A model generated the notes under the pieces. It was given only the letters and a program-made list of their open reading frames with translations, had not been told where the DNA came from and searched no databases. From Oscillospiraceae bacterium (lineage in GTDB: Bacteria; Bacillota; Clostridia; Oscillospirales; Oscillospiraceae), in NCBI GenBank assembly GCA_009781855.1, contig WQUY01000013.1:1-49963 (forward strand): 49,963 nucleotides of DNA, read 5' to 3'. Made by a program: the position numbers and the translations under genes. This document shows, piece by piece, positions 1-49,963 of the stretch (position 1 is the stretch's first letter; the number at the start of each line of letters is the position of its first letter).

Positions 1-1
1 T

Positions 2-334
2 CTCAAATACCCTTTCACTATCGAAAGAGATGATGACGAGAGTTTTCTCATCTGCTATCCTGATTTACCGGGTTGTATGAGTTGTGGACAAACCATTGAA
101 GAAGCAATTCAAATGGGTGAAGATGCCCGAAAATGTTGGATCGACTCCGCATTGCAAGATGGGGATTATATCCCTGAACCCAAAATGATTGAAGACTATC
201 CCGATAATTTCAAATTGAGATTGCCGCGGTCACTTTATCGGCAACTTTCTGTTAATGCACGCACAGAAGGCGTATCCATGAATCAGTATTGCTTATATCT
301 ATTATCCGGCGGAGCACTATCTGCAGGCAAGTAA
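2..334 (+). CDS. hicB: HicB-family antitoxin, 5' truncated by window edge
   Basis: The frame is open from base 2 and reads LKYPFTIERDDDESFLICYP, then DLPGCMSCGQTIEEA. This is the typical HicB partial RNase H-like fold with the PDLPGC and G-x-T-xEEA motifs. An internal ATG at 77 is not the true start, because the family signature begins upstream of it. The C-terminal part (KLRLPRSLYRQLSVNARTEG, then VSMNQY) is a ribbon-helix-helix DNA-binding segment, as in HicB antitoxins that repress their own operon. HicB normally neutralises the small HicA mRNA interferase. hicA is not visible and would lie to the left of the window, or may be missing. About 111 residues are present. The family call is firm; whether a functional toxin partner exists cannot be seen. 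Confidence 0.85.
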   Translation, partial: LKYPFTIERDDDESFLICYPDLPGCMSCGQTIEEAIQMGEDARKCWIDSALQDGDYIPEPKMIEDYPDNFKLRLPRSLYRQLSVNARTEGVSMNQYCLYLLSGGALSAGK

Positions 335-374
335 TTTGTATAGCTATCGCTCACTTCAATGGAGATAAACGACT

Positions 375-407
375 ATGAAAGATCTGAATTATTACATGAC
401 ACAATGA
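375..407 (+). pseudogene. possible relic of a second hicB 5' end
   Basis: An ATG at 375 preceded by GGAG (361-364) reads MKDLNYYMTQ and then TGA. MKDLNYYM is a very common N-terminus of HicB proteins, but the following bases do not continue the HicB fold in any frame. It may be the start of a deleted or recombined hicB copy just after the intact one. It is too short to be certain. Confidence 0.25.
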
Positions 408-483
408 TGCAGAAAGAATCATATTATGACGTGTTGTATGACCGCTCTATCGGTTGGCACGAGATATGCCCGTTATGTAATAT

Positions 484-522
484 GAAATCTGCTGGCATCC
501 ATTTTGGACACCAGCAGATTTC
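484..522 (-). terminator. hairpin terminator of the secretion operon
   Basis: GAAATCTGCTGG (484-495) and CCAGCAGATTTC (511-522) form a perfect 12-bp stem. It lies 17 bases beyond the stop codon of the leftward ATPase gene and after the rightward hicB, so it could serve both. The U-tract is weak on either side. Confidence 0.6.
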
Positions 523-538
523 AGCAGTTTATAGTGGT

Positions 539-3500
539 TTATGCTTCACTCTTTTCGAGTTTAATCTTTCTGACCCCACCGCGGGCATCGTACAGATATC
601 CATCGCCTAGAGGCAAAGGTTTCCTAAAATCACGAGCAACCTCAGCGCCCCACTTATTTGCACCGAAAAGTTTGACTTCCAATATATCATCAAACAAGAA
701 ATACTGCGAGAGTTCACGGGCGTGTTTCATCATCTCCGGCACCGAATATTCGGGGTTGTTGTCTATATTTGAGAGTATAAAACAAATCTTTAGTCGTCTG
801 GCATCGGCAAGCAATTTCTTAAACTGGTCGCTTACCGCTTTAGCAATCGAATTGGCCGTATAAATCTGTGGGTTTTGTACTACACAAAGCAGAAGCGGCT
901 CGTCTTCAAGACCCTCACCCGAGCGCAGCATATTCATACGAAGCTCTGCAATGTCAGAGAATTCCTGCACAATATTTTCAAAATCAGCATAATCTATCGT
1001 AAACTTTTCCACTATGCCAAAGTTTTCAAACTCCGCAAGTTGCCGTTCATAACCATCAACAAGATATACTTTGCATTGCAAATCGAAAACGTGACGCTGC
1101 AAGTACTTCATCAGCAAGCGCACAAGGTTGCTCTTGCCGAATCCCTCCCTGCCATAAATGCCTATAGAACCAACATCGGCTAGATTTATCGTAACAGGCT
1201 CAATACCGCTGTAGGTCAGCCCAACAGGTACAATAAAGCCACCAAATGAATAATTGCTTTGCACCCAATATTCTGAGGTCAGCACTGCCGGTATCGATGC
1301 GATAGCACGGGCTCTTTGAGCGCCATATATCTCTGAAATCTCTGAGATAAGCGCCCTTATCTGCTCGTTACGAATACTCTCAGTTTCACCGTCGTATGTC
1401 AGAAATGCCTGAAATTCATAAATAACCTTATCAATGGAGATAAGGCCGCGCCCTTCGATATCTTTTGGCAATATGCGACATTTATCAAAAATCGAACCAT
1501 ATTCAGCACTTTCAGTGCAGTTGAGCGCAATTCTCGTTGAGAAATTGCCAAAATACTTGTAGCTCAGCCCGGAAGCTTGTTTTGCAGTGGCTATGACTGT
1601 AATGCCCAACGAAAGACCTTCTCGGCATATATTAAGCATATCATCAGCATAAATCTCATACGTATCCTTAAACATCGTAAGGTTATCGACCATGATTACA
1701 ATTCTCGGTATCGAAGGGCTTTGTGCGCCTTCCATCTCAACAAATGCTTCGTACGAGCTTAGCCCTAACTCAGAGAAGCGTTCTTTTCTGGCATTTATTT
1801 CCTCATTGATTAGCTTAAAGAAATTCTTCAGCCTCTCATCGTCCTCATCGGTAACAACACCGCCGACATGATTTAATCCATTATAAATTTTCAGTACCTT
1901 CGAAGCAAAATCTACTATGTAGACTGCTGTCTGCTTGGGCGACGATGTTTCTGCAATCGCTCGCAAAATCGTTTGCAGAAGCATTGTTTTGCCTGTTTGA
2001 GCCGAGCCAATTATCATCACATTGCCCTCGGAAAGATTGATGCCATACTCAGGCTGCCGCTGATTACCCGGATCATCATATACCCCAACATTTATGAGCG
2101 TCGTGAGTGGAACAATCCTATCACGGCTGTATGCGACAACCTCTGGAAGAGGCGGCAAACATATGTTGGGCAGTCTTTTTATATCTTGTTTCACACAGTA
2201 TGAATCTATATAGTCAATTATGGATTTGAGCTGCGTAATTACCTCCCCATCGTTGGTGCGCTCTGCCTTGCGCTCATACACGACAGATCTTTTCCCGGTA
2301 AAAGAAACCTCCGAAATCACAAATTCGCGGATGTTACCACTTGTATCACTCACAGCAGAGGCTCCGCTGTAAGCCGACTGAAAGAGTGTGAAAATCTCAT
2401 TATTACCCACTTGAAGATATGCCCTGCCCGGCTCGCGGATTTCAGAAGCCAGTGGAGACTTGATTACTTCGTTACTATCTTCTTTTGTAGCAACTTTAAG
2501 GCATAGCTTAAAACGCGAATTGCTCCAAATCTGCTCGTTTACTTGACCTGCAGGTTTTTGCGTGGCGAGAATCAGATGTATACCCAGGCTTCGCCCTACA
2601 CGTGCCGTGCTGATAAGCTCTTTCATAAACTCCGGTTGCTCAGCTTTCAGCTCAGCAAACTCGTCAACGATCAATATCAGGTGCGGCAAAGCCATAGTTG
2701 CCACTTTACTGCGGAACTTTGCAATATAGTCATCAATATGATTGACTTCAAATTCAGCAAAAAGTCGCTTTCTCTTTTCAAGTTCGGCGCGAATGGAAAG
2801 GAGCGAACGATTGATTTCGTGATTGTCGATATCAGTGATTTTGCCGACAAGGTGCGGCAAATTTTCAAACTGGTTTGCCATGCCGCCGCCTTTAAAGTCG
2901 ATTATTACAAATGCAACCTCATATGGGTGGAAATTTACAGCCGCAGAGAGAATGTAAGACTGCATAATTTCACTCTTTCCCGACCCGGTCATACCCGCGA
3001 TTAACCCGTGAGGCCCATGAGCCTTTTCATGCAAATCCAACACAAGCTGCGCACCTTTAACATCAACGCCAAGCGGGGCGGCAAGCGATTTCTGAACATC
3101 TGCTTTTGACCACCTGTCGATAAGATCCAGATTCTCCGGCGATATGATGTTCAGCAATTCAAAAAGTGAAATGTTGGACGTAAGCCTTGATGAAAGCGCT
3201 ATTTTTTCGCAAAACACCGGCGCAAGGCGCTCTGAAACAAACGCTATGCTATCATCGTTTATATGCTCTTTTGTGAATGGGCAAGCATAAGCCTTGTCCT
3301 CTCTGAGCCTTAAAACACCACCATCACCGCTGAGCTGAACGATTTCTTTGCAATACTGCGGGAGGCTTTCCATATACGGTTTGAAGTATATAAAGCTCAG
3401 GCCGAGCTCAGAGCAATTTTCCGCAAAGTTAAACAGCGGATGTGTTTTAAGGCCGTATTCTTCAAGAACAAATACAACATAATGCGGAAGAGGCAACTCC

Positions 3501-5125
3501 GACGACACCCCTGCACCTGCCCTCTGTGCATTGCGGTCAGACAAAAGCGCATAAAGATGCTCAAAAACATGGTCACGACCCTCTATGTCGCAAACGATCC
3601 CACGCATACCTCCGCTTGATTCCTTTAAGTGAGGAATCCATTTTATCCATTCATACTTTTCTCTATCTTCCTGCGGAAGCATTATGACGGTATATACATC
3701 TTCATAATGGTGGGATACCATGATATCAAGCAACAAGTTCTTGAAAAACTCATATTGAGCTTCACGCGAACCAATAACACCTACAGTGCCCGATTCTCGC
3801 AAATGGAGCATAACAGGGGCATCATTTATATTCGCATATTGAGTGCTCAGCTGCTCTGGCAATACCATCAGCTCATTTGCAGTCTTAACAGCCTCTTCCT
3901 GAACAAAATCAGGTGTCCGCATAGCTGGGACACACCCCAAACCTATGCGTACATGTAAAAAATCGGTATCTTTCGGACAACGCTCATAGAGTCTGCCGGA
4001 AAATGTTTTTACAAAATCCCGGATTTCTTTCATGGATGGATATGTGTCAATGCGCTCGGCAAGTTCCCTTTGTTGTTCTGACTCAATCTCCAGACGTTTT
4101 TTGTCAATGTATGCAGTATAGTCACCGTTCCAATCGGCAAGGTCTTTTTTATATTGTCTTCTATTTTGCATAAGACTTGCAGCCGATGCAAGCACACCCA
4201 CACCCATGCTGGCAAGGCTAAAAATCATAAAGCCCATACCACCTATATTCCCAAGTCCCGGAATCATTCCGCTTCGGGTAATGACTACTACTGCCGCCAT
4301 TAAAATAGCTGGCATAAGTGACATCACAATGTTTCCCTTAGGTTTTTCTGGTTTTTCTGGTGGGCCGAGAATTTTAATCGGGGAAGTATCAAAAGCATAA
4401 AGCATTCTTGGGCTTCGGTTGAGCTTGGGGTAGTCAAATGCCGGAGTTTCATCTCTTAGCGGTTGAGCATTCAGCCCTTTTAAAAACAGGTCACTGCGTG
4501 CTGTTGTGTACAAAAGTCCATTTCTGAAATAAAAGCTATAGTCGGCAATGCCGATAAAATCGAATTCTTTAACCTCTGCCTTGTCAAACACACGAATACC
4601 GTTTAGTGTCGCACTGGTTCGCGCATTTGCCGCATTGAGCACATAAGTGTCTGAATTTTTGCGCGATAAGTTTATGTATTCACCAGCGGCAAACGCACTA
4701 CTCAAAAAAACTTGAGCCTTGGGCGTATCGCCTATAATGAAGTCAGTCATATTTCGAATATCAATGATTGTATCAAAATTTATCGCATTTACAGTTAAGT
4801 CATATGAAAAAGACAGAGAAAGCAATTCTGACTTGTCAGAAGCGCTACATACAAAAATAACGTCGCCGTGACGCAGCTTAGTTTCTGCACAATCAGGCAA
4901 ACCTCTTGAAGCAAAAAATAGCTCCCCGGTACAGGAAACTCGCCACTCATCTTCTATAAACGCAAGTGTCAAAAGAACAGGGATGTTAAACAAGTCGTGT
5001 TTGAGCCGCACATCACACTCCTGCAATGTCCCGATTTTTATTTCCGGAGTGTCGCTTGAAACATCAACTTCTTTGAATACATTGCTGTTTTGAATGGTTA
5101 ATATATACCTTTGCTTCTTAGACAT
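539..5125 (-). CDS. essC: EssC/YukB-type FtsK/SpoIIIE ATPase of a type VII (Esx) secretion system
   Basis: Large membrane motor ATPase of Gram-positive type VII secretion, expected to drive export of WXG100 proteins. Residues about 1-200 hold two FHA-like modules. Two membrane segments lie near residues 268-308, encoded around 4200-4320. Three P-loop domains follow: the first has GMTGSGKS near 717 and LILIVDEFAEL as Walker B, the second has GSAQTGKT near 1042 with a VDN in place of DE, and the third has GREGFGKS near 1330 with a degenerate Walker B. This strong-first, weak-later pattern is typical of EssC. The start at 5125 has GGAGA five bases upstream. An alternative ATG at 5155 overlaps the upstream stop (ATGA) but has no good ribosome site. 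It is the last gene of the operon. N-terminal FHA-like domains next to a kinase, phosphatase and FHA protein suggest control by phosphothreonine binding, which is an inference. Confidence 0.93.
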   Translation of the reverse strand: MSKKQRYILTIQNSNVFKEVDVSSDTPEIKIGTLQECDVRLKHDLFNIPVLLTLAFIEDEWRVSCTGELFFASRGLPDCAETKLRHGDVIFVCSASDKSELLSLSFSYDLTVNAINFDTIIDIRNMTDFIIGDTPKAQVFLSSAFAAGEYINLSRKNSDTYVLNAANARTSATLNGIRVFDKAEVKEFDFIGIADYSFYFRNGLLYTTARSDLFLKGLNAQPLRDETPAFDYPKLNRSPRMLYAFDTSPIKILGPPEKPEKPKGNIVMSLMPAILMAAVVVITRSGMIPGLGNIGGMGFMIFSLASMGVGVLASAASLMQNRRQYKKDLADWNGDYTAYIDKKRLEIESEQQRELAERIDTYPSMKEIRDFVKTFSGRLYERCPKDTDFLHVRIGLGCVPAMRTPDFVQEEAVKTANELMVLPEQLSTQYANINDAPVMLHLRESGTVGVIGSREAQYEFFKNLLLDIMVSHHYEDVYTVIMLPQEDREKYEWIKWIPHLKESSGGMRGIVCDIEGRDHVFEHLYALLSDRNAQRAGAGVSSELPLPHYVVFVLEEYGLKTHPLFNFAENCSELGLSFIYFKPYMESLPQYCKEIVQLSGDGGVLRLREDKAYACPFTKEHINDDSIAFVSERLAPVFCEKIALSSRLTSNISLFELLNIISPENLDLIDRWSKADVQKSLAAPLGVDVKGAQLVLDLHEKAHGPHGLIAGMTGSGKSEIMQSYILSAAVNFHPYEVAFVIIDFKGGGMANQFENLPHLVGKITDIDNHEINRSLLSIRAELEKRKRLFAEFEVNHIDDYIAKFRSKVATMALPHLILIVDEFAELKAEQPEFMKELISTARVGRSLGIHLILATQKPAGQVNEQIWSNSRFKLCLKVATKEDSNEVIKSPLASEIREPGRAYLQVGNNEIFTLFQSAYSGASAVSDTSGNIREFVISEVSFTGKRSVVYERKAERTNDGEVITQLKSIIDYIDSYCVKQDIKRLPNICLPPLPEVVAYSRDRIVPLTTLINVGVYDDPGNQRQPEYGINLSEGNVMIIGSAQTGKTMLLQTILRAIAETSSPKQTAVYIVDFASKVLKIYNGLNHVGGVVTDEDDERLKNFFKLINEEINARKERFSELGLSSYEAFVEMEGAQSPSIPRIVIMVDNLTMFKDTYEIYADDMLNICREGLSLGITVIATAKQASGLSYKYFGNFSTRIALNCTESAEYGSIFDKCRILPKDIEGRGLISIDKVIYEFQAFLTYDGETESIRNEQIRALISEISEIYGAQRARAIASIPAVLTSEYWVQSNYSFGGFIVPVGLTYSGIEPVTINLADVGSIGIYGREGFGKSNLVRLLMKYLQRHVFDLQCKVYLVDGYERQLAEFENFGIVEKFTIDYADFENIVQEFSDIAELRMNMLRSGEGLEDEPLLLCVVQNPQIYTANSIAKAVSDQFKKLLADARRLKICFILSNIDNNPEYSVPEMMKHARELSQYFLFDDILEVKLFGANKWGAEVARDFRKPLPLGDGYLYDARGGVRKIKLEKSEA

Positions 5126-5151
5126 ATCTTCTCCATATTGTTTCGAAATTT

Positions 5152-5403
5152 TCATTTCGAAATTATTATAACGCTTCCGTCTCGAATGCCGTATTCACGC
5201 AGTGTCCGCTCACCGCGCAAAAGCGCTGTGGGCCGCTCTGATTTTAGGTAGTACTGCCTCACGTCTCCGTAGTACTCAGGAAGAAATTTTTGGTAGATAG
5301 CCGAACAAAGCTCGCTGGCCGAAATGTCGAGCGGTATCTCAATATCATGCTTCTTGCCCAGCCGCACAATATTCAGCGTCACAATAACATGGCTTGATTC
5401 CAT
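5152..5403 (-). CDS. esaB: EsaB/YukD-like ubiquitin-fold protein
   Basis: Small protein of about 83 residues with a beta-grasp pattern (VIVTLNIVRLGKKHDIEIPL, then a helix, then LREYGIRDGSVIIIS). It matches the YukD/EsaB family, the ubiquitin-like cytosolic component of firmicute type VII secretion. It lies directly upstream of the EssC-type gene, which is the usual neighbourhood. The ATG at 5403 is preceded by AAGGTG. A GTG at 5409 is the alternative. The role in other species is regulatory or assembly-related and not fully resolved; here the call rests on fold pattern and context. Confidence 0.8.
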   Translation of the reverse strand: MESSHVIVTLNIVRLGKKHDIEIPLDISASELCSAIYQKFLPEYYGDVRQYYLKSERPTALLRGERTLREYGIRDGSVIIISK

Positions 5404-5470
5404 ACACACACCTTATTTTCATCGTATTGAGAGGGTCGTTAAACCGGGATGCCAGCTTATAAATACTTGC

Positions 5471-6250
5471 TTATTGCCTGTTTACTACGAGAACTGTAAT
5501 ATTGTCTTTGCCGCCCTTTTTCAGTGCAGCGCTTACCAGCTCATCAACCATTTTGTTCATGTCTGAATTTGCTATCATGATTTCTTCAATTTCAAAATCC
5601 TCAAGCATGTCAGTCAATCCATCGCTGCATAATAATATGAAGTCTCCATTTTCCATCTGAAACTCAGGAAAAACATATGGCTGTATCTCCATATCGCTTG
5701 GAAATACACCAAGATGCTGCGTCAGCGTGTGTCTGCACGCGTGTTCCCGAGCCTGTGCAGGTGTCAGAAAGCCCATCTCTACCATTGTTCTTATCTCTGT
5801 GTGGTCGCGCGAAATCTGTTTGAGTTTACCGTCCCGGAGCAGATATGCCCTGCTATCTCCAATGTTACATATGTCTACCGTGTTTTCAATGACACAAGCG
5901 GCCACAAAAGTCGTTCCCATTTTCCGAGTACCACGGCTGGTCATTTCAGCACAAATTCTGTCGTTGGATTCCACAACATATTTGCTAAATAATTCAGCCA
6001 CAGGCAAGTCCAGATATTCATTACGAGTAAAAACATCATACAATGCGTTCACTGCCAAAACAGAGGCTACCTCACCGAAGGTACCCCCACCCATACCATC
6101 ACAAACGGCGTATACACCACATGCGTTCGCTGTGTTATCACAGGAATCCACCGCACTTTCTGGGTCTCTTATTATTCCGTTGAGAAAATAATTGTCTTCA
6201 TTTTTATGACGAACTTTTCCAACATGGCTTGAAACGGCAGAAACTAACAT
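5471..6250 (-). CDS. PP2C-family serine/threonine protein phosphatase
   Basis: A 259-residue PPM/PP2C phosphatase of the Stp/PrpC type, expected to remove phosphate from Ser/Thr residues using two Mn/Mg ions. Visible motifs in order are RHKNEDNYF near the N-terminus, VCDGMGGG (metal-binding Asp and Gly), GTTFVAA, NIGDSRAYLLRDG, LLCSDGLTDML and GGKDNITVLVV. All metal-ligand aspartates appear present, so it should be active. No membrane segment is seen. It lies in the same operon as the membrane kinase (10524-12995), two FHA-containing proteins and the Esx genes, so the natural substrate set is that kinase and its targets. A 237-base gap holding a palindromic element separates it from the upstream FHA gene. 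Confidence 0.93.
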   Translation of the reverse strand: MLVSAVSSHVGKVRHKNEDNYFLNGIIRDPESAVDSCDNTANACGVYAVCDGMGGGTFGEVASVLAVNALYDVFTRNEYLDLPVAELFSKYVVESNDRICAEMTSRGTRKMGTTFVAACVIENTVDICNIGDSRAYLLRDGKLKQISRDHTEIRTMVEMGFLTPAQAREHACRHTLTQHLGVFPSDMEIQPYVFPEFQMENGDFILLCSDGLTDMLEDFEIEEIMIANSDMNKMVDELVSAALKKGGKDNITVLVVNRQ

Positions 6251-6272
6251 AGGCTATCGTCCCCAAATCTCC

Positions 6273-6439
6273 CTGGTGTAGCGTATTTCAAATAACTGGA
6301 CTTTAATTGTGGTAGATTTTTTCGTCTGGCGAGGAAAAATATTGCAGGAATACCACGGGTCTTTTAAGATATTTTGACAAAGTCAGGCGGAAAAAGATGC
6401 CCTAAGAAAAGGCTAGTTATTTGGAATACGTTACACTAG
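6273..6439. mobile_element. MITE-like long palindrome inside the secretion operon
   Basis: The ends CTGGTGTAGCGTATT... (6273-6299) and its counterpart at 6413-6439 are 27-bp inverted repeats matching at 23 of 27 positions. Pairing continues inward with interruptions: about 30 further bases on each arm align, including a CTTT, a TTTTT and a CTG block. All four end mismatches would be G-U pairs in RNA from the plus strand. It encodes nothing and has no transposase. No clear target duplication is visible. It could be a non-autonomous element or a structured RNA between phosphatase and FHA genes. Confidence 0.55.
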
Positions 6440-6487
6440 TACAGTATCTCGTAAATAACGCGTAATGAACCCATCTCATTACTCAGC

Positions 6488-6871
6488 TCAGATATTTATA
6501 AACATAGTTCCCTCTGCAAACGCCTTCATTTGGTCATGCGTAGGTATGTTCAGCTCATCGACCAAAAGCTCTATCCGTCCGCAGTTGATTTTATCACCTA
6601 TATTAAGCGGTGCAATCGCATACAGCTCTTTTCCATTGAGCTTCGTAACATTAGTTTGGCTGATATTCTCAATAAAAACGCTACCGTTAATGAATATTCT
6701 GCATTGTTCACGAGAAACGCTTTTTTCAATGATTTGAATCCGGCATTCATCAGCCCGCCCGATTACGACCGCACTCCAAAGCGAGGCCTCCCAAGCCTGC
6801 GCCTCATCGTCTGCATTTTTCAAGCGGATGTAAGGTTCGCTGTATTGTGTTGAATTTTGCATATCCGTCAT
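6488..6871 (-). CDS. FHA-domain protein
   Basis: A 127-residue protein made almost entirely of one forkhead-associated domain, a phosphothreonine-binding beta sandwich. Visible signatures are VVIGRADECRIQI (the Gly-Arg loop), KSVSREQCRIF (the Ser loop, with Glu-Gln where His is usual) and NVTKLNG (the Asn-Gly loop). There is no signal peptide or membrane segment, so it should be cytosolic. It starts three bases after the stop of the upstream WXG100 gene, with GAGGGT before the ATG. With the operon's own kinase and PP2C phosphatase it forms a write-read-erase set; the bound partner is unknown. Confidence 0.87.
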   Translation of the reverse strand: MTDMQNSTQYSEPYIRLKNADDEAQAWEASLWSAVVIGRADECRIQIIEKSVSREQCRIFINGSVFIENISQTNVTKLNGKELYAIAPLNIGDKINCGRIELLVDELNIPTHDQMKAFAEGTMFINI

Positions 6872-6874
6872 AGG

Positions 6875-7174
6875 TTACCCTCTAAACACTTGCGCAATTT
6901 GCGAGTCGGTTTCACGAATCGTATGCGCAGCACCATTGAGTTTTTGATACATTGCATAAATGACCTGCGGAAGGGTGTCGTTAAGAACCGGGAAAAGCAT
7001 TTCGTCGTATTGCTCCAAAAACGCAATTTGCGCCTGCCCTTCCCAGCGCTCTGAAATTTCTCTCACCTTGGCATCAAGTTGTTGCACAAGCTGCGAAATT
7101 TCCTGCTGCCTGTCATATAGGTAGCGCGCACTATCTTCTATTTCGTCCGGGGTCATCCTTATTCTACCAGTCAT
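6875..7174 (-). CDS. WXG100-family Esx protein
   Basis: A 99-residue helical-hairpin protein with the central W-E-G turn (REISERWEGQAQIAF). It matches WXG100 proteins, which are dimeric substrates and structural partners of type VII secretion. Length and helix-turn-helix layout are standard. A GGGGG ribosome site precedes the ATG. It is separated by 14 bases from another WXG100-type gene upstream; the two may form a heterodimer like EsxA/EsxB. No clear C-terminal YxxxD/E export motif is seen in this one. Confidence 0.9.
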   Translation of the reverse strand: MTGRIRMTPDEIEDSARYLYDRQQEISQLVQQLDAKVREISERWEGQAQIAFLEQYDEMLFPVLNDTLPQVIYAMYQKLNGAAHTIRETDSQIAQVFRG

Positions 7175-7188
7175 TTGTTACCCCCGCC

Positions 7189-7503
7189 CTAAAGCTGTGC
7201 ATTTGATACAGCGTCTGCAGCCGTAAAAACCTCTTCGTACATGGTCACAGCAGTTTTGAGGTTGTTACTCATCTGCTCAAGCACCTGTGAGTAATCTTTC
7301 AGGTTGTTTAGCAATTGTACGTCAAACTTCCTAAAAAACTCATCTCCAGCTTCCGAACGCCAGTCGATTTGCAGCTGTGCAAAAGAAGCTTGCAATGCAT
7401 TGCTTAACTCATATAGCCGAATGCTGCTTTCCTGTAGCGACATACCCGAGCTTCTGAGCAAGTCGATATCAATAGTTAAAATATTGTTTCCGAGCAACGA
7501 CAT
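7189..7503 (-). CDS. WXG100-like Esx protein with variant WRS turn
   Basis: A 104-residue all-helical protein with the pattern LQIDWRSEAGDEFF. The usual W-x-G turn is replaced by W-R-S, followed closely by A-G. Size, helical periodicity and position beside a true WXG100 gene make it an Esx-type partner. AGGAGG lies seven bases before the ATG. In known heterodimers only one partner often keeps a canonical export signal; here the tail carries TMYEEVFTAADA rather than a clean YxxxD/E. Likely role: co-secreted partner or structural subunit; certainty about function is moderate. Confidence 0.82.
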   Translation of the reverse strand: MSLLGNNILTIDIDLLRSSGMSLQESSIRLYELSNALQASFAQLQIDWRSEAGDEFFRKFDVQLLNNLKDYSQVLEQMSNNLKTAVTMYEEVFTAADAVSNAQL

Positions 7504-7513
7504 CTTAACCCTC

Positions 7514-8821
7514 CTAACTTACCCTGAGTTCTTCAGGGAGCATTGTGTTTGCTATTTTTGTTTCCGTTTTCGCCTCGTCAAGCCTTCCGAGTTCCTCAAG
7601 AATTGCTGCACGAATCATGCGAGGTTCTGGGTTTTCAGGTGTTAGTGTTATCACATAATCTATAAGCTCAAGAGCATGATCACACTGGTTAGAGTCTTTG
7701 AGGCACAAGCATCTGAGAAGATAAGCATCCAGGTTTCCGGGTGTCGCAAGCGCCTGATTGCGAAATTCGCTTATCGCCTCCTGGAATATGGGAAAGGCCT
7801 CATCCATTCGGCCAAGCCGTTTGAGCGCAAGCGGCTCATAATATCTTGCGGCATTTGTAAAATATTCGTTCTCAGAATTATTTATTATTTCTCGTGAACA
7901 CTCCAACAGCTTTTCAAAATCCTCTGCCGCTAAATAGCAGTGAGACATCAGGAATAGGACTTCCGAATCTGGTGTACCATTTTTTCTTGTCAATACATCC
8001 GCTTTATTTAATTCTGAGATTGCCGAATTGACATCCTCACACATCGTATGTATTCTCGCACGAACCAAATAGATGTTGCGCAGTGCAGAATCCGTTAAAT
8101 TTCCTATGCGTTCAACTTCATTCAGAAGCGTCGAAGCTTCGTCATTCTTTTTCAGTTCGATAAGGAGTGTGACCTTATCCAGCACAAAATCAATGTTTCC
8201 GGGAAACATCTCCATTGCATGATTTAAGACTTCTTCTGCCTCCTTAAACCGATGCATATCAAGCAAAATCGAAAATTTCAGATGGTATCCTTCAGAAACA
8301 TCTGGGTTTGAAAGGATTGTTTCGTCCAACGCTTGCAGAGCCTCAGGGGTCTGACCCAACTTAATAAGCACCAACACTTTGCGAATGCGTATATCCGGAC
8401 GCAAAGCATCACGCATAATCGCCTTTGAGTAGTTTCGCAACGCCGTCTCAAAATCACCGTTTTCTTCGTGCAACAAGGCAATGCTGTAGTAGACCTGAGC
8501 ATCATCAAAACCGTTCGAAATAGCTTTGTTGTAGTTTTCAAATCCCAGTGCTATATTGTTTTGCAAAATTTCAATACTACCGAGATGATAGTAGACAACG
8601 CCTGCCGCACGATTTACCTTCAACGCTTTCTCGAACTGTCCTCTTGCTTCGTCTAGTTTATCGAGATTTGCATAAGCGACGCCTTTTGAGATATAAATCT
8701 CGATTTCCATCGGGTTTTCCCGCTCAGCCTTTTCGTAATACTTAATCGCCTCTTCGTATTTACCTTGACTTTCCATAACTGCGCCTTGCGTCAGGTATTC
8801 TTTTACTTGCAACTCATCCAT
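7514..8821 (-). CDS. tetratricopeptide repeat protein
   Basis: A 435-residue protein made of about ten tandem TPR units, for example GKYEEAIKYYEKAERENP near the N-terminus and GRLDEAKTETKIANTMLP near the C-terminus. No signal peptide or membrane segment is visible, so it should be a cytosolic scaffold or chaperone. It sits between two unrecognised small proteins and the WXG100 pair, ten bases before the latter. TPR proteins can bind substrates for export, but a chaperone role here is only an inference from position. GGGAGG precedes the start. Confidence 0.85.
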   Translation of the reverse strand: MDELQVKEYLTQGAVMESQGKYEEAIKYYEKAERENPMEIEIYISKGVAYANLDKLDEARGQFEKALKVNRAAGVVYYHLGSIEILQNNIALGFENYNKAISNGFDDAQVYYSIALLHEENGDFETALRNYSKAIMRDALRPDIRIRKVLVLIKLGQTPEALQALDETILSNPDVSEGYHLKFSILLDMHRFKEAEEVLNHAMEMFPGNIDFVLDKVTLLIELKKNDEASTLLNEVERIGNLTDSALRNIYLVRARIHTMCEDVNSAISELNKADVLTRKNGTPDSEVLFLMSHCYLAAEDFEKLLECSREIINNSENEYFTNAARYYEPLALKRLGRMDEAFPIFQEAISEFRNQALATPGNLDAYLLRCLCLKDSNQCDHALELIDYVITLTPENPEPRMIRAAILEELGRLDEAKTETKIANTMLPEELRVS

Positions 8822-8824
8822 TAT

Positions 8825-9523
8825 TTAGTTCCTCCCAAAGACTCTGGCCATCCCAGAATCTTTGCCTGAGGCTGTGCCGTTTCGCCATCGTGAAATCACT
8901 TCATCTTTGAGACTACCCCTTGGCTTTACAGCCTGAAGTGTTGAGAAAATCAGAGCAGCAATCAACGATATCCTGCCGCCTTGACATAAATTTTCTGCTA
9001 TTACTGATGTGGCGACCGGCATTGCCATAAATGCAGATAAGCCACTGCCGCTGCTGCTATTCCACCAATCACGAATCGCAGTTGCAGTTCCGGCCATTGG
9101 CGCTGTGCGCAATTCTATAATTCCTCCGAGTGCCGAAATACTGCCTGTCCCGACCCAAAGTGCTGACAGAAATGGCCTGATCCCCGACGACTGCAAAGAT
9201 GCATGTCCGTTAAAATTGTTTCGGCTGTTGGCATATATCATATCCTTCACCCTACCATCAACCTCTCGGGCTGTTGATTCCAGTGTTGCAATGCGGCTAC
9301 TCAAAGCTCGAGCATTTTCGCTGCGTACGCTTAACTCCCGGATTTTTCTGCTTGTCATATAGTCGGCATTAGTCAAGTTAGCACTCATGCCTCCATCGAT
9401 AAGGTGCAAACGGGCGCCCACTCTCCCAGACAATTTGTCGGCATATGAATCCATAGCCTCAGCAACTCTGTCACTGTTTCTTATCGCATTTCCCAAGTTG
9501 TTAAATCTAAGTGTTAATGCCAT
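8825..9523 (-). CDS. unrecognised protein, possible Esx substrate
   Basis: I do not recognise this 232-residue protein. The N-terminal half is helical and polar (for example SYADKLSGRVGARLHLIDGG, then ARALSSRIATLESTAREVDG), recalling the helical targeting region of Esx-dependent proteins. The C-terminal half has Gly/Ala-rich hydrophobic stretches (SALWVGTGSISALGGI, and FMAMPVATSVIAENL up to LIAALIFSTLQAV) that could insert in membranes. There is no signal peptide. GGGAG precedes the ATG. It is flanked by a coiled-coil protein and the TPR protein in the operon. It could be an effector, a pore-forming substrate or a structural part; no choice can be made from sequence alone. Confidence 0.7.
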   Translation of the reverse strand: MALTLRFNNLGNAIRNSDRVAEAMDSYADKLSGRVGARLHLIDGGMSANLTNADYMTSRKIRELSVRSENARALSSRIATLESTAREVDGRVKDMIYANSRNNFNGHASLQSSGIRPFLSALWVGTGSISALGGIIELRTAPMAGTATAIRDWWNSSSGSGLSAFMAMPVATSVIAENLCQGGRISLIAALIFSTLQAVKPRGSLKDEVISRWRNGTASGKDSGMARVFGRN

Positions 9524-9560
9524 ACCTTTGCTCCCTTTTGCTTATTATCCGCATCTACAT

Positions 9561-10019
9561 CTACACGCTGCCAACTACTACGCCTTCTTCGACTTGCAAT
9601 TGCGCAGTCGCCGCGACTATAGCCGCCCGTAATCCTGCAATGTCGTCATTTGCCTGCGCAATTGCTGCTGCGGCAAGCACAATTTGCTCCTCAGTCTCTC
9701 CCCGCTCACGAACTATATCTCCATCTGCAGCAGTAAGACATTCGTCTGTACCAATACCATTTTCAGGTGCGTTTGCAAACAGATCGGAAACTTTTGCATC
9801 TGTTAAAGGATTTGCCATCGCTCGCATAAGCATGTCCCCGCTGGCTTGTATCCACAGGTTAACATCCGAAACATTAACGGCTACTTCCCACTTCAGCGTC
9901 TTGTCAACATCTGTAATATCTTTTAGTCGCCGCTGTAGCATATTTTTTCTTTCAGTATAATGCGCAAGCCTTCGCTTCATTTCAGCCAGTTGCGCTTGCA
10001 ATTGCGATAGAGGAGACAT
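9561..10019 (-). CDS. small coiled-coil protein, YwqH/DUF5082-like
   Basis: A 152-residue protein. The N-terminus (SPLSQLQAQLAEMKRRLAHY, then TERKNMLQRRL) is strongly heptad-like and the C-terminal part (RERGETEEQIVLAAAAIAQA) is helical. The layout resembles the small DUF5082/YwqH proteins found beside Esx substrates, but I cannot confirm this. The ATG at 10019 is preceded by AAAGGGA; a longer frame opening at 10052 would add 11 residues containing that ribosome site and is less likely. It lies between a WXG100 gene and the 232-residue protein and could be a partner or targeting chaperone. Confidence 0.7.
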   Translation of the reverse strand: MSPLSQLQAQLAEMKRRLAHYTERKNMLQRRLKDITDVDKTLKWEVAVNVSDVNLWIQASGDMLMRAMANPLTDAKVSDLFANAPENGIGTDECLTAADGDIVRERGETEEQIVLAAAAIAQANDDIAGLRAAIVAATAQLQVEEGVVVGSV

Positions 10020-10111
10020 AGTAAAGATCATCCCTTTCGGTTTTTTCGGCACAAAACAATCATGGACAAATGATTATTTGTGTATCATTTACGCTTTTAT
10101 CCAGAGGGCAA

Positions 10112-10128
10112 GCAAGACATTGTCTTGC
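10112..10128 (-). other. intercistronic hairpin after WXG100 gene
   Basis: GCAAGAC-ATT-GTCTTGC is a perfect 7-bp stem with a 3-base loop, downstream of the WXG100 gene and upstream of the coiled-coil gene. A second small stem (AATCAT...ATGATT) lies at about 10059-10077. Without a U-tract it is more likely an RNA-processing or partial termination signal that would raise WXG100 expression relative to downstream genes. Confidence 0.45.
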
Positions 10129-10165
10129 AAGAGTTTAGGTTCATCAAGTCTGTCTATCCTTGTTG

Positions 10166-10480
10166 TTAAATATCTCTAAATGCCGCAGTAATCTCTTCGT
10201 CGGCTGCCGTATATGCCTTTTGAGCATTGGCAAGGGCATTGCCTATTTCGTCCATTATTTCTTCTATATCCTGCAAGTTGAGCTGTACTTGTCGGGCATC
10301 CACTTCAAATGCCTCTGAGCCGACCCCCATCCAAACATCTGTAAGCTCCTGCACAGTCGCGCTAACGTCGCTTACTATCCGGCTAAGCTCGCTACGATGT
10401 TTCGCATACGATGCAATAGTATCTTCAAAGTTAACGGTATCCAGATGCCCTACATCGCTGCCGCTTCCACTGCTTGACAT
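10166..10480 (-). CDS. WXG100-family Esx protein with YxxxD tail
   Basis: A 104-residue helical hairpin with W-M-G at the turn (ELTDVWMGVGSEAFEVDARQ) and a C-terminal KAYTAADEEI that fits the YxxxD/E general type VII export motif. It is the second gene of the operon, right after the kinase, with GGAGAGG before the ATG. A Ser/Gly-rich N-terminal tail (SSSGSGSD) precedes the first helix. It is the best candidate in the window for a secreted Esx subunit. Confidence 0.9.
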   Translation of the reverse strand: MSSSGSGSDVGHLDTVNFEDTIASYAKHRSELSRIVSDVSATVQELTDVWMGVGSEAFEVDARQVQLNLQDIEEIMDEIGNALANAQKAYTAADEEITAAFRDI

Positions 10481-10523
10481 AAAATTCCCCTCTCCTGTTG
10501 CATTTCGGTATACTTGTAGTTAA

Positions 10524-12995
10524 TTAATGTGCACGGGTAAACGTCCTTATAATCGCTCCGCTGGCATTTCGTTCAAATATCCTATCAAACTTGCATCCGC
10601 AAAAATATTGGAAAGTTTCTGAAACCACTAAGTTTCTCTCGTCATACCTTCTGCTGAGCGGACGCACTGCTCCTTGCCCATGGCGTGAATCTTGACATCC
10701 TTGCGGAGTTTGGACAGAACCAGGTTGTTCTTCAGGTGCTGCCGCATTGGTCTGGGGCGCACGCGGTGTGGTGGCAACCGGCACAAGCTCCCAGCCTCCG
10801 CGACTGTTCATGCGGTAGTTTCTGGTTCTCCTAACGCTGCCGTTGTTGTTAAACTCTTGTATTCTTCGTGCCGTCGCCGCACCAGCATTGTTATAAGTAT
10901 ATTCAGTCGTGCGTGTTCTTACATTTGCACCGCTAAATTCTTGCACCGAAATGAGCAAGGTGCCTGCGGCGTTGTACGTGTTTACAACTCTGCTTCTTTG
11001 ATTCCCGCGTGAATCTAAGATGGTTTGTTGCGTAACGTTTCCGAATACATCAAACTCACGTGCATCAGCGCTACCATCGGAATCAAAGTCTGTTTGTTTG
11101 ATTAGGCTACCGCCCTCATCAAATTCATGAACACTGCGCAACAACTCATAGCCATCAGAAAAATCAAAATAGCTCTTGACTTTAGTTTCGCCGGATTCAA
11201 ACAACTCATAAACCTCGGCGCGCTTTAATGCACCATCTTCATCAAACCAGCGATTGCTCTTGCCGGAAAGCCTGTCGTATTCGTCAAATTCAAAGGCGTG
11301 CGATATTTCGATAATCCCATTTTCATTGAATCTTGCCGACAAAACCCTGTTGTCATTATCATCATGCTCAGCTTCCCACCAATGGCAAAGCGTCCCATCT
11401 TCATGGAAGAGTGTACGCCTTGCAACCAATCCGCAAGCAAAATACTCCACTTTCGAGCTCTTGATTCCAGTTTCACAGTGGTATTCAAATCTTAATAATC
11501 CGGTTACAATGCCGTCATCGTCAGTAATAATTTCTGCAATAAGCCTGCCGAGCTCGTCATATTCCCGACCATCGTCCTGGTCGTATGGCTCGTGCTCATA
11601 AGTGTATGAATCGGCGGCGTTGTTATCGTCGTCATATACAACAGGCACCACTTCCTCTTCAGGGGAGTAGGGTTCGCCTGCAAACACTGCCGCGGCATCT
11701 TGTGCAGGTGGCTCTGTATCGCCAGTTCCAAAAATGTTCAATCCAAAAATGAGCATTGCTATAACCAGCACCGCTGCAATAGGGCCGCCTATTTTAAGAG
11801 CAGTTCCTATTCTCTTTTTATTTGAAAGAAAACTTAATCTTCCGACGACACTTTGCGTTTTTTGCTCTTCACCATTATCGGTGGGTTCATTTGTTTGCTG
11901 AGCAAAATCAACAGGCACAACTTCCTGTTGCCTTTCACTCCACAACAAACTCTCCGTGGGTTCATTCGCCCCACTTCCCTCGTCCAGATTAAGCAGGGTC
12001 ACATTATCCTCAACATATCCAAGCGATTTCAGCGGCGTTTCATCTCCAAGCGGATATATAACGGGCTTTTCAGCCACATTGTAAAGAAGAGCCTCAAGTT
12101 CCTCACGCATTTGTCTCGGTGAAGAATATCGTTCGGCAGGACTGTAAGAACAAGCTTTCAATACAATCTCAGAAAGTCGTCCATCAGCGTTTTTAGGAGC
12201 TGGCATTTGCACGCCAGTCATACGCTTTGCATTTGCAATTTCCTTGTCATTATGTGTGATTTTTTCCGGATAGTTAGGTAAAAATGGTGTGCGGTTTTCA
12301 TTAAGAAGTCGGTATAGGACTATGCCCAGAGAGTAAATGTCAACATTTGAACCATAGGACTCACCGCGGTACATTTCTGGAGCCATGTAAGTGTATGTAC
12401 CTTTTTTTGAAAGCCCGCCTGTTGTCTTTTCCATGGTGCGGGCAGTCCCGAAGTCCCCGAGTTTAAAGTCGCCCGTGTCACTTACAAAAATATTTTCTGG
12501 TTTGATGTCCCTGTGGATTATGTTGTATCTCTGGCATAACTCAAGCGCCTTGCACAAGTCTATACCCATTTGCATGATATCTTTTCGGGTCAGTGTACGG
12601 CTTTGGGCATAATCAAGCAGCGGCGTCAACAGCTCCATACGGATGATGATGTCCCATCCTATTCTGTCTTCGTGCGCCACAACGTCGTGATCCTCACAAC
12701 TGACTATATTGCTGTTTCCTTTGAGTTTTGACATCAGAGAAAACTCTTCTACGAGCTCCTCGACAAAATTTGTAAAATATGCAATGACGTTATTTTCAGT
12801 CATACCGTCCGACATCACGCTTTTAATCTCGCCCGGATTCTGTGGTATGGTAATAATTTTTATTGCGGCTTTATACACTTGACCAAAGCCGTTGCGTTCC
12901 GCTTCAAAAACACGGCCATGGCTTCCCTCTCCGATAGAGCGAACCAAGTTCCACTTGCTGAGCACTTCGTCTCCCAAGTTGTATTGCCCATTCAT
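10524..12995 (-). CDS. membrane Ser/Thr protein kinase with outer repeat domain
   Basis: An 823-residue protein, first gene of the secretion operon. Residues about 13-300 are a complete eukaryotic-type kinase: the Gly loop SIGEGSHGRVFEAE, a catalytic HRDIKPENIF, DFGTAR, an activation segment with TTGGLSKKGTYTYMAPE, and a DIYSLGIVLYRLL helix. All catalytic residues look intact. One membrane segment (about 400-423, IGGPIAAVLVIAMLIFGLNI) follows a polar linker. The outer part (about 425-823) holds repeated units like EYDELGRLIAE and FDEGGSLIKQTDFDSDGSAD, resembling YD/RHS-type strand repeats, and ends with a Cys-rich YFCGCKFD. There are no PASTA domains. The layout (kinase fold, membrane segment, outer domain) parallels EssB, whose kinase fold is inactive; this one should be active. 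A replacement for EssB is an inference. Confidence 0.92.
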   Translation of the reverse strand: MNGQYNLGDEVLSKWNLVRSIGEGSHGRVFEAERNGFGQVYKAAIKIITIPQNPGEIKSVMSDGMTENNVIAYFTNFVEELVEEFSLMSKLKGNSNIVSCEDHDVVAHEDRIGWDIIIRMELLTPLLDYAQSRTLTRKDIMQMGIDLCKALELCQRYNIIHRDIKPENIFVSDTGDFKLGDFGTARTMEKTTGGLSKKGTYTYMAPEMYRGESYGSNVDIYSLGIVLYRLLNENRTPFLPNYPEKITHNDKEIANAKRMTGVQMPAPKNADGRLSEIVLKACSYSPAERYSSPRQMREELEALLYNVAEKPVIYPLGDETPLKSLGYVEDNVTLLNLDEGSGANEPTESLLWSERQQEVVPVDFAQQTNEPTDNGEEQKTQSVVGRLSFLSNKKRIGTALKIGGPIAAVLVIAMLIFGLNIFGTGDTEPPAQDAAAVFAGEPYSPEEEVVPVVYDDDNNAADSYTYEHEPYDQDDGREYDELGRLIAEIITDDDGIVTGLLRFEYHCETGIKSSKVEYFACGLVARRTLFHEDGTLCHWWEAEHDDNDNRVLSARFNENGIIEISHAFEFDEYDRLSGKSNRWFDEDGALKRAEVYELFESGETKVKSYFDFSDGYELLRSVHEFDEGGSLIKQTDFDSDGSADAREFDVFGNVTQQTILDSRGNQRSRVVNTYNAAGTLLISVQEFSGANVRTRTTEYTYNNAGAATARRIQEFNNNGSVRRTRNYRMNSRGGWELVPVATTPRAPQTNAAAPEEQPGSVQTPQGCQDSRHGQGAVRPLSRRYDERNLVVSETFQYFCGCKFDRIFERNASGAIIRTFTRAH

Positions 12996-13052
12996 TTACC
13001 ATCCCCCCTATCACAATATAAGACCTAAACACTCAAAATATTCGAGGCTGAC

Positions 13053-13082
13053 ATTGTACATTATTATGAAAATATTTGTCAA
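13053..13082 (-). promoter_or_regulatory. promoter of the kinase/secretion operon
   Basis: On the minus strand TTGACA (13082-13077), an 18-base spacer and TACAAT (13058-13053) fit a sigma-A promoter about 60 bases upstream of the kinase start. The rest of the gap up to 13380 is AT-rich, with no gene or RNA that I recognise. Confidence 0.65.
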
Positions 13083-13380
13083 TAATTATTCCTATGCATA
13101 TACGCCTATTTATGCCAATTTTCGGAACTTTATCGTTGTTTCACAGAAACATCTGACAATATTTGAATTAAAAGTGATTTTTGTCAAACAATACGTGACA
13201 ATAATTTCTATCAAAACAGCACCTTATTTGCAATAGAAACAGGGGTAACTTGCGTTTTTCAATAGGTAAGTTGCGCGATATGTGGGCTAAGTTGTTTTGT
13301 CTGTTTGTATTTTAAAATGATACCGGATCTATGATGCCCTTAGCTGCAATGCATTGTGCATTGTCGTCAATGACGCAAAC

Positions 13381-13416
13381 AACCCAGATCTGCGCAACGG
13401 GGCGCGCATCCGGGTT
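13381..13416 (-). terminator. hairpin downstream of selD
   Basis: AACCC-A-GAT ... ATC-C-GGGTT with inner GCGC/GCGC pairs forms an interrupted stem 23 bases past the selD stop. It ends the selenium operon before the leftward secretion operon promoter; the U-tract is poor (GTTTG). Confidence 0.5.
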
Positions 13417-13438
13417 GATGGATAAAATTTGGTCTTTT

Positions 13439-14464
13439 TTATGTCACAACTATGTTTTTTTCTGTTCTGGGGATTACTTCACCGACAAGGCAGCAGGGTG
13501 GGTTTTGTCCGCCTAGGGCTTCTAGCAGCGCTTCGGCATCATCTTTGTGAACACTTATGAGCAGGCCACCCGATGTTTGCGGATCGAATAATATTTCTTC
13601 TATGGGCATTGAAAGTCCTTGCAGATTCACCTCGTCTTGCAAATACATACGGTTCGTTGTTCCGCCGCCGGTCATTAGGTACTCGGCGGCTAGTCTTTGC
13701 GCTTCCTTTATATATAGCACATTTCCAGAGTTTATGTGAATCGAATATTCGGGCGTGACCATTTCATTGAGATGCCCCAGAAATCCAAATCCGGTCACAT
13801 CTGTGCAGCTATGAATCCTGAATTTTTTTGCGATTTCAAACGCATGCTTGTTTAGCCGTTGCATACTGTTGATGGCTTCCTGATAGCTTTCTTCAGAGGC
13901 CTCGCCCGCCTTATATGAGGTTGTAACAAGCCCCACTCCGAGCGGCTTGGTCAAAATAATTTTGTCACTGATTTTGCAGCGATTGTTATACATGATTTTT
14001 TCAGGATGCACAACACCGGTGACTGAAAGGCCATATTTCGGTTCATTATCTTTTATGGAATGACCCCCGCAAAGCACGCCTCCGGCTTCAATCACTTTCT
14101 CTGCCCCACCTCGTAAAATCTCTGCAAGTATTGCGGGGTCTTCTTCCTCCGGAAAGGCTACAATGTTCAGTGCGGTTTTCACTTCACCGCCCATTGCATA
14201 GATATCACTGAGCGCATTGGCCGCAGCAATTTTTCCGAACAGGTATGGGTCATTGACCATTGGTGGAAAAAAATCAAGTGTGTTGATTATGGCTATATCG
14301 TCAGATAATTTATAAACAGAGCCATCATCAGATGTGTCAAATCCTACCAGCAGATTTGGGTCATTTGGCTTGGGTATATTAGATATTGCATCTTGCAGCA
14401 TTCCATGCGGCAATTTGGCAATTCAACCACCACAAGCCGTGAAGTTTTTTAGGGTTTTAGCCAT
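13439..14464 (-). CDS. selD: selenophosphate synthase, selenocysteine-containing (TGA codon 14)
   Basis: Makes selenophosphate from selenide and ATP, the selenium donor for selenocysteine and selenouridine. A conventional reading begins only at a TTG at 14413, but the frame continues upstream through a TGA (14425-14423) to an ATG at 14464 with AGGAG eight bases before it. The restored N-terminus is MAKTLKNFTACGGUIAKLPH. U14 and K17 match the catalytic Cys-x2-Lys spacing of SelD (Cys17/Lys20 in E. coli). The body has the expected motifs (LVGFDTSDDGSVYKL, GGHSIKDNEPKYGLSVTG, CTDVTGFGFLGHLNEM, DPQTSGGLL). Full length is 341 residues, as usual for the family. It is the last gene of a selenium operon. 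Selenoprotein SelD is known in some bacteria; selA, selB and selC are not in the window. Confidence 0.95.
14393..14425 (-). promoter_or_regulatory. UGA-Sec codon and SECIS-like hairpin of selD
   Basis: Right after the TGA (14425-14423), TTGCCGCAT and ATGCTGCAA pair around a GGA loop (14404-14402) with a single central C/U mismatch. The loop lies 18 bases after the TGA, within the spacing used by bacterial SECIS elements, and has a G at its first positions. It should recruit SelB. Confidence 0.75.
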
Positions 14465-14527
14465 TTCGTTTTCTCCTATCCACCGGTTAGGAATTATATG
14501 GGCGCAAATCCGCCACAACGTCCATCC

Positions 14528-14755
14528 TTACACTATTTCATAATTGCCGCTGGCGGTTATCGTGTAGCAGCAGTCCATATCCTCATGGTCTGCTGTATTT
14601 TTCGTGTAGTCGCCGTCAAAATATACACAAACGCCGCAGGAGGCGCTGAGTCCACGTGGAACAGGTGCCATTTTTGAAGGCATTTTGTTCTTCTGACAGT
14701 ACTTATTAAATTGCAGTGCGCCATAGTGGGTGTGGAATGTAGCCAAATAATTCAT
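14528..14755 (-). CDS. DUF3343 putative selenium/sulfur carrier protein
   Basis: A 75-residue protein with Cys-rich segments (SASCGVCVYFDG and EDMDCCYTI). It matches the small DUF3343 proteins found with SelD, YedF and YedE and thought to carry or relay selenium. The N-terminus (YLATFHTHYGALQFNKYC) is typical of the family. It lies 12 bases after yedF and 63 bases before selD on the same strand. Its exact biochemical role is not established; the call rests on sequence pattern and neighbours. Confidence 0.8.
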   Translation of the reverse strand: MNYLATFHTHYGALQFNKYCQKNKMPSKMAPVPRGLSASCGVCVYFDGDYTKNTADHEDMDCCYTITASGNYEIV

Positions 14756-14767
14756 ATGCTATTGTCC

Positions 14768-14974
14768 TTATTTGGTCAATGTCATCGTATAGAGACCGGT
14801 TTTCCCTTCAACCGCTACGCTAAAGCCTTTGGATTCAGCAAAGCGTTTGCAGTTTTCAACGCAGACTTGACTATCGACCAATAATTCTATTTCATTGGCA
14901 TCATCTATGACTTGCCTGAGTTTGAGCACCGGCTCGGGGCAAGAGAACCCCAGCGCGTCTACAGTAATCTTCAT
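14768..14974 (-). CDS. yedF: TusA/SirA-like selenium metabolism protein YedF
   Basis: A 68-residue TusA-fold protein with the signature CPEP (ALGFSCPEPVLKLRQVID), whose Cys is the thiol carrier site in TusA. The C-terminal half adds VCVENCKRFAESKG. The association with YedE, DUF3343 and SelD indicates selenium rather than tRNA thiolation as the pathway. It lacks the second C-terminal domain found in longer YedF proteins, a part whose role may be supplied by the separate DUF3343 gene. Confidence 0.87.
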   Translation of the reverse strand: MKITVDALGFSCPEPVLKLRQVIDDANEIELLVDSQVCVENCKRFAESKGFSVAVEGKTGLYTMTLTK

Positions 14975-15017
14975 ATTGTACCATGCCTTTCACAATTTGC
15001 AATAATTCGGGTAGAGA

Positions 15018-16073
15018 TTAATCTGCCGAAGATTTTTTTGAATTCATAATGGCAATAACAAAAACAACGATGACACATACGAAAAACGCAATACGTCCAT
15101 TGCTCGTTGTACCTGCCGCCGAAGAGGCAAGGCCGAAATTATGCACAAGTGCAGCGCCGACCAAAAAGCCCAGCACAGTTACACTGGAATCACTACTTCC
15201 TGAACCTGCCATAATCAGCTGGCGCATGGGGCAACCACCCAAAAGTGTTGAGCCAAACCCTACAAGATACAAGCCAAGAACATTCCATAACCACTCATTG
15301 TGAGCCACAGGCTGTCCATCAAAGCCTAGACGAAAACTTCCGGTGATCAAATTTCCGGCAAAGACAACCACCAAAATAACCACAAATCCAATCAGCATAT
15401 GAAAGTCTTTAAATAGGACAACATCACGTACTCCGGCAATGAAACAAAGCCGTGAACGTTGCGCTACCACGCCAACAATGAGGGCACCGACCAACGAAAT
15501 CAGGAAAGGGGCATGCATTGAGCCGAGACCGCTCTGACTAAAGAAAACAAATGATGGAGCAGCGATAAGTGCAACAAGCAGTAAAATGCTGACAAAAGGC
15601 ATGCCCAGGCCTTCTGCGAGCGGTTGACTATAATTGCGTTTGAGGGAAAATCCTCGATTCAAAAATACGATACCTGTCAGTATCCCACCGGCAAATCCTA
15701 CCAGCCCAACCAAGGCATTTAGGTCTCCTCCTGCAATGCGCAACACCATCCTCGTGGGACATCCAAGAAAAATGAGCGCACCAATCATGACGCAGATACC
15801 AAGGATAAATCTGGTCAGCGGCGATGAGCCACCTTTGGGTGCAAAATCTTTTTTTATCAGCCCAATGATAAAGGAGCCAAGCACAAGACCCATAACTTCA
15901 GGGCGGATATACTGCACAGCTTCAGCTCTGTGCAAACCAAGAGCGCCGGCGGTATCACGAATAAAGCAAGCCACGCAGAGTTGCATATTACTGGGGTTAC
16001 CGTAGTGACCAAGACATATGGACACAAGTCCTACAATTGCCCCAGCGATAATTATACCCCATTTTTTCTTCAT
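15018..16073 (-). CDS. yedE: YedE-family selenium/thiosulfate-type membrane transporter
   Basis: A 351-residue polytopic membrane protein of the YeeE/YedE (DUF395) family, with about nine to ten hydrophobic segments in two repeated halves. Each half contains a conserved Cys motif in or near the membrane: GCPTRMVLRIAGGDLNALVG and GGCPMRQLIMAGSGSSD. Additional cysteines occur at VACFIRD and SRLCFIAGVRDV. Homologues import thiosulfate through Cys relay; the version linked to SelD is taken to import a selenium compound. It is the first gene of the leftward selenium operon. Confidence 0.88.
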   Translation of the reverse strand: MKKKWGIIIAGAIVGLVSICLGHYGNPSNMQLCVACFIRDTAGALGLHRAEAVQYIRPEVMGLVLGSFIIGLIKKDFAPKGGSSPLTRFILGICVMIGALIFLGCPTRMVLRIAGGDLNALVGLVGFAGGILTGIVFLNRGFSLKRNYSQPLAEGLGMPFVSILLLVALIAAPSFVFFSQSGLGSMHAPFLISLVGALIVGVVAQRSRLCFIAGVRDVVLFKDFHMLIGFVVILVVVFAGNLITGSFRLGFDGQPVAHNEWLWNVLGLYLVGFGSTLLGGCPMRQLIMAGSGSSDSSVTVLGFLVGAALVHNFGLASSAAGTTSNGRIAFFVCVIVVFVIAIMNSKKSSAD

Positions 16074-16227
16074 TATATCACCAACCTATTTTTGAAAGCA
16101 TTTTATTTCAGTGCCTCGATGTTGTGAAGTAAGCAATTTCAAATAAGTCCCTGTCTATCTATTAGTAATTCAAATAGATACCATTACATTCCATAAACCG
16201 GTGGCATCCAGACAGCTTTATTGATCA

Positions 16228-16246
16228 AAATAATTTATACATCAAT
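16228..16246 (+). repeat. direct repeat, upstream copy
   Basis: AAATAATTTATACATCAAT recurs 106 bases downstream at 16334-16352 with one change. This copy lies just upstream of the -35 box of the binding-protein gene and may be an operator. Confidence 0.45.
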
Positions 16247-16265
16247 TAAAGATATTTAAAAACTG

Positions 16266-16295
16266 TTGACATGCTAATCAGAAAAATGATACCAT
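16266..16295 (+). promoter_or_regulatory. promoter of the peptide-type binding protein gene
   Basis: TTGACA (16266-16271), an 18-base spacer and TACCAT (16290-16295) precede the gene by about 80 bases. It is the only good match in the 299-base gap between the divergent yedE and binding-protein genes. Confidence 0.55.
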
Positions 16296-16333
16296 AAATT
16301 CGTTATTTTCCTTGCTGTTTTAATAAGTTTTTT

Positions 16334-16352
16334 AAATAATTTATATATCAAT
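16334..16352 (+). repeat. direct repeat, downstream copy
   Basis: AAATAATTTATATATCAAT is an 18 of 19 match to the copy at 16228-16246. It sits in the leader between promoter and ribosome site, so the pair flanks the promoter. Confidence 0.45.
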
Positions 16353-16372
16353 AGTGAATGGGAGGTCAAAAA

Positions 16373-18073
16373 ATGAAGAAGTTGATAGCCACGATTTTGG
16401 TTATGGCAATGGGTTTGCTCATGCTGGCAGCCTGTGGCCCCGTTGCTCAGGAGTCCGATGTAAGCGTCGGTGCCGGCACTGGCACTGGCGGCGGCACAGG
16501 GGCTGGGGCTAGTACAGGTGCAGCAGTCGATCCAACTGTTCCTATGTTCGACCCTGATGATACCCCTGAGGGGGAGATAGGGCTCAGGACACTCCCTTGG
16601 GATCTTCCGGAAGGCGTTCAGTTTGCCGATCATCTGGATATGCTTCCGCTGGTATCCCCTGTCACCTCCATAGATCCGCTCCATCCGGGCGCAGGCGGAT
16701 CGGTACATAACATTGTTTATACTTTGATTTACGATCGTCTGCTCGAACTCGCAGATGACGTTGTCACCATAAAAGGCTCGTTAGCTGAAAGCTGGTCTCA
16801 TGTCGATTTCACCTATTGGACTTTCAATCTGCGCAGTGGTGTATATTTCCACAATGGCGACCCCTTTACCGCACAAGATATCGTCAACACCATTGAATTG
16901 GCACGCGTTGCACCAGCCTCAAATCCTTTCGACTACTGGCACCCTGTGCAATCATGGAACATCATAGACGACCACACCATTGAAATAACATTAAATGGCC
17001 CAAGTCCTGACTGGGAATTTGTCCTAACCATGCCTCAAGCTGGTATTTTTAACGCAAGGGCAATTCAGGAAAATCCTGAGCAAGGCCTATGGATTGGAAC
17101 AGGCGCATTTTATGTCGCTGATTTCGAACCCGCAATGGACATATATTTTCTGCGCAACGATAACTGGTGGGGGCTGCGCTACCGCAATGTACCGACGCGC
17201 TCACTGGCAGTCAGAACAGTACACGAGGGAACTGCCCGCACAGCAATGCTGATGCAAGGTTATGCCCATTTTGCCGGAGCGCCCTTGCCGGATGACTTCC
17301 CGCTGTTTTTAGACAGCCCTGACTTCGTCACACTAACTCCGATTACAAACGAAGTTTGGTATCTTGCGCTCAACAGCCGTGACCCTATCACCAGCTGCCC
17401 CTATTTTAGAAGAGCTGTTGCCCATGCATTGAATCTGGAGGACATTGCGTTTATCGGCACAGGCGGTTACGGACATGCGTTTTCTGACGGAACCACATGG
17501 GGGCCATTGACCGCAATGAGAAACAATGATCTCCCTTTACGTGAGTTCGACCCTGACAAAGCCAGGGATTACCTAGCACGGTCAGTTTATAACGGAGAAG
17601 AAATAAACATTGCAGCAGCTTTGCCCAACGCGCTGCTCGCTGTGGATCTTGTCGCAGAGAACCTGAATGCCGTTGGTATCAACACGTTTATCAACATCAT
17701 GGATTCCCCATCTCTGGCTGCCCAGCACAATCCTGAGGTCAATGTAGGCCATATAGCCTTCCATGTATCTTCATGGATGCCTGTTCCATCGTTTGTTTCA
17801 ACTATGGCCAGATCGACTGGTGCTATCAATAGATCCTCATATAGCAACCCCTATCTTGATGATTTGCTTGACCGGGCGGCATCTGAGCTCGACCCAGTTG
17901 CACGTGAGCAAATGTATCATCGCATCCAGGAAGTCATGTGGGAAGATATGCCATATATCCCACTGTTTTTCCGCAATCGCACTTGGGTTGGACAAAGAGA
18001 TTTCGGTGGTATCAGAGCCGCTAATATTGCAACCAACTACGATTACAGATTTGCTTTCATGGTTATTGAATAA
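16373..18073 (+). CDS. oligopeptide/nickel-type ABC binding lipoprotein (SBP_bac_5)
   Basis: A 566-residue extracellular solute-binding protein. The ATG at 16373 follows GGGAGG; an ATG at 16358 contains that site and is rejected. The N-terminus is a lipoprotein signal (KKLIATILVMAMGLLMLAAC) with the lipobox LAAC, followed by a Gly/Thr-rich flexible linker. The body has family-5 features such as LAESWSHVDFTYWTFNLRSG and VYFHNGDPFTAQDIVNTIE, which mark the DppA/OppA/NikA family. The substrate cannot be told: dipeptides, oligopeptides or metal chelates are all possible. It is followed by a fused permease gene. Confidence 0.92.
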   Translation: MKKLIATILVMAMGLLMLAACGPVAQESDVSVGAGTGTGGGTGAGASTGAAVDPTVPMFDPDDTPEGEIGLRTLPWDLPEGVQFADHLDMLPLVSPVTSIDPLHPGAGGSVHNIVYTLIYDRLLELADDVVTIKGSLAESWSHVDFTYWTFNLRSGVYFHNGDPFTAQDIVNTIELARVAPASNPFDYWHPVQSWNIIDDHTIEITLNGPSPDWEFVLTMPQAGIFNARAIQENPEQGLWIGTGAFYVADFEPAMDIYFLRNDNWWGLRYRNVPTRSLAVRTVHEGTARTAMLMQGYAHFAGAPLPDDFPLFLDSPDFVTLTPITNEVWYLALNSRDPITSCPYFRRAVAHALNLEDIAFIGTGGYGHAFSDGTTWGPLTAMRNNDLPLREFDPDKARDYLARSVYNGEEINIAAALPNALLAVDLVAENLNAVGINTFINIMDSPSLAAQHNPEVNVGHIAFHVSSWMPVPSFVSTMARSTGAINRSSYSNPYLDDLLDRAASELDPVAREQMYHRIQEVMWEDMPYIPLFFRNRTWVGQRDFGGIRAANIATNYDYRFAFMVIE

Positions 18074-18120
18074 GCAATAAAGCTTTGTGCCACAAATAAT
18101 GCGGGCGAGGTGGCAACATT

Positions 18121-18210
18121 CACAAAAAAGGTAAACACTGATTAAATCCACCCTCAGAAACAAGACGTGTGCACACGGCGTGTGATTTAATCAGCGTTTA
18201 CTTGGTTGTG
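18121..18210. repeat. long intercistronic inverted repeat
   Basis: GTAAACACTGATTAAATC (18131-18148) pairs with 18184-18201 at 17 of 18 positions, and the flanks (CACAAAAAAG and TTGGTTGTG) extend the pairing. The loop contains a second perfect palindrome, GTGTGCACAC. It fills the gap between binding protein and permease genes, where it may act as an RNA stability or attenuation hairpin, or be a small inserted palindromic element. Confidence 0.65.
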
Positions 18211-18243
18211 TCGCCTGTTTTGCCTAGAGGGGGAATTCTAACT

Positions 18244-20334
18244 TTGTATCGTTATTTGATAAAACGCATCTTATTAATGATTCCGATTATTATTTTCGTG
18301 TCCTTTGTCATATTTATTCTTATGGAGTTAACACCCGGCACCATCATCGACGGCATGATTTCAGAAGCCATGACTCCGGAGGCAAGACAAGAACTCATAG
18401 AATATCATAATCTCCACAGGTCAGTGTTCTATCGATATGGTTTGTATATGCTCAACCTTGTCCAGGGAGATTTAGGCGTTTCCGACACCACTGGGGCAAG
18501 TGTGGCCAACATGTTTTTCAACAGGCTTCCAAATACGCTTTTACTGGTTGGCACAGGTCTTGTCATCGCCGTGTTGCTGGCTGTTCCGTTGGGCGTTCTT
18601 GCCGCAAAGCGTGCCGGTTCGCTTGTAGATAATTTTGTGACAGTCATATCTATGTCTGGTATGTCTATGCCGCCATTTTGGCTGGGAATTTTGCTCTTGC
18701 TCCTGTTTTCGTTCCACTTGGGTTGGCTTCCGGCAGCAGGTAACCGGGATGGTGTTTTAAGCCTTATTATGCCTGCCATGTGCACTGCACTTATGATGAT
18801 GGCAATAACCACCAGACAAGCACGTTCCAGTGTGCTTGGTAATCTAAAGGCAGACTTCCTGCGCACAGCAAGGGCAAAGGGTGTGCCTGAGAAAACTGTT
18901 GTCAGAAAACATGCGCTTGGAAATTCATGGATTCCGATTATTACTCAGATTGGATCATCCTTTGCTGTCCAATTGGCAGGGTCTGTTGTCGTTGAAACTG
19001 TGTTTTCCTGGCCCGGCATAGGGCTTTTGACTGCACAGGCCATAATGAACCGAGATGTAACACAAGCAACCGGCAATATCATCATGACCAGCATTATGTA
19101 TGGCATTGTGCAGCTTATCGTTGATATGTCCTTTGCGCTGGTTGATCCGAGAATAAAGGCGCAGTATTCCGGCAAGAAAAAGAAAAAAAAGACGCTTGTT
19201 ACAATTCCTGCTGCTGAAAGTCCACAACTTGCCTTTGTCGCAGCTTCGGTAGGTTCTGAAGTGCCCTTGGAAGGTGATTTATATATCGAAGACAAAGATG
19301 CTGATGCGCAAGAACCTGCCCATACACAAATAGTGCATAGCGTTGCTGCAACCTATGCAGATACTGTGCCGCGCAGATTGGAGCTAAGCGAGCCGCTTGA
19401 CTCCGGAGCGCAATCACGTGCAAGCCCATATAGAGAAGCAACATCTCGCTTTAGTGATGAAGATGTTGTGCGTATCATAAAAGCCAATAGGAAGCGCAGC
19501 CAATTGGGCGATATTTTCTATAGGTTGAGAAAAAATAAAGGCGCATTTGTAGGACTTATTGTCCTGAGCATTATGCTTATGTTTACCATCAGCTCAATTT
19601 TCATCCCCCGGCAAGCGATTATTGAATCAAATGTACGAAACAGACTGGCTCCGCCCAGCTCAGAACACTGGTTTGGCTCCGATACGCAAGGGCGCGACCT
19701 GTTTGTCAGAACGATTTACGGCACTCGGTATTCTCTGGCTGTTGGATTTGGTGCGGTAACATTTGGCTTGATCTTTGGTGTCCTTATTGGCACAACCTCG
19801 GGATACTTTGGAGGAAAGGTTGACGACATTGTCATGCGTTTTGCAGATGCCATTGCGTCAATACCCGGAATCCTATTCGGCATGGTCATCATGGTCATAC
19901 TCGGGCCAAGCCTTAGAAATCTTATCATAGCGGTAGGAATAACTCTGATACCGGGTATTACCCGGGCTGTGCGCTCCTCAGTACTTCAAATCAGCAACAG
20001 CGAATATGTTGAGGCTGCACGGGCTATTGGACTGAGCAACTTCCGCATTATGTTTACACAGGTTTTGCCTAATGGGTTGTCTCCGGTCATTGTCTCTGCT
20101 ACAGCATTTTTGGGGATTTCCATTGTACATGGTGCAACACTCTCGTTTCTTGGCTTCGGCATACCCTCACCGGCACCTGAGTGGGGGCTTATGGTTGCAC
20201 AAGGTCGTGATGTATTACGTACAGCGCCGTGGATTTCTTCGATTCCGGGTGTATTCATCATGATGGCTGTTCTGGCTTTTAACCTAGTTGGCGATGGGCT
20301 GCGTGACGCACTGGATCCAAAAATGAAGCGGTAG
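18244..20334 (+). CDS. fused DppB-DppC ABC permease
   Basis: A 696-residue protein joining the two membrane subunits of a peptide-type ABC importer that are normally separate. The first half (about 1-310, YRYLIKRILLMIPIIIFVSF onward) is DppB-like, with an EAA loop around LRTARAKGVPEKTVVRKHAL. A polar linker (about 310-415) starts with a lysine run (GKKKKKKTL). The second half (from about 417, QLGDIFYRLRKNKGAFVGLI) is DppC-like with EAARAIGLSNFRIMFTQVLP. Both coupling loops look intact. The TTG at 18244 has AGAGGGGG ten bases upstream; the longer frame to 18169 runs into the palindrome. No dppD/dppF ATPase follows, so the energy subunit must be encoded elsewhere. Confidence 0.9.
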   Translation: MYRYLIKRILLMIPIIIFVSFVIFILMELTPGTIIDGMISEAMTPEARQELIEYHNLHRSVFYRYGLYMLNLVQGDLGVSDTTGASVANMFFNRLPNTLLLVGTGLVIAVLLAVPLGVLAAKRAGSLVDNFVTVISMSGMSMPPFWLGILLLLLFSFHLGWLPAAGNRDGVLSLIMPAMCTALMMMAITTRQARSSVLGNLKADFLRTARAKGVPEKTVVRKHALGNSWIPIITQIGSSFAVQLAGSVVVETVFSWPGIGLLTAQAIMNRDVTQATGNIIMTSIMYGIVQLIVDMSFALVDPRIKAQYSGKKKKKKTLVTIPAAESPQLAFVAASVGSEVPLEGDLYIEDKDADAQEPAHTQIVHSVAATYADTVPRRLELSEPLDSGAQSRASPYREATSRFSDEDVVRIIKANRKRSQLGDIFYRLRKNKGAFVGLIVLSIMLMFTISSIFIPRQAIIESNVRNRLAPPSSEHWFGSDTQGRDLFVRTIYGTRYSLAVGFGAVTFGLIFGVLIGTTSGYFGGKVDDIVMRFADAIASIPGILFGMVIMVILGPSLRNLIIAVGITLIPGITRAVRSSVLQISNSEYVEAARAIGLSNFRIMFTQVLPNGLSPVIVSATAFLGISIVHGATLSFLGFGIPSPAPEWGLMVAQGRDVLRTAPWISSIPGVFIMMAVLAFNLVGDGLRDALDPKMKR

Positions 20335-20356
20335 CTGGGGTTTGCCGCTACCGCTT
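20326..20356 (+). terminator. hairpin at the end of the permease gene
   Basis: AAGCGGTAGC (20326-20335) and GCTACCGCTT (20347-20356) form a perfect 10-bp stem that includes the stop codon. There is no strong U-tract, so factor-dependent termination or 3' end protection is possible. Confidence 0.5.
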
Positions 20357-20449
20357 ATGGGCTCTATGAGCATGTAAGAGTCTCATTTTGGGACTTATCC
20401 AGTTCGGCTGAACCGATTCCTCTTAAAGCGTTGCACAGCTAAGCTATTA

Positions 20450-20480
20450 CTTAAGCTGGCGGGAGTCGAACTCCCAGCTT
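20450..20480. repeat. short palindromic repeat, copy A
   Basis: Contains GGGAGTCGAACTCCC inside an outer AAGCT/AGCTT stem, between two convergent genes and touching the stop codon of the leftward one. Related copies lie near 22000, 24250, 40680 and 44085. Confidence 0.5.
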
Positions 20481-21768
20481 AACTTGCCGCAAGACTCGCC
20501 GTCCGCGCATGAGCATCCCAATCCACAGTCCTACCAAAAGCCTCAGCAACGAAGCGTAACGGGGCTAATGTACGCCCATTAACAACAACTCCGGGCAAAT
20601 CAATCTCCACAATCTGCCCATTGACTGTCGGAAAAGTGCAGCCTATGGTCATAACAACTACTGTATCATCTGTCGATGCCGTAACCGTTTGTGTTGCAGC
20701 ATCCCAGCGAACTGTTGCTCCAAGCGCTTCAAATATTGCTCGAAGTGGAACCACTATCCTATTATTTATAGCTCTGGGCGGCACATCAAACGACAATGCC
20801 TGCCCATCATAAAAAACATCCATTCCAAAAATCCTTGGATACGTTTTCCCCATCAAATCTTTTAAAACCCGGTTGAATATGCGAGAATCAAGATATCGGC
20901 CATAGAACTCTTCAAGCAGTGCAATTCCTTCATGATGCATTGCTGTCGCTACATCTACACCTACAAATCGCCAATGCCAGGGTTCATAGATATATCCATG
21001 GATGTGCCTATATTCATTTGGGTATCGAAGAATGAACCCAAACCTATGGCCATTTTCCAGTAGCCAGGCATATTCTCTTGTATTTTGAAACCTTGCCTGG
21101 GTCATAAACTCAAAGCCCGATCTTTGCAAGATGTCCACCGCAAGCCCTAGCTGATGCTCAGAGTGACCGGGTCTGGCAAATTGCCTGTCTGCCGAAGCCT
21201 GACCAAATCTGCTCACACCTCTGCCATGTGTACCTGCCTGCGTCTGATATGATCGGAACGTGACTATAACCTGCACCCTTAACCCGGCATCACGTATCTC
21301 CGCGCTCATCTTTCGAAAATGCTCCGCAGCTTCCGCACGCATCAGATGACCTGTTCCTATATCAACAAAATCGCTTGGCTGAAAGCCCGACGGCAAACCA
21401 AAATTCTTGTTGACTAATGCGTGGATCTCGTAAGGATCTCTCACGGGTTCTATGTGCCGATAAAATCCGAGGTCAGCATTTACATTTACATATGCAATAA
21501 CCGCAGCAAATGGGATTTCCGGATTCCGCGCCCTAAACGCCTCATACCGTTGCCTGTTTCCTTCTAAGAAGTGTGGATATCGCCCACTTGCAGAGGCAGA
21601 GGCCATCATATTGTGATACGATTCAAAATCAAGCCCGGTGATATTTAAAAAGTCGTACAAGCTTAAATGCGGTGCATCAATTGTGCTACTTGCCGTTGCA
21701 GGCATAAGGCTTATCGGCAAACAAATTATTATTAGAAGCAGCACAATTATTGGTTTATATCTAATCAT
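20479..21768 (-). CDS. VanY-type D-alanyl-D-alanine carboxypeptidase with copper-amine-oxidase-N domain
   Basis: A 429-residue exported peptidase. Residues 1-27 are a signal peptide (KPIIVLLLIIICLPISLMPA). The M15B catalytic domain spans about 90-290 and shows the zinc and catalytic motifs GHSEHQLGLAVDI (near 206) and EPWHWRFVG. It should trim the terminal D-Ala from peptidoglycan stems. The C-terminus (about 320-429, FYDGQALSFDVPPRAINNRI up to FGRTVDWDAHARTASL) is a copper amine oxidase N-terminal-type domain, common on secreted clostridial proteins and probably an adhesion or wall-binding module. No van resistance regulators are nearby, so a housekeeping wall role is likelier than glycopeptide resistance. 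Confidence 0.9.
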   Translation of the reverse strand: MIRYKPIIVLLLIIICLPISLMPATASSTIDAPHLSLYDFLNITGLDFESYHNMMASASASGRYPHFLEGNRQRYEAFRARNPEIPFAAVIAYVNVNADLGFYRHIEPVRDPYEIHALVNKNFGLPSGFQPSDFVDIGTGHLMRAEAAEHFRKMSAEIRDAGLRVQVIVTFRSYQTQAGTHGRGVSRFGQASADRQFARPGHSEHQLGLAVDILQRSGFEFMTQARFQNTREYAWLLENGHRFGFILRYPNEYRHIHGYIYEPWHWRFVGVDVATAMHHEGIALLEEFYGRYLDSRIFNRVLKDLMGKTYPRIFGMDVFYDGQALSFDVPPRAINNRIVVPLRAIFEALGATVRWDAATQTVTASTDDTVVVMTIGCTFPTVNGQIVEIDLPGVVVNGRTLAPLRFVAEAFGRTVDWDAHARTASLAAS

Positions 21769-21968
21769 TTTACGTTCCTTTTTTATTTTTCATAGGACTT
21801 ATGATAATAATACAAATGCTTTGAGTTCCTTCACTGAGAACATCGAGCACCATTGCCCGTCAGTCTAAAAGTGACAATAGCACGGCTTTCACGAAAAGGC
21901 AAGTATGAAATCAGCCTGAATCTGGCCATGGCAGCTGGTTTGCTTGATATATGTCGGTGGGAGACTTC

Positions 21969-21996
21969 TTGACTTGCTGCGGTCATATGGTATACT
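21969..21996 (+). promoter_or_regulatory. promoter of the SPFH gene
   Basis: TTGACT (21969-21974), a 16-base spacer and TATACT (21991-21996) face rightward, 138 bases upstream of the SPFH start. The rest of the 365-base gap from 21769 holds no gene I can recognise. Confidence 0.55.
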
Positions 21997-22027
21997 TAGT
22001 TTGACGGGAGTCGAGCGTCATCGACTC
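21995..22027. repeat. short palindromic repeat, copy B
   Basis: TTGACGGGAGTCGAGCGTCA followed by TCGACTC. GAGTCGA (22008-22014) pairs with TCGACTC (22021-22027). It would lie at the very start of the SPFH transcript. Confidence 0.45.
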
Positions 22028-22133
22028 TCTTCAGACTGCGGTTTTAATACCGTACACCAATGTAAAGAGTTTAAGGCAGGTGGAAAACACCTCTGTCTTT
22101 GCCAAACAAAACAAAAAAAGGGAGAACACATAA

Positions 22134-23063
22134 ATGCTAAATAGCTCTGGTTCACAAACAAACAAAAAAGAATTTAAAATTGGAAAAATGATTGCAGGAA
22201 TATTTCTTGGAATTTTACTACTGATTGTAGTGATGTCTTCATTTGCAATCATTCCGGCAGGACACACAGGCGTCCGTGTAACTTTGGGTCGTGTTGTCGG
22301 ACATGAGAGTGAAGGTCTTATCTTCACTCCACCATTCATCCAAAATGTTGTACTCATGGACAATCGTACGCAAGCGCTTGAAATGGAAACAGAAGCGGTC
22401 ACGAGAGACTTGCAGGGTGTGCGCATGGTTTATACAGTAAACTATTCTTTAAACTCAGACATGGCCGGTACCGTATTCAGAGAAATAGGCATTGGCTTTG
22501 TGAGTATCATTATCCGTCCGACAGTTGAAGAGACTGTAAAAGACATTACAGCCCGCTACACAATTGAGGAACTCATAACACAAAGAGCTCGCGTAAGTAC
22601 TGATATTGCGGCAGCTTTGCAAGCAAACCTCAGTATACGTGGATTTACATTTGAGAGATTTAATATTGTTGATTTTGCTTTCTCACAAGAATTCAGCAAT
22701 GCTATTGAGCAAGTTCGTATTGCAGAGCAAAATGCTTTAAGGGCATATCAGGATTTAGAAAGATCAAGGCATGAAGCTGAGGCTGAGCGCGTAATGGCTC
22801 GTGCGCAAGCGGATGTCCTCAGGTATCAAGCAGCGGAGCTGACGGATACCAACTTGATGGCTATGTGGATTGAGCGCTGGAATGGAGTGCTTCCGTCTGT
22901 CATGGCTGGCGATGGCAATGGCATGTTGCTTAACTTCAGCCTTGATGACATTCAAGCCTCTGCAAATACACCGAGAGTACCGGCTGCGCCTGCTCCGACG
23001 CCACCACCGCCACCACCGGCTGCGCAAACGCCTGCGTATGATGCCGACGACGATAATGATTAA
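22134..23063 (+). CDS. SPFH/Band 7 (prohibitin-like) membrane protein
   Basis: A 309-residue protein with one N-terminal membrane segment (about 17-38, MIAGIFLGILLLIVVMSSFA) followed by an SPFH domain (AIIPAGHTGVRVTLGRVVGH ... TPPFIQNVVLMDNRTQALEM). A charged coiled coil follows (about 190-235, QVRIAEQNALRAYQDLERSR, then HEAEAERVMARAQADVLRYQ), and the tail is Pro-rich and acidic. Such proteins form large ring-like assemblies on membranes and often influence proteases or membrane microdomains. GGGAGAA precedes the ATG. It appears to be monocistronic, followed by two hairpins. No NfeD or FtsH partner is adjacent. Confidence 0.88.
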   Translation: MLNSSGSQTNKKEFKIGKMIAGIFLGILLLIVVMSSFAIIPAGHTGVRVTLGRVVGHESEGLIFTPPFIQNVVLMDNRTQALEMETEAVTRDLQGVRMVYTVNYSLNSDMAGTVFREIGIGFVSIIIRPTVEETVKDITARYTIEELITQRARVSTDIAAALQANLSIRGFTFERFNIVDFAFSQEFSNAIEQVRIAEQNALRAYQDLERSRHEAEAERVMARAQADVLRYQAAELTDTNLMAMWIERWNGVLPSVMAGDGNGMLLNFSLDDIQASANTPRVPAAPAPTPPPPPPAAQTPAYDADDDND

Positions 23064-23103
23064 CGACGACTCTTACGTTGAGTTGATATTTTGAATATAA
23101 AGT

Positions 23104-23140
23104 GCAAGGCTTAGTCATATGGAATTCGACTAAGCCTTGC
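23104..23140 (+). terminator. terminator after the SPFH gene
   Basis: GCAAGGCTTAGTC (23104-23116) pairs perfectly with GACTAAGCCTTGC (23128-23140), followed by GTTTGTTTGT. Confidence 0.75.
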
Positions 23141-23154
23141 GTTTGTTTGTACAA

Positions 23155-23195
23155 AATTTTTATGATAAAGCAAGGTGCACTTTATCATAAAAATT
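23155..23195 (-). terminator. second hairpin, terminator of the leftward pseudouridine synthase
   Basis: AATTTTTATGATAAAG (23155-23170) and its exact complement at 23180-23195 form a 16-bp stem. On the minus strand it ends in an A/T-rich tail 40 bases beyond the rluA-type stop. It is symmetric and may serve both directions. Confidence 0.65.
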
Positions 23196-23234
23196 GGAGA
23201 TAGGGAGATGGCAAGTGGTTTTTGTTGATGCGCC

Positions 23235-24110
23235 CTATCTCCCTGACATCACTTTCATAAAAGCACTGGGCACACTAGACTCAAAGCAAAGTTCTTCACC
23301 TGTAAATGGGTGCTTAATCCGTAACACAGAGGCGTGCAGACATATCCTGTCTATAGGATTTGTGAGCGCGCCATACTTTTTGTCGCCTACGATGGGGTGC
23401 TCGATGTCTTTCATATGGACACGTATTTGATTTTTCCTGCCTGTCTCCAAAGAAATATCCAACAAAGAGTGTCTGTCCGTGCTTTGAAGCGTACAATACT
23501 TTGTAATCGCCAACTTACCCTGGCCTTTTTCCTTGCTGGAATACATGAGCAGGGTTTTTGTCTGTTTGAGCCAGGATGTAATCTTTCCTTCAAAAGGCGA
23601 AACTTTGCCCTCCACAACAGCAGTGTAACCACGCCGTAGGGTGAGCTCTTCCCAGCGCTCTTGCAACGCGTATTTTGTTCGCTCGTTTTTCGCCAGTAGC
23701 ATCACACCTGATGTCTCACGATCAAGGCGGTGGACAATGAATATACGCCCGGATTTTGCTATGCTTTTCATGTAGTCGTTCATGATGTAGTAGGCTGTGT
23801 TTGTATGCTCTTGGTCTGTTGAAATGGAGAGCATGCCGGCCGGCTTGTCAATAACAATCATGTCATCATCTTCGTAGATAATCGGGATATCCGGTTTTGC
23901 ACTGAGTGCAGGCGCTCTGTGAAGTACCATAATCTGTTGCCCCGGCAACAGTGGGCGAGCATAGTCCGTACAGCGCCCCCCATCAACAAGGACTTGCCCC
24001 CGCGATAATATTCCCTTTACGTAGTTTCTGGATTTGTTGTCAAAGCAGGTGAGCAAAAAAGGCAGCAGGGTGGATTCTGTGGTGACGTTAAATTTTAGGT
24101 TGCTTTTCAA
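23235..24110 (-). CDS. RluA-family pseudouridine synthase
   Basis: Converts uridine to pseudouridine in rRNA or tRNA. The N-terminal part (FNVTTESTLLPFLLTCFDNK, then SRNYVKGILSRGQVLVDG) is an S4-like RNA-binding domain. The catalytic motif is HRLDRETSGVMLLAKN, with Asp as nucleophile. The C-terminal part (LDISLETGRKNQIRVHMKDI, then EHPIVGDKKYG) is standard for RluA/RluD. The TTG at 24110 has AGAGGTG just upstream and gives 291 residues; an ATG at 24206 would add a tail unlike the family. Which of RluA, C or D specificity applies cannot be decided from sequence alone. Confidence 0.9.
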   Translation of the reverse strand: MKSNLKFNVTTESTLLPFLLTCFDNKSRNYVKGILSRGQVLVDGGRCTDYARPLLPGQQIMVLHRAPALSAKPDIPIIYEDDDMIVIDKPAGMLSISTDQEHTNTAYYIMNDYMKSIAKSGRIFIVHRLDRETSGVMLLAKNERTKYALQERWEELTLRRGYTAVVEGKVSPFEGKITSWLKQTKTLLMYSSKEKGQGKLAITKYCTLQSTDRHSLLDISLETGRKNQIRVHMKDIEHPIVGDKKYGALTNPIDRICLHASVLRIKHPFTGEELCFESSVPSAFMKVMSGR

Positions 24111-24242
24111 ATTGGCACCTCTTTTAGTCCTGATGCAAATCAAGCGACTACAAATCATGTCCTGCATCAAGAAATACATTCTCAAAAAACTCGTTAGGTG
24201 CAACAAACCACTATGGCAACGAGACCCGTTCCGAGCAAAACC

Positions 24243-24275
24243 AATGGGAGTTCGACTCCCATCACCCTAACTTAG
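24243..24275. repeat. short palindromic repeat, copy E (minus orientation)
   Basis: On the minus strand TGATGGGAGTCGAACTCCCA starts at the TGA stop codon of the glyoxalase-like gene. It gives a perfect hairpin of about 8 bp with a CGA-type loop, probably used as a transcript end. Confidence 0.5.
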
Positions 24276-24636
24276 GCGGAACAATTTCAAGCCAGTATCC
24301 ATCGGGATCTTCAATAAAATATAATCCCATTGAAGTGTTTTCATAACAAACACAACCCATATCCTTATGCTTTAAAAATGCCGCATCATAATCATCAACC
24401 ACAAAGGCTATATGAATCTCATTGTCGCCCAAATCATACGCAGTTTCCCTATCACGCAACCAGGTCAGTTCAATTTTACACGACGAAACACCATCCGACA
24501 AAAACACAAGCTCAAAACTTCCATCATCTGCCTTGTGGCGATTAGCCACCTCCAAACCCAGAGCCTCTTTATAGAAAGCAATGGATCTTTCCAAATCAAA
24601 AACATTTATATTCGTGTGAATCATTGTAAACTTCAT
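24262..24636 (-). CDS. glyoxalase I-like VOC-fold metalloprotein
   Basis: A 124-residue vicinal-oxygen-chelate protein with two beta-alpha-beta-beta-beta modules. Likely metal ligands are in MIHTNINVFDLERSIAFYKE (His), CKIELTWLRD (Glu), NEIHIAFVVDDYD (His) and DGYWLEIVPP (Glu), the layout of bacterial GloA lactoylglutathione lyases. Length matches GloA. Because such anaerobes often lack glutathione, another thiol adduct may be the substrate. Its ATG overlaps the stop of the upstream metallo-beta-lactamase-fold gene (ATGA), so translation is coupled. Confidence 0.85.
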   Translation of the reverse strand: MKFTMIHTNINVFDLERSIAFYKEALGLEVANRHKADDGSFELVFLSDGVSSCKIELTWLRDRETAYDLGDNEIHIAFVVDDYDAAFLKHKDMGCVCYENTSMGLYFIEDPDGYWLEIVPPKLG

Positions 24637-25223
24637 AATGAATATTCCTTTCCCGGCTCAATAATGAGCTTATTCGGTGCATCCCATTTTTCTGCCTTTT
24701 CAAGGCTAAATAATTCTCCCGGCTGCAAATGAATGATAATATTGCGCTTTGCCCCGATAATCTCAGCACACACAGCCGCCTCCTCTGGATTCATATTGTA
24801 AACACCATCTCCACAGAAAATAGCATAGTCAAGATGCTTCGATGAAAAATCCTCCATTTGCGCTGTCTTTGACGTGTCGCCACTTGCATAGATTTTCACG
24901 CCATCAATGGTAATAATAAATCCAACACATTCTTTTGGATCGTGATTCTTGTTTTCTGCCGAGACCGCCTCGACTATGATACCGTCAAAATCGAAAGTAT
25001 TATGCACCCCACCTTTGAGCGCTTCAACATTCGAAATAATCCGGCAATCTTTTTTCTTCGCACAGAGCGACAATTGATTATGATCACTATGCTGATGTGA
25101 AACCAGAATCAAATCTGCCGGAAGCTCATATCCATCCCCAACATACGGGTCAACATATATTACTCTTCCATCATCTGCAGTCAACCTGAAACTACCGTGG
25201 CCTTGATAATACAGTTTTGGCAT
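24633..25223 (-). CDS. metallo-beta-lactamase-fold hydrolase (UPF0173-like)
   Basis: A 196-residue MBL-fold protein with the zinc motif SHQHSDHNQ (HxHxDH) near residue 45, a second motif YASGDTSKT and a C-terminal IIIHLQPGE. It belongs to the small L-ascorbate-6-phosphate-lactonase-like/UPF0173 hydrolases; the true substrate is unknown. GGAGG precedes the ATG. The operon is zinc-ribbon protein, this gene, glyoxalase-like protein. Confidence 0.85.
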   Translation of the reverse strand: MPKLYYQGHGSFRLTADDGRVIYVDPYVGDGYELPADLILVSHQHSDHNQLSLCAKKKDCRIISNVEALKGGVHNTFDFDGIIVEAVSAENKNHDPKECVGFIITIDGVKIYASGDTSKTAQMEDFSSKHLDYAIFCGDGVYNMNPEEAAVCAEIIGAKRNIIIHLQPGELFSLEKAEKWDAPNKLIIEPGKEYSL

Positions 25224-25244
25224 TGCACTTTTCCTCCTTTATTT

Positions 25245-25544
25245 TTACAAATTAACCTTCTTCTTATTAAAAGCAGACGGTACAAACCTATATGCTTCTT
25301 TTTTATCCATTTTAGTGATGTATCTCGTAGCTATCTGGTTATTGCATTCGGGGCAAAACAACGCTCCATGGTATTTCGAAAAATCAATCGACCCATTTAT
25401 AATCCTGTCATTGTACATTTTTACAAACCCGCTTTCGCCAACCTTCTGATAATTGGCTATAAAGCACTTGCAATAAGCGCATGTAACTTCCAGAATATGG
25501 CTACCCCTGACCTTTTTGCAGTTTGGATTTTCATACAATTTCAT
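25245..25544 (-). CDS. small zinc-ribbon protein of unknown function
   Basis: I do not recognise this 99-residue protein. It carries two Cys pairs, CAYCKC near residue 22 and CPECNNQ near residue 73, likely forming one zinc site, with an early ENPNCKK Cys as well. It is rich in Lys/Tyr and has no membrane segment. It starts the leftward operon with the MBL-fold gene 21 bases downstream. A role in nucleic acid binding is possible from the zinc ribbon but not shown. Confidence 0.65.
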   Translation of the reverse strand: MKLYENPNCKKVRGSHILEVTCAYCKCFIANYQKVGESGFVKMYNDRIINGSIDFSKYHGALFCPECNNQIATRYITKMDKKEAYRFVPSAFNKKKVNL

Positions 25545-25625
25545 GTTAGCAAAACCTCAACGCATATACTATCACGTAATCTCCAAAAAGTCAGCTATGA
25601 TTTGCATATTTGCTGTTATTGGAAC

Positions 25626-25654
25626 TTGACGCAACGTCCGCAATGTGTGATAAT
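25626..25654 (+). promoter_or_regulatory. promoter of the sugar ABC ATPase gene
   Basis: TTGACG (25626-25631), a 17-base spacer and GATAAT (25649-25654) face rightward, 86 bases upstream of the ATG. Confidence 0.6.
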
Positions 25655-25740
25655 AAAGAACAAAAAACGTGTTTTATAGTCCAAATCATATAAGATGATA
25701 TCGTTGAGAGTATTTTTTCAAATTGACAGGAGGCCTCGCT

Positions 25741-26850
25741 ATGGCAAAAATTTCGCTCAAAAACATTGTAAAAGTCTACCCCGGCAATATCCCCGCTGTC
25801 CACGATTTTAGTCTCGAAATCGAAGACAAAGAATTCATCATACTCGTAGGCCCTTCCGGCTGCGGAAAGTCAACAACCTTGCGTATGATTGCCGGCCTCG
25901 AAGAAATAACCTCTGGCGAGCTTTATATCGGTGACCGCCTTGTTAACGATGTACCCCCGAAAGATCGTGATATTGCGATGGTTTTTCAAAATTATGCGCT
26001 TTATCCCCACATGACTGTATACAAAAATATTTCTTTTGGCCTTGTGCTTCGCAAAATGCCGAAAGATCAAATAAAACAAAAAGTTGACGAAGCTGCTAAA
26101 ATTCTCGACATTGAGCATTTATTAAGCCGCAAGCCCAAAGCCCTGTCGGGTGGTCAACGTCAGCGTGTTGCGCTTGGAAGAGCGATGGTGCGCGACCCGG
26201 CAGTTTTCTTGCTTGACGAACCGCTTTCAAATCTGGACGCAAAGCTCCGCACATCCATGCGGACTGAAATATCCAAACTCCATAAGCGCCTCGGCACAAC
26301 ATTTGTTTATGTAACGCACGACCAGACTGAGGCTATGACCATGGGCGACCGCATCGTTGTCATGAAAGATGGTTACATCCAGCAGGTCGATTCTCCACAG
26401 AATCTTTACGACTTCCCCTGCAACCTATTTGTCGCCGGGTTCATCGGGGCACCGCAGATGAACTTCATTGATGCAACCCTAATCAAATCAGAAAATGGCT
26501 TCTCCGCACAATTCGGAGCAACTATTATTGAAATCCCAAGCGCCAAGCTCAGTGCTGAAACCGCTACAGCATATGAGGGCAAGCCCATCGTGCTTGGTAT
26601 CCGTGCAGAAAACTTGCATTCCGAAGATTCGCATATAGAACGCACGGAAACCAGCCCAATAAATGTAACCGTTGAACTTGTAGAGCTTTTGGGCTCCGAG
26701 ACTTATCTCTATGTGGTTTGCGAAGGCATTAACCTGATTGCAAAGATTCCGCCGTACAACAACCCAAAATCCGGCGATACCATAACACTTGCACTGGACA
26801 GAGAAAAGCTGCACTTGTTTGACAAAGAAACCGGCAACGCAATCAAGTAG
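25741..26850 (+). CDS. MsmX/UgpC-type carbohydrate ABC transporter ATPase
   Basis: A 369-residue ATPase of the MalK/MsmX/UgpC type that energises CUT1 sugar importers. It has Walker A GPSGCGKST near 39, the ABC signature LSGGQRQRVALGRAMVRDPA, Walker B VFLLDEPLSNLDAK and the H-loop VYVTHDQTEAMTMGD. The C-terminal regulatory TOBE/OB region (from about 240, FIGAPQMNFIDA) is complete. AGGAGG precedes the ATG at 25741; an upstream ATG at 25723 is unlikely. It converges on the two permease genes and probably serves them; MsmX-type ATPases often serve several transporters, which fits its separate promoter. Confidence 0.92.
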   Translation: MAKISLKNIVKVYPGNIPAVHDFSLEIEDKEFIILVGPSGCGKSTTLRMIAGLEEITSGELYIGDRLVNDVPPKDRDIAMVFQNYALYPHMTVYKNISFGLVLRKMPKDQIKQKVDEAAKILDIEHLLSRKPKALSGGQRQRVALGRAMVRDPAVFLLDEPLSNLDAKLRTSMRTEISKLHKRLGTTFVYVTHDQTEAMTMGDRIVVMKDGYIQQVDSPQNLYDFPCNLFVAGFIGAPQMNFIDATLIKSENGFSAQFGATIIEIPSAKLSAETATAYEGKPIVLGIRAENLHSEDSHIERTETSPINVTVELVELLGSETYLYVVCEGINLIAKIPPYNNPKSGDTITLALDREKLHLFDKETGNAIK

Positions 26851-26866
26851 GTTCTTCTGGCGAAAA

Positions 26867-26944
26867 AGCACAAATTACAAAGCACAAATTACAAATAGGC
26901 GCAAACCGCAAGCCTAGTTCTAAACTATTTGTAGTCTGTGCTTT
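26867..26944. terminator. bidirectional terminator between convergent genes, with 14-bp tandem repeat
   Basis: AGCACAAATTACAA occurs twice in tandem (26867-26880 and 26881-26894). The second copy, within 26879-26898, pairs at 18 of 20 positions with 26925-26944, forming a long stem with an A-rich left and T-rich right edge. It separates the rightward ATPase gene from the leftward permease genes. Confidence 0.65.
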
Positions 26945-26957
26945 GCGTTTTGCAAAC

Positions 26958-27845
26958 CTACCCCTTAATAGCCCCACCAGTGACACTGGTAAGTATCTTG
27001 TTGCTCAATACAATAAATAAAACAAACGTCGGCGCAAAAACAATGACCGTGCTGGCAAACATGGCTCCCCAATGCCCTGCATATCTCATGCCTTGCACCA
27101 TGTTGAAAAGCCCGACTGCAATCGGCCTGATCTGAGCATCATTTGCAAATATCATCGAGATGAAAAACTCATTCCAAAGTGTTATAAAATTAAAAATCGT
27201 GACTGTTATAATTCCGGGCTGCGCCAACGGAAACATGATACGCCAGAATGTCCTTACCGGGCTACAACCGTCCACCGCTGCGGCCTCTTCAAGGCCTGAC
27301 GGCAGATTTTTGAAAAATGGCAACAAGTAAAAAATCGTAAAAGGTATACTCATACCAATGTAGAGAAAAACAAGTGTTGTGCGCGTGCCGGTCATCCGCA
27401 GTGCCGTGGCAAGACTAAAAATCGGCATAATAATCATAACTGCCGGAATGCCCATCGAAATCGAGGTAAGCCCCTGAACCAGCGCATTAAATCGGAAACG
27501 GAAACGGCTGAGCGCATAAGCCGCCGGTGCGCTGATGATGATTATGAGCGGAAGGGAAATGGTTACATATATAACGGAGTTAAGGAAAAACCTACTGAGG
27601 TTCTGCGCCCCCCAAGCAAGCCTGTAATTGTTAAACACAAGATCAAACCTTAAAAGACGCTCAAAAAATGTCCCTATAACATCCCCTCCAAAGATTTCTC
27701 TGGGGGTAACCAGTGACGCGGCAAGTGTCCAGCCGATAAGCAAAAAAGTAAAAATAGCCCAAATAGCACAAAGCAGATACCCCGGTGTAAGTTTTAATTC
27801 TTTTTTGAGCTTGACCGGTTCACGAATCGTCTTGTTTCTTGTCAT
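26958..27845 (-). CDS. carbohydrate ABC transporter permease (MalG/MsmG-like)
   Basis: A 295-residue inner membrane subunit with six membrane segments and the coupling EAA loop EEAAAVDGCSPVRTFWRIMF. The pattern LVTPREIFGG and the C-terminal LTSVTGGAIKG are typical of the MalG/CUT1 group. The ATG at 27845 has AAAGGAAGTG upstream; the longer frame to 27875 would overlap the upstream permease gene. It forms a permease pair with 27862-28773. Confidence 0.92.
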   Translation of the reverse strand: MTRNKTIREPVKLKKELKLTPGYLLCAIWAIFTFLLIGWTLAASLVTPREIFGGDVIGTFFERLLRFDLVFNNYRLAWGAQNLSRFFLNSVIYVTISLPLIIIISAPAAYALSRFRFRFNALVQGLTSISMGIPAVMIIMPIFSLATALRMTGTRTTLVFLYIGMSIPFTIFYLLPFFKNLPSGLEEAAAVDGCSPVRTFWRIMFPLAQPGIITVTIFNFITLWNEFFISMIFANDAQIRPIAVGLFNMVQGMRYAGHWGAMFASTVIVFAPTFVLFIVLSNKILTSVTGGAIKG

Positions 27846-27861
27846 ATTTTTCACTTCCTTT

Positions 27862-28773
27862 CTACATTTCGACATCGTCTTTACGTGTAATCAGTGAACT
27901 CACGACAGAAATGACGACAACAAGTAAAGCAATCAAAATACCAACCGAAGCAGCAGCACCTGAATCACGTTGTACAACCGCAGAACCGCGGCCTCCAAAT
28001 ATGATTTCTCTCATGTAGTTGGGAGGCATTGTGTACGGAAGCGTAAGATTGGTCGGAGAGAACATAAACGACCATGCGAAAACCCCCGTTCCCAAACTGA
28101 CCGTCCAGATTACAATATTGCTCCTTACAACACCTCTGATCAAAGGCAACGTTATAAAGAAAAACTTATGAAAAATATTTGCACCCTCAATACTTGCGCA
28201 TTCATAATATTCATCACCGATTTTTTCAATACCGCTAATAAACGTCAGCATGATATAACCAACCATGCCAAAACAATAAGCTATAAGCAGACTCCACAAC
28301 CCCATATACGGACCTGTCCACATTACCGGCGTTTGCCCTCCGACTGCTTCAACAATCCTGTCAAACAGCCCGTCATTGTCTCTAAACGCATAGTTAATCC
28401 ACATAGTACCCAGTGCAATAGCGCTGATGATATTGGGTAAATAGATGACTGCACGCCAGAATTTTTTCAGTCGCACCCCGCTTGTAAGGATTACCGCATA
28501 AACCATAGCAAGAAATAGCACCGCAATCCCGCCCACAAACCAAAGTGTAAGATAGTTTGTGACTGAGCGGTTGAACAGGTCGATTCTAAACAAACCAATA
28601 TAATTATTCAAACCGGCAAACGTCCATGCCGCAATGGGGGTCTCAATGGCCTCCACTGCAAAAAAGCTCATAACAAATGTTCGTAGAACCGGATAAATAA
28701 AAACCATTACATAAATAAACATTGCTGGGATTAAGAACAACACAATCATTCGTTTATTTTTTCGCCCAACCAA
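27862..28773 (-). CDS. carbohydrate ABC transporter permease (MalF/MsmF-like)
   Basis: A 303-residue six-segment permease beginning MVGRKNKRMIVLFLIPAMFI and carrying the EAA-type loop YECASIEGANIFHKFFFITL. It belongs to the MalF-type subunits of CUT1 importers. The start is TTG at 28773 with GGAGG nine bases before it. The binding-protein gene upstream is separated by 77 bases with a strong hairpin, so this gene is probably expressed at a lower level than the binding protein. Confidence 0.92.
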   Translation of the reverse strand: MVGRKNKRMIVLFLIPAMFIYVMVFIYPVLRTFVMSFFAVEAIETPIAAWTFAGLNNYIGLFRIDLFNRSVTNYLTLWFVGGIAVLFLAMVYAVILTSGVRLKKFWRAVIYLPNIISAIALGTMWINYAFRDNDGLFDRIVEAVGGQTPVMWTGPYMGLWSLLIAYCFGMVGYIMLTFISGIEKIGDEYYECASIEGANIFHKFFFITLPLIRGVVRSNIVIWTVSLGTGVFAWSFMFSPTNLTLPYTMPPNYMREIIFGGRGSAVVQRDSGAAASVGILIALLVVVISVVSSLITRKDDVEM

Positions 28774-28797
28774 AACAATGACCTCCTTACGTCAAAA

Positions 28798-28823
28798 CCG
28801 AGGCGGCGGTTTCGCCGCCTCGG
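28798..28823 (-). other. intercistronic hairpin after the sugar-binding protein gene
   Basis: CCGAGGCGGCG and CGCCGCCTCGG form a perfect 11-bp GC-rich stem with a TTTC-type loop between binding protein and permease genes. Such hairpins commonly protect the binding-protein mRNA and lower downstream expression. Confidence 0.65.
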
Positions 28824-28850
28824 CTTTACAGCAACAATGGCGTTTATTAT

Positions 28851-30191
28851 TTAGCTTATTGCTGCAAGATTGTCAGCAAACTGCTGCGCATTTATCGTGC
28901 CCGCAGCCATTCTTTGGAAGCTCTCAATAATCACAGCAGTGACATTTGGGTCATCTTCCGCACCGGCTGCCCATGGCAGGCGATCTGTGGTCGATGCAAA
29001 TATAACCTCAGCATCTTGCAGCTGCACAGGCCATACCGCATCATTTGCCATTGGCACGCCCCATGTGTCATCAGCCAGACGCTGATCCCAATAGCCGAGC
29101 GTTATCCAACGAATGAATGCAAACGCCGCATTAGGATAATTGGTATTTACGTTAATTCCGAAACATTGTGCACCAATGTTGTGCGCTTCCGGACCCGCTC
29201 CGCCTGCATCAATTGAAGGCCATGCAAACGAACCCCAGTTGATATCAGGGTTTATTTCTCTTAACTCATTGGGCAGCCATGTGCCATTGAGATACATAGC
29301 AACAGCTTCCATAGCTGCAAATTCTGCTGCCTGTCCTTCCGGAAATACATTTGTTGCAGCTCTGGGTGACATAAATCCATTGGTTATAAGCTCTTCAAAA
29401 ACCTGAGCAGTCCTGAGTATTGCAGGGTCAGAAAACTCGTGGTTTTCAAAAATTTCAAGGGTTCTTTCACTACCGGCGATGCGTGTTACCGTGGTGCCAA
29501 ACAGCGCTGGAATATATGAGTTATCAACAGTCATTGGGATTATGCCTATGTCAACCAGTTGTTGACATGCCACAAGAAACTCTTGCCAATTGGTTGGGTT
29601 CGATGTGATTCCAGCCTCTTCAAACAAATCTTTATTGAACATGGTTGTAAACACAAAAGGCTGATAAGGCACTACGGTAAATGTGCCGCCGCCCCGCTCT
29701 TGCGCCATTTCCATAAGACCACTGTTTACTTTAGCTCTGAAAGGTTGACCATCTGTATCACTGAATACACCATTTACCAGATCATCTAAGTTAAGCAAAT
29801 GGTCTGACCACTGCCCGGTTACGCGATCGATGTCCTCATCAAAAATGTCAATGGTTTCGCCTGCTGCAAGAGCTGGTGCGAGTCCCTCACGCTGACCTTG
29901 TCGGCCATTGAAGTTAATGCTTACAGGAACACCTGTCGCTTCTGTAAAGGCTCTTGCTGCTGCCGCAAGCACGATTGCCTGAGGCTCAGCCTCACTCCAC
30001 ATCGACCAATAAATCAGCGACGCACCTGCTTCTATACCATCTGCTTGCGGATCATACTCCGCGCCACCACCGGCAGCTCCGGCCTCTCCGCCGTTGGCGG
30101 GCGCTGTGGTGCTGCCTCCGTTACATGCTGCGACGGAAAATACCATAGCAAGCATCAACATAAGCGCCAATATTCTGGAAAATTTCTTCAT
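28851..30191 (-). CDS. sugar ABC transporter binding lipoprotein (SBP_bac_1)
   Basis: A 446-residue extracellular binding protein. The N-terminus is a lipoprotein signal (KFSRILALMLMLAMVFSVAA followed by Cys), then a Gly/Ala-rich linker. The mature part (YWSMWSEAEPQAIVLAAAAR ... GVPVSINFNGRQG) fits the family-1 carbohydrate-binding proteins. AGGAGG precedes the ATG. It is the first gene of the leftward sugar operon, with its own near-perfect promoter. The sugar is unknown; the divergent DUF5107 protein suggests a carbohydrate or glycoside pathway. Confidence 0.92.
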   Translation of the reverse strand: MKKFSRILALMLMLAMVFSVAACNGGSTTAPANGGEAGAAGGGAEYDPQADGIEAGASLIYWSMWSEAEPQAIVLAAAARAFTEATGVPVSINFNGRQGQREGLAPALAAGETIDIFDEDIDRVTGQWSDHLLNLDDLVNGVFSDTDGQPFRAKVNSGLMEMAQERGGGTFTVVPYQPFVFTTMFNKDLFEEAGITSNPTNWQEFLVACQQLVDIGIIPMTVDNSYIPALFGTTVTRIAGSERTLEIFENHEFSDPAILRTAQVFEELITNGFMSPRAATNVFPEGQAAEFAAMEAVAMYLNGTWLPNELREINPDINWGSFAWPSIDAGGAGPEAHNIGAQCFGINVNTNYPNAAFAFIRWITLGYWDQRLADDTWGVPMANDAVWPVQLQDAEVIFASTTDRLPWAAGAEDDPNVTAVIIESFQRMAAGTINAQQFADNLAAIS

Positions 30192-30259
30192 TTTATTCCT
30201 CCTTAATCAATGCCTGAAACATCTGCAGGAACAATACGCAAAGTCAGGCCTTTCTTCCG

Positions 30260-30296
30260 CGCATTGTGCCACACATTATATCAATCGCAATGTGCC
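30260..30296. promoter_or_regulatory. candidate regulator-binding direct repeats
   Basis: CGCATTGTGCC (30260-30270) and CGCAATGTGCC (30286-30296) are a direct repeat with 26-base spacing. One lies within the spacer of the leftward promoter and the other just past its start point, as expected for a repressor of the sugar operon. Confidence 0.45.
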
Positions 30297-30303
30297 TTGT
30301 CAA
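30275..30303 (-). promoter_or_regulatory. consensus promoter of the sugar transporter operon
   Basis: On the minus strand TTGACA (30303-30298), a 17-base spacer and TATAAT (30280-30275) match the sigma-A consensus exactly. Its -35 overlaps that of the divergent promoter. Confidence 0.8.
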
Positions 30304-30325
30304 CAATCGCCGCCTGTGCTAATAT
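30297..30325 (+). promoter_or_regulatory. divergent promoter of the DUF5107 gene
   Basis: TTGTCA (30297-30302), a 17-base spacer and TAATAT (30320-30325) lie 31 bases upstream of the start codon. The -35 overlaps that of the leftward promoter. Confidence 0.65.
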
Positions 30326-30355
30326 GCTTTCATATAGCCATAAGGAGGCTGCATC

Positions 30356-32338
30356 ATGTCAAAAATAACAATGACAAAACAAACATTTCGAGGCTCGCAT
30401 ATAAATGGAGAAAGCCCGCTGCCATCTCTGTCGCCAACCTCAACATTACAGAGTGAAGTAAAATGCACATTGCCCGAGGGTGATCCGACATTTCTGGGAT
30501 ATGGATTGGTTTCTAACATTTATCCATACACGCAACAAGACCGCTATAACCGAAATCTTACAGACCTTGAAACCGACGTCATTATACTTGAAAACAAATA
30601 TCTTAAAGCCGTTTTCCTACCGGGGTACGGCGGCAGACTTTGGCAGCTTTGGGACAAGGAAAACAACCGCGATCTGCTCTACACCAACGATATCTTGCGC
30701 CCTTCAAATTTGGCATTGCGTAATGCATGGATATCGGGAGGTGTCGAGTGGAACTGCGGTGTTGTCGGCCATCACCCTTTTACATGTTCGCAGATGTTCA
30801 CCGCAACATATGAAACAGATTCAATGCCGGTGCTGCGCATGTACCAGTGGGAACGAATCCGCAACATCACTTATCAAATGGATTTTTGTCTGCCCGACGA
30901 TGCTCGCTTCCTCTATGCACGCACACGCATCCACAATCCTAACAGTGAAACTGTTCCGGTATATTGGTGGAGCAACACTGCCGTGCCGGAATTTGAGGGC
31001 GGTCGTATTGCCGTTTCTGCCGATGATGCTTATGTTTCAGACATGGGGGTTGTCACCCGGGAACCATTTCCTTTACAGAACGGCAACGATATATCATACC
31101 CCATGAATACAAGGAATCAAAAAGATTATTTCTTTTACATCCCCGATGATGCCCGGAAATATGAAGGGCACATTTCCACTGACGGAACCGGCTTGATTCA
31201 AGCCTCAACATCCAGACTCCGTGGGCGCAAACTCTTTGTTTGGGGCCAACTCCCGGGAAGCGACACCTGGCAACGCTTCCTGACAGAAAAGGCGGGGCCT
31301 TATGTTGAAATCCAAGCGGGGATAGGACGTACGCAGTATGGCTGTGTTCCCATGCAGCCACTCGGAACTTGGGAATTTGCCGAGGTTTATGGCGGCATAA
31401 CGATTGACCCAAAGGCTCAGAGCGCAGAATATCCCGTTTTCCTTGATTCCGTGGAGCAATCGCTTGAAAATGCATTGCCAAAGCAGCAACTTGAAGATTG
31501 GCTGCTTTCAACCGTGGACAGCATGGGACGTTTTTATGTTCCTGCTATGACTTATGGCGCTGGTGACGCTGCGCTTGAAAACGCAATACGTATCAAAACG
31601 AATCAACAGAACTTAAACAAGTGGCTGGATTTTGGAAATCCGGAACCCAGGCATTCCGACTTTGAGCATCTGCTCCATTTTGGTTATATGCCCAGTCACG
31701 AAAAAGATTATGTTCCTAATGCATTCGTATCAGGGCGCTATTGGCAAAAACTACTGGAAACTGCCGCCAAAGGACCCGACCGCGACAACTGGCTGACTTG
31801 GTATCACCTAGGCTTGGTGCTTTTTGACACCGAACGCAAGTCAGGAGCAGAGTCAATCTTGGATGGCTTTTGCGCATTGGCTGCCCTCCGACATGCCGCA
31901 GATTTAAGCGCAAACGGCCCCGTACTTTATGCGCTTGCTGAAGTGCTTATAAATGCCGGCGAAAACAAAGAAGCCTCTGCTTGTGCCGTCAAGTCTTGCC
32001 GTTTGTTTAGCGGTGATTTATCTGTAGCTAAAGATACCATGAGAATCCTTGTTACTCAGCGCGAAAGCGGACTTGCGCTTGCGCTTTATGATGTTTTACC
32101 GGAAGATGTAAGAGCCGACGACCGCATCAAGTTTTGGCACGCCAACGCATTAGTTCTCCTTGACCGATGCGATGAAGCTCTTGAGCTTTTGGAGCGTCCG
32201 GATTATATCATGACCGACTTCCGTGAGGGCGAAATGAGCATAAATATTTTATGGAGTGAAATTGTAAAACGCACCGGGCGCACCGACCTGACACTACCCT
32301 CACACTTAAACTTCAATGCCATCCCGCTGTCTTATTAG
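30356..32338 (+). CDS. DUF5107 domain protein with C-terminal TPR-like repeats
   Basis: A 660-residue protein without signal peptide. Residues about 30-330 form the DUF5107 beta-sandwich found in aldose-epimerase-like/glycosidase-associated proteins (LPGYGGRLWQLWDKENNRDL, SGGVEWNCGVVGHHPFTCSQ, PVYWWSNTAVPEFEGGRI). Residues about 400-660 are helical and TPR-like (HLGLVLFDTERKSGAESILD and later helix pairs). AAGGAGG precedes the ATG. It is divergently transcribed from the sugar transporter with overlapping promoters, suggesting an intracellular role in processing the imported sugar. The enzymatic activity is unknown. Confidence 0.87.
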   Translation: MSKITMTKQTFRGSHINGESPLPSLSPTSTLQSEVKCTLPEGDPTFLGYGLVSNIYPYTQQDRYNRNLTDLETDVIILENKYLKAVFLPGYGGRLWQLWDKENNRDLLYTNDILRPSNLALRNAWISGGVEWNCGVVGHHPFTCSQMFTATYETDSMPVLRMYQWERIRNITYQMDFCLPDDARFLYARTRIHNPNSETVPVYWWSNTAVPEFEGGRIAVSADDAYVSDMGVVTREPFPLQNGNDISYPMNTRNQKDYFFYIPDDARKYEGHISTDGTGLIQASTSRLRGRKLFVWGQLPGSDTWQRFLTEKAGPYVEIQAGIGRTQYGCVPMQPLGTWEFAEVYGGITIDPKAQSAEYPVFLDSVEQSLENALPKQQLEDWLLSTVDSMGRFYVPAMTYGAGDAALENAIRIKTNQQNLNKWLDFGNPEPRHSDFEHLLHFGYMPSHEKDYVPNAFVSGRYWQKLLETAAKGPDRDNWLTWYHLGLVLFDTERKSGAESILDGFCALAALRHAADLSANGPVLYALAEVLINAGENKEASACAVKSCRLFSGDLSVAKDTMRILVTQRESGLALALYDVLPEDVRADDRIKFWHANALVLLDRCDEALELLERPDYIMTDFREGEMSINILWSEIVKRTGRTDLTLPSHLNFNAIPLSY

Positions 32339-32438
32339 GCCGATTGGAGTCAATCACACACCAATCCACATAGCGAAAAAAGTCACAGTGTCGTCTTTCA
32401 CTATACCCAACACACACTCCATAGCTCGCTCAAAAATT

Positions 32439-32465
32439 AAAAGTCCCTATTGGGGACTTTTAAAA
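32439..32465 (+). terminator. terminator after the DUF5107 gene
   Basis: AAAAGTCCC (32439-32447) pairs with GGGACTTTT (32453-32461), followed by AAAA. The 251-base gap from 32339 holds this hairpin and a promoter and no gene. Confidence 0.6.
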
Positions 32466-32477
32466 AACGGTTTAGAC

Positions 32478-32506
32478 TTGCGGATATGCTGTGAATAAAG
32501 TATACT
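32478..32506 (+). promoter_or_regulatory. promoter of the HEAT-like/membrane protein genes
   Basis: TTGCGG (32478-32483), a 17-base spacer and TATACT (32501-32506) lie 83 bases upstream of the next start. Confidence 0.6.
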
Positions 32507-32589
32507 GTAGTGCAAATGTGTGTAGGCTTTCTAAGCTATAGGCAGACAAGAGCCTAGCCAAAAATACAAACACAGGAGCGCAGACTCAA

Positions 32590-33231
32590 ATGTATGAAGA
32601 CTTAATAAAATGGTTCTTCAATGAAAATGGGCCGGATCTCAAAGAGGCACCCCCTGCCGCAGCTTTTGAGCATTTTCAAATCAAACTGTTGGTTGACGGT
32701 GCCCCCTTGCAAGAAATAATAAATAATACCATACGCGAAAAAATCCCTGAGCGCGAAGCCGCTATACGCATAGAAAAAAAGGAAATCGATGCCGCAACAA
32801 CTCCCGGTCAAATCATTAAATTTATGCGCCGTGGTACTGATATCATAAATCAACAAGCGCTAATTCAAAGGGCGCTGGAGTTTGAAGATGAAATCATTCC
32901 GGAAATCATCCAGATGCTTAAAACCAGTTTAAACGATTTGTTTATTGAGCTTGCTGCCAGGGCTTTGGCAACATGCAGTAAGGATATTTCAGAAGAATTA
33001 ATCGAGATTTTTGACGAAGTTCGCGGTGCATACGCACAGTCAATGATTTTGGTTGCACTTGGATTTAAGGCATCAGAGAACCATATTCCTTGGCTCCTTA
33101 AAAAATTCAACGAACTCAAATCTGCCTATCCGAATGAAGATTTCTGCTTTGGTGCTTATTTTGCACTCTTGGAAATGGAATCAAGATTTTATGCTGAAAG
33201 CAAGAAATTCACCTCGGTAAGCACTGACTAA
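32590..33231 (+). CDS. HEAT-like helical protein of unknown function
   Basis: A 213-residue soluble protein that I do not recognise by name. The C-terminal two thirds are paired helices (RALEFEDEIIPEIIQMLKTS, LIEIFDEVRGAYAQSMILVA, then LGFKASENHIPWLLKKFNEL), resembling HEAT repeats. The N-terminal third is short and charged. AGGAG precedes the start, and the next gene begins 59 bases later. Possible scaffold; no catalytic motif is seen. Confidence 0.65.
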   Translation: MYEDLIKWFFNENGPDLKEAPPAAAFEHFQIKLLVDGAPLQEIINNTIREKIPEREAAIRIEKKEIDAATTPGQIIKFMRRGTDIINQQALIQRALEFEDEIIPEIIQMLKTSLNDLFIELAARALATCSKDISEELIEIFDEVRGAYAQSMILVALGFKASENHIPWLLKKFNELKSAYPNEDFCFGAYFALLEMESRFYAESKKFTSVSTD

Positions 33232-33290
33232 TCCTCAAAGCATATTATCAGCATTTACTTTTGGAACAAAGTTTGGAGAGAGAGGGCACT

Positions 33291-34286
33291 ATGGATGCAA
33301 TCAACACATACATAGAAAATATCTTTGCCGCTTTTCCGCAGACAAGGGTCGTTCTTGCATTAAAGCGCGGGATGCACTCTGAAATGGAAGAAAAATACCA
33401 ACTACTCATAGCAGAAGGTAAAAGTGAACACGAGGCCGTAGGATTTGTCATTTCCGACTTCGGCAGTATTGATGAGATTGCTGCCGAGCTTGGCTTTAGT
33501 CTTGGAGCATCTGATTCCAGTCATACAAAATCTACTGAAAGCAAGGATTCTATCCGGCTCTCAGAAGAAGACGCTTTTACTTATTTGGAACAATCACGAA
33601 AGGGCAGCACATGGATAGGCCTTGGCGTTTGGTTGATTTTGACTGGCATTGCATTGATTCTTGTAGTCAGCGGTCTGGGACGCGCAATCACCGGTGCAGG
33701 TAGCGAAACTGTAGATGCTGTTGCAATCGTGGTCATGTTGCTTGCCATTGCGGGTGCTGTGCCGATTTTCATTGTACATGGAATGCGACTGCGGCGCTTT
33801 GAACATTATGATGACCACGACATCCTGCTTGATGCTCAAACTGTGGCAAAAGCGGAAAGCATGGCCGCCAAATGCTATGCACAGTTTCCTATATATTTAA
33901 GCCTTGGCATTGCATTGATTCTGGTCTCTTTGGGCGTTTTTATCATCCTTGGCACAATGGGGTACAGGTCATTTCCGCTTGCACTCTTTTTATTCATGAT
34001 TGGTTTTTCCGTATTCCTTTTCGTCAAATCCGGGATGACCAAATCGTCTTTTGATGTAATATTAGGAAAAGGCGACTATGCAAAAAAAGAAAAGACTACA
34101 TTTTCCGAAAAGATTATGGGTACAATTTCTGTTATTTACTGGCCTTTGATTGTTGCAGCATATTTACTGTGGAGTTTTGTCGGTGATGCATGGACGACAA
34201 GTTGGATTATATGGCCGGTTGCTGGCGTTTTGTTCACGGCAATTGCAGGTGGGATATCTACCTGGCATTCATCCCGAAGAAAGTAG
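33291..34286 (+). CDS. DUF1700/HAAS-type membrane protein
   Basis: A 331-residue protein. The N-terminal about 70 residues (INTYIENIFAAFPQTRVVLA ... SDFGSIDEIAAELG) form the helical permease-prefix/HAAS motif often linked to PadR-family control. Next come a polar stretch and about six membrane segments (GLGVWLILTGIALILVVSGL and others), ending with a cytosolic tail. GGAGAGAGAGGG precedes the ATG at 33291; an earlier frame start at 33261 is unlikely. No PadR gene is adjacent. It may sense or repair the envelope; function unknown. Confidence 0.75.
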   Translation: MDAINTYIENIFAAFPQTRVVLALKRGMHSEMEEKYQLLIAEGKSEHEAVGFVISDFGSIDEIAAELGFSLGASDSSHTKSTESKDSIRLSEEDAFTYLEQSRKGSTWIGLGVWLILTGIALILVVSGLGRAITGAGSETVDAVAIVVMLLAIAGAVPIFIVHGMRLRRFEHYDDHDILLDAQTVAKAESMAAKCYAQFPIYLSLGIALILVSLGVFIILGTMGYRSFPLALFLFMIGFSVFLFVKSGMTKSSFDVILGKGDYAKKEKTTFSEKIMGTISVIYWPLIVAAYLLWSFVGDAWTTSWIIWPVAGVLFTAIAGGISTWHSSRRK

Positions 34287-34473
34287 TGTCCAGCCGACAA
34301 ATCCTACACAGTTTGCAGATGAAACGTATCCGCAGGCCAGATAGTTGCTAAAAACCAACTGTAAGTTACCTTGACATACGAAGAAATATATGGAACAATT
34401 ATCTCTGTTTTATCATCTTCGTTTCAGCTCGTATTCATATCGCCTGGCTGGCATCAACTTTGGAGGATTTGTT

Positions 34474-35217
34474 ATGAGAAAACTATGCGCCAGACTTATG
34501 GCTATTACTATCGTTTTAACTATTGTGACAATGGCCGGGTCTTATATCTTTGCCGCTCATGTACCCGGACAAAATCACTCGGACTACGAAAATCCCTCTG
34601 CGCCTCACAATAGCTCGACAAATGCCTCTCCGGATGCGCTTCCATTTGTAGATGTATACGCGCATGATTGGTTTTTCAATCCGGTTGTTTGGGCATATGA
34701 GCATGGAATAATGAATGGAATCAACGCAACCCATTTTGCTCCTTCTGGTGATATGACCCGAGCTATGCTTGTAACTGTTCTGTGGCGCTATGCTGGTATG
34801 CCTGATGCCGACGCCCCTTCTTTTGACGATGTGCCTGATGGCCTTTGGTTTAGCACCGCTGTAGCCTGGGCCGCTGAAAACGGAATAGTTCACGGTCTTA
34901 ACGAGACTACTTTCGGGTTAAATGATCCCATTACCCGTGAGCAAATGTACACAATCCTTTTCCGCTACATGAATTTTGCCGGCCTTACCATCAATCTGGA
35001 CGAAGAAATGACCATTCTGGAATTTGCAGATGAAGATGAGATCAGCAGTTGGGCCTTGGATGCACTTTATTTCATGTTTGATGCTGGGGTCATGTTCACT
35101 CATGCTACAACCGACAATTACGCCAGACCGCGTGAACACGCATTTCGCGGAGAAATCGCCGGTGCAATGTTCTTTTTCGATAAATATTCTGAACCCCTAT
35201 CAATTATTTATGAGTGA
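34474..35217 (+). CDS. secreted S-layer homology (SLH) domain protein
   Basis: A 247-residue secreted protein. It starts with a signal peptide (RKLCARLMAITIVLTIVTMA). Three SLH-type modules follow (PFVDVYAHDWFFNPVVWAYE, FDDVPDGLWFSTAVAWAAEN, FADEDEISSWALDALYFMFD) with ITREQ-like motifs. It should bind secondary cell wall polymer. No further domain is present, so it is a stand-alone wall anchor or adaptor. GGAGG precedes the ATG at 34474; the earlier frame start at 34390 adds a non-signal tail and is rejected. Confidence 0.88.
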   Translation: MRKLCARLMAITIVLTIVTMAGSYIFAAHVPGQNHSDYENPSAPHNSSTNASPDALPFVDVYAHDWFFNPVVWAYEHGIMNGINATHFAPSGDMTRAMLVTVLWRYAGMPDADAPSFDDVPDGLWFSTAVAWAAENGIVHGLNETTFGLNDPITREQMYTILFRYMNFAGLTINLDEEMTILEFADEDEISSWALDALYFMFDAGVMFTHATTDNYARPREHAFRGEIAGAMFFFDKYSEPLSIIYE

Positions 35218-35230
35218 TGGTGAATAGTTT

Positions 35231-36649
35231 ATGCGCGCTTATCTGATGGTAGATTTTGGCAGCACCTATACAAAAGTCACAGCGGTAGATCTGGAACGGG
35301 AAATTCTGCTTGGAAGAGCACAATCCCCGACGACAATAGAAACCGACATCAACATAGGCCTGAAACAGGCGCTGAAAGAATTACTTGACAAATGCAATCT
35401 GCGTCATGAAGACATCAGCGGCAAATATGCTTGCAGCAGTGCTGCAGGTGGGCTGAAAATGGCGGCAGTCGGCCTTGTCCCGAATTTGACGCTAAAGGCT
35501 GCGAAAATGGCCGCTTTGGGTGCCGGGGCAAAGGTGATGTGTTCGTATGGTTATGAAATCGACAGTGATATTGCAAAAGAAATAGAAAGTAAGCAATGCG
35601 ATATTCTTATGCTTTGCGGCGGAACTGATGGCGGTAATAAAAATGTAATTTTGCACAATGCCGAAGTAATTGCCAATTCAAACATAAACTGCCCTATACT
35701 GGTCTGTGGCAATCGCAGTGCCGCTCGGAGGGTTAGAATTCTTCTGGAAGCCGGTGGAAAGAAAGTTTATTCTGCCGGAAATGTGCTGCCTGCAATCGAT
35801 TGCGTTGATGTTGCTCCGGCACAAGACCTGATAAGGGAAATTTTTATCACCCATATCATTCATGCAAAGGGTCTTGACAAGGCCAAGGCTCTATTCCAAA
35901 AGGATATTATCCCAACGCCTATGGCAACACTTAACGCCGCTACCCTTCTTGCCGACGGCACCAGCCGTGAGCGAGGGCTGGGCAGCTTGATGGTTGTTGA
36001 AGTTGGCGGTGCCACAACGAACATTCATTCTGTTTCAAACAATAATCCTGTCTCAAATCTAACGATACTTCGCGGACTTCCCGAACCCAGAGTCTCCAGA
36101 ACCGTTGAAGGCGATATGGGTATTCGCTACAATGCCCGGACTATTTTTGATTTCGAGGGCAGCGAAAAGCTTTCAGCAAGTGTGCTGGAGCTGGATAACT
36201 CCCTGTCCCCTGATCAGATAGACCCCGATTTTTATACAGAACGATTGGCTGAGAATGTGGAATATGTTCCGCAAAACGAAGCCGAGTTTATGATGGATCT
36301 GGCACTGGCCAAATCCTCTGTCAGCATCGCTGCCACACGTCACGCAGGCTATACCAAGACTGAATACACCGCCTCAGGCGAGGTGACTCTTCAGTATGGA
36401 AAAAATCTGCTTGATTGCCAAAATGTCTTGGGTACCGGCGGCATTTTCAAATATGGCAAACAGCCTGAAGCTGTTTTGGAAGCAGCACTTTTCAACTCGC
36501 AGTCACCTTGGAGCCTCAAGCCCAAAGCCCCTTCCGCCTTTATTGATGATGAATATATTCTATATGCTGTGGGACTTTTGGCACAAACGTTTCCAGACGA
36601 AGCTCTAAGAATTGCAAAAAAATATTTAAAAAAAGCACATCTGCGTTGA
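35231..36649 (+). CDS. glmL: GlmL/MutL-family ASKHA ATPase
   Basis: A 472-residue protein of the GlmL/MutL family, actin/Hsp70-like ATPases encoded next to coenzyme B12-dependent glutamate mutase or other aminomutases. Motifs include MVDFGSTYTKVTAVDL (phosphate 1), CSSAAGGLKMAAVGLVPNLT, ILMLCGGTDGGNK, and VVEVGGATTNIHSV (phosphate 2). No mutase subunit (MutS/MutE, GlmS) is next to it; instead TRAP-transporter genes follow 33 bases later. The ribosome site before ATG 35231 is weak. Its partner mutase may lie elsewhere, or the protein may have another client. Confidence 0.87.
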   Translation: MRAYLMVDFGSTYTKVTAVDLEREILLGRAQSPTTIETDINIGLKQALKELLDKCNLRHEDISGKYACSSAAGGLKMAAVGLVPNLTLKAAKMAALGAGAKVMCSYGYEIDSDIAKEIESKQCDILMLCGGTDGGNKNVILHNAEVIANSNINCPILVCGNRSAARRVRILLEAGGKKVYSAGNVLPAIDCVDVAPAQDLIREIFITHIIHAKGLDKAKALFQKDIIPTPMATLNAATLLADGTSRERGLGSLMVVEVGGATTNIHSVSNNNPVSNLTILRGLPEPRVSRTVEGDMGIRYNARTIFDFEGSEKLSASVLELDNSLSPDQIDPDFYTERLAENVEYVPQNEAEFMMDLALAKSSVSIAATRHAGYTKTEYTASGEVTLQYGKNLLDCQNVLGTGGIFKYGKQPEAVLEAALFNSQSPWSLKPKAPSAFIDDEYILYAVGLLAQTFPDEALRIAKKYLKKAHLR

Positions 36650-36682
36650 TTCGCACAAAAAACAGTTGTAAGGAGTAGCAAT

Positions 36683-37171
36683 ATGAGGACTGCAGTAAAA
36701 TCTGCAACAAAATGTGCCATCTGGATATCAGCAATACTGTTGGGATGTCTATTCTTATTGATGGTCATCGATCTTTTTTTGAGAAATGTTTTTCTGGTAT
36801 TTATCCCTGGTGTTTTTGACTTCACCCAAATTCTGCTTTCATTGATTATTTTTATGGCATTAGCATATGCACATGAAAAAAAGCAAGTGGTTTTTGACGC
36901 GATTTACAATATCTTTCCGCAAACCCTAAAGTGGGTCTTTTCGCTGATAAGCTCTATTTTCGTCCTTGCCATTGGTATTATCATTGGCAGGAGCCTTGTA
37001 CAGTTTGCCATAGTAAATCTTGATCAAGCTCAAACTCTAACACTTAGGATTCCACTCGCTCCTATCACATTGCTGGGCGCTGTTGGCATATTGCTGTTCT
37101 GTTTTTCCGTGGTCGGTGATTTGATTTTCATTATCAAAGATAGGGGGGTGCTTCGTTATGACTCCAATTGA
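36683..37171 (+). CDS. dctQ: TRAP transporter small permease subunit DctQ
   Basis: A 162-residue protein with four membrane segments and the family patterns RNVFLVFIPGVFDFTQILLS and ALAYAHEKKQVVFDAIY. It is the small subunit of a tripartite ATP-independent periplasmic transporter. AAGGAG precedes the ATG. Its end overlaps the dctM start by 14 bases. A substrate-binding DctP is not found in the window. Confidence 0.87.
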   Translation: MRTAVKSATKCAIWISAILLGCLFLLMVIDLFLRNVFLVFIPGVFDFTQILLSLIIFMALAYAHEKKQVVFDAIYNIFPQTLKWVFSLISSIFVLAIGIIIGRSLVQFAIVNLDQAQTLTLRIPLAPITLLGAVGILLFCFSVVGDLIFIIKDRGVLRYDSN

Positions 37172-38462
37172 AATAGGAATATTAGGAATCGTTGTTCTGG
37201 TCGTATTGCTTCTCATTCGTGTGCCGGTTGGCATATCGCTTATCATTGTTGCTGCAGGCGGAAGCATTTTGCTCACGCCAGGCGGGTTTAGTCCGGCGCT
37301 GACACAATTAGGCGGTCAAATTGCAGGTATAACACAAAATCAAAATTTAAGCGCCATCCCGTTGTTTGTGCTCATGGGTGTTTTCATCAACAAAACAAAT
37401 CTGGGGCGTGCGTTATTTGAGGTTCTTAACTACATCTTCGGCAAAGCTAAGGGTGGTAGCGCTATGGCTACCATAGGCTCCGGCGCATTTTATGCTACGG
37501 TTTGCGACAGTTCTGTTTCGGATGTCTCTAGTTTCTTAGACCAACCCACTGAGACAGGTAAGCGCAAGTCCATTGGTGGCTTTTATGCTGGGCTAAACAA
37601 AACGAGCGCCTCTCTGAGTCTGCTTATTCTGCCCGGTTCGGCTTTCATCATGTACGCATTTTTATCGGCAGAGCCGTTTGGTGCGGTGCTTCTATCAGGA
37701 GTTGCACCGGCTATAATCATCACAATATTGTTGATGCTCAAAGCTGCGCTTTTCGTGATGCTTAAACCCGAATTTGCATCCGCACCAGTTCAGGGCAAAA
37801 CACCGCTACCAACGGACGCTTTTAAGATTGTATGGGTCGTCCCAGTAATATTTATTCTCATTTTCGGCAGCATATTTTATGGGCTGATGACGCCTCCGGA
37901 AGCCGCTGCAATGGGCGCATTTCTTGTTTTGATTTTTCTATTGGCCACGCGCTCACTGAGTCTAAAAATCATCACCGAATCACTAATCAAAACTGCGGTA
38001 GTTTCAGGAAAGCTGTTTATACTTCTTATCGGCGGCAGCTTGTTCGGATTTTTCCTCAGAAGAAGCTTGATTGAGTTGTCACTGGTTAACTACTTCTTGT
38101 CACTTGATTTAGCACCTATTGTTATCATCATACTTTTCCTGATTGTTTATACTTTACTGGGCCTGATTTTGGATAAGTTGGCAATTCTTGTCATTATGAC
38201 ACCGATTACTTATCCCATCATCACTGCTATGGGCATGGATGGAATATGGTTCGGTGTTATGACCATGCTTATGCTTATGTCCGCTCAGATTGTCAACAAA
38301 GTTGGCAATGCCAACTTGCTCCCTATTTCATCAGAAGCTCCATCCGGGAACGCAACTGTAATCAGATTGCCATTTTTGCTGGTTATATTCGTATTTATTG
38401 TATTTGCAACATATTTTCCGGTTATTGCCACATTATTTCCGCGACTGATGTATGGATGGTAG
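37158..38462 (+). CDS. dctM: TRAP transporter large permease subunit DctM
   Basis: A 434-residue, 12-segment membrane protein of the DctM family. Visible conserved stretches are LRVPVG-type (LLIRVPVGISL) near the start, SAIPLFVLMGVFINKTNLGR, GGSAMATIGSGAFYATVCDS, and TPPEAAAMGAFLVLIFLLAT. It forms the ion-coupled channel with DctQ. GGGGGG eight bases before the ATG gives a strong site inside dctQ. Carboxylates or amino acids are typical substrates, but none can be assigned without DctP. Confidence 0.9.
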   Translation: MTPIEIGILGIVVLVVLLLIRVPVGISLIIVAAGGSILLTPGGFSPALTQLGGQIAGITQNQNLSAIPLFVLMGVFINKTNLGRALFEVLNYIFGKAKGGSAMATIGSGAFYATVCDSSVSDVSSFLDQPTETGKRKSIGGFYAGLNKTSASLSLLILPGSAFIMYAFLSAEPFGAVLLSGVAPAIIITILLMLKAALFVMLKPEFASAPVQGKTPLPTDAFKIVWVVPVIFILIFGSIFYGLMTPPEAAAMGAFLVLIFLLATRSLSLKIITESLIKTAVVSGKLFILLIGGSLFGFFLRRSLIELSLVNYFLSLDLAPIVIIILFLIVYTLLGLILDKLAILVIMTPITYPIITAMGMDGIWFGVMTMLMLMSAQIVNKVGNANLLPISSEAPSGNATVIRLPFLLVIFVFIVFATYFPVIATLFPRLMYGW

Positions 38463-38528
38463 ACTAGGGTGATGGTGGAAGTCTAAACAAATATAAAATC
38501 GATACTTTTCACCTGGGGGTGTTTAAAC

Positions 38529-39284
38529 GTGGTTTTAGATGATACATTGCGGGAGATTTATTCTCGGCAGATACTGATGAAAGAAATAGGCGTAGAAGGG
38601 CAACAGAAGCTAGCTGATGCCTCTGTGTTGGTCATAGGCTGCGGTGGGCTTGGCGCACCGACACTCAGTTATCTGGCCGCCATGGGCATAGGCCATTTGG
38701 GTTTTTGTGACTGTGATGTTGTTTCTCTCTCAAACATGAATCGGCAGTTGCTATTTTCCATGGATAATATGGATCAACCGAAAGCATCCCTTGCTGAAAA
38801 GCGGCTACTCGGGCTAAATCCAAAGCTTAAAACTTCTGTATATGATTGTGTCTTTGATGAACAGCTCGCGTCGCAATTGGTTCCACAATATGATATCGCT
38901 GTTGATTGTCTGGATAATTTTGACACCCGATTTATCCTCAATGATGCATGTGTCAATGCAAATAAGCCCTTTGTTCATGCGGGCATTGGTGAGTTCTATG
39001 GCCAGCTTATGACTATAACTCCGGGATTTGGCCCATGTTTGCGCTGTTTGTTCCCAAACAAGAAAAAAGAAGAAGGACCAAAAAAGCCCTTTGGTGTTGT
39101 TGGCTCGACCCCCGGTGTTTTGGGTTCAATGCAAGCATTAGAGGTTTTGAAGTTTCTGTTGGGTTTGCCTGTCGCCAATGATGGGTTGGTTGTTTATGAT
39201 GGCTTAAACCTAAGTATTGAGAAAATCGGAATCGAGCCAGCAGCGCATTGTATTTGCAGAACATTGTGCGATGGCCGCAGATGA
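38529..39284 (+). CDS. ThiF/MoeB/HesA-type E1-like adenylating enzyme
   Basis: A 251-residue enzyme that adenylates the C-terminal Gly of a ubiquitin-like sulfur carrier (ThiS or MoaD). The nucleotide motif VLVIGCGGLGAPTLSYLAAM, the RQLLFSMDNMDQPKA segment, the AVDCLDNFDTRFILNDAC stretch and Zn-type Cys pairs (CLRC and CICRTLC) are present. The start is GTG at 38529 after GGGGGTG. A likely partner is the ThiS/MoaD-like protein at 40711-40920, in the aldehyde oxidoreductase operon 1.4 kb away, which points to W/Mo-pterin or thiamin sulfur transfer. ThiF, MoeB and HesA cannot be separated by sequence alone. Confidence 0.88.
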   Translation: MVLDDTLREIYSRQILMKEIGVEGQQKLADASVLVIGCGGLGAPTLSYLAAMGIGHLGFCDCDVVSLSNMNRQLLFSMDNMDQPKASLAEKRLLGLNPKLKTSVYDCVFDEQLASQLVPQYDIAVDCLDNFDTRFILNDACVNANKPFVHAGIGEFYGQLMTITPGFGPCLRCLFPNKKKEEGPKKPFGVVGSTPGVLGSMQALEVLKFLLGLPVANDGLVVYDGLNLSIEKIGIEPAAHCICRTLCDGRR

Positions 39285-39400
39285 TGTGTACAGATTAGCG
39301 CTTGCCTCTGAATGTTTTGCTAAGAAAATCAGTGATTTTCATTCTGCGCCGTAATCTCGCACAAAATTCGTCATTACGTGTAATTTTTTCCAAATTTAAA

Positions 39401-39438
39401 ACCTCATCAAAACCCGATTGCTCAGGTTTTGATGAGGT
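39401..39438 (-). terminator. terminator of the perR-rubrerythrin transcript
   Basis: ACCTCATCAAAACC (39401-39414) and GGTTTTGATGAGGT (39425-39438) form a perfect 14-bp stem, followed on the minus strand by TTTAAATTT. It may also end the rightward ThiF transcript. Confidence 0.8.
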
Positions 39439-39476
39439 GCGTTGTGCTCGTATAGACATGAGTACACACTTTAGAA

Positions 39477-40019
39477 TTAGTAGTTTACTGCACGCAATTC
39501 AAAATACGCTTGCCCATGTCCGCATGTGGGACACATATTCGGTGCCTTTTCAAAATCGACAATATGTCCGCACTCACGGCAAATCCAAACCACTTTTTCT
39601 TTTTTCGCAAACACAGCGCTTTCTTCAACATTTTTCAGCAGCGTCAGATAGCGTTCTTCATGCTCTTTTTCTATATTGCCAACCATTTCAAAGAGCTTCG
39701 CAATCCTGTCAAATCCTTCTTCTTTCGCTTCTGTAGCCATGCGCTTGTACATTTCAGTCCACTCATCGTTTTCACCTGCGGCGGCGGCCTTTAGGTTCTC
39801 GGAAGTAGTTGGAATCTCGTCATTATGCAGGAGTTTAAACCACATTCTTGCATGGGACATTTCATTGTGTGCAGTTTCTTCAAATATGGCTGCAATTTGC
39901 TCATATCCCTCTGCTCTTGCCTTACACGCAAAGTAGCTGTACTTATTGCGTGCCTGACTTTCTCCCGCAAACGCTTCCATCAAATTCTTTTCTGTTTTTG
40001 TTCCTTTTAACTGTGCCAT
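39477..40019 (-). CDS. rbr: rubrerythrin
   Basis: A 180-residue non-heme di-iron peroxidase that removes hydrogen peroxide in anaerobes. The diiron domain has MEAFAGESQARNKYSYFACK and EETAHNEMSHARMW, then EKEHEERY; the C-terminal rubredoxin domain has CRECGHIVDF and CPTCGHGQAYFE for an Fe(Cys)4 site. Order (diiron first, rubredoxin last) is classical. It lies 59 bases downstream of perR with a PerR-box-like site between them. Confidence 0.95.
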   Translation of the reverse strand: MAQLKGTKTEKNLMEAFAGESQARNKYSYFACKARAEGYEQIAAIFEETAHNEMSHARMWFKLLHNDEIPTTSENLKAAAAGENDEWTEMYKRMATEAKEEGFDRIAKLFEMVGNIEKEHEERYLTLLKNVEESAVFAKKEKVVWICRECGHIVDFEKAPNMCPTCGHGQAYFELRAVNY

Positions 40020-40044
40020 TTTTTCTGTTTCCTTTCTTTAAACA

Positions 40045-40059
40045 TCTAAATAATTATAT
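40045..40059 (-). promoter_or_regulatory. PerR-box-like site before rubrerythrin
   Basis: TCTAAATAATTATAT is close to the PerR consensus TTATAATNATTATAA, about 10 of 14 positions, 26 bases upstream of the rubrerythrin start. Confidence 0.45.
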
Positions 40060-40078
40060 ATTTGCTGCTATTATGCAT

Positions 40079-40462
40079 TTACGCAGTTTTGCACTTTGAA
40101 CACACACCATGAAATGATAGGTTGTGGCTTGTGATATCAAATCCGTCTATATGTGAAAGCCGGTCGCAAATGTCGGAAAAGTCAGCTTCCACATCAAAGA
40201 TCTGCTTACACGATCCACAAATCAAATGATAATGTTCATGAAGGTTGTGGTCATAGTGTGTAGAGCGGCAGAGATTGCTTATGTCTAAAAGCGCTCCATC
40301 CTGAGCCATCTGGCTCAGATTTCTATATACCGTAGCTTTGCTTATAGTGGGGTGCTGTTCGATCACATATTCATACACTTGCTCGGCCGTTGCATGGATA
40401 TTGAGTGCCTTGACTGCGTTAAATATGAGCTGCCGCTGGAGTGTGTTTCTCTTTGTGTTCAT
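40079..40462 (-). CDS. perR: Fur-family peroxide regulator (PerR-like)
   Basis: A 127-residue Fur/PerR regulator with winged helix (ATAEQVYEYVIEQHPTISKA, TVYRNLSQMAQDGAL) and metal-binding dimerisation domain (HEHYHLICGSCKQIF, then CSKC). The two CxxC pairs form the structural zinc site. ATG 40462 gives the usual length; an in-frame TTG at 40474 has AAAGG upstream and is an alternative. Placement with rubrerythrin and a Fur/PerR-type box in its own promoter region suggests PerR rather than Fur or Zur. Confidence 0.88.
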   Translation of the reverse strand: MNTKRNTLQRQLIFNAVKALNIHATAEQVYEYVIEQHPTISKATVYRNLSQMAQDGALLDISNLCRSTHYDHNLHEHYHLICGSCKQIFDVEADFSDICDRLSHIDGFDITSHNLSFHGVCSKCKTA

Positions 40463-40500
40463 CTTTCTATGCAAAAACCTTTCTGATAATTGCCCCTAAT

Positions 40501-40515
40501 TGATAATCGTTATTA
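40501..40515 (-). promoter_or_regulatory. Fur/PerR-box-like site before perR
   Basis: TGATAATCGTTATTA is an inverted-repeat 7-1-7 site matching the TGATAAT-N-ATTATCA consensus at 12 of 14 arm positions. It lies 38 bases upstream of the regulator start and supports autoregulation. Confidence 0.6.
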
Positions 40516-40676
40516 TAAACTGTGTTCTTTTATTTGTCAACAAGAAAATACAGATACCATAGAAATATTCTTCTATCGCATCTGTTTTATTGACAGGTAA
40601 TACACAATATGGCACATATATGAGTTATGCTAAAAGCGCCGATGAAATACGAGATGTGATATTGGGAAATAAGTAG

Positions 40677-40707
40677 CATAAGCTGACGGGCATTCGGCTC
40701 CCGGAGC
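40677..40707. repeat. short palindromic repeat, copy C
   Basis: AAGCTGACGGGCATTCGGCT followed by CCCGGAGC lies just past the stop of the ThiS-like gene. It is a diverged copy of the motif at 20450 and 21995. TTATGCTA and TAGCATAA at 40625 and 40674 form a further inverted repeat next to it. Confidence 0.4.
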
Positions 40708-40710
40708 CTC

Positions 40711-40920
40711 CTACCCCCCACCAAAAATGTGAATCATTTCCACATTATCTCCGGAGGCAATCGCTGTATCCGGCCAGCGCTCTTCCTCGATAACTACACC
40801 ATTTACCTTCACTATAATATGGCTGAACTCATAGTTGTTTTCGGCCATCAGGCTGGTTACAGTCGCCCCTTCCCGGTATGGGTAGGGGCGATTGTTGAGT
40901 TGTATGCTCTGATTATTCAT
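40711..40920 (-). CDS. ThiS/MoaD-like sulfur carrier protein
   Basis: A 69-residue ubiquitin-fold protein ending in Gly-Gly-Gly, where the terminal Gly would be adenylated and thiocarboxylated by an E1-like enzyme. The sequence MNNQSIQLNNRPYPYREGAT and VKVNGVVIEEERWPDTAIAS fits ThiS. It overlaps the end of the aldehyde oxidoreductase gene by eight bases, so it is translationally coupled and likely serves pterin cofactor (molybdopterin-type dithiolene) synthesis for that enzyme, an inference from position. Confidence 0.88.
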   Translation of the reverse strand: MNNQSIQLNNRPYPYREGATVTSLMAENNYEFSHIIVKVNGVVIEEERWPDTAIASGDNVEMIHIFGGG

Positions 40921-43594
40921 ACTTGGCGTATTGCGAATCAGAAGGCCAATAACCTTCGTCTTTCAGATATGGACGAACCACTGCCACAAGCTCCGGCAAA
41001 TCCATACCTATTTCTATCAGCTTTTCGAGCTTAGGAATACCATTGGGCGTCCAACCCCGGCGCTTATAAACAGCATCTACGAGTTGCCTGAATTGATCCC
41101 AGCGATAATCCATGGTTATCTTAACTTTCTCTTCTGTACTCTTGCCTGCTGGGTCAATACCTATTGCATCTTTCATCAGCTTATCATAGCGCTCTTCTCG
41201 CGAAAGATACTCACTCTCAGTGATTGGACCAAGGGAGCGTCCGGGCGGCATATCATGCTTACGTTGACCACTGCCCATGCGCAATATGAATATGCGCTGG
41301 AAAGTATAGACTCTCTCACTTTGCTCTACCATCGACGCTTCGTTATGCTTAAAGCCCGTTACACCCTCATAGATATCAAAGTAGTTTTGAACATGTTCCG
41401 GAATCTTTGCAGGCTCTTTTTCATGCTTATTATTCACCGGAGTTACATCATTCCAAGGGAGCTTGCATAATCCCAGCAAACCAAACCATGTGCGAAACAT
41501 CGGGAAATAGTGCAGCGCCTCAGCCTTATCTTCAAACGTTGGTATCTGATTATTGACCATGTCCATAAAGATGAGCCATGCCTCGTCATGCTGCGGGCCT
41601 TTGTTACACAGTGCATAACCGCCCTGCTGTGCAAGAGACTCTTTCATTAAATACTCGGAATATTCAAGCCCCTTGTTTTCCATGCCAAAATCTTCCATTT
41701 CAGCAACCTGCTCCTGAGTCATCTTGATCCAGGGTCTGCCATTGGTATATGCGCAGTCGGGGTCGTCGCTGTAATAGGGCTTTCCTGCAGGCCAAGTTGT
41801 AATTTCAGTGCGGCTGATTGTAGGAATCCCTGCTATTTTTTCCCAGCGAGCCGGCGTTGCTATAAAGGCTGAATCATTATTCGCACCGCCATTTTCAAGC
41901 ATTGTGCCTTTGATTTCGCCCAGGACTTTTTCATCGTCATAACCTTCACTCTTCAGATACGCACAGTCAGCGAGGTTTTTGTTAAAATGCGCCGTGGGAA
42001 TCGGCTTGTCAATCGTCGGCTCTTCGATGCTCTTCCAACTACGCCCTGAGAGCATACTTTCAAATTCAGGTGTGGGCTTTCCAAAACGCTCGGCAAATAT
42101 CCGCTTCTGCTGACGCACACCCTTGCCTACGATTACGCCAAATCCGTCTCCCGCAACCATCTGATGCATTAGTTCATTGAGCGCAAACCCGTTACCCCAG
42201 CGCATATCCAGACCTTCTGTATCATCAAGATTAATAAGCCCTCGCTGATAACATTCCTGTGCAAACGCTGTCATTGTGCCGTGAGATATCGTATCTATGC
42301 CATATGTGTCACAATAGAAATTTGCTTCCAAAATCCAATGTGGGTCAAAGCAGCCTACATTGGAGCCCAGCCCTCCGGCATTTTCATATTCTGGGCCATC
42401 AACACAAACTTTGCTGCCCTTATATGCCCCTGTCCTCAGCTCGAAATTATCTGCAGCTTTAGCACAGCTCATGGAACAACCAAACCAACACCCATCAGGA
42501 ACATTCTGTGTGACATATTTTTCTATAAAAACCTTGGATGCGATTTTTGGCGTTTCGGGATGGGCACCGTAACGATAATTATGCGTTGGCAGCAGGTCGT
42601 ATCTATCCATAACTTCTATGATATTTGCTGTGCCGATTTTGCGCATGTTGTTTTGCTTTGTGTCTAGCGTTGCCATTTCTGTGTGCAGCCGCACACCTGC
42701 CGCATTAATAAGCCCTTTTTTTGCTGGGTTATTAAGATCGCCATTGAGACCCCTAAAACGCACGACAACAGCTTTTATATTCTTGTGGCGAAATACTGTG
42801 CCTATCCCACCGCGCCCGGCCTGCTTGATGCGGGCGCAATTGCGGCGTTTGTCCCAAAACGAAAAATTCAGGCAACCCAAATACGAATGCTCGGCTGCAC
42901 GTCCGCTGGCTATGACAGAAATGTTCTCTTTGTCCGCATCATTTTCAGCGAACATTTCATGCAATTGCTCACAGAGTATGTGGCTATCTATCGCAACTTC
43001 CGGCGCCGTTTCTACAGTCACTGTGTGGGCATTGCCGTCAATATATATAATCACTTCTTCGTCAGCAATGCCTTGTAGTTCAAGTGCATCGAAGCCTGCA
43101 AACTTGAAAAATGGGCCAAAATACCCGCCGACGTTGCTGTCAAACGGCAGATTCGTTACAGGGGAAATAGAGCAAACAAGCGACTTGCCTGTTCCCGGAT
43201 ACTGGGTTATTCCACATAATGGGCCTGGCGAAATAACTACATTGTTTTCAGGTGCATTCCATTTGGTGTCGTCTTTTACTGCTTTCCAAAGGTGGTATAG
43301 GTCAAATCCCTTACCTCCTACGAATTTTTCTTTCATGGTTTCTGTGACGGCTTTCTCACCGATTACAACATTGCGCTCACCGACGATTTTATTTTGCAGC
43401 GGATCTTGATTTGCTGTATCGAAATCTCCACCGACACTGATATAGAGACTGCGATTATTGTATCCACGGTCTATTTTTGTTGGTTTATAGGCGTAAGTCG
43501 CAAGTGTTTTGTGTTTTTGTTTCATGGCCATTATTTCATCACGGCTTGCGATGTGATGGCGGTAGTCGTTTGCAACACGCTCTGTAAATTTCAT
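40913..43594 (-). CDS. aor: large aldehyde:ferredoxin oxidoreductase family protein
   Basis: An 893-residue member of the AOR family, which uses a tungsten- or molybdenum-bis-pterin cofactor and a [4Fe-4S] cluster for aldehyde or carboxylate interconversion. The N-terminal AOR domain is seen at FDLYHLWKAVKDDTKWN and VVISPGPLCGITQYPGTGKS; cluster Cys candidates are CWFGCSMSC near 368 and LGLCKLPWND near 708. Typical AORs have about 600-650 residues, so this enzyme carries roughly 250 extra, spread through the middle and C-terminal domains. The ATG at 43594 follows AGGAGGTG; a GTG at 43606 is the alternative. The upstream ferredoxin gene is the likely electron partner. Substrate unknown. Confidence 0.9.
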   Translation of the reverse strand: MKFTERVANDYRHHIASRDEIMAMKQKHKTLATYAYKPTKIDRGYNNRSLYISVGGDFDTANQDPLQNKIVGERNVVIGEKAVTETMKEKFVGGKGFDLYHLWKAVKDDTKWNAPENNVVISPGPLCGITQYPGTGKSLVCSISPVTNLPFDSNVGGYFGPFFKFAGFDALELQGIADEEVIIYIDGNAHTVTVETAPEVAIDSHILCEQLHEMFAENDADKENISVIASGRAAEHSYLGCLNFSFWDKRRNCARIKQAGRGGIGTVFRHKNIKAVVVRFRGLNGDLNNPAKKGLINAAGVRLHTEMATLDTKQNNMRKIGTANIIEVMDRYDLLPTHNYRYGAHPETPKIASKVFIEKYVTQNVPDGCWFGCSMSCAKAADNFELRTGAYKGSKVCVDGPEYENAGGLGSNVGCFDPHWILEANFYCDTYGIDTISHGTMTAFAQECYQRGLINLDDTEGLDMRWGNGFALNELMHQMVAGDGFGVIVGKGVRQQKRIFAERFGKPTPEFESMLSGRSWKSIEEPTIDKPIPTAHFNKNLADCAYLKSEGYDDEKVLGEIKGTMLENGGANNDSAFIATPARWEKIAGIPTISRTEITTWPAGKPYYSDDPDCAYTNGRPWIKMTQEQVAEMEDFGMENKGLEYSEYLMKESLAQQGGYALCNKGPQHDEAWLIFMDMVNNQIPTFEDKAEALHYFPMFRTWFGLLGLCKLPWNDVTPVNNKHEKEPAKIPEHVQNYFDIYEGVTGFKHNEASMVEQSERVYTFQRIFILRMGSGQRKHDMPPGRSLGPITESEYLSREERYDKLMKDAIGIDPAGKSTEEKVKITMDYRWDQFRQLVDAVYKRRGWTPNGIPKLEKLIEIGMDLPELVAVVRPYLKDEGYWPSDSQYAKYE

Positions 43595-43595
43595 T

Positions 43596-43988
43596 TTATT
43601 GTCCACCTCCTACGATTTCCAGCGCGCCGCTGGGGCATTGATTAACGCAAATTCCGCAGGCAACACATTTAAACGGCGTAGGTAATTCATCATGGTAGAA
43701 CATATATCCTCTCAGGCACTCGGCGACACAGATGAGACAGCCCGTACAGCTTTTTTGATCCAAGCGCACCACGCCGATATCATCTGTCTCAAGCGACATC
43801 ATTGAGCACATCGCTCTGCAAACTCCGCACTGGTCGCACACTGCTATTTTATGACCGCCTTTGCCGTCTTCATGAATTCTAATTGCGCTTTTCTCTTTTT
43901 CTGCATCATCGTTCCACGCTAAAGCGCACATTTCTTCACATGCCCCGCAGCCAGTACATTTTTCAGGATATGTCTTCAACTTTTTCAT
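43596..43988 (-). CDS. four-cluster ferredoxin-like electron-transfer protein
   Basis: A 130-residue protein with four CxxCxxCxxxC motifs: CTGCGACEEMC, CDQCGVCRAMC, CTGCLICVAEC and CVACGICVNQC. This implies up to four [4Fe-4S] clusters. It is soluble and acidic. GAGGGGG precedes the ATG, and it ends just before the oxidoreductase start, so the pair is coupled. It should carry electrons from the AOR-type enzyme to other redox carriers. Confidence 0.93.
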   Translation of the reverse strand: MKKLKTYPEKCTGCGACEEMCALAWNDDAEKEKSAIRIHEDGKGGHKIAVCDQCGVCRAMCSMMSLETDDIGVVRLDQKSCTGCLICVAECLRGYMFYHDELPTPFKCVACGICVNQCPSGALEIVGGGQ

Positions 43989-44080
43989 ATCAGTGACCCC
44001 CTCTGTTCCATACGGTATTTTGGGGATATTCTATCATATATACAGCTATTACTTCAATACTAACAAACAAATAACTTGCT

Positions 44081-44106
44081 CTGCTTGACGGAAGTCAAAT
44101 CCCTGG
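44081..44106. repeat. short palindromic repeat, copy D (diverged)
   Basis: CTTGACGGAAGTCAAATCCC is a diverged copy of the recurring motif, here with weaker self-pairing, in the gap between the AOR operon and the next ABC operon. Confidence 0.35.
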
Positions 44107-44116
44107 TAGTTTATAA

Positions 44117-44152
44117 AACCAGCCAATACCGTATGCATGGTATTGGCTGGTT
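44117..44152 (-). terminator. terminator of the DUF3798 ABC operon
   Basis: AACCAGCCAATACC (44117-44130) pairs perfectly with GGTATTGGCTGGTT (44139-44152). On the minus strand the stem is followed by TTATAAA, 44 bases past the last permease stop. Confidence 0.75.
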
Positions 44153-44195
44153 TCTTTAAATCTCTGCTATTTCGTATTTTTAATTGTGACCCGCA

Positions 44196-45605
44196 TCAGT
44201 CAAGACGCAGTTCCCGCTCCGCTGCTTTGCGTGTTTTCCAAACATGCAGACCCAGGGAAAGGCCTATAACGCCATAAGTCATGAAGTTTCGCGTCGCCTC
44301 AGCAACAAGCTCATTACCGAAGATAAGTCGTCCTACTCCTGGCGAAACAACAAACATTGCGTGGAACAGTAAAAGTCCCAGCACCGCGTTTTTAACACCC
44401 GCTTTAGCGGCAGTCGCACCACCTACAAGCAAAGCCGCAACTGAAAACATACCTATTTGCCTGTGCGCAGTATATGTGCTGACCGTGCCCATGTTTTGAA
44501 GGAATATAATCATACCCCATGCACCCAACACAGTTGAAATCATTGTCGCAATGATTCTCGTGCGGTCAACATTGATTCCGGATGCATTAGCAATTTGCTG
44601 GTTTTGGCCTACACTCCGACAATCCTGGCCCAGTTTAGTTTTGGTAAAGTACATCGTAAACAAGCAAAATGCCAGTATCACAAGCCCTGTCACAACAGGA
44701 ATCATCCGCATTCCAGCAAATGGCGAAACCGGGAGCTGGAATCCGGAGCCAATAGCTGGGAACCAAAATATCATGCCATTGGGCATCAAAAAGCCATGCA
44801 GAGCCAATAGCGCAACAAACCCCCAAAAACCGCATTTGAGACCAAACACCAGCTTCGATGATTTTTTTATGGCTTTGTTCTTTCCTGCCATTATCCGACG
44901 TATGACCAGAAACGCAACCACACCTATAGCCATTATAAATAACGCTAAAGTAAAGTCCATCTGCCATAAAAAGTCCATCGAATTGGATAATCCCGGCACA
45001 TGGTCTGGATTTCTCATGGCCACCGGATGCGTTGGGTGCGCACCCATATCAAACGCCGCACGTATGCCTACGCCGGGAACGGCCTCCCCATCTAATGTGC
45101 GTGGAATAATCATAGGATGACCTGCGGCTACGGGTATAATGCCCCCAATCACAAACAATACAAATATCAGGAATAACCCTTCTGCAAAAAAACCGACAAT
45201 GATTCCTGCAATCATTTCTTGCCCGCGTGTCTTGTTATAAAGCTTACCTGTAAGCCATCCGAACAAGAGTGCAATAGGAAGCGCTATCAAAAAGCATAGC
45301 ATCAGCCCTCCCATGCCGCCGATACCAAAATATCGCACCGGGATTATTGCAAGTACCGCAGCAAGCGCTCCGACTACTATTCCGAAGTTTAGACCAAGAC
45401 CTGCCATAACCGGGATAATCAGCGCCAGCACTAAAAGCCCATTGCGGAAAAATCGCGATAAAACTTCATCCAGCAACCCACTGACAGATATCCCGGGCGA
45501 TGAAAAATATCCCGCCACTACAAATATCACAAAGACTATTGTAACAACATTATTTGTTAGGAAAGCACGAGCTTTTGACGCAAAATCATTTCTGCTATCT
45601 ATCAT
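44196..45605 (-). CDS. ABC permease of a DUF3798/BmpA-type importer, subunit 2
   Basis: A 469-residue membrane protein of the RbsC/YufP-like branched family (BPD_transp_2), with about ten segments. Conserved stretches are GLNFGIVVGALAAVLAIIPV, GIIVGFFAEGLFLIFVLFVI and GINVDRTRIIATMISTVLGA. A long outer loop (about residues 150-215) is unusual in shorter relatives. It starts two bases after the stop of the first permease. Works with 45608-46672. Confidence 0.88.
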   Translation of the reverse strand: MIDSRNDFASKARAFLTNNVVTIVFVIFVVAGYFSSPGISVSGLLDEVLSRFFRNGLLVLALIIPVMAGLGLNFGIVVGALAAVLAIIPVRYFGIGGMGGLMLCFLIALPIALLFGWLTGKLYNKTRGQEMIAGIIVGFFAEGLFLIFVLFVIGGIIPVAAGHPMIIPRTLDGEAVPGVGIRAAFDMGAHPTHPVAMRNPDHVPGLSNSMDFLWQMDFTLALFIMAIGVVAFLVIRRIMAGKNKAIKKSSKLVFGLKCGFWGFVALLALHGFLMPNGMIFWFPAIGSGFQLPVSPFAGMRMIPVVTGLVILAFCLFTMYFTKTKLGQDCRSVGQNQQIANASGINVDRTRIIATMISTVLGAWGMIIFLQNMGTVSTYTAHRQIGMFSVAALLVGGATAAKAGVKNAVLGLLLFHAMFVVSPGVGRLIFGNELVAEATRNFMTYGVIGLSLGLHVWKTRKAAERELRLD

Positions 45606-45607
45606 AG

Positions 45608-46672
45608 TTACTTTCCGCCTCCCGTTATTTTAGTTAACGCATAGAGAATAATCGCATTTTGGATAACCATTCTCGCCGCATCTGTCATGTCTGCACCTGC
45701 CAACAATTGCGAAAATACAGGTGGAACTGTTGTCAGCAAGCCCTGGAACAAAACCACACCGATTATAACGTGGATGACTTTAGCCCTCTGAGCCGTCGCA
45801 CCGCCCACGAGCACTGCGGCGACCGCCGGAAATGCCATCCAAAGAGGAAAGTCATATAACTGAACAAATCCGAAACTTTGAGCATATACAACCACACCTA
45901 CAGAGGCCAAACTTGTTGAAATAACGTTAGCAATAATTCTGCTTCTATCTACATTGAGCCCCGCAGCTCTGGCAAACATAGGATTAGCGCCAACCGCAGA
46001 AATGGCTATGCCTGTCTTAGATCGGAAAAACAGCCAAATAAGGGTACAAAACGCAAGGAACACCAATATAGTTCCTGTAGGTATTGTAAGCCTGCCTAAC
46101 TCAATCTTCAGAAAATCATCTAAAACCTGACTTGCGGCCACGGCATCAAGTGCAATGGTGTTGCGCAAGCCTTCTCCAAGAAACCAACCCAGAAATGGGT
46201 TGTCAAAAGGCACCGTCAGCCATACGATAAAGAACACCGTTGTAACTGCAAACCCTGTGTATGTCGCAATGGCCATTTCAGAGCCTTTGACAGCGTTCAT
46301 AAGCACACCGTACAGATAACCCATGATGATTCCCATAACAAGAGCTATACCTGCCGCCACAAGCAGCAAATATACGCCGGCAAACCCGAACTGAATAGCT
46401 GCAACCATTGCAAACATACCGCCACAAAGGCCTATAGGAAGTGCAAAGTTAGGGCCAGTGCCGGATTGGATGGATGGAACCATAGCAAGCGTAAGCATTC
46501 CCCATATCGCTGCGCGTTGAAGAGAGTCTGAAATAAGCCATATCCATGGCATATCAATGATTGCCGCCACAATCAAAACGATGACCCAAAATCCACCGAT
46601 GATAAAAGGAGCTGGGGGTAAACCCTTTATAAACTCTTTAATGTCAAATCCGCTTTTTGCAGTCTCTTCCAT
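45608..46672 (-). CDS. ABC permease of a DUF3798/BmpA-type importer, subunit 1
   Basis: A 354-residue BPD_transp_2-type permease (FALPIGLCGGMFAMVAAIQF, GLNVDRSRIIANVISTSLAS, VLVGGATAQRAKVIHVIIGV). It resembles nucleoside and simple-sugar permeases. Its ATG shares a base with the stop of the ATPase gene (TAATG), so translation is coupled. The pair of permeases with a double ATPase is the standard layout of this importer class. Confidence 0.88.
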   Translation of the reverse strand: MEETAKSGFDIKEFIKGLPPAPFIIGGFWVIVLIVAAIIDMPWIWLISDSLQRAAIWGMLTLAMVPSIQSGTGPNFALPIGLCGGMFAMVAAIQFGFAGVYLLLVAAGIALVMGIIMGYLYGVLMNAVKGSEMAIATYTGFAVTTVFFIVWLTVPFDNPFLGWFLGEGLRNTIALDAVAASQVLDDFLKIELGRLTIPTGTILVFLAFCTLIWLFFRSKTGIAISAVGANPMFARAAGLNVDRSRIIANVISTSLASVGVVVYAQSFGFVQLYDFPLWMAFPAVAAVLVGGATAQRAKVIHVIIGVVLFQGLLTTVPPVFSQLLAGADMTDAARMVIQNAIILYALTKITGGGK

Positions 46673-48294
46673 TATTGCGCCACCTCCCTTTCAGAAACGT
46701 TTTCAGAGTCTATCGTTGATGTGCAAATACCGGACATCATCAGACCAAACTCAACGGGTGACGCGTTTGGCGGTAGTGTCCCGATAACTTTTCCCTCACA
46801 TATTATTGCAACGGAATCACAGATGCTGCATAGCTCAGCAAGCTCGGATGATGTCATAATTATGGTCATACCATGGTCGTTTGCCAGGCTACGCAAGAGG
46901 TCAAGAATCAGTTTCTTTGCCCCAATATCGACGCCTCTGGTCGGCTCAGATACAAACAGCAGCTTTGGCTTTTGTGTCAATGCCCTCGCAACGCATACTT
47001 TTTGTTGATTGCCGCCGCTTAGTCTACCGGTATTCTGTTTTTCGGATGTGCAGCGTATATCCAAGTCTTTTATCATCTTCAAAGCGTTCTCTCTAATCGC
47101 TTTGCCGTCTCGCAATCCTAAGCCGTTAATGAAGTTGCCGTGTATGCTCATATCTGTAAATGCAATATTGTCATCGATTGGCTCATCGAGTAAAAGACCT
47201 ACGCCTTTTCTGTCCTCACTGACGAAACCTACCGCAGCTTTCAGAACTTGTTTTGTTCTGTTCAGCGGCAGAGGCTTACCTTCAAAAAGGACTTCGCCTT
47301 TGGCTGGATACATACCCATAACACCATTAGCGATGCCCAACTTTCCTTGCCCTGCCAGACCACCGATACCAAGAATTTCGCCCTTGCGGACTTTAAGATC
47401 GACACCCCTGACTCGCTCTGACGGCATGGCAACATGCAAATCTTTAATTTCAAAGATAACCTCGTCGCTGATTTCACGAACGATGTTATCTTCCTTGTCA
47501 ATGCTTACTTTTCTGCCAATCATAAGCTCTGCTATTTCTAAAACATCTGTATCTTTGACATCTTTAGTAACGACAAGCTCACCATCACGCAATACAGTGA
47601 CCCTATCACAAACTTTTATGATTTCATCAAGGCGATGACTAATGAACACAATTGCGATGCCTTCTGCCGCGAGCCTACGCATCGCTGCAAGAAGGCTCTC
47701 TGCTTCAGATTCCGCCAAAACCGCAGTTGGTTCGTCCAAAACCAGTATTCTTGTATTCGTCTTATCTATTTCTCTGGCAATCTCAACAAATTGCATATAC
47801 CCGATGGGTAGTCCTGCAACAAGCGCAAACTCATCAATATTCATTTCAAGCCGGTCTAGCGCAACTCTGGCATCACTGTTCATTGTTTTAAAGTCCAGGG
47901 TTTTCATCCTGTCTCCAAAAATGCGGCTCGTGGCGCTATTGAGCGCGTTTTCCTTTGGAATTTCTCGGTTGATTTTGATGTTTTCAGCTATTGAAAAAGC
48001 AGGTATGAGCATAAACTCTTGATGCACCATGCCGATACCCATTTCCATAGCATCGTGTGGCGACATGATTTTGGTTGGCTCACCATCTATGCACACATCT
48101 CCCTCAAATCCACCTGTTGAGTGGATTACGGGCATTCCGAACAGGATATTCATAAGTGTAGATTTTCCCGCACCATTTTCACCGATGAGGGCATGGATTT
48201 CTCCCGCTTTAATCTCGATATTTATGTCACGGAGTACTTGGTTGCTTGCGTAATTTTTGGATACTCCTCTAAATTCGAGAAGGTTCTGCGCCAT
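46672..48294 (-). CDS. double-domain ABC ATPase (RbsA/YufO-like)
   Basis: A 540-residue ATPase with two nucleotide-binding halves. The first has GENGAGKSTLMN and the ILVLDEPTAVLAESEA Walker B; its signature is atypical (VAGLPIGYMQFVEIAREIDK). The second has an altered Walker A (GLAGQGKLG) with RLSGGNQQKVCVARAL as a good signature and LLFVSEPTRGVDIGAK. This asymmetry is normal for RbsA/MglA/YufO. It energises the two permeases downstream. Confidence 0.92.
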   Translation of the reverse strand: MAQNLLEFRGVSKNYASNQVLRDINIEIKAGEIHALIGENGAGKSTLMNILFGMPVIHSTGGFEGDVCIDGEPTKIMSPHDAMEMGIGMVHQEFMLIPAFSIAENIKINREIPKENALNSATSRIFGDRMKTLDFKTMNSDARVALDRLEMNIDEFALVAGLPIGYMQFVEIAREIDKTNTRILVLDEPTAVLAESEAESLLAAMRRLAAEGIAIVFISHRLDEIIKVCDRVTVLRDGELVVTKDVKDTDVLEIAELMIGRKVSIDKEDNIVREISDEVIFEIKDLHVAMPSERVRGVDLKVRKGEILGIGGLAGQGKLGIANGVMGMYPAKGEVLFEGKPLPLNRTKQVLKAAVGFVSEDRKGVGLLLDEPIDDNIAFTDMSIHGNFINGLGLRDGKAIRENALKMIKDLDIRCTSEKQNTGRLSGGNQQKVCVARALTQKPKLLFVSEPTRGVDIGAKKLILDLLRSLANDHGMTIIMTSSELAELCSICDSVAIICEGKVIGTLPPNASPVEFGLMMSGICTSTIDSENVSEREVAQ

Positions 48295-48340
48295 ATCAGC
48301 ATCTCCCCTTAATATAAGTTTTTAACTTATTGCAGCAAAC

Positions 48341-48371
48341 TGCCGCAAAACGGCGTGTCCGTTTTGCGGCA
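48341..48371 (-). other. intercistronic hairpin after the binding-protein gene
   Basis: TGCCGCAAAACGG and CCGTTTTGCGGCA form a perfect 13-bp stem with a five-base loop between binding protein and ATPase genes. It likely protects the binding-protein mRNA and limits read-through. Confidence 0.7.
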
Positions 48372-48444
48372 ATTGACCGTCAATTATTCGCTTTAAGTTA
48401 TTTCTGTGATATGTAAATCACATTTTGCTATTGCTCAATTGATT

Positions 48445-49776
48445 TTAGTAGGTGATAGAGTCTACTATGCCGAGGAGGAAGTGATTAAATGTGCGACCAT
48501 CTATAGTCAGTGGCTCTAGCGCAATATCAACGCCAGGTATGCCCAATTCCGCTGCATAATCAGCAACAATACGTCTCAGGACATCAACGTCAATCACACC
48601 ATGTTCTTGAGGAACAGTGCCATTAATCCACTCTACTGCATAGTAGAAGCCCATTTTTGTCATAGCCATTGAGTTTGGCAGTGCCCAACCAGCAATCCTG
48701 CCGGTCATGCCCGCTTCTGCAACAGCTGCTCTTGTCAAAGCAATAAGCTCATTGAGGTCTACCATTTGCATGATTTCTTCGCCGTCATCATCAAATTCAC
48801 CGGTAGGAACGAATGCTTCAAGACCCATTGCTGTCGGATATCCGTGATACGGTGATGGGCAGCAAGGCTCAATAAACATAGCGCCTGTCGCCATAACCTG
48901 AGCTATAAGCGGCACCATCATACCACAGTTTGTTGCAAAGAACGCAGTGTTCGGACCAAGTGCTTCAACTTGTCTCGGTATATCTTGGTTTATGTGAAGC
49001 TGAGTCGCAGCAACACCACCGTCTCCCATTGGGTCGGGAGCTACGAGTTCTACAAAGTTGATGCCTTCTCTCTCGGCAGCAGCGCGCATGTTGTCACGAC
49101 GCATAGCGAGAAGCGGCACACCCATATGTCTTGGGAAAGAAATGTGTGCGATAGTTTCAGCGCCCATAGCTGCAGCTTGTACAACAATGGTATCACCGCG
49201 CATTGGGTTGTTTTGGTCAAGAAGCAGGTTTGCTCTCATGGCAACTTCTGCGGGGTCTTCTGCTGCTGATGCATATGCTATAAATATATCATCGCGTGTT
49301 GCAAGTAGCGCATCCACTGCTGCATTGGTATTGATAACTGCTTGGTTGATGATAACTGCGCGTATTTCAGGATCTGCTGCGAGTTCCTGAAGAATGGAAA
49401 TCATCATTTCGCCTTCCTGTGCAAACAGCATAGGCCAGACTCTGTGAATGACTTTGTCTTCGCCATATCTGAGCACAAGAGCTTCCGCACTGCGGAATTC
49501 TTCTTCGTTCTGGCTCACTTCATTTGTGATTATTGCTATTCTGCCTGGGAAAGGTTCTGTGGTTGCTGGGGCTTCCGGTTCGCCTGGTGCGGGAGCCGGT
49601 GCAGGCTCGCCCGGAGCCGGTGCGGGTGCAGGTTCGCCCGGTGCTGCTGGTGTTTCTGGTGCAGGTGCTGGCTGACCTGGAGTCGCCGGAGCTGCTGGTG
49701 CTTCTGTTACACATGCTGCCGCAATTGGTACGATCATGCATAGTGCAAGGATACAACATAAAATCTTTTTCTTCAT
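48445..49776 (-). CDS. DUF3798 family ABC binding lipoprotein
   Basis: A 443-residue lipoprotein: signal KKKILCCILALCMIVPIAAA followed by Cys, then a Pro/Ala/Glu repeat linker of about 60 residues with tandem APAPGEPAP units (coded around 49560-49690). The rest is a DUF3798 domain (FPGRIAIITNEVSQNEEEFR, LGPNTAFFATNCGMMVPLIA, CCPSPYHGYPTAMGLEAF), which is periplasmic-binding-protein-like. The ATG at 49776 has GGAGTG upstream; the longer frame to 49827 is less likely. First gene of the leftward operon. Ligand unknown. Confidence 0.9.
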   Translation of the reverse strand: MKKKILCCILALCMIVPIAAACVTEAPAAPATPGQPAPAPETPAAPGEPAPAPAPGEPAPAPAPGEPEAPATTEPFPGRIAIITNEVSQNEEEFRSAEALVLRYGEDKVIHRVWPMLFAQEGEMMISILQELAADPEIRAVIINQAVINTNAAVDALLATRDDIFIAYASAAEDPAEVAMRANLLLDQNNPMRGDTIVVQAAAMGAETIAHISFPRHMGVPLLAMRRDNMRAAAEREGINFVELVAPDPMGDGGVAATQLHINQDIPRQVEALGPNTAFFATNCGMMVPLIAQVMATGAMFIEPCCPSPYHGYPTAMGLEAFVPTGEFDDDGEEIMQMVDLNELIALTRAAVAEAGMTGRIAGWALPNSMAMTKMGFYYAVEWINGTVPQEHGVIDVDVLRRIVADYAAELGIPGVDIALEPLTIDGRTFNHFLLGIVDSITY

Positions 49777-49846
49777 TTTACTTTTTTCACTCCATTTCTT
49801 TATTCTCTTCAACATCTTAAAGCGCAATCTAATATACGCCTACAGT

Positions 49847-49875
49847 ATTCTACACACTTCTCACTATCGGGTCAA
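49847..49875 (-). promoter_or_regulatory. promoter of the DUF3798 ABC operon
   Basis: On the minus strand TTGACC (49875-49870), a 17-base spacer and TAGAAT (49852-49847), 71 bases before the start. Nothing further is recognised to the window end. Confidence 0.65.
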
Positions 49876-49963
49876 GATATATTTTCCGTTTTGCGTTGAA
49901 TTATGATATTTATTCGTTGTTTTATACTATTGCCGCACACTAATTTCGACTTCATAAGCGGAA

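Follow-up and report, generated by a model that had tools for sequence, protein, structure and literature searches.

A type VII secretion operon of an Oscillospiraceae bacterium that includes Ser/Thr kinase and PP2C genes, with a free FHA protein as the likely phosphothreonine reader

Genes of the operon and its surroundings

We analysed a window of 49,963 nt, contig WQUY01000013.1 of an Oscillospiraceae bacterium, and found a leftward operon of 11 genes at 539-12995 on its minus strand. In the order from 12995 to 539 the genes are the following.

10524..12995, minus strand: Ser/Thr kinase, 823 aa (Pkinase 1.3e-37; catalytic motifs; RHS_repeat 3.9e-5 on the C-terminal part)
10166..10480, minus strand: wxgA, WXG100 protein with WMG and a C-terminal YxxxD, YTAAD (WXG100 2e-12)
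9561..10052, minus strand: p163, probable YwqH-like partner of the substrate (family match to PF16888)
8825..9523, minus strand: p232, putative secreted substrate, short form (similarity to the relatives' family)
7514..8821, minus strand: TPR protein, 435 aa, possible scaffold or chaperone (TPR_19 1.4e-34)
7189..7503, minus strand: wxgB, WXG100-like protein without W-x-G (WXG100 1e-8)
6875..7174, minus strand: wxgC, WXG100 protein with WEG (WXG100 3.3e-14)
6488..6871, minus strand: free FHA protein, 127 aa (FHA 9.4e-12; GR and SR kept; tail GTMFINI)
5471..6250, minus strand: PP2C phosphatase, 259 aa (PP2C_2 5.6e-15; alignment)
5152..5409, minus strand: EsaB/YukD-like protein (Pfam YukD 3.1e-9)
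539..5155, minus strand: EssC ATPase, 1538 aa (TIGR03928 1131 bits; FHA residues; tree)

The spacing is mostly tight, with intergenic gaps of 43, 113, 37, 3, 10, 14, 3, 237, 61 and -4 bp in the order of transcription. All eleven frames are open and a purine-rich stretch lies 5' of most starts (by eye). EssC is the last gene, followed by 538 contig bases with frames on the opposite strand. Pfam and NCBIfam confirmed the EssC, EsaB-like, kinase, PP2C and free FHA genes at the place and on the strand that a preliminary description of this DNA had assigned to them. The TPR (7514-8821), p232 (8825-9523) and p163 (9561-10052) genes were absent from that description. An EssC-type FtsK ATPase (TIGR03928 cut-off 778 bits; Pfam FtsK_SpoIIIE 1.1e-50) and WXG100 proteins are thus encoded in one locus, as in a type VII secretion system (T7SS) in the broad sense.

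The whole genome gave three WXG100 matches at E <= 0.001, all inside the operon. The three genes had already been described as WXG100-type and all match the Pfam family, but wxgB has no W-x-G, which was also absent from all seven counterparts in relatives. YxxxD is an export signal. It is present near the end of the window's wxgA, and 6/7 relatives' loci have it at the site that aligns (alignment by eye).

With PF16888 (YwqH-like), six of the 13 aligned members of the p163 family score E <= 0.1, the best value being 1.9e-11; the window's own p163 is not among the six. The p232 protein is 29-35% identical over 132-167 N-terminal amino acids to its counterparts in all seven relatives' loci; it has 232 aa in the window versus 452-602 aa in the relatives, whose C-termini vary in the alignment. 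Its window copy had no Pfam match, and the family profile matched no solved structure. Assignment of p232 as an LXG protein was rejected, as no LXG domain was among the matches listed by Pfam and NCBIfam for the window's p232 or the five scanned relatives. Because of the gene order, the YwqH-like neighbour and the variable C-terminus, we consider p232 a putative substrate. By analogy with LXG operons, wxgA, p163 and p232 would form a partner-partner-substrate set. Three p232 relatives gave weak SseC-like matches (8.6e-4, 0.0055 and 0.44), and the strongest of them (L025:14632-16356) is a hint of a membrane-inserting substrate. A small protein with hydrophobic stretches follows the p232 relative in loci L024 and L087. 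The TPR protein is 50-61% identical to its counterparts in 7/7 relatives' loci, and at E <= 1e-60 its gene was found in 1/295 genomes of the window's order, namely the source genome itself.

Base composition did not indicate recent transfer (44.5% GC in the operon, 45.1% in the rest of the window), and no RNA family scored over cut-off in the window. A promoter-like site 5' of the kinase (13082-13053, 11/12) is one of 28 such sites, with 26.6 expected by chance. The selD frame just upstream of the operon (13439-14464) contains an in-frame TGA at 14423-14425 (context CGG*IAK), so SelD itself is probably a selenoprotein. The next genes, 14528-16073, are presumably selenium-cluster genes. A plus-strand frame at 2-334 of the window, open at the contig edge, has the look of a HicB-type antitoxin (by eye).

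Related loci, EssC and the search for EssA, EssB and EsaA

A contig scan found 193 relatives; we kept the best 80, which make up 79 loci. A quick tree built from 82 EssC proteins placed the window and loci L024-L029, L060 and L087 in a clade of nine (support 100), the eight relatives being 59-67% identical to the EssC of the window. The loci among which this clade is nested have DUF6382-FHA-like and TadZ-like genes. Since L029 is cut off after EssC and L026 and L060 belong to one assembly, there are seven readable loci from six assemblies. That shared assembly (Lapin-020 bin26) has two copies of the system, with kinases of 947 and 724 aa and different p232 C-termini.

The order EsaB, EssC, wxgA, p163, p232, TPR, wxgB, wxgC, FHA protein was found in all seven readable loci. 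In the window, the block from wxgA to the FHA gene has the same order but is placed before EsaB and EssC. The kinase lies 5.7-7.4 kb from EssC in 7/7 readable loci, in L028 on the opposite side of EssC. The check for conservation of the whole gene set, proposed in the preliminary description, showed that the kinase and the FHA protein are kept in all seven, but PP2C is not constant. The gene set is therefore real and conserved apart from PP2C. It is sporadic in the window's family, where an EssC match above 500 bits was observed in 3/61 genomes (G000, G008 and G028), the other matches being short and FtsK-like.

Residues D51, G52, D210, D249 and N250 of PP2C are invariant in an alignment of six sequences. 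A PP2C match lies on the EssC contig in 2/6 relatives' genomes with a readable locus (L024, L087); for L025, L026/L060, L027 and L028 it was found solely on other contigs, some of their EssC contigs being short. The phosphatase is thus present in the window as described, but its standing as a fixed part of the system is weakened. In the PP2C tree, which carries long-branch warnings, the window copy stands beside L089, L024 and L087 (support 92/89).

We searched the whole source genome for EssB (PF10140), EsaA (TIGR03929) and EssA (PF10661) and found none at E <= 10, which agrees with their reported absence from the operon; with each of the three profiles, the B. subtilis control scored over cut-off. 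The source assembly, of which the window is contig C13, is 92% complete (2.40 Mb, 134 contigs), so absence in this genome alone is not proof. The genomes of the clade, seven in number (G061-G066 and G095; loci L024-L029 and L087) and including strains of Thermoclostridium caenicola and Acetatifactor muris, likewise gave no EssB match at E <= 0.001. Among 41 genomes (39 of the genomes of the 79 loci, plus G008 and G028), EssB scored over cut-off in two, G008 and G071, with weak matches below cut-off in two more. Since G008, of the window's own genus, has EssC next to EssB (L103), the T7SSb hallmark does occur in the genus. A second EssC of G008 lies on another contig (L104), where, by eye, several WXG100 proteins, a soluble vWA protein and a protein resembling LytTR are encoded as well; L104 also has PP2C-like and kinase matches.

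The preliminary description had noted FHA-like domains on EssC. By alignment, these are two degenerate N-terminal regions covering about 235 aa, with GT (G at 42) in the first and GD (G at 142) in the second; FHA was not among the best 25 of 37 Pfam matches for this protein. We looked for the Arg that follows Gly in the FHA binding loop in an alignment of 70 EssC proteins, which contains the window and seven full-length clade members and leaves out proteins of <=1480 aa (12/82, including both EssB-linked ones). The Arg was present in 0/70 in FHA1, where Thr occupies the position in 63, and in 0/70 in FHA2. Because this Arg is missing, we rejected the EssC FHA domains as phosphothreonine readers. 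The same lack of Arg has been published for the EssC FHA domains of T7SSb, where the YukB FHA region is bound by the pseudokinase region of EssB, in a manner that the authors reason to be independent of phosphorylation (PMC9600267). The Arg-less EssC FHA domains fit this picture of docking without phosphorylation.

Free FHA protein, kinase and candidate phosphorylation motifs

The free FHA protein, the other reader of the preliminary description, fared better. The GR and SR of the phosphothreonine binding loops are present in 8/8 clade FHA proteins. We limit this statement to the eight clade proteins, since a count with one pattern over the partner FHA proteins of all loci matched 47/88, with 30 having Lys for Arg. 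The predicted phosphothreonine reader is therefore likely to be the free FHA protein rather than EssC. The interpretation given in the preliminary description is in this sense partly supported. Its gene follows wxgC in the window and in the seven readable clade loci.

In all seven of these relatives' loci the FHA protein is longer (504-647 aa) and, by profile, belongs to one family. The two that were scanned with Pfam, L024 and L087, have vWA and FHA domains, and in 7/7 the FHA part comes after a hydrophobic stretch. The vWA domain would lie outside the cell. The 127-aa window protein aligned to 93-120 columns in the C-terminal part of the long proteins from 7/7 loci, and so it is without the vWA-TM half.

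The kinase of the window is intact, as had been described: GEGSHGRV, AIK, HRDIKPEN, DFG and APE are all kept. The kinase domain (about 1-300) is followed by a linker with TESL and TQSV, a hydrophobic stretch from 402, taken as TM, and RHS/YD-like C-terminal repeats. In place of this weakly RHS-like C-terminal part, the L024 kinase has a TPR part (Pfam). The clade kinases are partly non-canonical, with DFN for DFG in 6/7 (L024-L028, L060), HSD for HRD in L026 and L028, and YRD in L087, which makes their activity unsure.

In the kinase tree, which carries long-branch warnings, the window kinase groups with kinases of L104 (G008), L059, L069, L070, L071 and L078; the branches that divide this group from the clade's own kinases have support of 100/100. 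The starred branches force three changes of kinase lineage within the EssC clade. A search for window-type kinases in 24 genomes, all picked for having EssC and seven of them already known to have the kinase beside it, gave 16 matches at E <= 1e-20. All ten matches above 250 bits, from seven genomes, lie <=10 kb from an EssC gene, and none of the six weaker ones does. What this search adds is that there is no further strong copy away from EssC in these genomes. The tree and the confinement of strong matches to the vicinity of EssC indicate that the window kinase and the window EssC have different histories, the kinase coming from another T7SS lineage.

In several clade kinases, the insert that separates SPE from SDIYSLG contains T-E-[ILV]-[ILV] repeats. 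Five kinases have 14 copies (L024 4, L025 3, L027 2, L060 4 and L026 1) against a mean of 0.13 in shuffled inserts (0/5000 as high), counts that are not independent because four of the five kinases are orthologues. The motif was first spotted in L024, L027 and L060, and L025 and L026 were not used to set it; the L026 kinase is on another tree branch than the other four. None was found in the kinases of L028 and L087.

The same motif was found between TM and FHA domain in the relatives' FHA proteins, 31-44 residues before the GR match. Its strict form occurs in 5/7 and a relaxed form (Phe, Tyr and Met allowed), set after the sequences were seen, in 7/7; the shuffled means were 0.05 and 0.08, with 0/5000 either way. 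As background in the seven loci, EssC has 2 strict and 6 relaxed matches in 10,721 aa, the TPR class 3 and 3 in 4,178 aa, the p232 class 0 and 1 in 3,727 aa, and the WXG100 proteins none in 2,229 aa. The FHA proteins also share a C-terminal tail, [TS]xF[IV]x[VIL], likewise set after the sequences were seen. It ends 8/8 clade FHA proteins, the window's included, with Thr in 7/8, and was found in 0/561 other proteins (some cut by contig ends). In FHA binding, the third residue after the phosphothreonine matters.

TE[ILV][ILV] was found neither in the window kinase nor in the window FHA protein. The latter has T8-Q-Y-S, with T8 30 residues before the Gly of GR, or 28 before the GR match as measured for the relatives. 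TESL/TQSV of the window kinase linker was matched by 157/5000 shuffles, and plain T..[ILVM] was not enriched there (2618/5000).

A possible phosphorylation switch, its alternatives and related systems

The operon appears to encode a T7SS variant related to T7SSf, T7SSe and T7SSj, and its sequences suggest that phosphorylation may switch export via the reader rather than the motor. In our preferred explanation the FHA protein is phospho-reader and switch, the kinase stands in the place of EssB and EssC docks it without phosphate; as a whole, we give this a nearly even chance of being right. By homology, EssC, EsaB and the WXG100 proteins would be the export core. The kinase, spanning the membrane once with its kinase domain in the cytoplasm and another part outside, would take the topological place of the pseudokinase EssB, and the Arg-less FHA domains of EssC probably dock its kinase domain as EssC does EssB in T7SSb. 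In the relatives, the kinase would autophosphorylate its T-E-[ILV]-[ILV] repeats and the FHA protein would be recruited there. The kinase would then phosphorylate Thr of the FHA protein beside or behind the FHA domain, as PknG does with GarA/OdhI, and PP2C, where present, may be the reset. The EssC core would thereby be opened or blocked to the wxgA/p163/p232 substrate set, and the TPR protein may act as scaffold. Since the window has a kinase of another lineage and an FHA protein without the vWA-TM half, its conserved Thr tail T-M-F-I is the main candidate switch site.

A wider reading, tentative and rather unlikely, would make this a T7SS subtype separate from T7SSa-j, with a live membrane kinase replacing EssB and a PknG/GarA-like switch that works with TE-hydrophobic docking repeats. 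Here the FHA protein itself would carry the TE motif, joined in the relatives by a vWA sensor on the outside. Both the sensor kinase and the outer FHA-protein half would be modules open to exchange, as seen in the window.

The kinase could also be a structural stand-in for EssB that docks the EssC FHA domains without phosphate, with phosphorylation mattering little. Its predicted topology is that of EssB, and EssB-EssC-type docking appears phosphorylation-independent (PMC9600267). The non-canonical motifs of several clade kinases, the low count of PP2C on EssC contigs (2/6) and the three forced changes of kinase lineage also point this way. However, the window kinase has intact catalytic motifs and the FHA protein kept GR and SR in 8/8, and we consider this alternative unlikely. 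Gating of EssC directly by kinase and phosphatase, with its own FHA domains reading phosphothreonine on a partner, is the model of the preliminary description and would agree with the FHA-like regions on EssC and with the well-kept phosphothreonine motifs on TsdC, TseC and TsjC (Garrett et al. 2024, PMC11217815). The lack of Arg in both domains, which extends to the window and all seven full-length clade members, speaks against it and makes it very improbable.

Kinase, PP2C and FHA protein might instead be a general envelope-stress pathway merely adjoining the export genes, as PP2C is not constant at the locus and PP2C proteins and weaker kinase matches also occur elsewhere in these genomes. 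This is improbable given that the 24 genomes, chosen for EssC, had no strong match to the kinase subfamily away from EssC, and that the FHA gene follows wxgC in the window and seven readable clade loci. Decay of the window copy to a locus no longer fully working could explain the short p232 and FHA proteins (232 versus 452-602 aa and 127 versus 504-647 aa). Against that stand eleven open frames, mostly tight spacing, purine-rich stretches 5' of most starts and intact kinase and PP2C motifs, which make decay very improbable.

If the FHA protein is the switch as we prefer, the motifs named above are testable with a few peptides. The EssB pseudokinase and the kinases of other T7SS variants would then fill the same place, and the EssC FHA domains would be a phosphate-free dock. 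We found no paper showing how kinase-bearing T7SS variants are switched and no other paper on this gene set in a literature search that covered few of the subscription journals.

The general idea of phosphorylation-controlled T7SS variants is already in print. Garrett et al. 2024 (PMC11217815) defined T7SSc-j by EssC phylogeny and neighbouring genes, including variants without EssA, EssB and EsaA; they reported that kinases, phosphatases and FHA proteins are often present in T7SSc-j and raised control by phosphorylation. Judged by neighbour genes and EssC FHA residues, the window locus seems to fit none of the Garrett variants tested. The vWA-FHA and TPR proteins of the clade are not described as components of one system in the available text of that paper (PMC11217815).

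The locus resembles T7SSf in its EssC with FHA domains, YukD-like, WXG100, PP2C and FHA-bearing components, its occurrence in Clostridia, and the nesting of its EssC clade among DUF6382-FHA-like/TadZ-like loci. It differs in that clade loci have a kinase, a TPR protein and, in the relatives, a vWA-TM-FHA protein, whereas DUF6382-FHA and TadZ-like proteins were not found. Profiles made from relatives gave neither near EssC in the window operon and the seven readable clade loci; the DUF6382 source scored 24.1 bits in Pfam, below the cut-off of 26.7, and the TadZ-like source was seen as ParA-type AAA_31. One match of L027 is about 6.5 kb distant, on the opposite strand, and has a ParA look. With T7SSj and T7SSe the locus shares a membrane kinase, PP2C, an FHA component and a YukD-like protein. 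TsjD of T7SSj is described with a TPR C-terminus, as is found in the L024 kinase (Pfam), whose orthologues by tree are those of L025, L027 and L060. In contrast to T7SSj and T7SSe, neither DUF6382-FHA nor a large protein of TsxI type was found near EssC, and the EssC FHA domains of the window clade are without the phosphothreonine Arg (GT and GD in the window). A TsxI profile, built from large secreted proteins taken for TsxI by size and N-terminus, gave no match near EssC in the window operon and the seven clade loci. T7SSc differs in that its EssC has no FHA domains, whereas the window EssC has an FHA-like region. T7SSb (Ess/Yuk) is alike in EsaB, WXG100 and an EssC with two degenerate FHA domains, but here EssA, EssB and EsaA were not found and the kinase may stand in the place of EssB.

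Outside T7SS, autophosphorylated Thr residues of PknG, which bears a TPR domain, recruit the FHA substrates GarA/OdhI (PMC8546545). Similarly, our candidate kinase sites lie outside the kinase core, and the FHA protein combines the Arg and Ser pocket with a Thr motif outside its FHA domain. However, the kinase here is a membrane protein encoded with a secretion ATPase, and TE-hydrophobic repeats, in five relatives' kinases, stand instead of ETTS. In T6SS, too, the secretion genes come with those of a kinase, a phosphatase and an FHA protein, which form the threonine phosphorylation pathway PpkA-PppA-Fha, with a parallel of PpkA, TssL and Fha (PMC3953482), but the secretion machine is unrelated.

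Other T7SS-linked loci contain motifs of their own. The FHA protein L096:7975-9594 is fused to a trypsin-like domain (Pfam); its cluster of 15 loci includes 7 with Butyrivibrio or Pseudobutyrivibrio in the title, and FHA proteins of L096-type loci have [DEGA]TT[VI]L motifs (16 in 16 proteins). At L059:1343-8868, three tandem kinases with closely related kinase domains and quite different C-terminal parts lie 5' of PP2C, EsaB and EssC. Five kinases, three of L059 and one each of L070 and L071, contain a T[VIAT]GM repeat 16 times in total (mean of 0.045 in shuffles, 0/5000 as high); it sits behind the kinase domain, mostly as EE[KEQ]TVGM.
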